From: Sanghuangporus weigelae
Taxonomy: Eukaryota; Basidiomycota; Agaricomycetes; Hymenochaetales; Hymenochaetaceae
Direction: 5' to 3'
Length of the DNA: 64,000 nucleotides
NCBI GenBank assembly: GCA_033182465.1
Contig: CP137320.1
Coordinates: forward strand, 1,922,001 to 1,986,000
The notes beneath the pieces are model-generated. The model saw only the letters and a program-made list of their open reading frames with translations. It ran no database searches and was not told the DNA's origin. Made by a program: the position numbers and the translations under genes. Below are positions 1 to 64,000 of this stretch, in pieces; the stretch's first letter is position 1, and each line of letters opens with the position of its first letter.

Positions 1-1584
1 ATCTAACTAAAGGAGGTTGAAGACGAGGAGGAAGAGAAGGAAGAAGAGGACAAGGAGAAACCGAAGATCGAGGAGGTTGACGAAGACGAGGAGAAAGAAA
101 AGGGCAAGAAGAAGAAGACGATCAAGGAGACGACTGTTGAGAACCAGGAGCTCAACAAGACGAAGCCTATCTGGACTCGCAACCCTAATGAGATTACTCA
201 GGAGGAGTATGCTGCGTTCTACAAGAGCTTGACGAACGACTGGGAGGACCACCTCGCCGTGAAGCACTTCTCTGTCGAAGGTCAGCTCGAGTTCAAGGCC
301 ATTCTGTTTGTCCCGAAGCGGTAAGTATTCTCTTCAACACTCGAGATAATGAACGCGTATCTAACTATACGTCTCAGAGCACCGTTTGACCTCTTTGAAT
401 CGAAAAAGAAGCGCAACAACATCAAGCTCTACGTTCGCCGCGTATTCATCATGGATGACTGCGAGGAGCTCATGCCCGAGTACCTCAACTTCATCAAGGG
501 TATCGTCGATTCCGAAGATCTTCCTCTGAACATCTCGCGAGAGACGCTTCAGCAGAACAAGATTCTCAAGGTCATCCGTAAAAATATCGTCAAGAAGTGC
601 CTTGACCTCTTCCAGGAGATCGCGGAGGATAAGGACAACTTCAACAAGTTCTACGAGGCGTTCGGCAAGAACATCAAACTCGGTGTTCACGAGGATGCAC
701 AGAACCGCAGCAAGCTCGCTGAGTTCCTGCGCTTCTATTCGACGAAGGCGTTGGATGAGCAGGTCTCTCTGAAGGGTAAGTCATTATACCGTTTTTAGTC
801 CTTGAATTCGTCCTTAACTGTGATTCCAGACTACATCACTCGCATGCCTGAGATCCAGAAGTCCATCTACTACCTTACTGGCGAATCACTTAACGCCGTT
901 AAGGACTCTCCCTTCCTTGAGGCCCTTAAGAAGAAGAACTTCGAGGTGCTACTCCTCGTTGACCCGATCGACGAATACGCTATTACTCAGCTCAAGGAGT
1001 TCGAGGGCCACAAGCTCGTTTGCGTATCAAAAGAAGGTCTCGAACTCGAAGAGACCGAAGAGGAGAAGAAGGCGCGTGAGGCTGAGGCTGCTCAGTTCGA
1101 AGAGCTCTGCAAAGTCATGAAGGATGCTCTCGGCGACAAAGTCGAGAAGGTCGTTGTCTCGAACCGCGTCACCGACTCACCGTGTGTACTCGTTACTGGT
1201 CAATTTGGCTGGTCAGCGAACATGGAGCGCATCATGAAGGCCCAGGCACTCCGTGATGCTTCGATGTCATCGTACATGGCGTCAAAGAAGACCCTCGAGC
1301 TGAACCCGGCCAACCCGATCATCAAGGTTCTCAAGAAGAAGGTCGCTGAGGACAAGGCGGACAAGTCCGTTCGTGACCTGACATACCTGCTCTTCGAGAC
1401 GTCACTCCTCACTTCCGGGTTCGTCTTGGATGAGCCAACATCATTTTCTAAGCGCATCCACCGCATGATTGCTCTCGGTCTCGACGTCGACGAGGAACTG
1501 ACTCTGGCAGAGCCACCTGCTGTGGAGACCTCTGCTCCTGCTGCAGAACCCGCCGCTGCGTCTGCTATGGAGGAAATTGACTAG
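1..1584 (+). CDS. HSP90: Heat shock protein 90 (Hsp90/Hsp82), 3' part
   Basis: This is the C-terminal part of the cytosolic ATP-dependent chaperone Hsp90; the N-terminal ATPase domain lies outside the window. The first visible exon appears to start at 13, just after an acceptor AG. It encodes the acid/lysine-rich charged linker and then the start of the middle domain ([26 protein letters not shown]). Introns at 321-377 and 776-829 join in frame ([11 protein letters not shown] and [12 protein letters not shown]). The last exon carries the C-terminal dimerisation domain, with [20 protein letters not shown] as a family signature, and an Ala/Pro/Glu-rich tail. The protein ends in MEEID, where cytosolic Hsp90 normally ends in MEEVD, the ligand for TPR co-chaperones. 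The identification is certain; the only oddity is that conservative Val-to-Ile change. Confidence 0.97.
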
Positions 1585-1885
1585 ATGCTGTTTCATGATT
1601 GTTGACGTTCTTTGCGCTTTCTTATTTTACTGTTCTGTATTTCTGCGTTTTACGGCTTTGGGCACGCTTCGCATCTACAACCTTGCAATGTTCTAGTACA
1701 TCATGTATCTCATTTATGCATGAATATAAAAAAGGCTCGGTAGTCTAATTCATGTTTGCATGGACTGGATGATGATGATGAAAGGTAAATAATTAAAGAT
1801 ACAACCACATATGCTAAAACTACATAATGATAATCTACACGGACTAGCCTACATTAAAAGGACGTATCAGCCATTAGACCGGGTA
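1585..1885. other. Tail-to-tail intergenic region HSP90 / TSC1
   Basis: This 301 bp spacer separates the stops of two convergent genes and must hold both 3' UTRs. It is AT-rich, with AATATAAAA- and AATAATTAAAG-like stretches that could serve polyadenylation. I see no gene in it. Confidence 0.6.
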
Positions 1886-4800
1886 TTAAGCAGAAATATG
1901 AGTAATAGGAGAAATCAGGCCCGTTAGCCCGGAAGCCTTGGCGTTCAAGACCTCCAATTGTGCACGCAAATCATCCATCTCGATCCTGAGTTGTTCGTTC
2001 TCCTCCCGCAGAGCTCTGTTGCTCCTTTCCAGTGAGCTTCGTTGATTCGCCTGTTCGTTGAGCATTTGTTCCACATCTCGCCGCTGAGGCTCGACGCGGT
2101 TCGCTGTGCGAAGACTTGCCTCTAGAGATTGGATACGATATCGGTATTTCCTACGAACGCAAGGTAAGAAAAACAACAATATCAAGACGTTACGAAATAC
2201 TCAATGAGCGTCGGTGTCCGCATCTGCCAAAGCCTTCTCATACCCTTCTACGCGCAGCTTCATCTTCTGGTGCTCGCCTATCATTTGTGCCATCTCCTTC
2301 GCTTGTTCATTGTATTGATTAATATCCTTATTCCTATTAGACAAGTTAAGAGGCAAGATCTCGTACGTCGACTGAAATGACGTACCATAAGCGAAGCATA
2401 GCGGTGAGTTGTTCGATTCTTTTCTCGTAGTCCCTTAGGCGGTTAACTTTGGGTGCATCAGCTTTGATCTGCGCTTCGAGCTCGAAGACCCGAGTCTGTG
2501 CCTCGTCCAGAAGCTTGCTTTGAGCGGCAAGATGTGCCTATTCGACCACATGTGTGAGTTGCATCCTGTATGGAACTGCTGAAACATACCTGTAAGTCAG
2601 CATTCTCGCTGCGCAGCGCATTGGCTTTGGCCAGCCAGGCCTTCTTCTCCGTCCGCAGATCGATCAGTTTTGATGATAGTTCCTCGCTCCACTCAGCTGC
2701 GTCTTTCTTATTTTTCAAAGTCTGGTCTTGATGCTTCTTCATCTCTTTCTGCAGTTCTTGAAGTCTTGTTCTGTAGTCGCGCAGTCTTTCTTGCTAGATA
2801 ACGGAATGTAGCGTCAGAACATGAGATGAACCAAATAACCGTATGAAGCATTACCAGTCTTTGCTGCTCATTCTCTGCGCTCTTCGTCAACACTTCGTCG
2901 CGATGAAGCCGTCCGATATGTTTGATGTTTTCGCGCTTCAGCCACAGCTCAAAATTGAGTTCGGTGCGTAGGAGCAGAACTTCTCTTTGCAAGCCTGCGA
3001 TCGTCTCGCTTATTTGTGTAGGTATTTTGAGCTCATCAGTAGGAGAGGCAGCTTCAGAAATCATCGACGGATCGACAGAGCTCGAGCGACTTGGAGTTGT
3101 GCTAGGTACTGTGCTGGGTGGAGGAGTGAAGAGAATGGAAGGCCACGCAGGTGTCTTCTCGGGTACATGGATATCTGCACCTGATTTGAGAGCGACAGAA
3201 GTTGCGATGAGGTCATGCAAAGATACTTTGCGCTGCCGCGGAGGAACCTCTTCGAGTTGAACATTCTTGAGAGTCGGGGTTTGCGTCGTAGTGATGTCGC
3301 CGCTACGGCGAAGTTTTTGTACAGGCCGACTGGTCGAATCCAAATAACGTGAAGAGTCACTTTCCTGACTCGAAAATCCGTGTATCTCGGAATCCAGCAT
3401 CATGCATTCTCCTATTATACGCGATACGTCGAATTCCGACCAGCGCTCGATGTTGCTCAGCTCTGAATCTACGTCATCACTAAGGACGCCTGGATTGAAC
3501 AAATGACTTCGAAGCAACGTCTGAAGAATGCAAGCATGAGTAAAAGCCGCGAAGCAGACAAGTCCGTACGCACTTTACCAGCTGTCCGTATTTGCAGACC
3601 GTCCAATGCATCCTTCCATCCCACAGTCCAAGGAGAATCCACACTTCGTTGCTGAAGGTATTCAGCCGCATTACGAAGAAAGTGAATGGTGTTGCACGGA
3701 AAGAGGTAATATAGGAGTCCAAAGAATTGCTTGGGAACAGGCAGTGACCTCGTCGACAGATCAAATGTCCTTTCCAGGCGAATCCAATTCAAATCTTCTC
3801 GTGTTTCCAACTTTGTAAATTGTGTTTCTTGCAGACGCTCAACTTCTTCTTCCAACACGCTTTCTTCGATCCCTGCCACAGGTTCCTTATCTTCATAATC
3901 TAACAGTGCGGAGTAAGGTACCTTTTCTCCATGGGGAACTTGATCGAGAGCCGCTCTCCAGCATAGCACACGCCCGAGTATTCCATATAGACGAGGAAGG
4001 ACACCTCGTAGTGTGATATAGGCCGTAATGGTCGCCACGGGAAGGAGCTTGACGAGAAGAGAAAGTTCCACAGCGCAAACGGTTGATGAATTGTCAACCT
4101 CGAGCGATCGATAAATACTCCCCATGAATGGATGAGCAAATACCTCAGGCGCAATATCGGGAAATGACGGTTCCGCAGCAACGCAGTCTAATAATGTGAC
4201 TATTCGTAGTCGCGAGCTGGGAACTTCGAAACAATCCTGCATGATATCCATAAGCTCCTACAAATAGGTAGGGTTAGACTTCAACAGCAAATAACCTCCG
4301 GTATATCTGAATCTGACTCACAGTTGGTCTCGACAACCCATGTCTGATCAGTATCTCCTCCAAGTTGTCCTTCCACCAGATATTCTTGCTCTTTTGCATG
4401 TCATCCAGTTGCGCCCACTCCAAGATATCCTTCCCGGAACTTTCATTGAAGGCGTCTAGTAGAAACAGGTCAACCAGCCGCCTCCGAAAGTTCTTTACCA
4501 TTTCTGGGTTCTGTTCATCCTCTTCTAAGGCTTCTATTACGAGTTGTTTGGCATGCTCGACGGCCGTCGGTCGCAGGCGCGGATCTCGTAATGCAGGACG
4601 AATGAGGACTTCAAACCAGCTGGAGATGACGGTCGTTGCAGGCAGGATAGGCCGAGAGTGAACAAGGACATCTAGGAACACTTCGACCGTTTGAAGCTGG
4701 TAAAAGTCGACGTCTTCGCCATATATGTTCTGCAGCTCCTCTTCAAAGTCGCGGCGCTGTTGATCGTCGTCATCCAATGCGGTCGCGTTGCGGATCTCTT

Positions 4801-4894
4801 CATCCAATACACGAAGAAAATCATTTATTTCTGACTCCTCGGAGGAGTGCGATAGTAAAAGTCGAAGTCGCTTTGCGAGTTCAGGCAATGTCAT
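1886..4894 (-). CDS. TSC1: Hamartin / tuberous sclerosis 1 protein (Tsc1)
   Basis: Tsc1 is the scaffold that stabilises the Rheb GAP Tsc2, and the complex restrains TORC1. The translated exons give an all-helical N-terminal region of about 400 residues with hamartin features (SWFEVLIRPALRDPRLRP, then HPFMGSIYRSLEVDNSSTV and LPRLYGILGRVLCW). A Ser/Pro/Thr-rich linker follows, and then a long coiled coil to the C terminus (LREENEQLRIEMDDLRAQLE). This order of HEAT-like region, linker and coiled coil is that of hamartin. Introns at 4258-4321, 3521-3578 and 2794-2854, and two or more in the coiled-coil part, have GT-AG borders and keep frame. I chose the ATG at 4894 (MTLPELAKRL) because the open frame upstream of it has no ATG. 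The call rests on recalled family patterns, so Tsc1 is likely rather than proven. Confidence 0.8.
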
Positions 4895-4944
4895 GGCGTC
4901 AGGTTGAAGATCAGGTTTAGGAGTGTGAAGGGATGCTATTCGAG

Positions 4945-4950
4945 CACGTG
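4945..4950. promoter_or_regulatory. CACGTG E-box upstream of TSC1
   Basis: A perfect CACGTG palindrome lies about 50 bp upstream of the TSC1 start codon, in the 197 bp between TSC1 and EXO70. CACGTG is the core bound by fungal bHLH factors (Cbf1/Pho4 type). Function is inferred from position only. Confidence 0.3.
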
Positions 4951-5091
4951 ACTTCACAAAACGATTCTTGACTCACAGGACAGCCTTATGTAAAGAAATG
5001 TATCTAGTAGCAGTAATTATTATACATGCATAAGCATACATTCTAATGCAGAATATGCGGACGATAAGCGAGATGGTTTCTTTGAGACGGA

Positions 5092-7483
5092 CTAGTACAA
5101 TTTCTTGATTTGCTTCTCAATATCCTCAGGTGATGATCTGATGTCTAATAAAACTTAGAAACCTCCTCAAGATGAATCATTAACTTCACTTACATTTTTG
5201 CGGATCTGTAAATTCCAAGATGATTCCACGTTAGTCTGATGAAGTCTGACAGAAAGTTTTTTCGTACTTTTGCTGAAGTCCTTGTTCTTCTGAATAAACC
5301 TCTGAAGGCTGGGTACAACGAGCCTTGATGCTTCCTCCGCCAATGCTTCTCTACCACGGTCGTCGTCCGGTAAAACACGTACAGCACGGTGGCGTTCAAC
5401 AATTTCCTCGAATACATCATAAAAGCGGGTAAACTTCTCTTTGACCGACGCTTTGCCAGTTCCTCCTGAACCAGGTCCATCGCCGAGCACTTGCAATAAT
5501 GGAGAGTAGTTTGCTTCAAAATACCCTGCTTTCGCAGTGCGGAAGCTGGACTGTAGAGCGTTTCGCGCAGGAGGAGCAAGGAGAGCTTCCACAGGCGCGG
5601 TATCTAATGATGAGTCGAGCAGAGAATTGAGAAAATAGGAGACATTGTTCAGAAGGAAGATAGACCCGATAGCGGGTCTGCGGGATGTACGAGACAATGC
5701 TGTTAGAGTTAACAGAGTAGTATTGACGATATCGTCTATAGTTGATTTACATATGTCTCAAAATAAGCAAATGTTAAAGTCGGTAATGCTGCCGCACTCA
5801 CAAAGATAGTGTTCAATGATGATACTTTCATCACCCTCTCCGAGCTTTGGACCTTTAGACATCTGAACTACACCTTCTCCCATTTTCCAGTTGCCGTCAC
5901 CAAGCGTTAATAGTGAGGACCCAACAGCATCCTGAACCGCTGGGATAGCGGTCATATATTTAACAACCTGGACTTCAGTCAGTATGGGCATTATGCTTAA
6001 TGACTCGGGACCCACAGTCTCAGTGATTTCAGCTACATCAGTTCCAATCTCTGTCCTAGGTACAGCAGCGAGCTTGATATCCGCGAGAAATTCGGGGAAG
6101 CTCCGTAGACAAACTGCTCGCAAACTGTGCAGACCCTCTTTCAAGGCATTAACGTTGGCGGTTGATCCATTCGCACGTCTTTTAATAACTTCCTCCCATC
6201 GTTGTGTGATCTCCGGGCTTGCGAGATAGCCGTGAGTGGCAAGCGCGAGAAAAGCGTTGTGATGTAGTGCTCGCTTCGCGCGGTTGGTAAGCTGAGTCAA
6301 GGAAGTAGAAAGAAGAGTAAGAAGTGGTGTAAGTAGTGAAGCATAGGTGCCTGCAAGTTGAACTTGCGATGGAAGAAGGGTAAGCTCCGTTAGAACGTTG
6401 TATTCATTCTAGACAAAAATTTAGACTTGAGCGGATCCCAGGCATATCATGAGTAAACCAATCACCTCTGCGACGTTTATCACGCCTTCAACCCAAGCTC
6501 CAAATTCTCTTCCTTCTCTAATACCAACCTCAGCCGTGTTAGTATCTCTACCGCTGCCATATGCTTCACCACGACCTTCAACGACTCGCTTCGCATCGAC
6601 TTCTAGGCATTTTCGTAGCCACGCGCCCCGCATGTCTGCGTAACCTCTCTGTGCATCTAACAGGGCCGACTGTATGGCTGTCGCGGCTGGGTGAGAAGGA
6701 TGCGTTGCAGGGACTGGGAGCGTGCGAAGGAATGAAACTATCGGTTGTAATGCTTGAACGATGTCTTCGGGAAATGGTACAAAAACGGAGTTCGGGTTAT
6801 TGTCGAATGGTGTTCGTACGGGGGGAGTACCGGATGAGGCTTCCGCAACATACTTTGTGTATAGTTGTGCAAGTTTCTTCGCTCCAGCCTCCACTAATCG
6901 TGCCTACAGCAGGACATGTTCTTAAGACAATCCAATTAAAACCGAAGTCTAAAGAAATCTCACTGTTTCCCGAGACTCCTCTGACGTGACACCTTTGAAA
7001 GCGATGCTCGCATTCATTCGCTCGAGCGCATCAATGTATACGTCCAGCTGAGTTGCCTGAGGCCTGCACACAAACAGCGTGTTCAGCGAAATATTACGGG
7101 ATCACGGTTTGACCGACATACCCTCGTAAGATCAGGCCCTCCTCTTCTGCAAGACCCTGTTGACTTGACGCAACTTCATCAATGAGCTGGAGTGTGCTCT
7201 CTATATCTATTCGAATATCAGGAGAGAATGTAGAATGCGTGAGACGGCATTCTCACTGGCTGATCTTCTATTCAATAGCTGCGTAGAACTGTGAAGAGGT
7301 AGTATTGACTTCTCGAGTTTCAAGAGCCGGGTATCGAAGTTGGTGAGAATCGAAATCATCCGTTGCGAAATTTGTCGTGTTTTGTTGAGATTTTGTTCTA
7401 ACTCTCGTCGGCGTGGTAAGCTGGGCATTTGTAGGATACAACGAACGTCTCACCAGCTCAATTTCTGCTGCTTCATCCTCCAT
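5092..7483 (-). CDS. EXO70: Exocyst complex component Exo70
   Basis: Exo70 is the exocyst subunit that binds PI(4,5)P2 and Rho GTPases and tethers secretory vesicles at the plasma membrane. The start ATG at 7483 opens a short exon (MEDEAAEIEL) that splices to LEQNLNKTRQISQRM and the family block NFDTRLLKLEKSILPLHSST. The helical-rod body follows over several exons, and the C terminus reads KNPQKYIRSSPEDIEKQIKKLY. The last part needs a 12 nt exon at 5194-5205 between two introns; it supplies the Pro-Gln-Lys of the KNPxKY motif that fungal Exo70 proteins carry near the end. All introns checked have GT-AG ends. The gene shares a 288 bp divergent promoter with NAC-alpha. Identification is strong from both ends; borders of the middle exons are less sure. 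Confidence 0.9.
5194..5205 (-). other. EXO70: 12-nt microexon of EXO70
   Basis: This exon is flanked by tttacag on its 5' side and gtaagt on its 3' side (minus strand). Its 12 bases complete an Asn codon, code Pro-Gln-Lys and start a Tyr codon. Skipping it would remove four residues without changing frame. Confidence 0.7.
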
Positions 7484-7771
7484 GTCTGGCAGCTCGTGGC
7501 AAGGCTCTGAAGCCTATGGCGCGCGCAGCGAGCCTTAACGGTGTCCTTCTTTGACTTATATAGCCGTATCCAGTGTTTACGCGTAGTTGCGAAGTGACTG
7601 TTGCACCTGCACCTAGACAATCCGCCGATCCCTGATCAGTGATTTGCGTAAGCCGAATTGTGTTACGTAATCATAAAACTCACAGCAGGATGGACAGACA
7701 ACATGACAGATTCTAACGGTACAAGCCCGTGCTGTTGTCTGCGATTTTAGACGAACTTCCGAGTTAACATC

Positions 7772-8526
<755 letters not shown>

Positions 8527-8719
8527 TCTGTACTCGCATTTGTGTATGCTGTGTGTCATTGTCATTGCTACGGAGTTTGTATTCTCCTGCTTCGTGTTTA
8601 TCGATGAAAAGTGCTCTGCTTACAGAGCTGTTGGTATTTTTTCACAAATGAGAGGAAACGAACACAGAACGACTCGAGTGCAAGATTTAAGAATTAATTG
8701 GCTTTTCTGACGGTAACGG

Positions 8720-9709
8720 TTACTTTTGATACAACCTAAATTCGACATAGTAGTTCGACCTCTCCCAGTCATCTCTTATTATTTTTATATACTTCTTCGG
8801 TCTTATCTGTATGCAACGTGAGCTACCCTCCTCCGAAGTTGGCGACTCTTCGTCGATATCCAATTCCTGAGCTGCTGCAATCACCAAGTCCCGTAATTCC
8901 CCTTCTTCAAATAAGTGGTAGTAACGATTGAAGACAGCAGGCGAATCTTCGTTCTCTTTTGATTGCATCTTCTCTAGCTTCTGCGAAACGGAGCTTTCAG
9001 TCATGACCCAGGGAACAAAAACGTCTTGTCCCCTGTGCTCTGAATTCGTCTTTTCCACTGGACTTGGAATGGAACGCTTGGACAATTCGTCTTGCCGCAC
9101 CGACCAGACATAAATGAGACCACGACCATGAGACGAGGACAAGCAGTTCAAAAGGTTCTGAAGGATAGGAGCGCACCACAGAAGATCAATGAGCCAATCT
9201 AGTATCATCTCATGAATTTTGTGTCTTCACCTGTATAGAGTTTTTCCTTCGCTCGCGCGTTGAGAGATGATGAATCGTTGCGATGGAGATCGCAAAGTCC
9301 TAAATGATTTATGAGAAGTTATAGAATACGTTTCCAAAGCGTCACTCACAAAAGCGCCATTCCTCCAAGGGTTGTCAAGGACATCGGCGAGAACACATTC
9401 TCTGCTCCTCCCACCAGCAAGCTTCGCAATGTCCAATAGTCGGGCACTTCTGTCAAGACCGATAGTCCGGTACACTCCTTCCCTCTCCTTTGGAGCCATT
9501 AAATATTTCCCGTTTCCACATCCAGCGTCAAGGCCGACATGTCCAGCAGGGATGCTTGCAAGGAAAGCAGCAACTACTGGCCAGGGTTTATACCGAGTTG
9601 ACGAGAAATGATGCGCAATGTTTTCATATATCGTATGGACGTAAGTGTCTTCATACGACGCAGGAGAGTCTGAGGATGTACTGGTGGATATTACAGCCTT
9701 CGTAGACAT
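8720..9709 (-). CDS. TRM9: tRNA (carboxymethyluridine) methyltransferase Trm9
   Basis: Trm9 uses SAM, with its partner Trm112, to make the methyl ester of 5-carboxymethyluridine at wobble U34 in certain tRNAs. The ATG at 9709 gives MSTKAVISTS. The conserved start HTIYENIAHHFSSTRYKPWP follows, then SAM motif I (VGLDAGCGNGKYL) and the GLDRSARLL block. After introns come STRERRK, then GRGLIYVWSVRQDE and the basic/aromatic C terminus ending FRLYQK. The second intron must run from about 9229 to 9157; a shorter acceptor would leave a 22-nt intron, which is too short. The open frame extends upstream of 9709 without another ATG. Size and motif order match yeast Trm9. Confidence 0.9.
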
Positions 9710-10007
9710 GGTGGTAGAGGTCAAAACCAAGTTAACTCCAAAGTCTGATGTAAGTGATTGAGAAGAGATCGTAAATAGTACTATCTTAGAATCCTTTTAT
9801 TCCAATATTATTGCGCCCTTGGATGTCTGCTCTGTGTTAAGGAATGAGGCAGCACGTCCGGCAGGAGTAAAATGAAGTATAACAAGTGGTGTTCGTATCG
9901 TATATTTACTAGGATGCGGGAATTCCCGAGGTGTGGCTGACCACCTCGAAGGTCACATTAGCGCCACACTAGTACTATCTTTGTATACAACCTCATCCGC
10001 GGGGAGG

Positions 10008-11471
10008 ATGTCCACTTGGCGACGTTGCTCAGGAAACCACTCATCTCCACGTCCATGTTCCTCCTTTCAGTCTATTGTTACTCCGTCCAACAAGACTCTG
10101 ATTCAAACATCGAACTCGAGAATGCACACGGTGACTCTCCCTCCGGAAATATGGATCCATGTGTTTGAGATTCTTGCCTATATTCCTGGGATCTTTTCGC
10201 TTTCAGACGAACGCGCCATTGAAGCGTTCTCTGAGGACGGAAACGGCATAATTCTGCAAGGTCTATATGCCGACATCATGAAGACGAAGCTCGCCATTAG
10301 CCAAGTGTCCTGGACATGGCGGAAGCTGATCTTACCGCTTCTCTTCGAGTGCGTCGTGGTCAAGTCCGGTCGCCATGCCCTGGAAATTGCTAGTACACTG
10401 GCTCGCCTCAAAGAAGAGCAACCAGAAAACGATTATTATGGCCGCTGGATCAAGCGCGTCGAAGTTCTGATTAGCGAGAAGTGCTGGGAGCAGGACAGTG
10501 CAGACGCTCTTGTTCGGATTCTGGAACTATCCCCCAACATCGTGGTGTTTTCTGATCTCTTCCGCTTCGGTACACTACCACAAGACTCTATCCCGAGTAT
10601 TATTAGGACTCTGCAGAGTCTTAGCGAGTCAGGACAGTTACGAAGGATCGATAGCTCTGGAGGAATCATCTATCGCCTATCTCTGCTTTCCAATATGCCC
10701 TCGCTCGAGGTTCTCGTCACAAGTCAAGCGATCGCGGCGCCAATGGCTCTACCGAAACTTCGCACTCTGTCTATTGCAAATTCTGAAGTAGTGTTGGCTC
10801 ATGGACTTGGAAACTTGATTGCTCAGAATCTGCAAAGCTTGATAACACGCGACAAGACAACTCGGACCTCCACTGCGGTGAAAGCATATCTGCATAGTAA
10901 TAGCGACTTGTCTGTTCGCCTGAAGCACCTTCGGTGGGCACCGCCACGTCATATCAAGACGATACAGCAACTTAAGAAAATTCGTCTGAACATCGCAGAT
11001 ATGCCTGAATTAAGGTCTCTAACCGTGGACATCGGGACATTATCTAGTTTGGGATCGTTCGAGAACTTCCGAATTAAACATCAAACTTTGCAGAGAATCG
11101 TCTTTGACAAATTTCCTACCTTCGGCACCAGATTGCATTTGGGCCACTATCTCCAAGGAAGACGTATCCTTTCAGACTTTTTGCATTCGTTACTGAAGGT
11201 TGAAGACAACCCTTCTCTCCAGACGATTGGTTTTCTCCGGTATCAAAGCTACTTCGAAACTGGAAATTTCAATACACATTCAAGGCCTTGGGAGGGTGAC
11301 GTGAATATCACACTATGGAGGGATTTTCTTGCCGCATGCAAAGAGCGGGGGGTCACCGTTGAAGCATCGGTCGGAGCGAAGAATCATTTTTATGGGAACT
11401 GGCAGCCTTTTCATCTTGGACTGGTACCTAGGGCATGCACGTCCAAAACTCTACGGGCTGATTTATTCTAG
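10008..11471 (+). CDS. F-box-like protein, intronless
   Basis: One uninterrupted frame begins at the first in-frame ATG at 10008; the ATG at 10122 is an alternative that starts right at the F-box-like motif. The segment VTLPPEIWIHVFEILAYIPG, followed about 50 residues later by ISQVSWTWRKLILPLLFECV, is the usual form of the degenerate F-box in large agaricomycete families. The rest has leucine-rich stretches spaced like irregular LRR strands (NMPSLEVLVTSQ, LPKLRTLSIANSEVV, NLIAQNLQSL). By family analogy it would link an unknown substrate to SKP1 in an SCF ligase. Being intronless among intron-rich genes fits a fast-evolving expanded family. The substrate cannot be told. Confidence 0.65.
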   Translation: MSTWRRCSGNHSSPRPCSSFQSIVTPSNKTLIQTSNSRMHTVTLPPEIWIHVFEILAYIPGIFSLSDERAIEAFSEDGNGIILQGLYADIMKTKLAISQVSWTWRKLILPLLFECVVVKSGRHALEIASTLARLKEEQPENDYYGRWIKRVEVLISEKCWEQDSADALVRILELSPNIVVFSDLFRFGTLPQDSIPSIIRTLQSLSESGQLRRIDSSGGIIYRLSLLSNMPSLEVLVTSQAIAAPMALPKLRTLSIANSEVVLAHGLGNLIAQNLQSLITRDKTTRTSTAVKAYLHSNSDLSVRLKHLRWAPPRHIKTIQQLKKIRLNIADMPELRSLTVDIGTLSSLGSFENFRIKHQTLQRIVFDKFPTFGTRLHLGHYLQGRRILSDFLHSLLKVEDNPSLQTIGFLRYQSYFETGNFNTHSRPWEGDVNITLWRDFLAACKERGVTVEASVGAKNHFYGNWQPFHLGLVPRACTSKTLRADLF

Positions 11472-11665
11472 CATCTCTCTTGTATGACACTGTTTGTTAT
11501 TTAGGCGAATATGATCTAAGCTGAAGTTCTTACCGCTTGGAAGTTTCAAACGTTTCATCGTTAGACGTCTCAATGAAATCCTTTCTGTCTCTTGCAAGTT
11601 GATGTATTGTATTAATGTTATAAGCGCATACCAGATTGATGCACTGTATCATTGAAAATGCACTG

Positions 11666-12309
11666 TCAAAGGAAACCCATTTCTTCATCTAAAATACTTC
11701 GAAATCTGGAGGGATCCATCGATGGAAACGGGACGAGGTTGTTTGGGTCAAATTTCGCAATATCCCAAGCCAACGTTCTGAAGTAATCACATACGATAAG
11801 ATTCAAGTTACGCAACGCGAGAAGAAATACTCACTTCACGGAACTCATTTTCAAATGACCAAGCTTGTCAAGTTCGGAAGCTAGGTCGACTTGGTGATTG
11901 TCTAATAAGGACGGGTTCGGCACAACTATCATAGGTTTGCCTAATCTCAGAACATCAAGAATAGTTCCAGATCCTGTTGAGTTCATTAGCTTTCTAAGAC
12001 TTCTTTCTGAGTAAAGCTGAAGGAATAATGAAGCGTACCTGCATGACTGATCGCTATATTCGCAGCATCATAATCATCTCGCAATGTGGATTTGTACCTC
12101 CACATCTCGATCCGAACTCCCTCTTCGGTCCATTGCCATGGGCCATCTGCACTGGCGTCCGGAAATCTCATTGCGGCAGGGTATTTCCCGCATTGTACTA
12201 CGAGATTTGTGAATCCTTTCGTGAAGAGGGCTTGTAAGACTGGCTGAGAAAGGACTGCATCGACGAGCTCGTTGAAGAATGTCGATCCAACCGTTACAAA
12301 GGCACGCAT
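11666..12309 (-). CDS. ALG13: UDP-GlcNAc transferase catalytic subunit Alg13
   Basis: Alg13, anchored to the ER by Alg14, adds the second GlcNAc to the dolichol-linked oligosaccharide in N-glycosylation. The first exon (from 12309) reads MRAFVTVGSTFFNELVDAVL and ends in AISHAG. After an intron it continues SGTILDVLRLGKPMIVVPNP and LLDNHQVDLASEL, the GT-B sugar-nucleotide binding block typical of Alg13/MurG C-terminal domains. A second intron lies near 11775-11833, and the last exon ends EEMGFL. The product is about 170-180 residues, normal for fungal Alg13, which lacks the extra domains of the human protein. It is divergent from P5CR across 232 bp. Confidence 0.9.
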
Positions 12310-12541
12310 CCGAGCCTAGAGCAATACCGAGGAGTATAAACGTCCGATTGGGATTCCTTTCTCGTTGTTTTGAACACCATCAAGAACGTGGTGATCACGG
12401 TCAGAAACTACGAAATGGTACCACGCTGATTCGGCCGACGCGTCTTCTTTTCCTACTCACTCACACAAAATTTGTCCTAATCGTTCATATTCTTGTGCAA
12501 AACCACACCTCACTCCAAAAACTAGACTAGAAGATTTGAAG

Positions 12542-13811
12542 ATGGGTTACACTCTGTGCGTGCTTGGTGAGATGAGCATTGGTGCATCCCGTAATTGAAA
12601 ATTCACAAGAAAATCAAGGATGCGGGACGATGGGAGTCGCCGTTCTTTCCGGCGTAGTCGCCTCTCTGGAGCAACTGCCAAACTACTACCATCCCAATGG
12701 CACTCTTCCAAGTTTTCCTTCCTCTGCATCCTCTTCGGCGGTTCCGAAATGGGAGCATCATACATCTGGCACGGTTACACCAGTCGGCGCGCCAGACGCT
12801 TCGCTCCCGACGCGCTTCATTGCTTGCGTGAACAGAGAAGACGGTGTTCGACATCTCATGCAAATCTTCCACGGGAAAGGCGGGCTCAGTGAGTCAGTGG
12901 AGATTGTATCCAACGAGAACGTCGAGAGTGTCAAAGAGTCGGATGTTGTTCTTTTATGGTATGCCTCTCATGCTTTCTTGCCTATGAGTAGAAGTCTAAT
13001 ATATACATAATATATTTAAGTGTAAAACCTCAGCATGCACACTCGGTACTATCAGAACCGGGCATGAAAGAAGCGCTCCGGGGCAAATTGTTGATGAGCA
13101 TTCTCGCCGGTGTAACTATACCACAGCTAGAGGCCTTGGTGGACTCTTCAACAAGAGTTGTACGCGCCATGCCGAATACTCCATGCAAAGTATTCATGCA
13201 TCCATTCACCTCATGCTTGGATTCTGACTTGATCAATTGGTTGACTATAGATCCGTGAAGGTATGACGGTAGTATCTACTCTTCCTGTCAAACCCGAAAC
13301 CGAACTGGACCGTCAAATTATTCTACGCATATTTTCTTCTATCGGTCGATGTCGATTCCTTCCTGAAAAGAATTTCGACGCATGTACTGCCCTTAGTGCG
13401 AGTGGGCCTGCTTTTGCTTGTGTATTTCTTGAGGCCATGGCGGATGGAGGTGTGATGATGGGTCTGCCTCGCGCTGAGGCTTTGGAATTGGCTGCGCAAA
13501 GTACGTGCAGATGGCTGATTAATACTCGACGGCTTGGAATTCATTGGATTTAATCGCAGCTCTACAAGGCGCTGCTCGAATGTCACTCCAGTCCGGAACG
13601 CATCCAGCTCAGATAAAAGACGCTGTCACCAGTAAGCCTTCAGGAAGCATATAGTTATAATTCATAACTGATGGCTCCTGCAGCTCCTGGAGGATGTACG
13701 ATTGCAGGCCTCTTGACACTTGAAGATGGGAAGGTTCGCTCGACTATTGCTCGAGCTATTCAAGTTGCTACCGAGAGGGCGTCAGAGTTAGGGCAACCGG
13801 CAAAAAAGTGA
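12542..13811 (+). CDS. PRO3: Pyrroline-5-carboxylate reductase
   Basis: This enzyme makes the last step of proline synthesis, reducing pyrroline-5-carboxylate with NAD(P)H. The first exon MGYTLCVLG joins across an intron to CGTMGVAVLSGVV and so builds the Rossmann LGCGTMG nucleotide-binding motif. Later exons give SILAGVTIPQLEAL, VVRAMPNTPCK, IREGMTVVS and the substrate-binding segment CTALSASGPAFACVFLEAMADGG, then TPGGCTIAGLLTLEDGKVR. The family signature P-G-G-T/C-T near the end is present. An insert of about 40 Ser/Pro-rich residues after the Rossmann start is common in fungal versions. At least five introns are needed. The stop at 13811 faces the glutamine synthetase-like gene tail-to-tail. 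Confidence 0.95.
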
Positions 13812-13945
13812 ACAAGGAATGTAAACGGCACTATAATCTGATAGAAAATGTAGCATTATCATATTTAAAGGATTGCAGCGGATGTACTGTACAAGATGGG
13901 CAATATATGGCGAAAAGTGGGCGCAATAGAAAGATTGATGACCGT

Positions 13946-16116
13946 TCAAGCAAGCTCGAGGTAGCGTTCAACTGTGACAAAATCTCTCAGCTGATGAGGG
14001 AATTAAGGAACCGGTAAGTCTTACCTTCCCAATTCGTGACCGCCTCATTCCATAATTTCACTTCATGCTGGCGAGTCCCGCCGAAGTGTTCAACAAAGTC
14101 ATCACCAAAGACCGCTTCTTCGCGAGCAATGCTCCCAGGTTTCATCATTTCCTTCGTCGCAGTCTCCAGTGACGTGCTGAGCATCTTGACTTTTCCCGAA
14201 AGACGGTCTTCAGGTTTGAAGTGTGTGACGGGCGGGCCTGGCTCTAGCTTCTTTTCAATCCCACGCAACCCGAGAGAGAATATCGCTGAGAGGGCAAAAT
14301 AAGGGTTCAAGTCTGCGCCAGGCACACGGACTTCGAGCCGCGTTGCTGACGGAGGTGCGGAGGGAGGCGAGATAATGCGGATGGAGGCAGCACGGGAGTC
14401 GTAGCCGTATGTAACGGCATTCGGAGCCCAGAATGCTTCACCGCCGACGAGACGTTTATATCCATTTATCGTCGGCACAAGCTGTGAAATACATTTGTAA
14501 ATGCTTCAATTCAGTTCAGTTTACGTACTGTTGGCATGACTGTTGCGATGGGAAGTCAATACGAAGCTCTGGAAAGGTGAAAAGCATATTTATTACCATC
14601 GGTCAATCCATCTAAGACTCCGGCCAAAAACCACTCGCATTCTTGACTGACATACTTGAGGTCGGAGTATTTTGCATTCTTGCGTCCACCATTCTTCAAT
14701 TCCTCTTCTGAAATACCAAAAACGTTCTTGCCGGATTGGTCTCTCAGTGAAACATGAATATGCCTAGAACGCAGCAGTGAGTCGTAAGTTAAAGGTCGAC
14801 TGGTCGTAATGACTGACCCGCCGCAGCCAGGTAGCTGTACACATCGAAGAAGGTCCAAGGCCTCAGCAAATCACTATATGCAAGCAAAGGCACGCACGTT
14901 CCCCCATGGTTTGGCCATGAAACTTGGTACAATGCCCAGTTTCATGCCTACACTTTTAGCAACATACTTGAAAAGAATAGCATTATCGGCTATTCGAGTC
15001 ACATGAGTATATGCGAGAGCGGTTTCATATACACCAGGACCGGTCTCCGTGTCTGGATTAATCAGGCAAAAGATTTACTTTCAGAGGCAGGAAGTCACGC
15101 ACGATGTCCTTCGATAGGAACTTCAAACTTCAGACTCTCGTCAAAGAGACCTTCGAAGTACTCATGATTTAGTTGCGTACGCAAGAGCGAATAGCCATGC
15201 ACTGTCAAATTTTAGGGACGGGGTTTTCTGTTGTGTAGGACAACAGTTACTGACTCCCAGGTGTGAGTGGATTGAGATTAGTGAATTGTTTCTCCGCTAG
15301 TGTATTGGGAGTTTCTAAATCATTTGGTGAGTAAAGAAACCCAAGACCGGCGGACCACAGTAGTGACCTTTAAATTGGAAGTACTAAATAGGTTTGAGCG
15401 ACCTAAAACGTTGATACTGAATGACGACATACCTCATATTCCACACCTGCAAAACAATTCCATCCCATGCCTTCAGCCCTCTGAGCCACCTTGCGAAGAA
15501 CACTTCGAGGACAGACGCATAACGGTTCTCTTGTATCTTGGTCGAGGAATGAAACAAGGAAGAAAGGCACATTTCCTTCCCAGGGGATTCTCCTATATGT
15601 TGACAGGTCTATCTGAGCGATGACATCTCTATACCCGTTATCTTTGTTTGAGATTAAGAGTTCTCGGGAGTAGACGGTATCGTGGATATCCCAGCCGCTA
15701 CATACTATTAGCAGGGAGTGCGTATGTTGGGACAAGCTGGCTCACAAAATCACAGAGCAGAACCCGAAGCCATCTGACGAAACTGCACTCAAGAACTTGT
15801 CTTTGGACTATAATTGGAAATTATAAGAACCAGAAGCAAATTGAATCAGCGCTGTATATACCATGAATTTTCCGCGGAGGACTCCATCCACTACGTTAAA
15901 CAGTGAGCAACCTCAGGAAGTATTATCATTTGTAACAGACTATACCATCTATGCCTACAGGAGAAGATATGTGACGTCAGTCCAGAATTCCTTGATATAC
16001 GTAGAAAGAAATGGCACGAACCAGCAACTTTGACTTTCGAGTCTCCATAGAGCAACTTCTTAAGGTCGCTCAGAGTCTTAGGAGCACTAGTAGTAGCGAT
16101 TTCGACGGGAGCCATG
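13946..16116 (-). CDS. Glutamine synthetase-like (type I / gamma-glutamyl-amine ligase)
   Basis: The protein belongs to the GS-I-like family of fungal proteins related to FluG C-terminal domains and bacterial PuuA, not to the short eukaryotic GS-II. The exons give an N terminus APKTLSDLKKLLYGDSKVKV. The beta-grasp region follows (DVIAQIDLSTYRRIPWEGNV, FFLVSFLDQDTREPLCVCPR), then the catalytic domain with the GS signature split as KPWGNVP / GCSGHIHVSL. Next come NGYKRLVGGEAFWAPNAVTY and RLEVRVPGADLNPYFALSAI, and a short last exon ending VERYLELA. Eight or more introns break the gene. The substrate (glutamate plus ammonia or an amine) cannot be told from sequence. It is divergent from RPT3 with 190 bp between starts. 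Confidence 0.85.
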
Positions 16117-16306
16117 GTTGTGATAAGAAAGAAAGATAGAAAGACAATTGATATTGGTCCGGAACCGATACTCCAAAACTGATATCTCGTGACCAAACAG
16201 AGACCAAACAAACAAAGTAGGACGCGTCAAGCTCACGAGCCGCGTCATCCTAACCCTCAGTACAACACTTCATTCGTCTTGCTCATCGTCTAGAAATTCA
16301 ATCAGT

Positions 16307-17868
<1,562 letters not shown>

Positions 17869-19332
17869 TTGCCCGTTTGCCAATAGTTTCCCGTTACGTG
17901 AGTCAAAGTTCCCATTCGGTCGTCGTGACATATTTAACGTCCGTCGATCAGGCCTGCATTGCTGTACTTTACACATTTGCCTATATATTTTGCATTCCGC
18001 TAGTCTCTTTGCCTCGGAAAAAGGTAGCGCTCCGACACCTTGGCGCCTTTCTTCGTGATGTACAGAACGGCGCAAATTAAAGGAGCAACATTGATGCTTC
18101 ACGTCCTGTTTATATCAAGCCTCCTTATTGGCAAGTCCGAATCGGCACCAGTTTGGAGGTGAACAAGCAGGAGACATCTATGTCAATGACAATGCTTATG
18201 TGAAACAATCTTTTAAGACTGTCGCTAGGGAAAGGACTTGCCACAAGCTCCTGTTTGATCTGATCATTGATTTGCAACGCGTGCTTCAGTGGATAAAAGC
18301 TTTCTTCTGTTACAGAAAACAGCGCACTGCTCTGTCACTTTGGCGTTTCTCTTGCTTTCAACAGAAAGATGCCCATTCAGACGAGCTAGATTATTTGTCC
18401 CGTTATTATATTTTTGCCTTTCCAACGAAGCTTACGCTGTCGAACTTCTTTGACACCGCTGCGGAGGTTCACACGCGGGGAACATTGTCGTTCACTTTTC
18501 TTTTCTGTGCTTGTACCTTTCCGTAATGAAGAAAGTATCGATCTTACAGGTGAGTGTTGTCTTGACGATTGTATGTATGATCTCGCTGATTGTTCCCAGG
18601 CTGACTGTAACAGATTATCACGTACTTAAATTGCATGGCTATCTACAAATGCCCAGAATTCGTACGGATCTCAAGTTACTTGATCTTCTAGCGCATCATC
18701 AGTGTCAAAACCAGCAATCCAGACTTTGCTCTGACGGCAGATAGCGTTCTTCAAGCCTTGGACGGCGCGCCATTTCTCCTCGCGTCTTCCTTATTTAGCG
18801 GGAGTAAAATTAACGTGAGTGGTCTTCACCATGTCGTTGTTGGGTGTCCCTTGTATGTATCGAGTGGACGCCAGATACATGGAGGACATTCGGAATGACT
18901 TCTGGCCTGCTAAATTCACCGTCTTTACGGAGACTTTCTAATCTAGCGTGTTTAATGGGCTGTGGATCTGGAGGTTTGTATTAGTTTTAAAGAATTAGAG
19001 TTTAGTTTAATTTTTCGGGTTCCTCAGGTCATTGACAACTTCTTGTCCTTCCGTCTCATTTATGCATCATCTCAAGCTCTCCGACACTCTGGTTGGCGTT
19101 CTTTCATCCACGCGTCTTCCGCATTTTACGAGAGCAAGATTGACATGAGCAAATGTGTAGATATTTGCTCACCGAGTTCCCAGCGTTGCTTGCATCGTTA
19201 GGTCAAGGCCGGGAGTGTGGAATACATAGCTTCTTCGTTGTTCACGGCGTACATCGTAACTTGTTTCGTAGCAATAATACATTGATTTCTCGTAGCCAAA
19301 AGTAGCCAGTAAACTAGCAACAAATGAAGACT
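17869..19332. other. Gene-free gap between convergent genes, with faint degenerate repeats
   Basis: No open frame here looks conserved. Short segments recur in changed form: around 18028, 18334, 18770 and 19078 there are variants of a tract reading roughly tccgacactttggcg followed by tttcttc and, 20-30 bp on, a gagcaa-attgac-tgag-like string (clearest between 18774-18824 and 19104-19154). They may be decayed remains of a small duplicated gene. The 1.46 kb is long for a tail-to-tail spacer here; others are 130-820 bp. Confidence 0.35.
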
Positions 19333-20278
19333 CTAAGTTGACGGTGTGAGTTCCGCTGCAGCTGCCGTACCCGAACCCTGTTCTTGAGCATCCTTTGTAG
19401 CCCCCTTCTTGAAGTACTCCTTATCGGAGTTGTACCATTTGAGAAAGAGGGTAACGTCATTGGCGACTGTGCTAGGAATGCTAGCTTGAGCTACGAAGCT
19501 CGGGATGCTGCCTCCAGGAGTGCTCGACGTTGCCATTCTAATTGAAATATTTGCATCAACGCACTGTCTGAGTTGCGAAGATGTTCAGACTGACCTCCAT
19601 TCGGTCTTTCCGTTCTCTAATTCCAGTAGTCGTTCAACAGCGACGTAGCGCCCTCGGGCACCCTTGAGTTCGGCTTTGGACATTTCCGGATCCGCTGTTA
19701 CGTCGACTGGAACTGATAGGATAATGCTGGCGGTTTCTTTAGTCAGTCTCGGGCATTTTCACCTCAAAAAAGCGACTGACCCGGACTTTCGTTCTCCAGA
19801 AGTATCTAGGTGTATCACTTGGAGAACGGTAAACGTCCTATTGCTGATTGGTGGATTGAACTTGTAGTGCAAATTCCAAATCGCAGCTCTATCGGAGAGC
19901 TTCTTGAGCAGGGCGACGTGGTCAATGCTATGCACGAATCTGCGTGGCGAGTCGAACCACAGGAGATTGATCATTAGCTGAATGGACTCACTTGCGCTCA
20001 TGTTCTGGCTTATTGGTTCCCAACCCGAACCAGAATTCGTCAAAAGTAATCTCCTCTGGAGCGTGCTCGCTGGCTCGACAGAACCACGGCTCTTCATCAT
20101 CTGCTTGCTTTGGGGCTGTATATCCCCTGACAACGCCCTTGCAATAGTCTTTAGTATGCTTCCATTTTGAAGTAGCTTCGATGAGCTCTCGGCCCGCTTG
20201 AAGTAGCTGGTCTTCAGGCGGGATTTCAGATGATTTCACAGGAGCGAGGTTCAGCTTGATTCCAGAGGGCAGAAGCAT
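19333..20278 (-). CDS. DUF3074 (START-like) domain protein
   Basis: The protein belongs to the fungal DUF3074 family, a START/SRPBCC-like fold thought to hold a lipid or other hydrophobic ligand. The N-terminal exon from 20278 has WKHTKDYCKGVVRGY, then WFCRASEHAPEEITFDEFWF and GLGTNKPEHERK. An intron joins this to FVHSIDHVALLKKLSDRAAI and IWNLHYKFNPPISNRTFTVL. Two more introns lead to AELKGARGRYVAVERLLEL and the conserved C-terminal block WRMATSSTPGGSIPSFV and VANDVTLFLKWY. These two blocks are what I recognise in the family. Ligand and cell role are unknown. It is divergent from SPB4 over 167 bp. Confidence 0.8.
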
Positions 20279-20445
20279 GTTGGATGCAGTTGCGGCGAAC
20301 GGGGTGGATGGTGAGAAAGCTGCGCGAACGATGGTCGATTAGAAGCAGACATGGCTGCAACTGTGAGATCGAACTATATTCGGTCGTGATGTATTTTTGG
20401 TCAACCGGCTCGCAAGTTTTCCCTCGTCGATCACTTTCGACCAAC

Positions 20446-22910
20446 ATGTCCTCAGACAACGCATATGCCGGGCTATGGACGTCCTTACCGACTCCATTGA
20501 CGCCATGGGTGTAAGCGCACTGCAGTTTATTTAAACCATATTTCTGATGGAAATTCTCAGCCTCGATATAATAAATTCTCTCGGGTTTACGCAAATGACT
20601 CCCGTACAAGCATCTACGATTCCGCTCTTCATGAAGCACAAGGACGTTGTGGTTGAAGCTGTAACAGGCAGCGGAAAAACCCTAAGCTTTGTTATTCCGA
20701 TTATTGAGAAGCTCGTGAGGAGAGAGAAACGGTTACGAAAGACAGAAATTGGGGCAGTCGTTATTAGTCCCACCAGGTGAGCAGTCTGCCTCTGAAGAGT
20801 TCGTCTTGTATCTAATCAGCACCGAAGAGAATTAGCGACGCAAATACATTCCGTGTTTGAGCTGTTCATAAACTCGCAACCCAAGGTAAAGAGTCACTCA
20901 TTTCAGGGGATCAGTTAACTGACTCCGAGAACAGAGTGATGAATCTGAGGACGAAGATGCTTCCAGGAAAGAGGACGAATCGTATCCTCCACCATTCCTT
21001 TTGACATCGTCCTCGGATTCTTCTCCGGCTGAAGACATTCGACGGTTTCTAGAGACTGGTGCAGATATAGTCGTCGGGACTCCAGGTCGCATTGAAGAAT
21101 TCTTGCTGGGAAAGGGCCGGGATATTGTCAGTGTGAAGGAGCTTGAAGTGCTCGTGCTGGACGAAGCCGACAGGTTTGTATTCTCTACAGCGCTTTGTTG
21201 TCGTTATTGACTGCATTCCAGGCTTCTGGACCTCGGATTTACTCAATGTCTGACTCGCGTTCTTGCTGCTCTGCCCAAGCAACGAAGAACAGGACTTTTC
21301 AGCGCGACGATGACTGATGCTCTCTCTGAACTGGTTCGAGTTGGACTCCGGAATCCAGTGCGCGTTGTAGTAAAGGTGGAGTCGAAGAAAACGAAGGACG
21401 GGAAAGTGGTGAAAGAAAAGGTCGAAGAAAGACGAATACCTGCAAGGTATGTATTTCATTACTGTCTAATAAATTGGTGCACTGAAAGAAATGTTCTGCA
21501 TCAGCCTCAAAATTTTCTACATGCGATGTAAACCTTCGAAGAAAATGGTTCAGCTTCTACGACTCATCGGACACGAAGCAAGCACGTCTGATTCGTCCAG
21601 ATTTATCGTATATTTTGCTACTTGCGCTTGTGTAGACTATTTCTATCGAGTATGTCTTCCACTTCATTGCTTAATATTCACGTAACTGACTTCATCCAAG
21701 ATATTACCCTCACTGCTCCCTTCTGTCTCTTTCTTCTCTCTTCATGGTCATATACCTCCTTCTAAACGAACCATTGCCCTGCGCTCTTTCAGCACACATG
21801 TGTCCGCACCATCTTCTCCATCTGTTCTGCTGTGCACAGATGTCGCAGCTCGCGGTCTTGATCTACCTGACGTTGACTGCGTCGTCCAATTCGATCCTCC
21901 TGTCGATCCGAAGCAGTTCAGTCACAGGTGTGGAAGGACTGCAAGAGCCGGTAGAGATGGCAGAGCGTGGGTCTTGCTTTCTGAGAAAGAAGTCGGCTAC
22001 GTCGGTAAGCGTTTTGTGTATCTATGCCTGCGCATTACTCACTTACATTAGACTTCCTATACGTACGCAAGATTCCTCTGACGGAGCGGTCGCCCCTTCC
22101 GCCACCGGATTCAGGATCGGGTCTTTTGGAGGATGAGGAAGATCCAGAGATAGAGAATCTCGTAGGGAGAATGAGGGCTGAAGTTCGCAAAGACAGAGAC
22201 ATGCATGACAAGGTGAGCATGCGATGCTCTCACGACATCTCCGAGACGCGGCTAATAAGCATCGCAGGGTGTCAAGGCTTTTGTATCTTTTGTACGGGCG
22301 TATTCGAAGCACGAAGCATCATACATCTTTAGGATGCAGGACCTCGATTTAGTTGGCGTGGCGAAGTCGTTTGGACTCTTAAGACTTCCTAAAATGCCTG
22401 AACTCAAAGGACATGCCGACGACGGCTGGGACGATGCCGACATCGATGTAAGTGATTTCGCTTTTCTCGTCTGCAGTAATTAGCTTGCTCATGCTGCATC
22501 ATATTTCTAAGTGGGATTCATATGCATACGTCGACAAGAAGCGCGAAGCCCAACGACTAGAAGCTTTGGCCGAAAGTAAAACCTCGGAGGCCAAAGAGCG
22601 TCGGGCACAAGAGAAAAAGAGACGAGACGAGCGGAAGCTGAAGAATGCAGCTTGGAGCAAAGAAATAGAAAGAAAGACGGTGAAAGAGAAGAGGAAGGAG
22701 AAGAAGGCGCGGAAGCGAGAGTGGATAAAGAACCATGCTGTGGATTCTACAGAGTCACAGTTAGGAGCGGGAGGGAAGCGAAGTAAGGCGGAGAGAGACG
22801 CGGACGAAGATGATTGGGACGAACTAGCTCGCGAGGAACGGATGGCGAAGAAAGTGAGGAAAGGCACACTTGATAGTAAAGCCTTTGACGAAGAGTTTAC
22901 TGGTCTTTGA
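20446..22910 (+). CDS. SPB4: DEAD-box RNA helicase Spb4 (DDX55)
   Basis: Spb4 is a nucleolar helicase for 60S subunit assembly. Exon 1 ([20 protein letters not shown]) joins through a gtaag donor to [16 protein letters not shown], the Q motif. Walker A is AVTGSGKT, motif Ia is PTRELA (split by an intron), then GTPGR, VLDEADR (DEAD), [23 protein letters not shown] and [11 protein letters not shown]. After the helicase core comes the Spb4/DDX55-specific C-terminal region ([40 protein letters not shown]). A Lys/Glu-rich coiled tail ends in FDEEFTGL. About eight introns are present. An acidic Ser-rich insert lies just before [16 protein letters not shown]. The region after the core separates it from other DEAD-box proteins. 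Confidence 0.94.
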
Positions 22911-23144
22911 TTGCTGTGCATTATTTTGGTAGCGTAGACAATAGATATACTTGCACTACGTATAATTCAGGATGTTGCTCATACCTGAGTTGAGCGTATG
23001 AATGAAATGCGTCTGTTGATCCCCTTCATCAAGACCGACAGAACAATTCACATCACCTCTCTCTAGTGACACGGATAGCACCCGGCCAAGTATGACGAAG
23101 ATACCCAGAACCCTGACCAGGAAGACTGCTCTGGACCGGAAAAT

Positions 23145-23779
23145 TTACGCCCGCAACTGTTCCGTTCCTTGCGACTCGGTCTGACTCAGGTCGACGAGGC
23201 CAAAGTAACGACTTCGGCCGAGCGCTGATTCATCTCGGGGTAGCTTCTCTCCACGATTGAGAACGACGCCAACGTATCTTCGCTGGCCGTTCATCCACTT
23301 CTTGGTATAGAATCGGACAAAGCCTGGTACAAGTGCGTAGATGGTGTGGTCGCGTCCCATTCCGACCTATTTGGGAGATGCAAGCAATAAGACACCGCTA
23401 ATGCGAGTCCGATGGGAAATTAGACGTACATGCTGTCCTGGGTGGAACTGGGTACCACGCTGCCTGACAATGATGTTCCCGGGAATTACGGCTTCGTCTG
23501 CACCAAGTTGACAAGTCAGTCCAAGTCAAAATTGAAATCATAGAACGTAGAACGCACCAGAAAACTTCTTGATACCAAGCCGCTTTCCTGGGGAGTGGCC
23601 ATTATTGCGAACGGTACCTCCAGCACGCTTGGTCGCGGTTCTAATTGACCCAAGGCCTGCTCAAGAGATGATTATCATTATTGTGCTTCGTGATGACAAA
23701 AGCATAAGTACAGACCGAAACAAGAAAACGGGCTATGAGACTGAACGGATAGGCCTCGCAAAGCAGACAAGAAGGCCAT
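23145..23779 (-). CDS. MRPL27: Mitochondrial large ribosomal subunit protein bL27m
   Basis: bL27 lies near the peptidyl transferase centre; this is the mitochondrial form. The ATG at 23779 starts a basic/hydrophobic presequence ([20 protein letters not shown]) that joins across an intron to [20 protein letters not shown]. Next come [20 protein letters not shown] and [20 protein letters not shown], the bL27 core. A longer fungal C-terminal extension follows ([20 protein letters not shown]). The core reads through two further introns. It is divergent from SKP1 with 193 bp between starts. The systematic name varies among fungi (MRPL2 or MRP7 in yeast), so the symbol is generic. Confidence 0.92.
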
Positions 23780-23972
23780 TTTGCGAATAGAGTCAAAGAG
23801 ACGGCTGGTGTGTGGCTAGCAGCAAACTGAAGCAAATAGAAATTATGTAATCGAGTCCTTTATGAGGCGTGGCGAGTGTGTCTTGTCTAAAAGCCATCTC
23901 TTTCCTTTCCTTCTTCCAACACCTACCATCCACACTTCCCCCCTATCCTACGTCGCATCGGAACCCTACATC

Positions 23973-24781
23973 ATGGTTATCATCCGTACCGCCGACAAGG
24001 AGAAGTTCACCGTCGACAGAGACGTTGCTGAATGCAGCGTTTTGCTGAAGAACTTACTTGAGGGTATGTATGCATCCTTGCGCGATGTCTCATTGGCTGA
24101 CGTGCTTCGATACTGATCCTAATATCTTGGTCTTGGGCGCCATTCACAGATGTCGGAGAAAACGAAGAGGAGGAAATTCCCGTTCAGAACATTAACTCGA
24201 GTGTGTTCAGAAAGGCAAGTTTTGAGCATGTTGGATGAGATTTGTCTCACTGTAGCTGACGCGCGGCTCGATGGCGTTTGTAGGTGTTGGAGTGGTGCGA
24301 GCACCACAAAAATGATCCACGTCCTGCTTCCGACGACTCTGCTGCGGAGGAGTCTCGCAGGCGCACGACCGATATCAGCGAATGGGATCAGAAGTTCATT
24401 GCTGTCGACCAAGAGATGTTGTTTGAGATCATCCTCGCAGCGAACTATCTTGACATCAAGCCACTTCTGTGAGTTTAGAATCTGGCTTCTTTCGTCATCT
24501 CCTAAATATAATGTGGGAACAACAGCGATGTCGGATGCAAGACCGTTGCAAATATGATCAAAGGCAAGACACCAGAGGAGATCAGGAAACTCTTCAACAT
24601 TACGAACGACTTTACACCTGAGGAAGAGGTATGTGACAACTGATAGCTGCGGATCTGATTATTGACTTGTCCTTGTCATCTCTTCAGGCTCAAATCAGAC
24701 GCGAGAACGTAAGTATATTCCACCATGTATTCGCTAACCGATCTCATTGTGCTTTTTAGGAATGGGCCGAAGATCGTTAAA
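23973..24781 (+). CDS. SKP1: SCF ubiquitin ligase adaptor Skp1
   Basis: Skp1 links F-box proteins to the cullin Cul1. The exons read [20 protein letters not shown], then [20 protein letters not shown] (BTB/POZ-like part), [35 protein letters not shown] and [20 protein letters not shown]. The F-box-binding C-terminal helices follow ([20 protein letters not shown]) and the end is NEWAEDR. The final part of the gene uses two consecutive 21-nt exons, 24688-24708 (AQIRREN) and 24761-24781 (EWAEDR plus stop). All residues expected of Skp1 are there. An F-box-like gene lies 12.5 kb upstream, probably by chance. Confidence 0.97.
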
Positions 24782-25117
24782 CGCCGTGCTGCATCTGTCT
24801 TATCATGTTGTGCTATGACGAGGAGAGACTCGATAAAATCTTCGTGTATTAGTTTAATTCTGTATTTGCAGTTGTGTCCTGCAGATTTGATCTGAGATAC
24901 GTTCAGAATTTCAGAAACTGTGGACTAGGTCAGGCCGCAATAATTTTCAGGTTTTGATCAAATCAAGAATCCAGCACAGCAGAAGCTCACCTCACGATTT
25001 GTCGCTTGAATCACATCATTCGAGCGAGCGGCGCAGCGCCACTAAGTCAGAACTAAAGGCCGGGAAATAAATTGAAATACATTACATAAGTACTTCTCAG
25101 CGTACACCACTGCTCCT
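24782..25117. other. Intergenic: SKP1 3' UTR and guanylyltransferase promoter
   Basis: Nothing gene-like is seen in these 336 bp. A GC-rich ggcgcagcgcc inverted repeat lies near 25030, and AT-rich sequence follows towards the capping enzyme start. Confidence 0.5.
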
Positions 25118-27160
25118 ATGCCTCATACTCCTCGTATTCCAGACATCCCTGGCGACCTACTCGATCCGGCTTCCTCAGATAATTTGCGTAGGATCGTGGC
25201 GCAGCTATGTCAGACGAATCATACCAGGTGCTTTACCCAGCTTTCCGCAATGAGAGGATGATGTTTATAACGTTGCTTTCCTTTGTTTGTTTTGTGTAGA
25301 TTCCCCGGTAGTCAGCCCGTCAGTTTCGCGAAGCGTGATTTGGAGAGACTCGAGAATGAAGAGTGCGTTCTGCTTTTGGAGTTGTCTGTGTGCTGAGCTT
25401 ATTATGTCTGGTGGATACAGCTACTGGGTCTGCGAGAAGTCGGACGGGGTGCGCGTGTTGTTCCTCCTGTTAACGTCCCCAGACGGCGCTCAGGACATCT
25501 ATCTAGTGCGTGTATATCGATCTCATTCACCCTTCGCTTTACCTTACTAAACTCAATTCTGCTTTTCTGTCTATCGGGATTGGGAACTTTGTGCACTTTG
25601 GAAAGATCGACCGACATAACAACTACCGCGTCATAAGCGGGTTCTTCTTCCCGCACCATGCAGATCCGAAGAAGCCCTTGGGCTCTACGATCATCGACGG
25701 TGAGCTCGTCATCGACACGGACCCACGGACAAGGCAGGTCAGTACTGCAAACTCTGGAAACCTTACCTCTGGTGGCTCATATCATCGTATCGTGTGCGTT
25801 CTGATAATCTGGTGCTCGTTGTTCGATCGCTCCAGGACACGCTGCGCCTGCTGGCGTTTGACTGCCTCATTGTGGACTATCAAAATGTCATGTCGCGGAC
25901 TTTGGATAAACGTTATGGGGTGCGATTCTAGCTTCTTTATTATTATATCATAAATCGATTTTAGTTCGCTCCGCTGACCTTCTTGCTCTCTTCCCTTCCT
26001 AACCATCTACTCCGCTGTGTCTTGGACACTTCAGCGACTACAAGAGTGGTTCTCCAAGCCGTTTAGAAAGATGATGCAGGACCATCCGTACATGGCTCAG
26101 AGCCAGCCATTTGAGTACGTTGCTTCTTACTTTTCAGATCGATCGACGCAGAAGGTCTTTAACACCCGTCACCAGTATCAAGGTCAAACCCATGGAACTC
26201 TCATACGGCATCGAGAAAGTCTTCAACGAGGTCATACCCAAGCTGCAACACGGGAATGACGGCCTTATCTACACCTGCTTGCAATCACCCTACGTAGTCG
26301 GTACAGACCCGAAGATGTACGTATCATGATGGCAAATCTCTCCTCGGGGTGCCTCCCTGTCCGCGTATGACGTTTCGGGTGCTAATCAGCTTTGTTATTG
26401 GGAACGACAGACTGAAGTGGAAGCCACCGTCTGAGAATACGATTGACTTTAAGCTCGTTTTACGATTCCCGCCGGATCCGTATAACCAACAGGAGCCTGA
26501 TTTTACTGCGAAACCGATATTTGGGTTACATGCGTATATTGGCGGGAGAGATAACTATGAGCCGTTTGATGAACTTTATGTCGATGATGACGAGTGGGAA
26601 AGGTCAGTCGTTCTCTTTCGGAAATATTTGGAGGGAAATTCATCCCTTGAATGTATAGGTTGAAAGCATCTGGGGAACAAATAGACGACCGGATTGCGGA
26701 AGTGTACTGGGAGACGCGCGAGAAGCGATGGCGGCTGATGCGATTCCGGGACGACAAGCCGCACGGGAACCACAAATCCGTAGTCGACAATATAATTCAA
26801 TCTATCGTGGACGGCGTCGAGAAGGAAGACGTGAGCGCTCCTTCTTCTTCTTCGATTTGATTTGCATTAAAATTTGACATGACATCATGACAGCTCCTGG
26901 AGCGAAAAGACGCAATCCGCTCAGCCTGGAAAGCACGCGTTGGTCAGCCGTCTGCACCAGTGCCTACCCCGCAACATCAATCCTCCAGGAGTCATCAGCA
27001 TCCACCACCTCCAGTGCGCGGTCCAATGCCAAACGGACCCAGCTCTCGGCCGCCTCCTGCTCCATCATCTCATCACATCGACCTACGATACGGACCGTTA
27101 CAAGAATCGCCATACAGCCGTGTAGGCGGGCCGACGACTGTGCTTGGATTCCATCGGTGA
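25118..27160 (+). CDS. CEG1: mRNA capping enzyme, guanylyltransferase subunit
   Basis: The enzyme transfers GMP from GTP to the diphosphate end of nascent mRNA through a covalent lysyl-GMP. The start MPHTPRIPDIPGDLLDPA is followed by the nucleotidyl transferase motifs in order. Motif I is EKSDGVR, with the reactive lysine in KSDGVR; III is STIIDGELVIDTD; IIIa includes LLAFDCLIVDYQNV; IV is NDGLIYT; V is LKWKPPSENTIDFKL. The OB-fold motif VI region is RWRLMRFRDDKPHGNHKSVV. There is no RNA triphosphatase domain, as in fungi, where that is a separate protein. The C-terminal 70 residues are Pro/Ser/His-rich and end VLGFHR. About eight short introns interrupt the gene. Confidence 0.94.
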
Positions 27161-29244
27161 AAAGGGAAGGGAAATCTCCGAGTTCGGTGAATACCTCTTC
27201 GCGCTGATCCATTCGACGTACATTGCGTCTTCTTTCTTGCCCTTCCGAAACGTCGCGCTCATGATCCGTTTCATTTCAATCTACTTTGCACCGATCGGCG
27301 TACCGACCGGCCTAAGTACTACGTGTATATCCTCCCAATCCCAGGCCAGCCCTTAGCGTCTTCTACTTTCCTTATTTCATCGTCCCTTCTGCATTTTTCA
27401 TTTCATATGATCATCCACTAGTGCGCTAAAGGACATTAAACTATCGTCGTTCGTACTCCAATCCATTCTCGATTCTATCCCGTGTTTTCTCCTTCACTTC
27501 TTCTTTATGATAAATAAATATGAATCCTTTCTTTTCTCGTCATATGGCCACTCCGAGGGCATCATTACAATACTTGAGTTACTGTACTGGATGTATCGAC
27601 ATCGCGTTGCTACACCTACTGTGCTTGCTTACAATGAAAACAACAGAGCGGAATAGTCAAAGAAGGCACTCGAACGAAAAAAACGAGAAAAGCCCAACTT
27701 TGTGCCCCAAAGTAACAAAAACCAAAACGGGTGTGTAGAAGTAGAAGTAAGTGCCGGAATCGATGTGCTTGAACCCTGTGGCGCCCTGAAGATCCATTTC
27801 CCGTGGAGCCTGTAATCTCCCCTGCAATGTAAGCCCATCGTCAGCGCGAAGCGAAGATCAGATCAATCCGGGATTGAGATTGAAATTGAAATTGAAAATA
27901 AAAAAAATCATCTTTGATATATAAGAACAACACGATAGCGTAAATAAATAAGCAACAGGGTCTTGTGTGTCGTGACAGTCATCGTAACAAACAAACAGGT
28001 CGTTATATGTAAACCGGTTAGAGAAATTGAGAGATAAGATTGATAGAGAACAAACAGATCCGCGTTTTTTATATATTTCGAGTGGGTGCGGATTGTAAGT
28101 ACAAAAAAAGAAGAGTTAAAAACGGACGAACGGGACAAAGGAAGAGATGCATATCTAGTGTTTACATTTGATACCTGGAGACACAAGGAGACAAGAGGAC
28201 ACTTTACGGAAACGCGGAAACGAGACAAGAGGACGGAGAGATGGGCGGAAGTGTGTGGATATGCGGGAAATGAATTGGTTATGAGGTGGTCGTGATTGGA
28301 TGAGAGAGTGTCAAGACAGTCAGGTAGGTAGGTAGGTGAGTGGGTCGGGAGAAATGGAGAAAGAAAACAACAAAAAGGAAATTCGTCGTCGCGGACATAC
28401 AAAAATAAAAGGTGAAAGTCGTAAAACAAAATAGAAACCACAAAAAATGAAATCGTAAAAACGCTCGTAAGAACATGAAGGCAAATCACATAGACACTCG
28501 TTCGCTCCCGGACATTCGGGCGATCCAACGGTGCCTGTTGCTCATGCAAGAGAAAATTATAATTTGCGAAAGAAGATCAAAGGAAGAAATAAAAAAATAA
28601 AAAATAGACGTGGCAGCAAAAAAAAGCATGCGGAATTTGCGTGGAAGGCTGTCGTCAGTCGTTATGTCCGCGTGAAGTGGACGTGTCAGAAGAATAGTAA
28701 GTAAGAAAGGATATACAGGTAACGAAGAGCGAAGATCGTCGTAACAATGAAACATGAGAGAAGTAAAGGAAGAAGAGGCAAAAAAAAAATCAAGGTTTGC
28801 TTTTGGGAAAGCTGCGTACACACATGAATTCCTAAAGGTACCGTTTCTTTTTTACTCTTTTGCGGACCAGAGTTAGCTAGCTTCGCGCGCGAGTTATCAC
28901 ACACACGAGAAGCGCGGCGCAGTTCGGTCGTCAAATATTCCGAGCGCGAAAAACGGTAGACTGTCGGAAGTTGGTGCCTACCCAGAGAATGATCAAAGGG
29001 TGATAGATCGTAAAAGCGTGATGCGTTAGAACAAAGGGAGAACGTGGAGATGGGCCGTGACTGTTCTTGTTGTCCTGTGGGTGTGGATGTGATGGATCAT
29101 GATGATAATCGTGCCAAGCAAGAGGAAACAGAGAGGAATAGGAAAAGAATTCGCGTAGGCGTGTATGATGGCGACGCGTGGTTATCATCGCTCCTGGGAT
29201 ATATGATATGCGGAGCGCGTTATTCGTGATCGGAAAGCGGAATC
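27161..29244. other. 2.1 kb gene-free stretch with strong purine/pyrimidine strand bias
   Basis: No conserved frame is seen. The first few hundred bases are probably the 3' UTR of the capping enzyme. From about 27.9 to 29.1 kb the plus strand is markedly purine-rich (runs such as gacaaaggaagagatgc, gagacaagaggacggagaga), so the minus strand is C/T-rich. A short GGTA repeat sits near 28322-28336. The part next to 29245 may be a long 3' UTR of the gene there. The 213-codon minus-strand frame at 27908-28549 is most simply a by-product of this composition. Confidence 0.5.
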
Positions 29245-30135
29245 TCAAACGAAGATCACGTCACTGAAGCGCTCGTCCTCCGATTCCCGAGTCGCGTCGA
29301 AGCCGCCGAAAGATACGGACCGCATCATCTCGAGACTGTGCAATCCCTTCGGGCCCCGTATTGTGAGGAACGGCGGGAATGGTGTGCAGAACTCTTCGTC
29401 ATAATCAGAAGCAACATGCGGGTAGTCGAACGACGGCGAATCCATGAAGAGCGATTCGCGTAGCCTCGGGGGTGTGCGAGGGGATGACTCCGGGGTAGAC
29501 ACGGCAGACAAGCTTGGCGATTGTAAGACGTTGCGAGTGCGCGGGGGAGTCATCGGAGGCGTCATTGGCGCGACAGACGAGATAGACAGAGCCGCGAAGG
29601 GAGTCGTCAATGAAGAGGCCTATGCACACGAAAGCAAAAATAAATAAAATGGAAGAAAAGAAAATAGCAGATAAGGTGAGTAACAAGTTTCTGTCATCTG
29701 CATTTCGAAACATAAGGAACTGACCCCTTGCAATGCGTCCGGACCGCCGAGGACAGCGCTGGCCTCGTCAATCGGGTCTATCATTGCGGCCGTGCCTTGT
29801 GTCGTCGCCGTCGCGCTTGTATACGACTCTTGCATGGCATCCTCCAGAGCAGGTTGGAGCTCTGCAACGCTGCCGCTGCTAGCGTTCTGGTCATTCTCGT
29901 TTTCATTCCCATTCCCGGTGGCATTCCCCTCCTCCTCCTGCTGCCCGTCCAGGATTCTCCACCATTCGATGTCGGCGAGTACTCTCCGCCCCGAAGTTTC
30001 TGAAGCGACTCTTCGCGGCCTTATTGGGACGCCTGCATTGAGAGCGCCGGCCGCAGAGAGGGAGAGACTCGATGGGTAAGGAGACATACGCGCCGGGCTG
30101 GCGGACTCGGAGACTGTTCGTCGAAGCGAGGGCAT
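29245..30135 (-). CDS. Unrecognised Ser/Pro-rich protein with an ADIEWWRILDGQ motif
   Basis: Two exons are supported. The first runs from the ATG at 30135 (MPSLRRTVSESASPARM) to DALQG, and the second runs from ASSLTTPFAALSISS to SDVIFV. The part most likely to be conserved is RRVLADIEWWRILDGQ, compact and Trp-rich amid disordered sequence. Asn/Glu-rich and Ser/Thr/Pro-rich stretches follow, with TPP repeats (APMTPPMTPPRT, SPRTPPRLRES) that look like proline-directed kinase sites. I do not recognise the family. The sequence just upstream (gttgctcacgtccag on the minus strand) resembles an intron 3' end, so a 5' exon may be missing. The gene stands alone between 2.1 and 2.8 kb of gene-free DNA. 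Confidence 0.6.
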
Positions 30136-32935
30136 GAGATGAGCAAAGGGTCTGGACGTGAGCAACGACAGCGGGTTAACGCGTCGTTAAGGTCGTGAAG
30201 AGAAAAAGAAAGAGAGAGGTGAGTGGTAGTAAGAGGAGGAGGGAATGGGAGAGAAGATGAAACAAGGTCGGTAAGAGGTAAAATATGGCTGTACGAATAT
30301 GGTATTCATGCATGGATATGGATGTGAAGAGTCGGTCGGGTCGGTCAATTCGGTAACGGCCCGATGGTAAATACCTCTTCACAGCCGACCCTCTTCGTCT
30401 CGTCATCGTCGTCCTCGAAGAATTACTCCATTTATTGCCCAAATCCTCTCGGGTATTGCTCCTCGATCAAATGATGATGTTCCGGACGAGGTGTGCAAAC
30501 AAAGACACAGCTGTGTCGAAGGAGAAAGCAGAGTTGAGATGCTGGCTATATGCGCGTCACGTGTCATACTTGCCTTTAACCATATGCTTACCTTATTACT
30601 TTTTCTTATCCTTTCCTCGGGTGCCTTCTCTAGTAGGGATAGAGGACAGTTCGTCATTATACACACATTTACATCTTCTCCGTCCTCTCGACACAGCTTC
30701 AGAATAATGAAATCAAACAGGATTGGGAATTTGCAGTCATTAAATCCTCCATCTGGTACCTTTCCCGAAGCACCGTCTGTCGACATACCCTGCTTTCCCA
30801 GTGTTGCACGCCCGGTTGACGTTCTTCGTTGATAGCCGCAATCCATCCCTTCTTTCCACTCTCGCCCTTTCATACCTCCAAAAATATACCCTTTTTACTT
30901 ACTGCCTTCAGCTAGAAGATGGACACGCATACATCCATACTCCATGCGCATGCGTGCCTTTTCTTCTTGTGCAATCCTGACTCCTTTCTGACTCTTTACT
31001 TCCCCCGGTTTCCCAAGCTCAAGTGCACCGAATCACCGCGCGTCCTTGATGGCTTGCGATCGATACGTCAATCTTATACTCCCTTGACCTCATACATCCC
31101 GCTCATCCGACGCCGTGCGGAGCAGACTTGACGAGCACCCATATGCATCCATCAGATGTAATATTCGTCGAAGCAGTATTCATGGCAGCATCGACAGGTA
31201 GCAAGCAAATTCGACAAATTTTCAGTAATCTTGAGATATTCATTTTAACCGGTCCCAGAGGTGTAGTTAATCTCTGCGTGGTATGCCGTCGGCAGCCGAT
31301 TGGGTCCGTGAGCAATGTACTCAATCGGTCGCAGATCCATTTACTCTCTGAGAATACTTACTGCTGCACGATGCAGTAAAGAAAGGAAGCAGCCATCAGT
31401 CATCAAAACTCCTATGCTTAGCTCAAGCCCTACGACTCTCCCTCGAAACTATCACATATTGCAGTGCACGCCGTATCCAGAACGGATGATTAGTTGTGTG
31501 CATGGGCCAAGAAGGATTCAGGCTGCGACCGGGACGCAGAAGGCACTTAAGACAGGGTTACTGTACTTATGGAACACTAGATTACAAGCATTAATAATAC
31601 AGTGTTCGGCTCTTCTTACTACTTACATGACCTCGATCTGATGGGTGCGGACGGGCCCGACGCAAGAAGCGGTGCCGGCGACGTTCCGGATTGGATTCGG
31701 GATTCTCTATGCTCTGGGAGCTTCTCTCCGCGACGTGAAACTGGAAGAAACATGATTGATAGAGAAAGAGAAATCAGATAGAGCGGGGATCCCCTTCGGA
31801 TGTCGATGCCCCATGCACCAGCAGAAGGATACGGCTAGCTTCGAAGTAGACGCCGTGGCCGTCAGATTTCATACAGTCGTAGAATAGTATGTATGAAAAA
31901 GACGTCTGTCTTGCTTGGAGATTTCGGGAAGTCTCAGCGAATCCCTCCCAATTGATCTCGGCGTCGGACTCAACTCTGCGCGCTTCACTCGTCGACAACG
32001 AAGATCTTTCTCTCTTCTACGCACCCACTCCGGTACTTAGATGCACAAGATCTCCGCACGAGATATTACAAAGATAGACAGACAGACAGACAGATAGATA
32101 GATCCGCCCATTCGCCCCCATAGTCCAAGCCATTTGTCGTCGTGTCGTGTAAGCCATTTATCAGTCCCCGGAGGGGGCAATCAGTAGCACAAGACGCCTC
32201 CACATCAAATACTTACTCCATACACGGATCCAATCCTTTGCAAACGCCTCGGACCTAACGCGCCCAAGAAGCCAGGAATCAAAGAACTCAAGAATCCAAG
32301 AACCCCAAGAAGGCGGGGACGCGGGAAGACAGAGAGCATTGAATGAATTGTGAGTTGATGAAACCCAACGACACTGATTCGGTTCGGATGAGTCAGTATT
32401 ATAACAAGCTAGAAAGCCCGAAATATGCGACGACCGCGAGATCATAGGCCACGCCAGCCGAAAGAATACAAAGAAGGGCGGAACGCCGCAAATTCATATT
32501 GCTTAAAGTGTATTCCCAGTCCTATTTGTATTTGTGGAGGTACGCATGCAGCTTTGTGAAAGCATTGCTTTGCGTGTGGGCCCGCTGAGGGAAAATGAGT
32601 ATATAAGGTTTCATCGCCTTGGATCCTTGATTGCTGCTGGATTCAATGATTTGGGAGAAACTTTTTCAAGTGAACCAATCAGAAGACAACTTCAGATCGA
32701 TCTGACTCAGAATAGGAGAGAACGAGAGGAACGCGATCAAACCGCACCTCGCCTCATGTCTACTCTGCAACAGCAGCATCCCGATCTCGGTGGTATTAAT
32801 ACAGCATGTTTCGTCCGCATGTACCCATAAGATATCACAATACACTCAGTCACCCCTATGCGCATCAACTTCGTTAATAAACACAAGGTTCGCAAACGAA
32901 ATAATAGGTACAACCTTCCCAAAGTCTACTAAAGC
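30136..32935. other. 2.8 kb gene-free stretch upstream of the 29245-30135 gene
   Basis: Immediately upstream of the gene, the minus strand from about 30440 to 30170 is C/T-rich, as in fungal core promoters and 5' leaders. A CACGTG lies at 30558-30563 and a tetranucleotide repeat at 32073-32103. Several frames of 70-160 codons exist on both strands, but none reads like a conserved protein. The stretch most likely holds a long regulatory region or long 5' leader; unannotated non-coding RNA is possible. Confidence 0.45.
32073..32103. repeat. GACA/GATA tetranucleotide microsatellite
   Basis: A compound simple repeat made of gata, about four gaca units, then gata units spans 31 bp in non-coding DNA. 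Confidence 0.9.
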
Positions 32936-34101
32936 CTATTCGTTCTTCTTCTTCAAACCCCGCGAGACGATATACTCTCGAATAAAGGTACTGCTCATCT
33001 TCGCCTCCCGGAGCATCTCCATGTCCCCAGCGTCGAGATTTGCAGAAGTCGCGGAGATGACGTCTATAACGAAACATTCGAGTTCTGGTAGGTTTTTCTC
33101 CTTTCGAAGTTTCGCTACTAGAAAACAAAATTAATTAGATGCCTCAAGGTCCGAGCGAGGAAAGGAACGGTCACGTACTGGCTGAAGCACCCGCTAGCGT
33201 CTCCTTGCTGACAACAAGCGCTTGGATGTTCGGGTCCACCGCTGTTGGGCCATAGACGTCGTCGATAGGAACGACGTCGTACACGAGCCCGGGCTTGAAG
33301 AACTCCATAAATCTTCGAACTCGCTCCATTCGGACTTCTAGAGATTCCAGCACCTCCTTATTCGACTTCTTTTGAACAAGTTTGTCGTCTAGAAGTAAAT
33401 ACAGCTCGCTCCCTCAGTACCTAAGCTTCGTTGAAATGAGAAGGAGCAGGTTACCTGTGACGCCGATTATGACCTTCTCGTTGGTGATCCACGCAGCCAT
33501 GCTAAGAAGGATCTTGTGTCCCGAATGGAGGTGATCGAACGTCCCGCCTAGTGCGACAACAGGGAAGGTGGAAGAGTGAGATGTGGAAGCTTCTAGGTAG
33601 TCATTCGGCGGTTCTATGGGAGGTTGTTCTGATGATCTGAACGAAGTGACAGGAAGAGTCGAGGTCCATTGCGGAAGTGGGTACACTGTTGAGTCTGATA
33701 ACAACACGAGCAATCAGCCGGAGGCATCATAGAAAAAGTATCTCGAAGAGCTACTCACCTCCATTTAACCGAAATATCCCCTCCCATTTATCATTCTGGT
33801 CTAATAAGACCTCCGAATCAAAACCCCTCAATAAGACATCCACATCCATAAGCACCCTGTTTTCTCTATGGGAAACATACGTCGACTCCACATATACAGA
33901 CGCTAATATCGACTGTAAGTCATTCCAGCATCCAGTATGGCTCAGCTTCGAATCCTTGTTAAACAGCTCGGAGAAAATGACGACAAGTAATCGTTCTGTC
34001 GTCCGCTCGGTCGCTGAAGCAACGGCGGGTAGGAATCGGTGCACGTCATGTAGATTAGCAGGCTTCAGGAGCAAAATCGCATGAGAGAATGTTGTAGACA
34101 T
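32936..34101 (-). CDS. CAB4: Pantetheine-phosphate adenylyltransferase (CoA synthesis)
   Basis: This enzyme converts 4'-phosphopantetheine and ATP to dephospho-CoA, the fourth step of CoA synthesis. The ATG at 34101 starts MSTTFSHAILLLKPANLHDV, an N-terminal region seen in eukaryotic PPATs. After an intron the nucleotidyltransferase domain has VVALGGTFDHLHSGHKILLS, with the T/HxGH ATP-binding motif as HSGH. Then follow VIIGVTDDKLVQKK, RMERVRRFMEFFKPGLVYDV, IDDVYGPTAVDPNIQALVVS and KETLAGA. The C-terminal exons give SSTFIREYIVSRGLKKKNE. Fungal PPAT is a separate protein, unlike the fused human COASY. A likely dephospho-CoA kinase gene lies 15 kb away. Confidence 0.92.
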
Positions 34102-34399
34102 TGCAGAGAGAGCGACAGACGCGGTGGTGCGCTCATTGCGTTATATATATGCGATGATGAAAGAGACTCGACCATTTTGGACGCGACTGAGACTCTCGGA
34201 AGATCCCGTCTTCCATTCAATCGGCTCAGCCATGTAGATTATTTACAACACAAGATTGTATTTGAGTGTACAAGGAAACTTGTTATATTCAACAAAGATG
34301 TGCAGTCGTTAATGTCGTGACTTCGTGAGGGAATAGTCCATGAGAAATAATGGAGGGATATAAGTAAAGCAGACCAACTATCGAATAGAGAAAACATGA

Positions 34400-36131
34400 T
34401 CAGGTCCGTGTCCGAGGAGACGCCTTGCTAAGGTGCAAGTCCTTCACACCAAAGAAAACACTAAAGCCGAAAGTCACGGTAAGGAAAGCGGCCAGAGCCG
34501 TGGCGACATTATAGCCGTCGCACCTTCAAATGAAAGTGATTTAACATATCCGAATACATGAAAGACGTGTGATGAACTTACCATCCCACAAATTCTCCTA
34601 CAGGGCAACGCTTTCCGAGCATAATCACGATAAATTCCGCCCCCCAAAGTATGGATAAAGCGATGTCGAAAAACAACACATGCTTCAGTCTCTTTCGAGC
34701 GGCCTTCCACTGCTCCTCCATGGCAAGTCCTTCAAAAATCCCGCGTCTTCTTCGTCCTCCAGTTCTCGATATGCTTTCGGATTCTTCGCCATCTGAATCC
34801 TCTCTGTCACGACCATTGAGGCCACTGAACATAGTAGGATCTACGATGAGGTTTACGGATACCCCGCCCTCAGCATCTTCCTTCCGGTTCTTCTTGCCTT
34901 TCTTTTTCTTCTTTGGTGCACCAGGCAATTGCTGCACTGGCAGTACCATCATGCCTGCCAGGCCTGCTTTGGCGGCTTTCTGACTACGCTTTCCGGGGCA
35001 GCAGAATGGGATGACGACAAAGACGTATACCAGAAGTACGGAGGTGATGACCGAGAGAATGTAAAGCAGATATGCGGGAACTGTCCCTCTCGGAGGTGGA
35101 CTTCTTTCGGGTTTCAAGATCTGAATACCGTAACATCAAAACGTATAAATTGCAGATACAAAGACCGGACTCACAACAGCAGAGTAGAGCGATGCTAAGG
35201 CAGCACCAAAAGCAAACAACCCTTGCAAAAGCCTCACTATAAAGCGTTTCTTCGGACCAGGAGTAACGATGTTTCCTTTCGCGTCAACACTGCCTACGAT
35301 CTTGGCTCCCGCGTCCCATACATCTTGCTTCATGCCGTTGCGACCGAACTCCCGTTCGAGCATTCGCATGCGTTCATCCTTCATTTCAGGAGTAATGCGT
35401 CTGCTTGTACTATCATCATCAAGCGACCATGGAAGAAGATCTCGGTGCGACTCGTTCATCGAAGCGTAAGGACGCGCAAGGCCGTAGCCATTAGACGAAT
35501 CGTATGAAGATGGAACTAATGCAGGATCGAACGTCGGAATAGGAGCGTACGGATCAAGCAAGGCTTTGGTGGGCTCATTGTCATCATACCAGGTTCTTGA
35601 CCATTCCGGAAAAGTAGATACATCAACGTGATTGCTGTCAGTGATATCCTGAGAGTCCGCGAGCCATGGATAGTTATGAGAACGGCCTGAGTTATTCTGA
35701 GGTGAAGGACTCGATATTCGGGGAGGAGGAAGAGAGAAAGGGCGGTGAGAAGGAGGAGGGGTATATAATCGAGCAGTTTGGCTATGCGAAGCCGAACTAG
35801 GTCCTGATGCAAGGGATGGAGGACTAGTAGACATCGAAGCTCGACTCGCTAGAGAAAAGCTCCTGGGAGGCGTAGCTGGGTATTCTGGATAATAAGGTCT
35901 GCTTTGCGAAGCATAGTTACCATAACTAAAGTTATCACGGTGCGCTAGCACCCCGCTGTAGTCGGCGAGATCGAGGACCTCGACAGATGATTCTGCATCT
36001 GGAGATTGGGGTCGTAATCCTTGAGATATGTTTCGTGGACTATGCGAATAAGTTTCCAGAGGAGACCATGGTCTACGGAATTGTGATTGAGGTGGAGGCG
36101 AATCCAGCTGTTGGGAAGGATAGTGGTACAT
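34400..36131 (-). CDS. Unrecognised membrane protein with four predicted helices
   Basis: Three exons join in frame. The first (from 36131) codes about 300 residues of Pro/Ser/Tyr-rich, probably cytosolic sequence and ends in helix 1 (VRLLQGLFAFGAALASLYSA). The second has helix 2 (LYILSVITSVLLVYVFVVIP), a CCPGKRSQKAAKAG turn, a Lys-rich loop (KKKKKGKKNRKEDAEGG) and helix 3 (VLFFDIALSILWGAEFIVIM) with GKRCPVGEFVGW. The last exon completes CDGYNVATALAAFLTVTFGF as helix 4 and a short tail. Conserved-looking Cys, Gly and Trp around the helix 3-4 loop suggest a MARVEL-like four-helix protein, but I cannot name the family. It is divergent from ATG15 across 393 bp. Confidence 0.7.
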
Positions 36132-36524
36132 CCGAACTTGAATGGGTATATGCGTGGAGGTCGTAAATCATGAAGTCATGAGTGAGGAACAAGCTCGAAA
36201 GTGACAACGAAAGCTATTGCACAGAAAGCAGCAAAGAATGGAGTAATTGATGTAGAGAAGCACAACAAGGTTGGCTCGGAAGTTATGTGTCCGAGTCGAC
36301 CTCCAGTGTGCTGGATAGGGGCCAGCACGAGAGAGAGTCTAGCTCGGCATGTCCTTCCTATTTTAGAAGACTCTCGGGATCGGCTGAATTTCGACACGTG
36401 ACCCAGCCATCGTCCTGGGCTCTCCAGTCTCTTTCTAGTCTACCTTCACCCACTTCTGACTCCAGGTCGACTCCTTGATCACCATTCAGATGTCTTTCAG
36501 GAACCATTTTTGGCGACGCTTGTG
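36132..36524. promoter_or_regulatory. Divergent promoter, membrane protein / ATG15
   Basis: This 393 bp region lies between two divergent start codons and must carry both promoters. I see no clear known factor site and no gene. Confidence 0.5.
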
Positions 36525-37951
36525 ATGTTTTGGAATTCTGTTATCTGGTTTTTTTCTATCCCGGTCAGCATTTGGTTTCACTTCTTACCATCAGGGACGT
36601 ATCAAGCGGCGCATTCGGAACGACCGCGAACTCTCGCATTTCACCTCGAGGGAGGCCGTGCATCCCATCTACAGGAAGATGGTATTGGTTTTGTCAATCA
36701 GGCCTCTCTGGTCCCAGATGGGCGTCCGACTGTAACTGTAAAGACGCGTCCGACGTCTGTATACAGACCGTGCTCTATTGATGCTTTCATGGATGCGCGA
36801 TTCAGTCTTGGGGACGTTAATATCGAGTGGGATGCAGTTGATGTTGAAGGACCGGATATAGAAGACAGACATACACTTCAACAACTTGCAATGATGTCAG
36901 GAAATGCGTACTCACTGCCTGGTCAAAAGAGTTGGTATGATCTTGATGGAGCGTGGAACGAAGTGAGTTATTATGCAACTCACAAATGAATAAGCTTTTT
37001 TATGATACAGTCTCTTCCGATTGGATGGGAAGACACCACTAATGGCTTCCGAGGGCATGTCTTCGTCTCATCGGACAATTCCACAGTCATTCTGTCGATC
37101 AAGGGAACTACTCTGCAGGGGCCGACATCAAAGAAAGATAAATTCAATGATAATCTACTTTTCTCGTGTTGCTGCGCTCGCGTCGATATTTCTTGGATGT
37201 TCAGCACCGTGTGTGATTGCTTCTCTAAACAGTGGAGATGCGACAATACGTGCCTCTCGAAAGCATTGGTAGAAGAGAGTCTATTCTATTCAATTGGAGT
37301 TGTGAGTTGGACAATTTCTCCTTGCTTCTTACCCGATTTATCATGCGACTGCTATAATAGAATCTATACAATAATTTGACGAGTATGTATCCTTCAGCAA
37401 ACATTTGGCTCACCGGTCACTCTCTGGGAGGCGCTTTAGCTGCGCTACTAGGAGCAACCTTTGGTGTCCCTTCAGTGGCCTTCGAATCTCCCGGCGAGCT
37501 GCTCGCAGCAACACGCCTACATCTGCCTCTCCCTCCGCGATCTCCTATCACGCACGTATACAATAACGCAGATCCAATCCCACAAGGCGCTTGCACTGGC
37601 TTCGGAAGCGTCTGTGCGCAGTCCGGCTTTGCTCTTGAGACTAAATGCCACTTAGGACAGAAGATTGTGTATGATACGATGGGAGCATACGGTTGGCGAG
37701 CTTCAGACGTGACGAAGCACACTATTCGCGAAGTTGTAACTGTGGTTCTTGCGGATGAACGAGAGTGGGAGCCTGGAAGACATGTGCCGCTTGCTGTCGA
37801 CGAAGAACCCGACTGTCTGGTAAGTAGTCTCGGTCTTTGATTATGAGTGTATTCTTAACAGAAGCTTTAGGCTTCGGAGTGTTACAAATGGGAGTTTGGA
37901 AATTTCAAGAACAAGAATGTATCATTTCAACCAGCTCTAGGACCTTCATAA
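36525..37951 (+). CDS. ATG15: Autophagy lipase Atg15 (class 3 lipase)
   Basis: Atg15 is a vacuolar phospholipase that breaks up autophagic bodies. The ATG at 36525 opens an N-terminal signal-anchor (MFWNSVIWFFSIPVSIWFHF). Introns after WNE, after YSIGV and after DCL give a continuous protein. It has SLPIGWE, the RGHVFVS and VILSIKGT strands, and the Cys-rich DISWMFSTVCDCFSKQW with CDNTCLSKAL. The nucleophile elbow is IWLTGHSLGGALAALLGATF, the acid NNADPIPQG and the likely histidine TKHTIREVV. It ends CYKWEFGNFKNKNVSF. The catalytic Ser-Asp-His set is complete. The last third of this gene is copied at 39181-39456 (see the repeat entries). Confidence 0.93.
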
Positions 37952-38807
37952 GTAATCTGCAACTTTGTGCCTTTACATCTCAAGCATTTGAATGTATTAA
38001 CTACCTACGCATCTCCTAGCTGTGCATCCGACTGCGGATGAACATGCTTCTCCCAGATGCATTTACCCTGTACGAAGACTTTTTGAATGTTCCTATCATC
38101 GCCACCGAAGAAGAACCGCTCAAGCCTAGTGTCAAGTGTTTTGCTGCTTGCCACAGCTTCGTCGTAGTCATCACTGGCAAGTTTGTCCCCGCCTCTCGAG
38201 AATTCGTCGCGCGGACTCCAGATCGCCGGATTACCGGTCTCGGGACGTACACTGACAATCAGCGCGTCGAAGCCCTTGCCCTTCACAAACGAGCCGATCT
38301 TGTCCTCCATACAGCATAGACTTGCGCCGCCGAGAGTCGCAAGATAAAGCAGCGTAGATATTTTAAGTGGCTTTCCCGCGAAAGTTTTATCCGAGGGATC
38401 GTCCAAATCTTTACTCTGAAGTGCGACCATCTTAGAGCATATGGAGGCATGTTGGATAGCCGTGATCATGGACGGTGAGAAGCCGCCCGAAACATCTGTT
38501 CCAAGTCCGACCTGGTGATTTTGTTGCATTAGTTCCATTCCCTGGGTATATCTACATGGAACGTGAGTGAAAAACACCTTTATGCCTCTGTCCAAGATCT
38601 CGCCAACCTTAGCCATACCACTCGTAAGATTGAAGTTGCTCGTCGGACAGCGACTGACTCCCGAGTTGCTCTCCTTTATCATCTCGAGATCGAGGTCATT
38701 CAGATACACTCCATGCCCCAGTATTGTCCTCTCTTTTAGAAGTCCGAAGTGACCGTAGACATCCGCATACGATTTCCGCTTCGGGAACAAAGACGTCGTC
38801 TCTTCAT
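37678..38807. repeat. Segmental duplication, copy 1 (ATG15 3' end plus deaminase 3' end)
   Basis: This 1.13 kb unit matches 39181-40305 in direct orientation. It runs from inside the last large ATG15 exon, across the convergent gene boundary, into the middle of a guanine deaminase gene. Homology starts at gatgggagcatacgg and stops at cgtctcttcat. The flanks differ by roughly 9-13% by eye, while 38160-38409 is identical to 39662-39911. Confidence 0.95.
38005..38807 (-). pseudogene. Truncated guanine deaminase copy (3' part only)
   Basis: The minus strand codes the last 250 or so residues of a guanine deaminase nearly identical to the gene at 39510-41399, with the same intron and the same end (DAQLGDA). 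Homology stops at 38807, so the N-terminal half with the HxH metal site is missing, and no start region replaces it. Inside the part kept, the motif SHCPTSN has become SRCPTSN, losing a histidine conserved in the active site of the family, and ILAHGVYL has become ILGHGVYL. The remaining frame is still open, so decay is recent or slowed by gene conversion. I judge it non-functional. Confidence 0.88.
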
Positions 38808-39180
38808 GAGGTGTTATTCAATCGTGACTGCGAATTCTACGAGATGGAGAGCTTTGTGATTGTTATGAGCTGGCACAAAAAAGATTAAGCTAAACAAGAA
38901 TGTTGTTCATGACTTCCGGCCTTTGTTATCCCTTTCATAAAGGAAATCACCAATTGCTAGTATAAAGAGCCTTTGGAAAATTCTTCTAGCCCACGGCGAG
39001 GGTCGAACTCGCAGCCTTCAGATTTTTGCGCACCGCACAAATTCATAAGAGTCTGACGCTCTATCCGATTGAGCTACGCGGGCCTTTTCGATCTTTTGAA
39101 CCACCACCATCCTGGTGAAAAACATCTACCAAAAACGGCAAATCGCGGTAGACCGACGAAGATCGACCTCCTCCGTCACT
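38808..39180. other. Non-duplicated filler at the duplication junction
   Basis: These 373 bp lie between the end of copy 1 and the start of copy 2 and match neither. They hold the tRNA-Lys gene and otherwise unremarkable AT-rich DNA. A simple tandem duplication would have joined the two copies directly, so this segment was probably added at the break. Confidence 0.7.
38988..39083 (-). tRNA. tRNA-Lys (anticodon CUU) with an intron
   Basis: On the minus strand the sequence folds as a full cloverleaf. The 7-bp acceptor stem pairs GCCCGCG with CGTGGGC, the D stem GCTC with GAGC, the anticodon stem TCAGA with TCTGA, and the T stem GCGAG with CTCGC around TTCGACC. The anticodon loop begins CTCTTA, giving CTT at positions 34-36 (Lys). 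An intron of about 22 nt follows base 37 at the canonical place. A TTTT tract lies about 8 bp past the 3' end as a Pol III stop. The CCA end is not encoded, as expected in eukaryotes. Confidence 0.95.
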
Positions 39181-39456
39181 GATGGGAGCATACGGTTGGC
39201 GAGCTTCAGACGTGACGAAGCATACTATTCGCGAAGTTGTAACCGTAGTTCTTACGGATGAGCGAGAGTGGGAACCCGGAAGACATGTGCCGCTCGCTGT
39301 CAACGAAGATCTCGATTGACTGGTAAGTAGTTCCGGTCTTTGATTATAGGTGTATTCTGAACAGGATCATATTTAGGCTTCGGAGTGTTACAAATGGGAG
39401 TTTGGAAATTTCAAGAACAAGAATGTATCATTTCAACCAGCTCTAGACCTTCATAA
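39181..39456 (+). pseudogene. Orphan 3' fragment of ATG15
   Basis: This piece matches the end of ATG15 from MGAYGWRASDVTKH through the last intron to CYKWEFGNFKNKN. It lacks the lipase domain and any start region. By comparison with ATG15 it reads EDLD followed by a stop where ATG15 reads EEPDCL, and a base is missing near the end (ctctagacc against ctctaggacc). It is a by-product of the segmental duplication and not a gene. Confidence 0.92.
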
Positions 39457-40305
39457 GTAATCTGCAACTGTGTACCTTTACATCTCAAGCATTTGAATGT
39501 ATTAACTACCTACGCATCTCCTAGCTGTGCATCTGAGTGCGGATGAACATGCTTTCCCCCGATGCATTTACCCTGTACGAAGACTTTTTGAATGTTCCTA
39601 TCATCGCCACCGAAGAAGAATCGCTCAAGCCTAGTGTCAAGTGTTTTGCTCGCCACAGCTCCGTCGTAGTCATCACTGGCAAGTTTGTCCCCGCCTCTCG
39701 AGAATTCGTCGCGCGGACTCCAGATCGCCGGATTACCGGTCTCGGGACGTACACTGACAATCAGCGCGTCGAAGCCCTTGCCCTTCACAAACGAGCCGAT
39801 CTTGTCCTCCATACAGCATAGACTTGCGCCGCCGAGAGTCGCAAGATAAAGCAGCGTAGATATTTTAAGTGGCTTTCCCGCGAAAGTTTTATCCGAGGGA
39901 TCGTCCAAATCCCTACCCTGGAGTGCGACCATCTTAGAGCATATGGAGGCATGTTGGATAGCCGTAATCATGGACGGTGAGAAGCCGCCCGAAACATCTG
40001 TTCCAAGGCCGATCTGATGATTCCATTGGGTCAGTTCTATTCTTCAGGCATATGCATACGGGATTTGAAAATTACCTTTATGCCTCGGTCCAGAATCTCG
40101 CCAACCTTCGCCATACCACTCGTAAGATTGAAGTTACTCGTCGGACAGTGGCTGACTCCTGAATTGTTCTCCTTGATTATCACGAGATCGAGATCGTTCA
40201 GATACACTCCGTGCGCCAAGATTGTCCTCTCGTTCAGAAGTCCAAAATGATCATAAACGTCCGCATACGATGTCCTCTTCGGGAACAAAGACATCGTCTC
40301 TTCAT
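39181..40305. repeat. Segmental duplication, copy 2
   Basis: This is the direct-repeat partner of 37678-38807. Its left part is an orphan fragment of ATG15, and its right part is the 3' half of the intact guanine deaminase at 39510-41399. Confidence 0.95.
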
Positions 40306-41399
40306 ACTCATCTGTATTTTCTGCGATATGTGTCTGGATGGGCAACTTCTTATCGGATTTGACGATTTTCCCGAGACCGCAAAGAAGCTCATCGGTGCAA
40401 GAAATGGCGAATCGAGGGGTTACAACTGGGTGAACAAGATCGGAATCCAAGGAGCGTATGTACTTTATGATTTCTTTCGTCTCTTCCAATGCGGTATCCA
40501 CATCAGATTCTTTGACATCGTCTGGGCAGTCGTGGTTCATGTTACATTTCTAAATCCGCATATAAGTGTGTCATCTGGACGAAGTCATTCAGTTACTTAC
40601 TCCAATTAGAGCGCGCTGGCCTTCAAGGTGAGATCAAAAGTCAGAATCTGGTTTGCTAGCTCAGTGACTGAATGAATGAATGACTTACCTAGCTGCAGAA
40701 CGACGTCTGCCAAAACTTTGGTTGCTTCTAGGTGCGAAGTTCCGTAGTAGCAGCATGTCGTTGTCTATGGGTCGAGAAATCAGAATCCGGCAAAAAAAAA
40801 ACGTATGTCTACAGCCCGCTCACACCATATGCAATGAACTTGCGGACCACTTCTGGATAAACCCTCTTGGCGAACTCGGGATCCTTGAAATTTCCCTCCA
40901 TTGGATACGTGACTTGATCAAGCCAGTCAAGGAGTGTAAGCTGGCCTCCGCTTTAAGTTGAGAAATTAGCCCGACTGGAACTGGTCGACTCAGAAGCGGC
41001 GGTGGTACGTACATTCCCATGTTAGGGACTTGCGGAGCATGCTAAGCGTAGGGGCATTGAGAACAAGCAGGGAAATTAGGGTGTTGAAGACAGAAGTGGA
41101 CCTACCGTATGCGTATCAATAAATCCCGGCATGATGAATTCGCCGTCGTTCAGTAACGTCAGCTCGATATTTACTTTTCCCTCGCTAGACGCTTTGACTT
41201 CGGCCACCTTCTGTTCAATTGTGTTCGACAAGCTGCAAGGCTCAACATCGTGCCCCATCCACATTATATTACCGTCATGATTAACAACAATTAGAGCTCG
41301 TGGAAGCCTTTCGTAGTGCGTCAAGCTTTTGGGATTGATTACTGCGCCATAGAAGACGGAGAGTGTAGCATGAGTACTGCTGGTTTTACTGTGCGACAT
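39510..41399 (-). CDS. GUD1: Guanine deaminase, copy A
   Basis: Guanine deaminase (amidohydrolase superfamily) converts guanine to xanthine in purine salvage and breakdown. The start at 41399 gives MSHSKTSSTHATLSVFYGAV. Then come FIMPGFIDTHT / HAPQVPNMG, where the joined HTH is the metal-binding HxH, and LTLLDWLDQVTYPMEGNF, TTTCCYYGTSHLEATKVLAD, CNMNHDCP, QTHIAENTDEYEE and ERTILAHGVYLND. SGVSHCPTSNFNLTSGMAKV and GLGTDVSGGFSPSM follow. The last exon ends DAQLGDA. It uses very short internal exons, 29 nt at 41013-41041 and 20 nt at 40601-40620. All active-site motifs are intact. Its 3' half lies in the segmental duplication. An upstream ATG at 41432 is possible but less likely. Confidence 0.9.
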
Positions 41400-41760
41400 G
41401 GATACTGTGATCGGGGTGCTCGAATAAAACATAACTATCCGTCTCAGATTTAAATAGTCTTCTTGAAGGTATGTCCGGCTAAAAAGGAGGATCCGTAACA
41501 ATTGTCGCTGTCATGACTTATTGATGCTTCCGAGTTTCTGTGTCAATACGCTGCGCGATTTTCTCCACAAGCGCTTACCTCAACTACTAACCAATTGAAA
41601 CTGAACAATGCAACTACTTAGCTCTGCGTATGCAGGTGGATTACTTATTTGCGAATCAGCACTAGTGATCTTAATTAATCGTAATACACTATGCAAGCCT
41701 GCCTCCCTGGGAATAGGATATGATCTAGCATGAATCGTATATACAATACTTCTAATCCAT
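41400..41760. other. Spacer between the two guanine deaminase genes
   Basis: These 361 bp should hold the 3' UTR of copy B and the promoter of copy A. I see no gene and no clear repeat in them. Confidence 0.5.
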
Positions 41761-43561
41761 TCAATTCTTCAGTGAACCACGCAGAGCCACCCCACCAATA
41801 CATTTCCCTTGAACGAATACCTTCAATATATTTCTATCATCTCCGCCAAAAAGGAACCGCTCGAGCAAGGCGTCTAATCTCTTCTTCGCCTCCTCTTCAG
41901 TCTGATTTCTAGTATCCGAAAACTCGCCTGGCATGGACCAGATTGCTGGATTACCCGTTTCAGGGCGTACGCTCACGATGAGAGCGTCGAAACTCTTGCC
42001 GGGAGCGATCGAACCGATTTTGTTCTCCATACAACAGAGGGAGGCGCCACCTAAAGTTGCGAGATAGAGTAGTGTTGCGATTGGGAGTTGTTTGCCCGCG
42101 AAACGTGAACTCTTCGTCGGTAATGATGGTTTCCCCGCAGTTTGCAATGCGACCATCTTGGAGCACATTGAGGCGTGTTGGATGGCTGTGACTATTGAAG
42201 GAGAGAATCCACCTGATACATCCGAGCCGAGCCCAACCTGCAAGAGACTCGTCAGCTCGCCATCATCAAGGAAGACAGGTGTCGTTCACCTTAATCCCTC
42301 TATCGAGCATCTCCCCGATATTCGCCATCCCACTTCGTAAATTAAAGTTGCTCGTCGGACAATGACTTATCCCGGCACCAGTCTTCTTCACCAAATCTAG
42401 TTCGTGATCATGCAAGTGCACGGCATGGGCTAAGATCGATCTTTCACATAAAAGACCATGTTGCTCGTATACGTCCGCATATGACTTGCACTCCTTGAAC
42501 AAGTCCTTCGTAAAAACAATTTCACCCTTATTTTCCGCTATGTGTGTTTGTATGGCTAACGTCTTATCTGACTTGGCCATGTCCCCGAGCCCGCGGAGGA
42601 GATCACTTGTGCAGCTGATAGCGAATCGAGGCGTCAGGACCGGATAGATCAAGTCGGAATTTAATGAACGGATGTAGGCTATTAGTTCTTTTGTGGACTT
42701 CAGCGAGTCTTCAGCTGAAGGTTCCCGGTAGTGGTCTGGACAATTTCGATCCATGTTGCATTTCTGGATTTGACGTCAGTATTTGACTCGCGAACGATGC
42801 GCATAGTAACTCACTCCGACTAACGCACGCTGGCCTAAAAGATAAATATGAATACGGTAATGCAGATATTGAGAAATGATGACTTACCGAACTTCAAGAT
42901 AATGTCGGCCAGAACTTTCGTCGATTCTAGATGGAGCGTTCCATAATAGCAACACGTAGTTGTCTAGACATCAACAATAATTAAAAGATAATTATAACTA
43001 TGAACCTGGCCAACTCACACCAAGAGCGATGAATCGCCGAACGACCTCCGGATAGATCATTTTTGCAACCTCGACGTCTCGGAATCGGGACTCCATCGGA
43101 AATGTGACGTTTTCGAGCCAGTCGAGGAGTTCATATTGTTGTCCACTGCAAAGTTTATTGGTTGGTTCACCAAAATGACAAACAGGAATGAATCCGAGAA
43201 TCGAACCTTCCCATGTTGGGGACCTGCGGTGCATGCTGATAACAGCTAGTGGTCAGTGTTCAAGAATGAATTATCGCGGAGTAAAACATACCGTGTGTGT
43301 ATCGACAAACCCTGGTAAGATGAACTCCCCGTCTCGCAATTCAGTTATGAAAACATGGACGTCTTCACCAGAGGATGCTTTGAGCTCAGAAAGTCTTTGG
43401 TCTATTGTCTTCTGGACGTCACACGAGTCCACGTCCTGTTCAATCCACGCTATGTTTCCCGATAGATCAATGGCAAGGAGTGCTCTCGGAAGGACATCAT
43501 ACTCCGTAAGACTCTGAGGATTTATTATCGCGCCGTAGAATATGGAGATTGTCGACGACAT
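41761..43561 (-). CDS. Guanine deaminase, copy B
   Basis: This is a tandem paralogue of copy A with the same exon plan and clear but older divergence. The start at 43561 reads MSSTISIFYGAIINPQSLTE. Next are ILPGFVDTHT / HAPQVPNMG (HxH site), YELLDWLENVTFPMESRFRD, VTTCCYYGTLHLESTKVLAD, CNMDRNCPDHY, QTHIAENKGE and ERSILAHAVHLHDHELDLVK. GAGISHCPTSNFNLRSGMAN, GLGSDVSGGFSPSIVTAIQH and RPETGNPAIWSMPGEF follow, and it ends LRGSLKN. The 29-nt exon (43207-43235) and 20-nt exon (42815-42834) match those of copy A, so the intron pattern predates the duplication. It is divergent from GPI10 over 160 bp. Substrate preference may differ from copy A. Confidence 0.9.
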
Positions 43562-43721
43562 GATGAAGCTAAAGCGAAAGTAAGCTGCCGCGCTGAAGGA
43601 GCATGGACCATGACTGTATTTCACCGAGCAGTACGAAGATAAGATAACCAAGTAGGTCCTGTGCCGTGCCTTGGATTTCTTGTCCTCGTCGATCAATCAT
43701 GATCAACCTCACGCTTCTTGC

Positions 43722-45661
43722 ATGAACACTACCTCAGCTATTCTCACTGCACTTGCCTGGCGCATCCTCATCGCTTTCTCGACTCGCACCTTCTTTCAGC
43801 CAGACGAATTCTTTCAAAGTCTTGAAATTGCCCATCGCGCTGTCTTTGGCTTTGGTCACCTTACTTGGGAATGGACAACTTCGCCGCCAATTCGCAGCGT
43901 GTTCTTCCCATCACTTTATATCCCTGTCTATTGGCTCTTGAAGGTCACAGGGTTGGATAAAGGGAAACTTCTGGTAGAGGCTGATACTGTGTGCATTTGG
44001 AACGCATTGTGACTGAAAGCTCAAGATCATAGCGCCGAAGATTTTGCAAGGCGCGATTGCAAGTATAACAGATATTAGCACACGTGAACTGGCCAGGCAA
44101 TTGTTAGGGGATCGATATGTTGACACCGCCGTACGTCTTAACTATTCATCTCGAAGTCCGATTGCTTAACTGTTCACAGTACTTCCTTTCCCTTACTTCG
44201 TTCTTTCACATCTTGGCGTTGAGTCGGACACTTTCAAATTCCGTAGAAACGTCCTTAACCACCGCGGCGCTCTGCTTCTGGCCATGGCATTCACTAGATG
44301 ATCACAGGTGAGATCAATTTGTATTACGTGAAGATGGTTCCTAACACAAAGAAATTTCACAGAAGACTAAGACTTGCCTTCGCGTTAGCAGCAATAAGCT
44401 GCTTGGTGCGCCCGACAAGTGCCGTCTTATGGGCATTTCTCGCTGTCGAGCTTTGTTTGCGTTCACGCTCAAATAAAAAGTGTCTTGAAGTTCTCTTCTT
44501 CTCGGGGATCGTAACAGCGTCAGTGACTCCATCGAGCTATTCGCAAGGATTTCGTTTACTAAAGCCACAAATAGATTGATTGCTGCTGGTTTCCTCATCA
44601 TCATCGACAGTTTATACTTCGGAAGAGTAACGTTTACGCCGCTGAATTTCGTTCGCACGAATCTGTCGTCCGTCTCGCTTTTCTACGGCCAAGCGCCGTG
44701 GCATTACTATCTCACTCAGGGTCTCCCGATTCTGCTGAATGTCTGCCTGCTGTCGTTCGTATTTGGTTCATACGATATCTTCAATCGGGGATTGAGGCAT
44801 CAGAGGACGCTACTTGCGTTGATTATCTGGACGATCTTCATTTACTCCCTTTTGGGACATAAGGAGTGGAGGTTCCTGCATCCTATATTACCAGTCATGA
44901 TCATCTTGTCGGCCAAGTCTCTGGTCGACAGCAGCATTACCTCAAAAGTTGCAAGAAATGATACTGGTCAATCCAAGCCTCTCTCCTCATCGGTAAAGTC
45001 GAAGTCAGTACCCATCAGTCTGAAGACAAAAGCCATCTGTGTTCTGGGTATCCTTCCTGGATTATACGTTATGTGGTTTCATGGCAGAGCCCAAATCAGC
45101 GTCATGTCCTACCTACGTTCACTTGACCCATCCAACTTACACTCCGTCGGCTTTCTGATGCCCTGCCATTCGACTCCGTGGCAAGCCTACCTCCACAGAC
45201 CTGAGCTTGAATGGGGCCTCTTGTGGGCTTTGAGCTGCGAACCTCCGCTACAGTAAGTACTTACTTTGTTTATTATAATCGACTGATGAACATGAATTAG
45301 TGGAGTGAATACATCGACTTACTGGGACCAATCAGACATCTTCTATGCCTCCCCACTCACATACCTCAAGCAAAACTTCCCTTCTTTCGTCAACCCATCA
45401 TTCCCGCCTTCTCCATACCCATCAACATCACCGGGCGCGCTTCCATCAGAGAACAATAAGTGGGATCACCGCTGGCCTTCGCACCTCGTATTCTTCAGTG
45501 CGCTTATAGAGGATGAGGGGGAAGGTAGGGAAGTGGAGGGATACCTGAGAGAGTTGGGATATGATGAGGTTTGGAATGCGAGGAATGGGTTTGAGGAAGA
45601 TTGGAGAAGGAGAGGTGGTGTAAAGGTTTGGCAATGGCAAGCGGGGAAAAGGGCGTTGTAA
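43722..45661 (+). CDS. GPI10: GPI mannosyltransferase 3 (Gpi10/PIG-B)
   Basis: This multi-pass ER enzyme adds the third mannose to the GPI anchor precursor from dolichol-phosphate mannose. The ATG at 43722 gives MNTTSAILTALAWRILIAFS, then RTFFQPDEFFQSLEIAHR and GHLTWEWTTSPPIRSVFFPS. This is the luminal PDE loop of GT22 family mannosyltransferases. Later exons hold several hydrophobic helices and HKEWRFLHPILPVMI, the HKExRF motif of the family. SLDPSNLHSVGFLMPCHSTP and WQAYLHRPELEW are PIG-B-like. A last exon of about 118 codons ends VWQWQAGKRAL. Five or more introns occur. Gpi10 is preferred over Alg9/Alg12/Smp3 on the luminal and C-terminal motifs. Confidence 0.9.
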
Positions 45662-45834
45662 TCGGTCTTTAGTACTTCTGGTGCTGTCAACTACGAAAGA
45701 TAAAAAGGTTGCTATATGCATTATATTACTTGAGTAGATCTAGAAACAAGTCTGCAATTCTGCGCGCGAAATGACTACATAACTACCTGGTATAAGTATG
45801 AATGTCGACCCGACAAGATTGAGACAAAAAATGA

Positions 45835-48800
45835 TCAATTTGAACCATCAAGAGCCCTCAACGCATTCTGCGCAAGCTCTCTCACTTCTAAGCCTCCGTC
45901 GCTCCCAATAGCACCCGCGTCGCTCGATCCCAACCCAAACCCACTACCAGTACCTCCAGCAATACCAAGACTGAGTAACCTCCTTCGTCCCTCTCCTTCC
46001 AATCCACTACCCAACCCACTCAATTCACCGTCCAATCTCGAAGATGTACTGCCGCCGTTCCCGCCGCCGCCGAATCTGACGGGCGACGCCTCGCGCAGGA
46101 CGTGCTTCAGCGCCTCGTCCATGCCGAACTCCCTCATCTTCCGTGGGTTGTTACGCGCGAGGAGCTCGACGCACAGAATGGATGCGTTACGGATCTGCGG
46201 GTGGTGTGAGAGGAGAGACGTCCGGAGGGACGAGAGGATCCGGAGGTTGGACGTGATGAGGAAAGAGGTATGTAGGACGTTGGATATGTTGTTGATTACT
46301 TTAATCGCCTGTATAGAAACATCGAGGATTTTTGTATTTAGTTATTTAATAAAAACATGAGTTGTGTTGCAGGCAAGGACATACGTGCAAAACAACAATC
46401 TCGCTGGGAGATTCCATGGCATCTGCTAGGATTTTCAACAACTCATCAGACGAGATATGTTCTAATAACATATGGACATCGTCTGGAGACGTTGCGATAT
46501 TCGCAGTAAGTTCCAACGCTTGCTCCTGTATATCCTCTTTCGGGTCGACAAGACATCTAAGAAGAGATCAATCTCCACAGCCCATCATTTTATAAAGAGC
46601 GACTTACGATCTCAAATGATCCCACCCGACTTGCTTCATGATGGATAATTTGTCTTCGGAGCTTGCCTTGTCAAGGAGATTCTTGACGGCCCATAGTGCG
46701 CTGATTTTGAGTTTGTCCTCCGGAGCTCTGGTGAGCTCTGCGATCCGGGAGACCGCTCCTCGTTCCACAATCGTCTAACAACGTAGACAGTAATGGAAAA
46801 AAACAATTAGCCACACAAATGTGCTTATGAAGGAGATAGGCATCCACTCACCTGCCTCAGAGGCGAAAAATCAGTCAACAGATTACACAACCCCGCAAGC
46901 GCGATGTTCATCACGCGCCTATCCTCGTCGGGGTTCTCCATAATTTGACACAGCGTAACCCCAACCCCGGAGTCGAGGAGACTCGTCCGCAATACGCGGA
47001 CGGAGCGACCGAGGGCACGTACGCATTGGCATGCGGCGTATCGCACGCCTGCGTTTCTGGGATGCTCGAGGCAGACGGAGATGAGCGGGAGGAGGTTGAG
47101 TACACCGGCGATCTCATTGCGGATGTCGTTGGAAAGCATTGCTAAGGAGGCGATGGCGGTTAAGGCCGCCTTTGAATTTGCAGTTCGTTATTACTATTTC
47201 AAGGGATATGGATACGGATACTACAGTACTGACTTCTCGTAATCGTGAGGTATCAATTGCCTCGCCGTCTTCCCATTCCTGGGGTTTTGTCGTTGGTGTA
47301 ACTGAGCTGACAACCTCCGCAAGCTTGGTGAGTGCGCCAGATTTCCAGGCATCGAGACAGCGGTCCGTATTATCGGCCACAAGCCAGCCTACGGAGAATA
47401 CTTAGCAAGATGCTCCGTACATCAGCGAATTCTGACGCACTGAGAATATGACACGCCTTAGCTCGATTCACAGCAGGTTCATTCGTATTCCAGATTATCG
47501 AGCTCAAGACGTGTATTATCATAGTGGAATATCGATGGTCGTTTCCCAAGTTTGCGGAACGGATGATATTCGTGATACTTTCCAGGGGGAAAATGTTAGA
47601 AAAGGGGGACACAAAAGTTAGAGAGTCGATGATGACGATATTATACTTAGAACCTACCATAAACTGGCAGCCAACCGCACCTCGGACTTTCTATCTCTCG
47701 CAAGGTCTGAGGCTACCGACAGTACGGACTGCGAAGCTTCAAAGAATGCAAGCACTCGGGTTCAGAATCTAGATCTGGGGTGCGCAAGAAAATGACGAAA
47801 CAGCGAACCTTTTTGTTCGGAGGAAGATTTGGAAAGCACAAGGGCGATAGTTTGGTTATCTTTTACCAGCGTTGCGACGGCATACAAGGCGACTTCCTGT
47901 TGCTTTACATCATCATCAAGGCAGGGTCCGGTGTATCAGGTTCGTCGGTCGGACGCATTTTTAGAAAGTATAACCCACCACGAAATCCTTACTGTTCAAC
48001 ATTCCGGCAAGCTGCCTCATTACCCAGCCACCTTGCCGACTGGGGGAGTTGGCATCCACGAGTGCGGTGACTTCCCATCCTCTCTTGCCCTTGCTTTCTT
48101 TCACCCTGTCGACTGGAGGGAGCCAGTCCGTCACAGCGATGCGGTGTTTGGGTATTCGCACGCCGAACGCAAGGAGTTGAGCGATGTACAGTTTGATCAT
48201 GGGTGTTGGACTCTCCAGGAGAGGGAGGAAAACGTCAAGGGCCTGAGTCTGTATTTCAGTCAGCAAAAGCAGGAACCGAAGACGACCGCGCTCGAAACTT
48301 GCCTGGAAAATATAATCCAGAGTAGAGCGAGCCTCACTCCGTCGGTCAACGCAACACTCCTCGCCCAAATCCCATAATGAAGGCCCAGCACAATCCGCAA
48401 TGGCAACAAACAGTGCTCTGAGTGCTCTGACGATAGCTATTTTTAAAAATACTGGATCGTGATCTGAAAGCCCTGCGAGAGCATCGAGGATTGCACTCGG
48501 TGCATCTGCTTCGAGAAGACCAAAGAGGACTTCTCGTGGACCTATGAGTCTAAGAATGTTGGCGGAATGTGTGCTGTGTGTAGAGAATGTGTCCTCACCA
48601 TGAGCGAGTGATGCGACTACATTGGCCGCCTCAGTTCGTATCTGAGCCGCAGTAGAACCAGCTATGGTAGATGGCCCAACGTTGCTTTCCACTATTGGGT
48701 TGTAATTTACATAACTAACGATACTGTAGCATAGAGTTGTAAGGCACACGATGCTGACGGCGAAATGGATCGAAAACCAGGCACATACGAGGGTAAGAGA

Positions 48801-48901
48801 GGACCCTCCGGGCCTGGAGTATGTTTAAGAGCGAGTTTTGCAGATGGATTTCCGATAAGGGTGTTTTTCGTGTGTTTGAGGTAGCCGAGAACGTCGACCA
48901 T
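45835..48901 (-). CDS. ARM-repeat protein, ARMC8/Gid5 (Vid28) type
   Basis: ARMC8/Gid5 is the armadillo subunit of the GID/CTLH ubiquitin ligase that recruits substrate receptors. Many exons on the minus strand give a continuous array of helical repeats from MVDVLGYLKHTKNTLIGNPS through EAANVVASLAHG, LFGLLEADAPSAILDALAGL, KIAIVRALRALFVAIAD and ANSPSRQGGWVMRQLAGMLN. It continues RYAACQCVRALGRSVRVLRT, LKISALWAVKNLL, EQALELTANIATSPDDVHML and LRILSSLRTSLLSHHPQIRN to KHVLREASPVRFGGGG and a Gly/Ser-rich tail. The ISALWAVKNLL block and the overall layout are those of fungal ARMC8. The first intron border near 48815 is uncertain. It is divergent from CAB5 with only 115 bp between starts. Confidence 0.8.
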
Positions 48902-49016
48902 CGTCGGTGAGGAAGGGCAAGTGATGCGTGATGAAAATGGACGCGTCTCGTCACTCCTGCTCACACAGCTCAGATGGGTCGGCTCGCTCAATTGTCTCCA
49001 GCCCACCTTCATCTCG

Positions 49017-49889
49017 ATGCTTGGTATGTATGCAAACTACATTTTGCTCATCCCTCAACGTCATTCTCAACTCAATCTTGCAATTTAGTTGTCGGGCTGA
49101 CCGGTGGGATTGCGACAGGCAAATCCACCGTTTCATCGCTGCTTAAAGCACACACAATTACAGTCATCGACGCGGACGTGATCGCACGCCAGGTCGTACA
49201 ACCTGGCACGAAGGCCCATGCTGAGATAGTTAAACAGTTCGGAGAGGAAATACTTCTCGCGGACGGGACCCTGGATCGCCCGAAGCTGGGGGCGGTCATC
49301 TTCGGGGACGAAGGGAAAAGGAAGCAGCTGAATTCTATCGTGCACCCCGCCGTGCGCATGGAGATGGTCCGACAAGTGTTCTGGTCGTGGTTGAAGGGGA
49401 AGCGATACTGCGTCATCGACGTCCCATTGCTCATCGAGACTGGGCTACACCAGTGGGTCGGACTCACCGTCGTCGTGTCGTGGTGAGTACGTCTACGTCA
49501 TGTGCCCGTCTGATCCCGTCTAGCCTAGCCTAGCATTCGCTGACTCTTATTACATGACATGCAAAAGCTCTGAGCAGATCCAGCTTTCGCGGCTCATGCA
49601 GCGAGATAACATGCCCGAAGAAGCCGCACGAGCACGGGTCAAGTCGCAGATGCCTATCTCCGCGAAAGCAGATTACGCAGACATTGTCATCGACAACACT
49701 GACTCATTGGACGAGCTGCGATCGAGGGTAGATGACCTCATACTACGACTAGAGATGAAGACGCGCTGGATGTGGTTCGTCGAGTGGCTCGTACCTCCTG
49801 TTGGGATTGCAAGCGCAGTATTGACGTTGATTATGAGACGGTGTATGAATGAATGTAGAAAGTACAAAGAGAATCGGAAGCAGAAATAG
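49017..49889 (+). CDS. CAB5: Dephospho-CoA kinase
   Basis: The enzyme phosphorylates dephospho-CoA to CoA with ATP. A 7-nt first coding exon (ATG CTT G) joins across an intron to TTGTCGGG and gives MLVVGLTGGIATGKSTVSSL, whose P-loop GGIATGKS is the CoaE signature. Then come TVIDADVIARQVVQPGTKAH, DRPKLGAVIFGDEGKRKQLN, HPAVRMEM and CVIDVPLLIETGLHQWV. After an intron follow QIQLSRLMQRDNMPEEAARA, RVKSQMPISAKADYADIVID and NTDSLDELRSRVDDL. The C terminus carries a likely membrane helix (FVEWLVPPVGIASAVLTLIM), seen in many eukaryotic versions. It acts directly after the PPAT encoded 15 kb upstream. Confidence 0.94.
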
Positions 49890-49931
49890 AATAAAATACG
49901 GTTTACATTCCAAGACCAAGAGCAAGCCATT

Positions 49932-49939
49932 GAAATTTC
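49932..49939. promoter_or_regulatory. GAAnnTTC heat-shock-element-like site upstream of HSF
   Basis: The sequence gaaatttc matches the inverted nGAAn/nTTCn unit bound by HSF, and another gaaattt lies 14 bp further on. It is about 115 bp upstream of the HSF start codon, in the 161 bp spacer after CAB5. Short matches are common by chance. Confidence 0.3.
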
Positions 49940-49956
49940 AGGTTAGAAATTTGGGT

Positions 49957-49972
49957 GTTACTCGAGAGTAAC
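49957..49972. promoter_or_regulatory. Inverted repeat GTTACTC-GA-GAGTAAC
   Basis: Two perfect 7-bp arms are separated by two bases, about 80 bp upstream of the HSF start. The symmetry suits a dimeric DNA-binding protein; the factor is unknown. Confidence 0.35.
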
Positions 49973-50050
49973 AACGAGATCGGCGTGTATCTACATAAGC
50001 ACCACCCTCTCTTGCCGCTTACCATCCCCCTCTTCCTCATCTCTCTCATC

Positions 50051-52570
50051 ATGGCAGACAACCAAGTCGCTCTCTCGCGCATGTCGAGGGCCACAAACTC
50101 CTCTCTTTCAAAGGGTCTCAGGCAGAATGTCCCTCCCTTTCTCCAGAAGTTATACGAGTACGACCCTCTCTCAGTGTCCATTGATCAATACTGCTCACAA
50201 TTCTCTCTTGCAGAATGGTTAGCGACTCCGCTACTGACAGTCTAATACGCTGGTCAGACAATGGCGACTCTTTCTTTGGTGAGCACTCATCGTCTGGTTC
50301 TAATGGTTGTAGTGTCATTCTGAATTCAATGCAAGTTCTTGACCACGAACGAGTTGCCCACGATGTCCTCCCTAGGTGGTTCAAACACAGCAACTTCGCA
50401 TCGTTCGTCAGACAACTCAACATGTACGGTTTCCACAAGATCCCCCATCTCCAACAGGGTGTCCTCAAGTCAGAATCGGAGACAGAGATCTGGAACTTTG
50501 AACATCCAAATTTTCGCAAGGGCCAGCCAGACTTGCTTTGTCTCATCACACGCAAGAAACAAGCACAGGAGCGGCCGGGTGAGGACATGTCGTTGGGTGA
50601 GAAGGATGGAATCACCCCGGGACTCGTAGGCGGGTTCAACCCAGGTTCGCTCGTCGACATAAACTCGATCATCAACGGCATTGCCGCCATCAAGCGCCAC
50701 CAGGCCACCATATCCGCCGATCTCAACGACCTCAAAGCGTCTAATCAACACTTATGGCAGGAGGCCCTCGAAGCACGCGAGCGACACCAGAAGCAGCAGG
50801 ATACGATCAACAGGATCCTCAAATTCCTCGCAGGCGTCTTTGGCAACGCGGGCGCCCATAAGGGGGCTCCGGTTCATGGCTCACCCCACGCGGGTATCCC
50901 TCGTAAGCGCCAACGGCTCATGATAGAAGGTGCAGCTCGATCCGACAAGGACATGCCCCTCGAATCTCTGGATGGAGTCGAACCGATGATCGAGACGGCC
51001 AGTGAGGATGGCACCCCTGCGGGTAAGGTACTTATGCATTATTCTCTCATTCTATGCTCATGTTTGTGGTTTAGACCGATTCGTTGAAGTTACACCCTCT
51101 CCTGCTCCTTCAAAGGCTCCTTCTGTCGCCCCAGAGACGCCACATCTGCAAAATATTGCGCCGCAGTACCAGTCCGATCCGCAAATGACAGCCGACATAG
51201 TTATGGGCGGCAACTTTCCTACACAACAGCCCTTCATCCCATTCTCTTCAACTGCCTTCCCTCCAAACAACGATAACTCGGCTATTGCAGCTCCTTATCC
51301 TCGTCCAAATGATTCCATCGCCCCGACAGCTTTGACTTCGAGTCCGACGGGGCCGAAAGAGGAGCTGTTGCAATCAATTGTGAATTCACCTGGAGCAATG
51401 CAACGGCTGCTTAGCCTGCTGAACTTCCAAGCACAGCAGCAAAATATCCCTATGCCACCTCCACTCGATCTTAACGACACAAGAGCCGGCTCACAAAATT
51501 ACACAGACAACACCTTCAACGATCCATACGTGCAGCAACCGTACCAACACCTCGCATCTGAGCCGACCCTAGCTGTGCCGAATAACTTTGACATCGTCGA
51601 GCCCGACCCACAGACCATGTCACTACTGCATGCGGACGACTTGTCCAGCGGGATAAACTTTGACCCGTACATCGAGAATGCGAACCGGCTGAAGAGTACG
51701 AACGACGCTTCCTCGGTGATTGCGGAGCACGTCAATATGATGGACTCGAATATTGACTCGCTCATGAAGCATTTAGGATTGGACCCGCATCAGCTTGATG
51801 GTATCCGAGAGGACGAGTTCGATGCTGCTGCTGTTGCTAGTCCCGCGGGCGGTGGTTCGGAAGGCGAGCTCTTTAGCCATGATCAGAATGAACAACAGCA
51901 ACGGCAACAACAACAAAGTCTGCCGAATCGAAACAAGTCGAATTCCAGCGCCTCCTCAAATTCCGACTTGTCCACTACAGGTGTAAACGCGAATGTTACT
52001 ACTACCAATAGCTCGGCGAATAATAACAATATCGTTCCTACTCCTGCCGTCTCCACTAACACGAATGCCACTGTAGCCCCCTTTCAGACAACTGTCCCCG
52101 AATTCGACTTCAACGTGTTCCTCAACGAACTCGCGAAGCAAAACGGCGAGACACCCGCTGGTCCCGCGTTTGGGGACTACAAACCCGATCTCGACGCGCT
52201 CATGATGGACGTTCATGCTCCCAACAACATCAACGGGGTCGATCTAAACAATACCAATAGGAAAAGCAATAAACATGACCCAACGACATCCCCACAACTC
52301 AGTGCCTTCGTAGACGAGGTCGCTTCCCAGTCGGGTCAGTCGGATGTCTCGAACTCACCTCCAAGGACACGTGCGAGCGTCTCGGATGACTTGTCGCCGA
52401 ATAATGTTCCGATTGGTTTGCCGGATGTCAGCAACAGGAATACTGGAATTGTGGGGACGAACGCTGCTGCGACTCGCAAGCGCAAGTCCGAGGTCGAGAC
52501 TGTCCCACCTGATGCGACGACTACAACGATGAACACGCGCGCCCAGACGAAGACGAAGCGAAAACGATGA
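50051..52570 (+). CDS. HSF1: Heat shock transcription factor (HSF family)
   Basis: HSF trimers bind GAA/TTC arrays and drive chaperone genes. The start at 50051 is followed by the HSF DNA-binding domain: VPPFLQKLYEMVSDSATDSL, IRWSDNGDSFFVLDHERVAH and, after an intron, PRWFKHSNFASFVRQLNMYG with FHKI. The wing and end of the domain follow (WNFEHPNFRKGQPDLLCLIT). A coiled-coil HR-A/B oligomerisation region (INGIAAIKRHQATISADLND to INRILKFLAGVFGN) comes next. The large last exon (about 500 residues) is Gln/Asn/Ser/Pro-rich with acidic patches and several NLS-like basic runs (RKRQRL, RKRKSE, KTKRKR), suiting an activation region. Skn7 is excluded, as there is no receiver domain. The symbol assumes the main HSF of the fungus. 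Confidence 0.9.
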
Positions 52571-53393
52571 ACTAGGGCCTGCTCCTACTCGTTTTCATAT
52601 CGTTCGTTCGTTTTCGACTTGACTTTATTCTAAGTGACGTTGTTGAAGATAAACCGGACTTCGTTTCTAGTATAAGTGCCATTGTGGCTGCATCCGACGC
52701 AACGACCTCTCCCACACACTGCATGCAGCATCCCCGTCTCCACCGAACCAGGAAGCACAAGTCCGACTCATCCAAAAGTGGAAGCAAAGTGGTAGCGGTC
52801 AGCGGCCTCCACCAATATGTCCTTGGAAAAAAAGAAAGAAATACTTATGCACTGCACTGTATTGTACTGTACATCTTCTTTTACGATGCATGCTATGTGG
52901 CTCTGTAGTAGGATTCTCGTTCTATGCATTTGAGTTGTATTTCCAGCTTTCCCCCGCTTTCGGTCTTTCGGTTTACGATTACTAGCTAGCAATAACAATC
53001 TCAATATCGATTTCAATTTCGACAAGTCAACATTATGAAGTCAAAGTCCATATAAATAATCTTACATTGATTGAAAGAGTGGGAAACTACTTTATGAGTG
53101 AGCGAGTGCCCGGATTCAACGTAAAAAATATCAAATATACCGTTGCAGAAACCAAAAAAAGGAGAGTACCAGTGTGTTCCGAAGAAAATGCTATTATATA
53201 CAATATTGTTTGAATGTAAACGGAAGGAGAAAAAATAGACGAAGGGTAAATACCGACTGGACAAATCCGACCATTAGAGAACGAAAGGGAAGGAAAAGAA
53301 GAGGTACATTTGAAAAAGGGCAGCATAAAATAGATAAGGCATCATAATAATGTATATAAGAACGAAAGAAACGAGAGAAGGAGCGGGAGAGTT
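52571..53393. other. Tail-to-tail intergenic region HSF / alpha-arrestin
   Basis: This 823 bp AT-rich region should hold both 3' UTRs. I see no conserved frame and no RNA gene. Confidence 0.5.
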
Positions 53394-56300
53394 TCACTGA
53401 GGTATGGGAACTTTGGGAGGTAAAGGGGGCGGAGGAAGGACAGAAGGTCCTCTCCTGTTGAGCGAATCGAAGTTCACGCCGAGATCGAGAGGAGAGAAAG
53501 GCCTGAAAGGTAACCCAAAATCGACCCCTGAAAACGGCTCCTCGGAAGTAGGAAGAGAGCTGATGCCGTTGACATTGCTGCTTGGGATAGCAGGAGCGAT
53601 TGCATGCTGTTCGGCTTGCGAGCGCAGATCTTCCTCCAGCGTTTGCTCGATGTACTCTACTGGTGGGCGAGGTGCGAGTGGAGGCGGAGGTGGAGGTGGC
53701 AGTGTGCTCCCGCCTTCGGGAGCTTCGCGGACATAGGACATTAAGGATGGGCTTCTAGTCGGCGGTGCGGTGGGTCTCGACGGACCTGCGATACTGCCAC
53801 TACCTTGCGCTGAATCTTCCGCCTCCATCTGAGCACGCAACCTTGCCTTCTCCTCCGCTGCAGTCAAGAAACGCGGTCCAGAGTAATCAGCGGGTGGGAG
53901 TGGTTGGGACCTTAAGGAAGACGGTGGAGGTGGACTGTCGTATCCCGGAGGGCCAGCTCGGCTTCCAGAAGTCCGTGCAGGGGGCATAGGTGGAGCTGCC
54001 CCTCCGTTAGTATTAGCAACTGCATCCTCTGCTTCATACTTCCGTCTCAAACGTTCCTTCTCCGACATTGCAGTTTCATATATTGAAGCTGGTGGTGGAG
54101 ATATCGGTGGAGGTGGAGGATGCGCACCATAATCGTGACTGCTCGTCTCCGAGACCCGACGACCGAGTCCGTTGGTCAAGTGGGAGGAGCCAGCTTGAGC
54201 TGCTGAAACTCCGACTGGATAGAGTTCGTCGTATGCTATAGGGTCTTCACCGAGCACTGGGGATGACGGTTCTACATTGGCGTTGACTTGCTGATGTCGG
54301 TCAACAGCACGTTTTGCTTCCCAGTATCGCAAAGCCGCCTTCTCTTCCTCGGCTGTGGGATGAGACTTCCTCGGCTTTGGCACGGGAGGGGATGGAGGAT
54401 TCACCGGTTGCGCAGTGGGTGGTTTCTTACTCATAGACGCCAGGGCATGTTGATATAATTGAGCTCCTGTAGATTTTGTCTCTGTCGGTTGTGTGATCGT
54501 CGCTGGGTATACTGGTCCATCCTGACTCAGCGCATTCGGCTTGTGCGTCATGGCCGGCGGTCCATTAGAGTACGTCTTCTCAGGAGGTGGAGATCCACCA
54601 TTGACAAGTGAACTACCTGCGAGATCCTCTTCAGAAAGTCCCTGAGTCTGGGTTCTATAAGCGGCATTCTGTGCTTCCTGGTACAGTCGCAATTTCTCTT
54701 CTTCGGCCGTCGGCCACGGCGTATTCTTCTTTGGTTCAGGCTTCGTCACAGCTGGCGCAGGTTCTGGGATTGGCATCGACGTGGGTTGAGTGCGCAAGGA
54801 ATCTTGACGAGTGACGCGTTCGGGTACTGTTGCAGGCTATAAAAGAGTTCGATTGTAGGAATTGGATCTGAAGCAGAACTGAACTGACCATAGGAGATAA
54901 CGTATTGCCCATGCTGGCTTGTGTCTTGAGAGCTTGTTCTCTAGCGTAGTTGAAGAGTCTCTGTTTCTCTTCTTCGGCGCTTGGCCAAGCAGAGCGCTGT
55001 GAAGCATTGGCACGAGATGGCGGTGAATGATTATGTGAAGCAGAGCCTGAACCTCCTGCATTCTGACTCTGATTTCTATCGTCTAGTGTCAGTCCATTCT
55101 GCCTCGGTGAGGAGGGCTGAACGGATGGCGGAGAATCAGTATCTTCTTTCATCTCAACATTAGCGAGGGTTAGCCTTCGTGATGGATTCGTGTTGATTGT
55201 TGGACGACGGGTTGTTGTTCCGCTATAATCAGCGGCTATTGCCGGAGACGCTCCTCTGGGAACAGCAGAATGCGAAGATCCAGCTGCGGCAGAGAAGCCA
55301 AATTCATCATAGTTGCTCCTCGGACCGATCACCGGATCACCGTACTGACTGGATGTTGCAGACATCGCTTGGGAAGCCATCCGTTCATTGGCAGCCTGAT
55401 TGTTCGGAAAGAGACCAGAACGGGCGGGAGCCGTGTTATACCCTGGCTGCTGAGTCGCTTGTGTCTGGACAGCGGGTCGCGTTGTCCCAACGGTCGCCGG
55501 TGCGGTAGATCCAATGTCGACAATAGGAGCGATAAGGGACAGGTTAGGAGCTGTTCCGATTCGTCTTGACGAACAAAGTGAGCATTTTGCAGCCAGGATG
55601 TCTAGAGTCTCTTACCTAACTGCTTCAATCGACATATTTCTGAGGAGAAAGAGACGCACATTTAGCTGCTGAAAAAATGAGGAGAACAGAATATTTACCT
55701 CGGCCAATTGGATACGGTCACAGGCAACTCTATCAGTAAAGGTTTCCCTGTAGCCAACAGTGCTTTCACTTGGATACTATACCCGATATCTATATGTCTG
55801 GCGGCTACAACGGTTGTATTTGTGTGCGTCTGCGGAATAAAACATCCCAGCTCTGTCGCATACTGTTGACCTTGGTATACGGTCATGTTTACAGGTTCTC
55901 TCTGCTCCCCTATTGGAAAAACGTGACACTGCGGTGCGCGCTTCTTCCCAGGTGTAGACGTGCCCGGTCGATAAATTATAGTCTCTTTCAGGAGGAATTC
56001 AAGTGTTCGAAGAGCTACAGCTGGAATGCCATCGTTCTTAAAGGTTGCGAGAACTTTGACCCTATCACCAGGGCCGTAGCACGTATGCGAGCGCTCGACT
56101 GTCAACATGAGCAAATCTTCAACAACGTGACGACTTTCCGGTTGAGAATAAACGGGCCATGTAGAGTGCAACTCGTGCTTGTCGATGATGATCTGGTGGG
56201 AGGTAACCAAAGTGATATCCTTCGGCTTGAAAAAATTCCTGAAAAAGAAATTGCTAGAATGATAATCATGAGTAACGAATAGACTTGACCAGAACAACAC

Positions 56301-57005
56301 AGGCAGGCATACGTACCGTTTGCCTTTCATGCGTAATGTCGCGGTCAATTCATATCGTATGCCAGCTGGTCAATGTTAAGATGAGCTGCGAGCATTCGAG
56401 AAATGTAAGCTTGACTTCACGAACCGCCCTTATCAAGCTGAATGCTAGGTGGTATCGACTCAGGAATCCTTATGGCAAACGGGAAATCTTGCTAAAGAAT
56501 TATAAGGCCCCGAGAACTGCGCCGTGAGGTGACCGAATCGCTTACAGGAGCCAATATGTTCCACTCTCCCTCTGCCGCCCAAATCTTAACGGGACTTGAT
56601 CCAACGTGATCCATATAGACGTTGTGATTGCCTCCTCCAGGCAGTGTTTCGAATTTGACTAATTCGACCCGAACCCATTTCGCCTTTGTATTCTGATCAG
56701 GCAGGCGCACTTCAATGGTCTGAGGAAAGCGACCGATAAGATTGGACATCAGGACGTCGAAAAGCGCTCGTGTAACATACTCCTTTGACTTCTGCATGGG
56801 GTCGATCACGACCGGCGGGGATGCCAGGATACCCTGTCGTGCAAACAGCGTTAAGCAGACGACTCGAAGTAGATGGAGCGAGATGTACCTTCGACAAACT
56901 CGACATTCGGAGGCGGCCGTAAGGTTCTGCATCAGTCCGAACACGTCAGGATCAATATCGTGGTTCCACATAGCACATCAATACCCACATTCTGGCTTGC
57001 GACAT
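53394..57005 (-). CDS. Alpha-arrestin-like adaptor with a long repeat-bearing tail
   Basis: Alpha-arrestins bring the Rsp5/Nedd4 ubiquitin ligase to membrane transporters. The start at 57005 gives MSQARI, then across an intron TLRPPPNVEFVEGYPGIPAG, TIEVRLPDQNTKAKWVRVEL and KFETLPGGG (arrestin N domain). QDFPFAIRIPESIPPSIQLD, IIIDKHELHSTWPVYSQPES and CYGPGDRVKVLATFKNDGIP follow (C domain), ending LPVTVSNWPR. A tail of about 700 disordered residues carries five variants of an EEEK helix motif (see findings) and a PPGY segment that fits the PPxY motif bound by WW domains of Rsp5. It also has poly-Pro runs such as PPSPPVPKPRK. Many small introns break the arrestin half; the tail is mostly one exon. 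The subclass within arrestins is not clear. Confidence 0.85.
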
Positions 57006-57283
57006 GTCGCGACCCGAATGAACCCCTACAGCTCGCGCTTAGAGGCGACGAAGAGAAAGTAGATGTAGAAGAGTAAAGAAGAGATGGCGTCTCCGAGAGC
57101 GTAAGCGGGCGCTCATAACGCGGCATCACCATCAGCATCATTCAGGAAATGATCCACGTGTCGGCCACCATCAAATTCCGATTTTCCAATGATATACAAG
57201 CGGATCGCACAAGACTACGTCAAAGAGCACTCATATAATATCATGATGATCAAAAAGTATTAGACTAGAATATTGGACATAAA

Positions 57284-59439
57284 CTAAAACTTGAACTCTT
57301 TCGTCTTCTTGTCCCGGTCCATTTTCTGCTTCTTTTTCGCCATCTCCTTTGCCACCATGTCTGAAAAGTCCTCTCGATTTGCAGCACCTGGCACACCAGC
57401 ATCACCCTTTGAATGCTGCTCGTATCGACGTCGGAGCTGCTCTTCCGACATTCCCTCCAATTCGGAAGCATCAAGAGACACATCGACCCCGTTTGCTTTA
57501 CGCTATTTGACCAAGCTTGGTTAGGCTGTCCTGTGCATCACAATGATTGGACTTACTTTCGTTCCCCGCTCATCGCCAAGAACAGGCACGTTCGCCGCAG
57601 CGACGGCGCTGACATCATAGGCTCTATCACTGCCCATAAGCCCCCGAACAGAGGTTTGCCTCTCTGGTACAACCTGGTACAGCGATCGAGGGCCAGTGTC
57701 TGACGTCTCTGTCTGTGGTCTTCCAGCGTTCTTCCGGAGCTCCAGGAAATCGGGGGTCTCCAGTCCGCCGGCGACAGTCGAGACGACGCTCGTCATGCCT
57801 GAAGGAGTCTCCATCCCTGAAGGCGTCTGCATACCGTCTGTTGGTGCAGCCTCCACTTCTTCCTCTTCCTCCTCCTCTTCCTCTTCTGATTCGCTCTCTT
57901 CTTCTTCTGTATAACACAATGAGATACGTTCCTTTAACTTAGTACCTTTTACGCACCTTCTTCAGGCTCAAGTTCACCCCAAACATTCTTGTCCACTGGC
58001 TCCCCAAGCTGAAAAGATAACAGTCAGTCTATGAAGATGACCAGCAGAGTATGTATTGTACCTGATTATCACTGGCCTTGGGGAGGACGCCGAAGACGTC
58101 CCCGTAAAGAGGTCGATTGTACTCATCCAACGGAGGTTTTCCCCAGCCGCCTGGGTGGAAGCCCCATTGAGCTCTGCGAAAGCACAAAATTCAATAGCAG
58201 GTCACAAGCTTTCATAATCCCATGCTCACCCTTCCGGTATTGGAGCATTCAATCCTGGTATGCGCAGCGTAGGATAACTGGGTGGAGGACCAAAGCGTTG
58301 CATGCTGATCAACCAAGGTGGGGGAGCAAGGGGAGGAATGGACAGAGCTTCGACAAGTTCTGGAGATAACTCTCCAGGTCGTTTCTCTTTTAGCTGAGTC
58401 TCAAACTCTTTGCCCTCATAATACCTGAAAGAAAGATCATTAGCTCAATGTTAAGAGTTACAAAGCATCATTCGAACATCTCTCCGAAACCCGTCACTGG
58501 AGGCTTGGTTTGGAACTTGAAGAATGCGTCATGTAATTTCTGATAATCGATGTCAATCTTCCCCATCTTTGGTTGAACACGCTCCCTTGTCTTGGCTTTC
58601 AGGGACATGTTGGCTTCTTTCTCCTTTACAGCATCCCTCATAGTTGCAATGCCAGTATCAGCAATGTATGAAGGAAGCTGAAAAGGTGGCTTCTCAATAC
58701 CCCTCTTCCCCTGCAAATAATCTCGTTTAGCGCTCCAATGTTGTGGAATAGGAACAGTGTTTCGATGGCTCTTCAAATGAAGGAGGAGACGTGGGTCAGC
58801 AGCATTTACATCGGTCCACTCCACGACTTCAGGCTTTTTCACAAGTTGCTTGAGCTCCGCAACGCTAAGTCGGTTCATCTTTCGCGCCTTTTTCTTCGAT
58901 AGTGGTTTTTTCTCCTCCTTCTCAGAGTCGTCGTCCGATACCATTTCATCATCTGAATAGATAACTTCGCCTTTCGTAGGCTCTGCAACTTGGGACTAGG
59001 AACCATTTAACATACGCTATAGTTGTAGGGAGTTTCGGGTACGCACTGCTGTCTCATCCGGTGGGAGCTGGAAACGGGCAAAGACGTCGGAGAATGCTTC
59101 AAGAGCAGGGTCTTTGACCTCCAACGGCTCTGGTACGTACTCAACACTAGATGTAACTTCCTCTTCCTTCTTTACGTCTCCGTTGGCGAGCGTTGACCCT
59201 GAGAACTCTTCCTCTTTCTTTTTGAAATCTCCATTTACTAGCCCGGTTGATTGCTCCTGCGGATAAACGACATTTATGAGTGAGAAATACCATGTTGGGC
59301 GTCGTTAACGTACCTGGTCACTGTCAGGCACTCCAGATGCCTTCTTTGCCTTGGCCTTTGCGCGCCGTAGTTGATTCTTCGACTTGATCTTGCCATTTGT
59401 CTTGGCATGATTACCATTGAGTGAGACCGTAGCAGACAT
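57284..59439 (-). CDS. CUS1: Splicing factor 3B subunit 2 (SF3b145/Cus1)
   Basis: SF3B2 is a U2 snRNP SF3b subunit needed for branch-site recognition. The start at 59439 reads MSATVSLNGNHAKTNGKIKS, then a Lys/Glu-rich region. Next comes the DUF382 block: KKKARKMNRLSVAELKQLVK, PEVVEWTDVNAADPRLLLHL and KSHRNTVPIPQHWSAKRDYL, then QGKRGIEKPPFQLPSYIADT. The PSP-type region follows (KRPGELSPELVEAL, PPPWLISMQRFGPPPSYPTL, RIPGLNAPIPEGAQWGFHPG, GWGKPPLDEYNRPLYGDVFG). A poly-Glu stretch, GMETPSG repeats and a Lys-rich end (KKTKEFKF) close the protein. Order and motifs match SF3B2 throughout. Confidence 0.96.
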
Positions 59440-59641
59440 TGTGTTGTGAAAGCTAGAGAATGAGTTGTACTGTACGTACGATCCAATTGCTTGTAGATCA
59501 TTGGTAGTTACGTCACGTCACGTCATTGTCACGCGCATGGGAATACCAGTATGTATGAATCTGAGTATGTATGAATGATCAGGGTAAACAACTAAGACAA
59601 CTATATAATGATATCTACAGATACATAATTTAGATACTGGA

Positions 59642-62600
59642 TCATTCACCTCTGTGCATGAAGTCCCAGCATGCTTTCCCGGGTCCATTACCCAAGATTT
59701 CTTGTACAGCTGGCAAGCTTAATTCGCAGAATTCACGAACACTGCCAACCTTGCTCATAACGTACTTCACGTTCTTGGCTGTGATACCAGGGAGTGATCT
59801 CAGGAGTTCCTCCGCAGCCTGATTGATTCCCGCGCCTGCTTCAGGATCTTCTTCAGCCCCAATTGATACCGCTCGAGCAGGATCTGGTTCCGGATGGAGA
59901 GACTTGAGGTCCTTGAAAATATCTGCTGTTGCGTAAGGCGAGGAAGACCATACGATGCGCAGACGGGGAAAACTAAGAGTAAGAAGAACGAGTTTGGCTT
60001 GTATAGAAGTCATTGAGATTGCGTCTTCCGAAGGTTCATTCGGTTTCTTCTTAGGCGGATACTTTCCTGTATTCTTGGCATAGGATTTTACTTCGCTGAC
60101 TGTCTGGATAAGGAAATCAGAATTAGGGAGTCAAGACAGTATGATGAACTCACCTCCAAGGAGAAGGACTTATGTTCTTCAAATTCAATCAATAGTATCG
60201 GCTGCTTATAGTGCACTGACATGAGTTCGCATTGGGTGTACCTTCAATTGAATTTCAGCCAAAACTGGTTAGCTAACCTCCAACTTAGATACTTACAGCC
60301 GGCCCGAAGTGAAGCTTTGCACCAAATCCGGTATGCTTTTTCTCTCGATGCAGATGTCCGGAGTCAAGATATAGTCGCCAACCGTAAGCGTGGCAGGAAT
60401 GACGAGAAGCTTCGATGCATGGAGGAGTGACGGCAACGTCGAACGGAATTCTCGCATGTCGACTACGACTTGAGATGGGGCGGAGCTTACTTGTCTCCCT
60501 CCAGCAATACGAGTACTTATTGTCTTGATGATGCTCTCGCCTGCTGAAGTCGAGCGTTGATATTCAGTGAGAGCAATGACCATGGTCTACATAGTTCATA
60601 AGCTTTAGCGCTGTGCAAGTATATTTGCACGAATCACGCACACTTCGCTCCTTAATTAGGCGCACAAACGCTTCCTTCTCCCGTCTGATTCCGGCTAAGA
60701 GCTTATGCTCTTCGCAACTATATCGGTATATCATCAAATACACACGGACCGCTAAACCAGGATTTGAGCTTCGGTAACACTTAATCTATTGGTAAGCATT
60801 CTCCGCTTGAAGCAAGACAAGAAATCGAGCATACCTCTATTCGTCGAACAAACTCCGGACTCGGCTCGTACATCACAATAAAACGAGGACTAAGTTCTTC
60901 AAGGACTTTGTCATCCGAGTCATCTGAGTAAGTTCTGAAGATAATTGTTTGTTCCGGAGGTAAGAGACCGTAGTCAGACTCAAAGTCCGGATCGACATGA
61001 CCAGCTGCAAGGGAGAATGCAATCTCTTCGTCGAGATTGACTAGTTGGTCTTTAGAGAGATCTTCGCGCAAATGAGCAGAATTGCCGACCGCATCCAGCT
61101 CTTCTTCTTCGTCAGAGATCTCTATGACATCCTTCTGTGTAGCGAGGCTGGGTAGAAAGTTAGCACTTGAATAGACTCAAGCCGAACAAAAAATATTCAC
61201 AAATTAGCAACGCTGTCTGCCTCGACGCGCATTTCACCTTCCCCTGCAAGGATGCCCAATTTTTCACGCTCCTTAGCAGATAAGGAAGTTTCTTGTAAAG
61301 TGGAGGACATTGAACTGGTCTGTGATCTTCCCGTTGACGATCCAGGAGCACCGCCTCGAGTCCTTCGGCGATTCATGCTCTTTTCCTTACGCAGCGCATC
61401 TTTTTTCTTCAAAGCTTCACTAATCTCATCATCGCCCCTTCCGTTGATATTAGATGTTCCTTGACTCCAACCTTCTCTCGTAGCACGCTGACCGGTCATA
61501 GGCTTTGTTCCTAGGCCCTCTTTACGATTCGTATTTAGCTTTGCCTTCCACCACAAATACAGGCGTAGACGACGTTCCATCATACGGCGACCCCATTCCA
61601 ATTTCTTGCTACGTCGGTCAAGCACACTCAAGTATTCACTGAGCAGCTCGCACGACCTTGGACTAGAACACATGACCAGCACGGTGTTTGTACCAGGTGT
61701 GCCTTGCAACGGCAGATGAACAAAGATATCAATCCAAGAAGGACAGTACTCACGGAAAGACGTTGAGCTTTCCATCTGGACCATGACCTCTTCTATCTCC
61801 TGGAGTACCTCTGCGAATAAGCTCCATTTTGGAAGTTCTTCAAGCACTGGATCCATCCCTTCTGGAACCCACTTCTTTTTTCGTTTTGGCTGCGTCTTTG
61901 ATGGCTCTTGATTCCCACCCTGTGCCGCGCTTCCCGATTGGTTTCTTTCTATCTCGTCCAAAACAGCCCATGCTTCTTCGTCGTCTAATTCATCAATATC
62001 AACTAACGGCTGCTTTTGTTCATTTTGCTTCATTCTTGGTTTCGTGGAAGAGATGTAACATCGCCGCTTGGCTGTCTGGAAAATGGCATTCGCTGCATCT
62101 GTAAATAACCAAGGTGATTGGTGCTGACGTGCTGTTCCAGATGCTGTCGTCGAATTGGATGCTATTATTGTCTCTAAATATGCGTGAAAAGCGATAGGAT
62201 CGTATGAAAGAAGATAACTTTTGCAACATCGTCAGTCTTTGATCACCGACATGACAAAAAGAAACGCTCTCACTTGAGAAGATTTCGTAGTGTGGCCAGG
62301 TCGCTGACGAGTTGCTTTGTCTTTGGTCCGACTCTATGCCACACAGGGTCTAACTGCCGCCGAACAACGGCATCAAAGGATCGAAAGTATGCGTTCTCAA
62401 CATTCAAGTCGTCCAGGTCGAGCTACAGAGTGTTTGAATCGTGAGTCACATGCGATGGTGTGAAGGTAGCCGCGTACATTCGTATTTGAGCGTTTCAGTT
62501 CTGAGAGCGTCGCCGTCATACATTGAACGATGGCTTGATGAATTTCATTCATGGACTCGGATAGCTCTTGATGCAGTTCAACAACATCCGCCTTCCGCCT

Positions 62601-63290
62601 CCCAAGCGACTCCTTCACTACCTCGTGGAATCGGGGGTAGATATGTACTTTGCGTAGTTGAAACTCTTTCATAATGGCTTTGAGTGGATATAGACCACTA
62701 GTGAACTGTTCTGGGTTATCAGAGAAGGCTTTGATGAACCCATCCAGGTTCTTTTCGCGAAATAAGCGTATTATGAACGCTTCAACAGATAGAGCAGTGA
62801 CTCTACGGCGATTTCAGTTGACAACTCTGACAAGAAGTGATACGAGTTATGTACTTCTCAGCGTGCAAGACCACAAGACCGGTAATGAGCCCAACTGGGA
62901 TGTCGGATTGCAGCATATCGACGACGAGGATACGCGAGGTGACTGAGATTAGGCCACCCTGCTTGTAAAGCGCCTGTCTTGATTACGGGTGAGGTACGAG
63001 TCATGAAATCAGAGATAATTAGCTGCTCGCCTGTCCTTTCTTGACATCTCAAACCCGACAACCCTGAGTCCCGGTTTCCTACACCCCATTATACCTAGCT
63101 CCTCTCCTATCGCATCCTCCTCGTCACTTCCATTCACAAGGAGGACTAGGTTCTGAGAGTCGTCGTAAATCTTGAGAAGAGTGCAGACGATTTTGCGCAA
63201 GCCAAGCCCTCGAGCAATAATGAGCAAATCCGACGAGGCCGGGTCATGGATGTTCTCAAGAATATGTCGCTGGAAAGACAGAAGGGACAT
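59642..63290 (-). CDS. RAD1: Structure-specific endonuclease XPF/Rad1 (ERCC4)
   Basis: XPF with its partner ERCC1/Rad10 cuts 5' of lesions in nucleotide excision repair and trims recombination flaps. The start at 63290 gives MSLLSFQRHILENIHDPASS, the degenerate helicase-like N domain. GGLISVTSRILVVDMLQSDI and LHAEKVTALSVEAFIIRLFR follow across introns. A charged central linker is next (KKWVPEGMDPVLEELPKW and a Ser/Arg-rich part). The C-terminal half has YRYSCEEHKLLAGIRREKEA, then the nuclease motif VGDYILTPDICIERKSIPDL (GDx9ERKx3D), QPILLIEFEEHKSFSLE and IVWSSSPYATADIFKDLK. A tandem helix-hairpin-helix domain (LRSLPGITAKNVKYVMSKVG) completes it. All catalytic residues are present. About ten introns are needed. 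Confidence 0.94.
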
Positions 63291-63523
63291 GATGTCCTAG
63301 ATGTCATTCAAGTCTGCAACCTTGAGTCAGAGAGGCCACGGGAAATGGTGCCGTAGCTCGAAACCAGTAATCCGCCCGTCAAGAGTCATGCACTTGTATT
63401 GCGTTAGTGAAAGTTAAGTGAGAAAGCGCGTCTGAACCATGTCGCGGATCTATCTGTTCGTCTTCGAGAGCAACTCAAATTAAAACTCCGATTATTCGAA
63501 ACTCATATCAGACTAATTTGATT

Positions 63524-64000
63524 TTATGAAGGCATGGATTTTAGTATAAAGCTCGATGGCAGGATGAACATGAGACACCATATCAACCAAGAAAGAAGAT
63601 CATGGGGCCAATAAGGAATAACGTGCGTAGAGTTACAGCCCAGTGCTCGTAAAATAGAATCAGACAAAACCTCTGGTGACGGACACAAAAGTGAATTTGT
63701 CTTTGCACGGCTTTCGGCGTCAAAGTACTCCATAAAGGTGACTTCTGTTTCGTTATGTCCATGCGATTGGAGCTGCTCGAAGAGACCTGCTGCGAAGGAC
63801 TACATCGAAATGAACATTAGACGATCTAGCATCGAACATAGTCATCGAAGATTACCTTGAAGTATCCCGAGCCCTCTTCCAAGGAGGGAGATAACGTATT
63901 TGCGATAATTATCAATGCAGATGGAGCATGATTGACGAGAAGAGGTAGAGCCACCTTTTGTAAGTCCGCGACAGTCTGAATTGAAGGTGCTTCCTTTGTC
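63524..64000 (-). CDS. Unrecognised protein, 3' part (gene continues past window)
   Basis: The minus strand reads openly from the window edge: APSIQTVADLQKVALPLLVN, HAPSALIIIANTLSPSLEEG and SGYFK. After an intron near 63798-63856 it continues SFAAGLFEQLQSHGHNETEV, TFMEYFDAESRAKTNSLLCP, SPEVLSDSILRALGCNSTHV and IPYWPHDLLSWLIWCLMFIL, ending SFILKSMPS. The first part reads like a folded helical protein. The hydrophobic last 30 residues could be a membrane tail or an intron read as coding, so the 3' end is uncertain. I do not recognise the family from this piece. The 233 bp between it and XPF show no gene. Confidence 0.55.

Follow-up and report, generated by a model that had tools for sequence, protein, structure and literature searches.

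Ectopic (interlocus) gene conversion of tandem duplicates leaves direct repeats with mosaic identity and an abruptly homogenized core. The same pattern is found in the stretch of Sanghuangporus weigelae DNA analysed here (64,000 nucleotides of contig CP137320.1, positions 1,922,001 to 1,986,000; hereafter, the window), with the difference that the putative tract runs across the 3′ ends of a convergent gene pair and joins an apparently working deaminase to its truncated counterpart. Segmental duplications that arise by replication in budding yeast (MMIR) often have their breakpoints at tRNA genes and short homologies, with microhomologies of 5 to 10 bases (PMC2518615). Compared with that account, the window carries a tRNA segment as an insert at the scar, has no more than 3 bases in common at one edge, and gives indications of more than one step. 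A further likeness is offered by the Helenus TRIM retrotransposons, whose tRNA-like LTRs are likewise short segments with tRNA sequence scattered through a fungal genome (PMC10886601); unlike these elements, the cassette reported below lacks an abutting 5-base target duplication and has one other match only. Literature searches for tRNA-flank mutation and for gene conversion in truncated tandem duplicates retrieved nothing.

Direct repeats across a convergent gene boundary

When the whole window was compared with itself by BLASTN (E up to 1e-8), two direct repeats emerged with 91.4% identity over 1134 columns (E = 0) and with exactly the unit coordinates of the original prediction. The remaining off-diagonal matches in the window were only those of deaminase parts to an older paralogue (41938-42694; 66.5% and 65.7%). 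The features of the locus are as follows, with gene models built solely on open frames and splice signals.

about 36525 to 37951, plus strand: ATG15-like lipase gene that looks intact and has a GHSLGG motif (exons open in a three-frame translation, from which start and splice sites were deduced)
37678 to 38807, no strand: repeat copy 1, with the ATG15 3′ end and the deaminase 3′ half (self-alignment)
38005 to 38807, minus strand: headless guanine deaminase, last two exons only (open frames, PDB match)
38160 to 38409, no strand: core of the putative conversion tract, 250 aligned bases with zero mismatch
38805 to 39084, minus strand: cassette of 280 bp that combines a tRNA gene with some 180 bp of its 3′ flank (match to C1:3243100-3243401)
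38988 to 39083, minus strand: tRNA gene with intron (Rfam, 56.5 bits)
39085 to 39177, no strand: 93-base filler that separates the ATG15 tail from the 5′ end of the tRNA gene
39181 to 40305, no strand: repeat copy 2, with the ATG15 tail and the deaminase 3′ half (self-alignment)
39182 to 39460, plus strand: orphan ATG15 tail, with a single in-frame TGA and, compared with the intact copy, a 1-base indel close to its end
39510 to about 41501, minus strand: complete-looking, multi-exon guanine deaminase GDA2 (open frames, Pfam, PDB)
41761 to 43696, minus strand: GDA3, an older tandem paralogue used as outgroup (open frames, self-BLASTN)

Open frames and alignment thus agree with the predicted order of ATG15, headless deaminase, ATG15 tail, and intact deaminase, and the open frames leave one intact-looking copy each of ATG15 and the deaminase, as had been claimed. 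The two adjacent head-to-tail copies make this a tandem (segmental) duplication, in which a 373-base spacer separates the copies. There is no direct copy-to-copy junction, because the tRNA cassette and the 93-base filler intervene. Breakpoints that had been announced as readable to the base can consequently be read in this way for the edges of surviving homology only, since the copies never join directly.

The name ATG15 for the lipase gene is our assumption from sequence features. Exon 37376-37840 matched Pfam Lipase_3 (lipase class 3; E 4.3e-7), exon 36510-36989 gave no Pfam match, and the search of an ATG15 exon against NCBIfam was negative. Elsewhere in the genome, the ATG15-like exon matched only the tail copy and three exon pieces, 47-70% identical by exon, of a second, diverged ATG15-like gene on contig C7 (about 658264-658860). 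For the deaminase sequence, Pfam returned an amidohydrolase match; the PDB top match of both the GDA2 middle exon and the headless copy was the yeast guanine deaminase. The best NCBIfam match of the deaminase exons was also guanine deaminase, with scores below the curated whole-protein cut-offs, as expected of fragments. The first exon of GDA2, in which DTHT can be read by eye, had no family or structure match in Pfam, NCBIfam, or PDB. GDA3 shares 60% protein identity with GDA2 over the middle exon, and the presence of this third tandem deaminase suggests that the deaminases duplicated at least two times at this locus.

The headless copy consists of a frame open for 261 codons, including an old intron that by our own reading occupies 38512-38577 (66 bases) and is itself open in frame, and its sole coding indel relative to GDA2 is of 3 bases. 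The first in-frame ATG is codon 42 past the break, and only 4 codons separate the break from a stop on its upstream side. Furthermore, the SHCP of GDA2, GDA3, and the yeast enzyme is SRCP in this copy. We take SHCP and the N-terminal HxH zinc motif to be active-site features of guanine deaminase; the headless copy has neither, since its N-terminal half is absent. The missing half, the late ATG, the upstream stop, and the replacement of H by R make the headless deaminase very probably inactive. Similarity searches in this genome found no remnant of the missing deaminase head and none of a second ATG15 body.

A tRNA cassette in the spacer

The spacer (38808-39180, 373 bp) contains a tRNA gene within a segment shared with contig C1, neither of which appeared in the original prediction. 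The cassette aligns to C1:3243100-3243401 with 85% identity (258/303 columns), and the edges of this alignment are abrupt: the left one coincides with the deaminase break and the right one with the 5′ end of the tRNA gene. We read the anticodon as CUU (CTT), which would make it a tRNA-Lys; ARAGORN gave no assignment. The window tRNA is identical to the C1 copy at 97/98 bases. A genome search with the tRNA hit 4 places, including itself, whereas its 3′ flank alone hit the window and C1 only, i.e., one other match. On contig C1 (L009:5100-5200), the roughly 100 bases that precede the C1 tRNA gene contain two more short sequences that look like copies of the tRNA 5′ end (ACGCGGGC).

At its left edge the cassette shares 3 bases (CAT), and its right edge borders the 93-base filler. 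The best word common to both edges (within 15 bases) is 4 bases long and is not adjacent to the right edge. The target-site duplication of a retroposed tRNA element (SINE or Helenus) is therefore lacking, and with a single further match in the genome the interpretation of the cassette as a SINE or LTR element is not supported. A filler query (39075-39195) had no second match in its own genome, and local alignments of the filler to eight targets on both strands (16 tests, 100 shuffles each) produced shuffle-like scores. The best target was a deaminase-like locus on contig C9, whose score was reached by 3/100 shuffles and is not significant over the 16 tests.

Fifty-seven tRNA loci of the genome, i.e., 56 matches (63 of 1042 first-look candidates scored) and one from the tRNA search, were compared all against all, counting alignments of 60 bases or more with E up to 1e-5. 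Among these 57 loci, the C3/C1 Lys pair was the only one with a single >150-base alignment covering the tRNA outside a 12-locus family, and general copying of tRNA genes with their flanks in this genome is not supported.

The same comparison revealed a 209-base repeat with tRNA-like sequence at 12 of the 57 loci: L039 (1477-1685), L018, L027, L038, L041, L042, L049, L050, L052, L057, L058, and L059. Identical 5-base direct repeats flank seven of its nine copies of 207-209 bases (all except L018 and L038). The flanks comprise five distinct pairs, and L039, L049, and L050 have the same one. The repeat resembles the solo LTRs of Helenus TRIM elements (PMC10886601), and it inflates the tRNA count of the genome. 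L049 and L050 (C3:1368000-1376000) are located on segments in inverted orientation that surround the tRNA-like repeat and match at 99.8% over 1847 bases. Two further pairs, L024/L061 and L048/L056, have 470 and 451 columns in common (75% and 78%) near but excluding the tRNA and may represent further repeats.

Mosaic identity and constraint in the repeat copies

Identity is distributed very unevenly along the repeats, a feature absent from the original prediction. In successive 50-base steps, the ATG15 part has 1, 6, 7, 6, and then 0 substitutions, and the stretch at the gene boundary has 1 to 4 per step. Four successive steps (38180-38379) have none, after which the counts are 4, 1, and 8, followed by 16, 4, 7, 8, and 10 across the old intron and on into the exon upstream of it. 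Outside the identical core, divergence amounts to up to 14% on the ATG15 side and 20% or more on the deaminase side. When the 89 substitutions were shuffled over the 1122 aligned positions, none of 20000 permutations reached the 250-base run (longest shuffled run, mean 60, maximum 167). Constraint was rejected as its cause, because synonymous sites in the exon holding the core are free to vary, being saturated relative to GDA3. A tract homogenized beyond chance and not by constraint is what characterizes ectopic gene conversion, and conversion between the copies is the simplest explanation of their mosaic identity.

The deaminase exon adjoining the junction (exon A, 75 codons) carries 21 synonymous and 9 amino-acid differences between the copies (dS 0.61, dN 0.053; dN/dS about 0.09). 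The original prediction had envisaged a young event, which this dS does not fit outside the conversion tract. Polarized by GDA3, three of the amino-acid changes fall on the headless copy, three on the intact one, and three are unresolved. The synonymous changes, at sites that are saturated, split into eight headless, seven intact, and six unresolved. The headless copy accordingly has no excess of amino-acid changes in exon A. A copy dead from birth would be expected to accumulate about 1.7-1.9 amino-acid changes per synonymous one under an equal-rate model, under which 9 or fewer amino-acid changes of 30 have a P of 0.00007-0.0002. Given this dS and dN/dS in the shared exon, the headless copy appears to have evolved like a working gene, and the sequence comparison argues that both deaminase copies were long under constraint, the headless one being gene-like for much of its history. 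Its present retention as a functional truncated protein is nevertheless very improbable: the long open frame across the old intron, the lone 3-base coding indel, and the low dN/dS would fit, but the protein would have to do without its N-terminal half, with R in the SHCP motif, without a near in-frame ATG, and behind an upstream stop, while a longer full-length past accounts for the constraint.

The 3′ flank of the tRNA is a record of the age of the cassette only if it evolves neutrally. Its distance to the C1 copy (0.15; 0.151) is lower than that between the deaminase introns (0.54, from strings that include one exon base; Fisher P 0.0006) and lower than the divergence at exon A synonymous sites (Fisher P 3e-5). 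Exon A and the deaminase intron have 3 to 4 times the divergence of the flank, although factors besides age may set the rates of flank and intron apart and the numbers of sites are small. Divergence is lower on the ATG15 side (dS 0.28, intron 0.155) than on the deaminase side; neither the ATG15 synonymous sites (P 0.19) nor the ATG15 intron (P 1.0) differ significantly from the flank. The ATG15 tail has eight synonymous versus five other changes, one of which is the stop. These counts have P 0.06-0.08 under a dead-from-birth model and so are compatible with a fragment that never worked, whereas for two constrained ATG15 copies five or more such changes have P 0.02, 0.18, and 0.61 at assumed dN/dS values of 0.05, 0.1, and 0.2, respectively. 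On this basis, a block with no more of ATG15 than its 3′ end, together with the whole deaminase, would suffice for the duplication; ATG15 may already have been cut in the original unit, and homogenization of the ATG15 side may date from about the time of cassette arrival.

The original prediction was right in placing a duplication across the convergent 3′ ends of ATG15 and the deaminase, but its single tandem event with breakpoints inside both genes is not the best reading, considering the tRNA cassette at the junction, the dS of 0.61, and the dN/dS of about 0.09. One partial duplication that acquired the tRNA filler at once, with conversion afterwards, predicts the same gene order and accommodates the near-equal divergence of the ATG15 intron and the tRNA flank, as well as the nonsignificant result at ATG15 synonymous sites. 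It is unlikely all the same, since it leaves aside the 3- to 4-fold higher divergence of exon A and its intron and the constraint on a headless copy with no surplus of amino-acid changes. Unequal exchange between diverged haplotypes, or with an introgressed chromosome, would have produced synonymous-biased divergence at once, with divergence and constraint predating the duplication, and some basidiomycete populations are very diverse. Against this improbable origin, a dS of 0.61 is high for alleles, and the 250-base identical tract would still require conversion. Finally, an assembly artefact merging two haplotypes is so unlikely that we give it hardly any weight: the assembly comprises 13 contigs (33.9 Mb), the other ATG15-like exon matches are three diverged exon pieces on C7, and the artefact would have to combine such a dS with a junction at a specific tRNA segment common to C1.

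A probable stepwise history of the duplicated deaminase

Starting from the repeat, the cassette, the mosaic identity, and the constraint on the shared exon, the reading that best fits the sequences, to which we assign a probability of roughly 60%, is an older tandem duplication, ectopic conversion, and then truncation with a tRNA cassette at the scar. In the first step, a block with at least the ATG15 3′ end and the whole deaminase would have been duplicated in tandem, so that two working deaminases existed side by side. The direct repeats would then have undergone ectopic gene conversion, which overwrote their middle on both sides of the ATG15/deaminase 3′ boundary. One or a few later rearrangements would have deleted the 5′ part of the left deaminase, together with any further ATG15 sequence of copy 2, leaving as a scar a tRNA-Lys gene copy with its 3′ flank, related to the C1 locus, plus the 93 filler bases. 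At present, the left deaminase and the ATG15 tail would be decaying next to an intact-looking ATG15 and right deaminase.

We infer this order of events and a template switch of replication type at the scar; with 3 shared bases, as against the 5-10 reported in yeast, the switch is not put forward as a result. The cassette may have been copied from C1 to C3 or in the opposite direction. A more specific version, which we consider possible but less likely than not, is that one replication accident beheaded a working tandem deaminase and pasted in the C1 tRNA-Lys with its 3′ flank, so that a new working tRNA gene was made and its neighbour killed, while conversion still ties the live gene to the dead copy.

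The locus is ordinary genome evolution with an unusually clear record, a well-preserved case of a known process. It would serve as a warning that one partial duplication is not the only possible source of direct repeats whose outer genes are intact and that the identity of the whole unit alone misdates the event. Read in this stepwise manner, it is a compact record of the death of a tandem duplicate, in which conversion keeps part of the copy fresh and a rearrangement with a tRNA scar truncates it.
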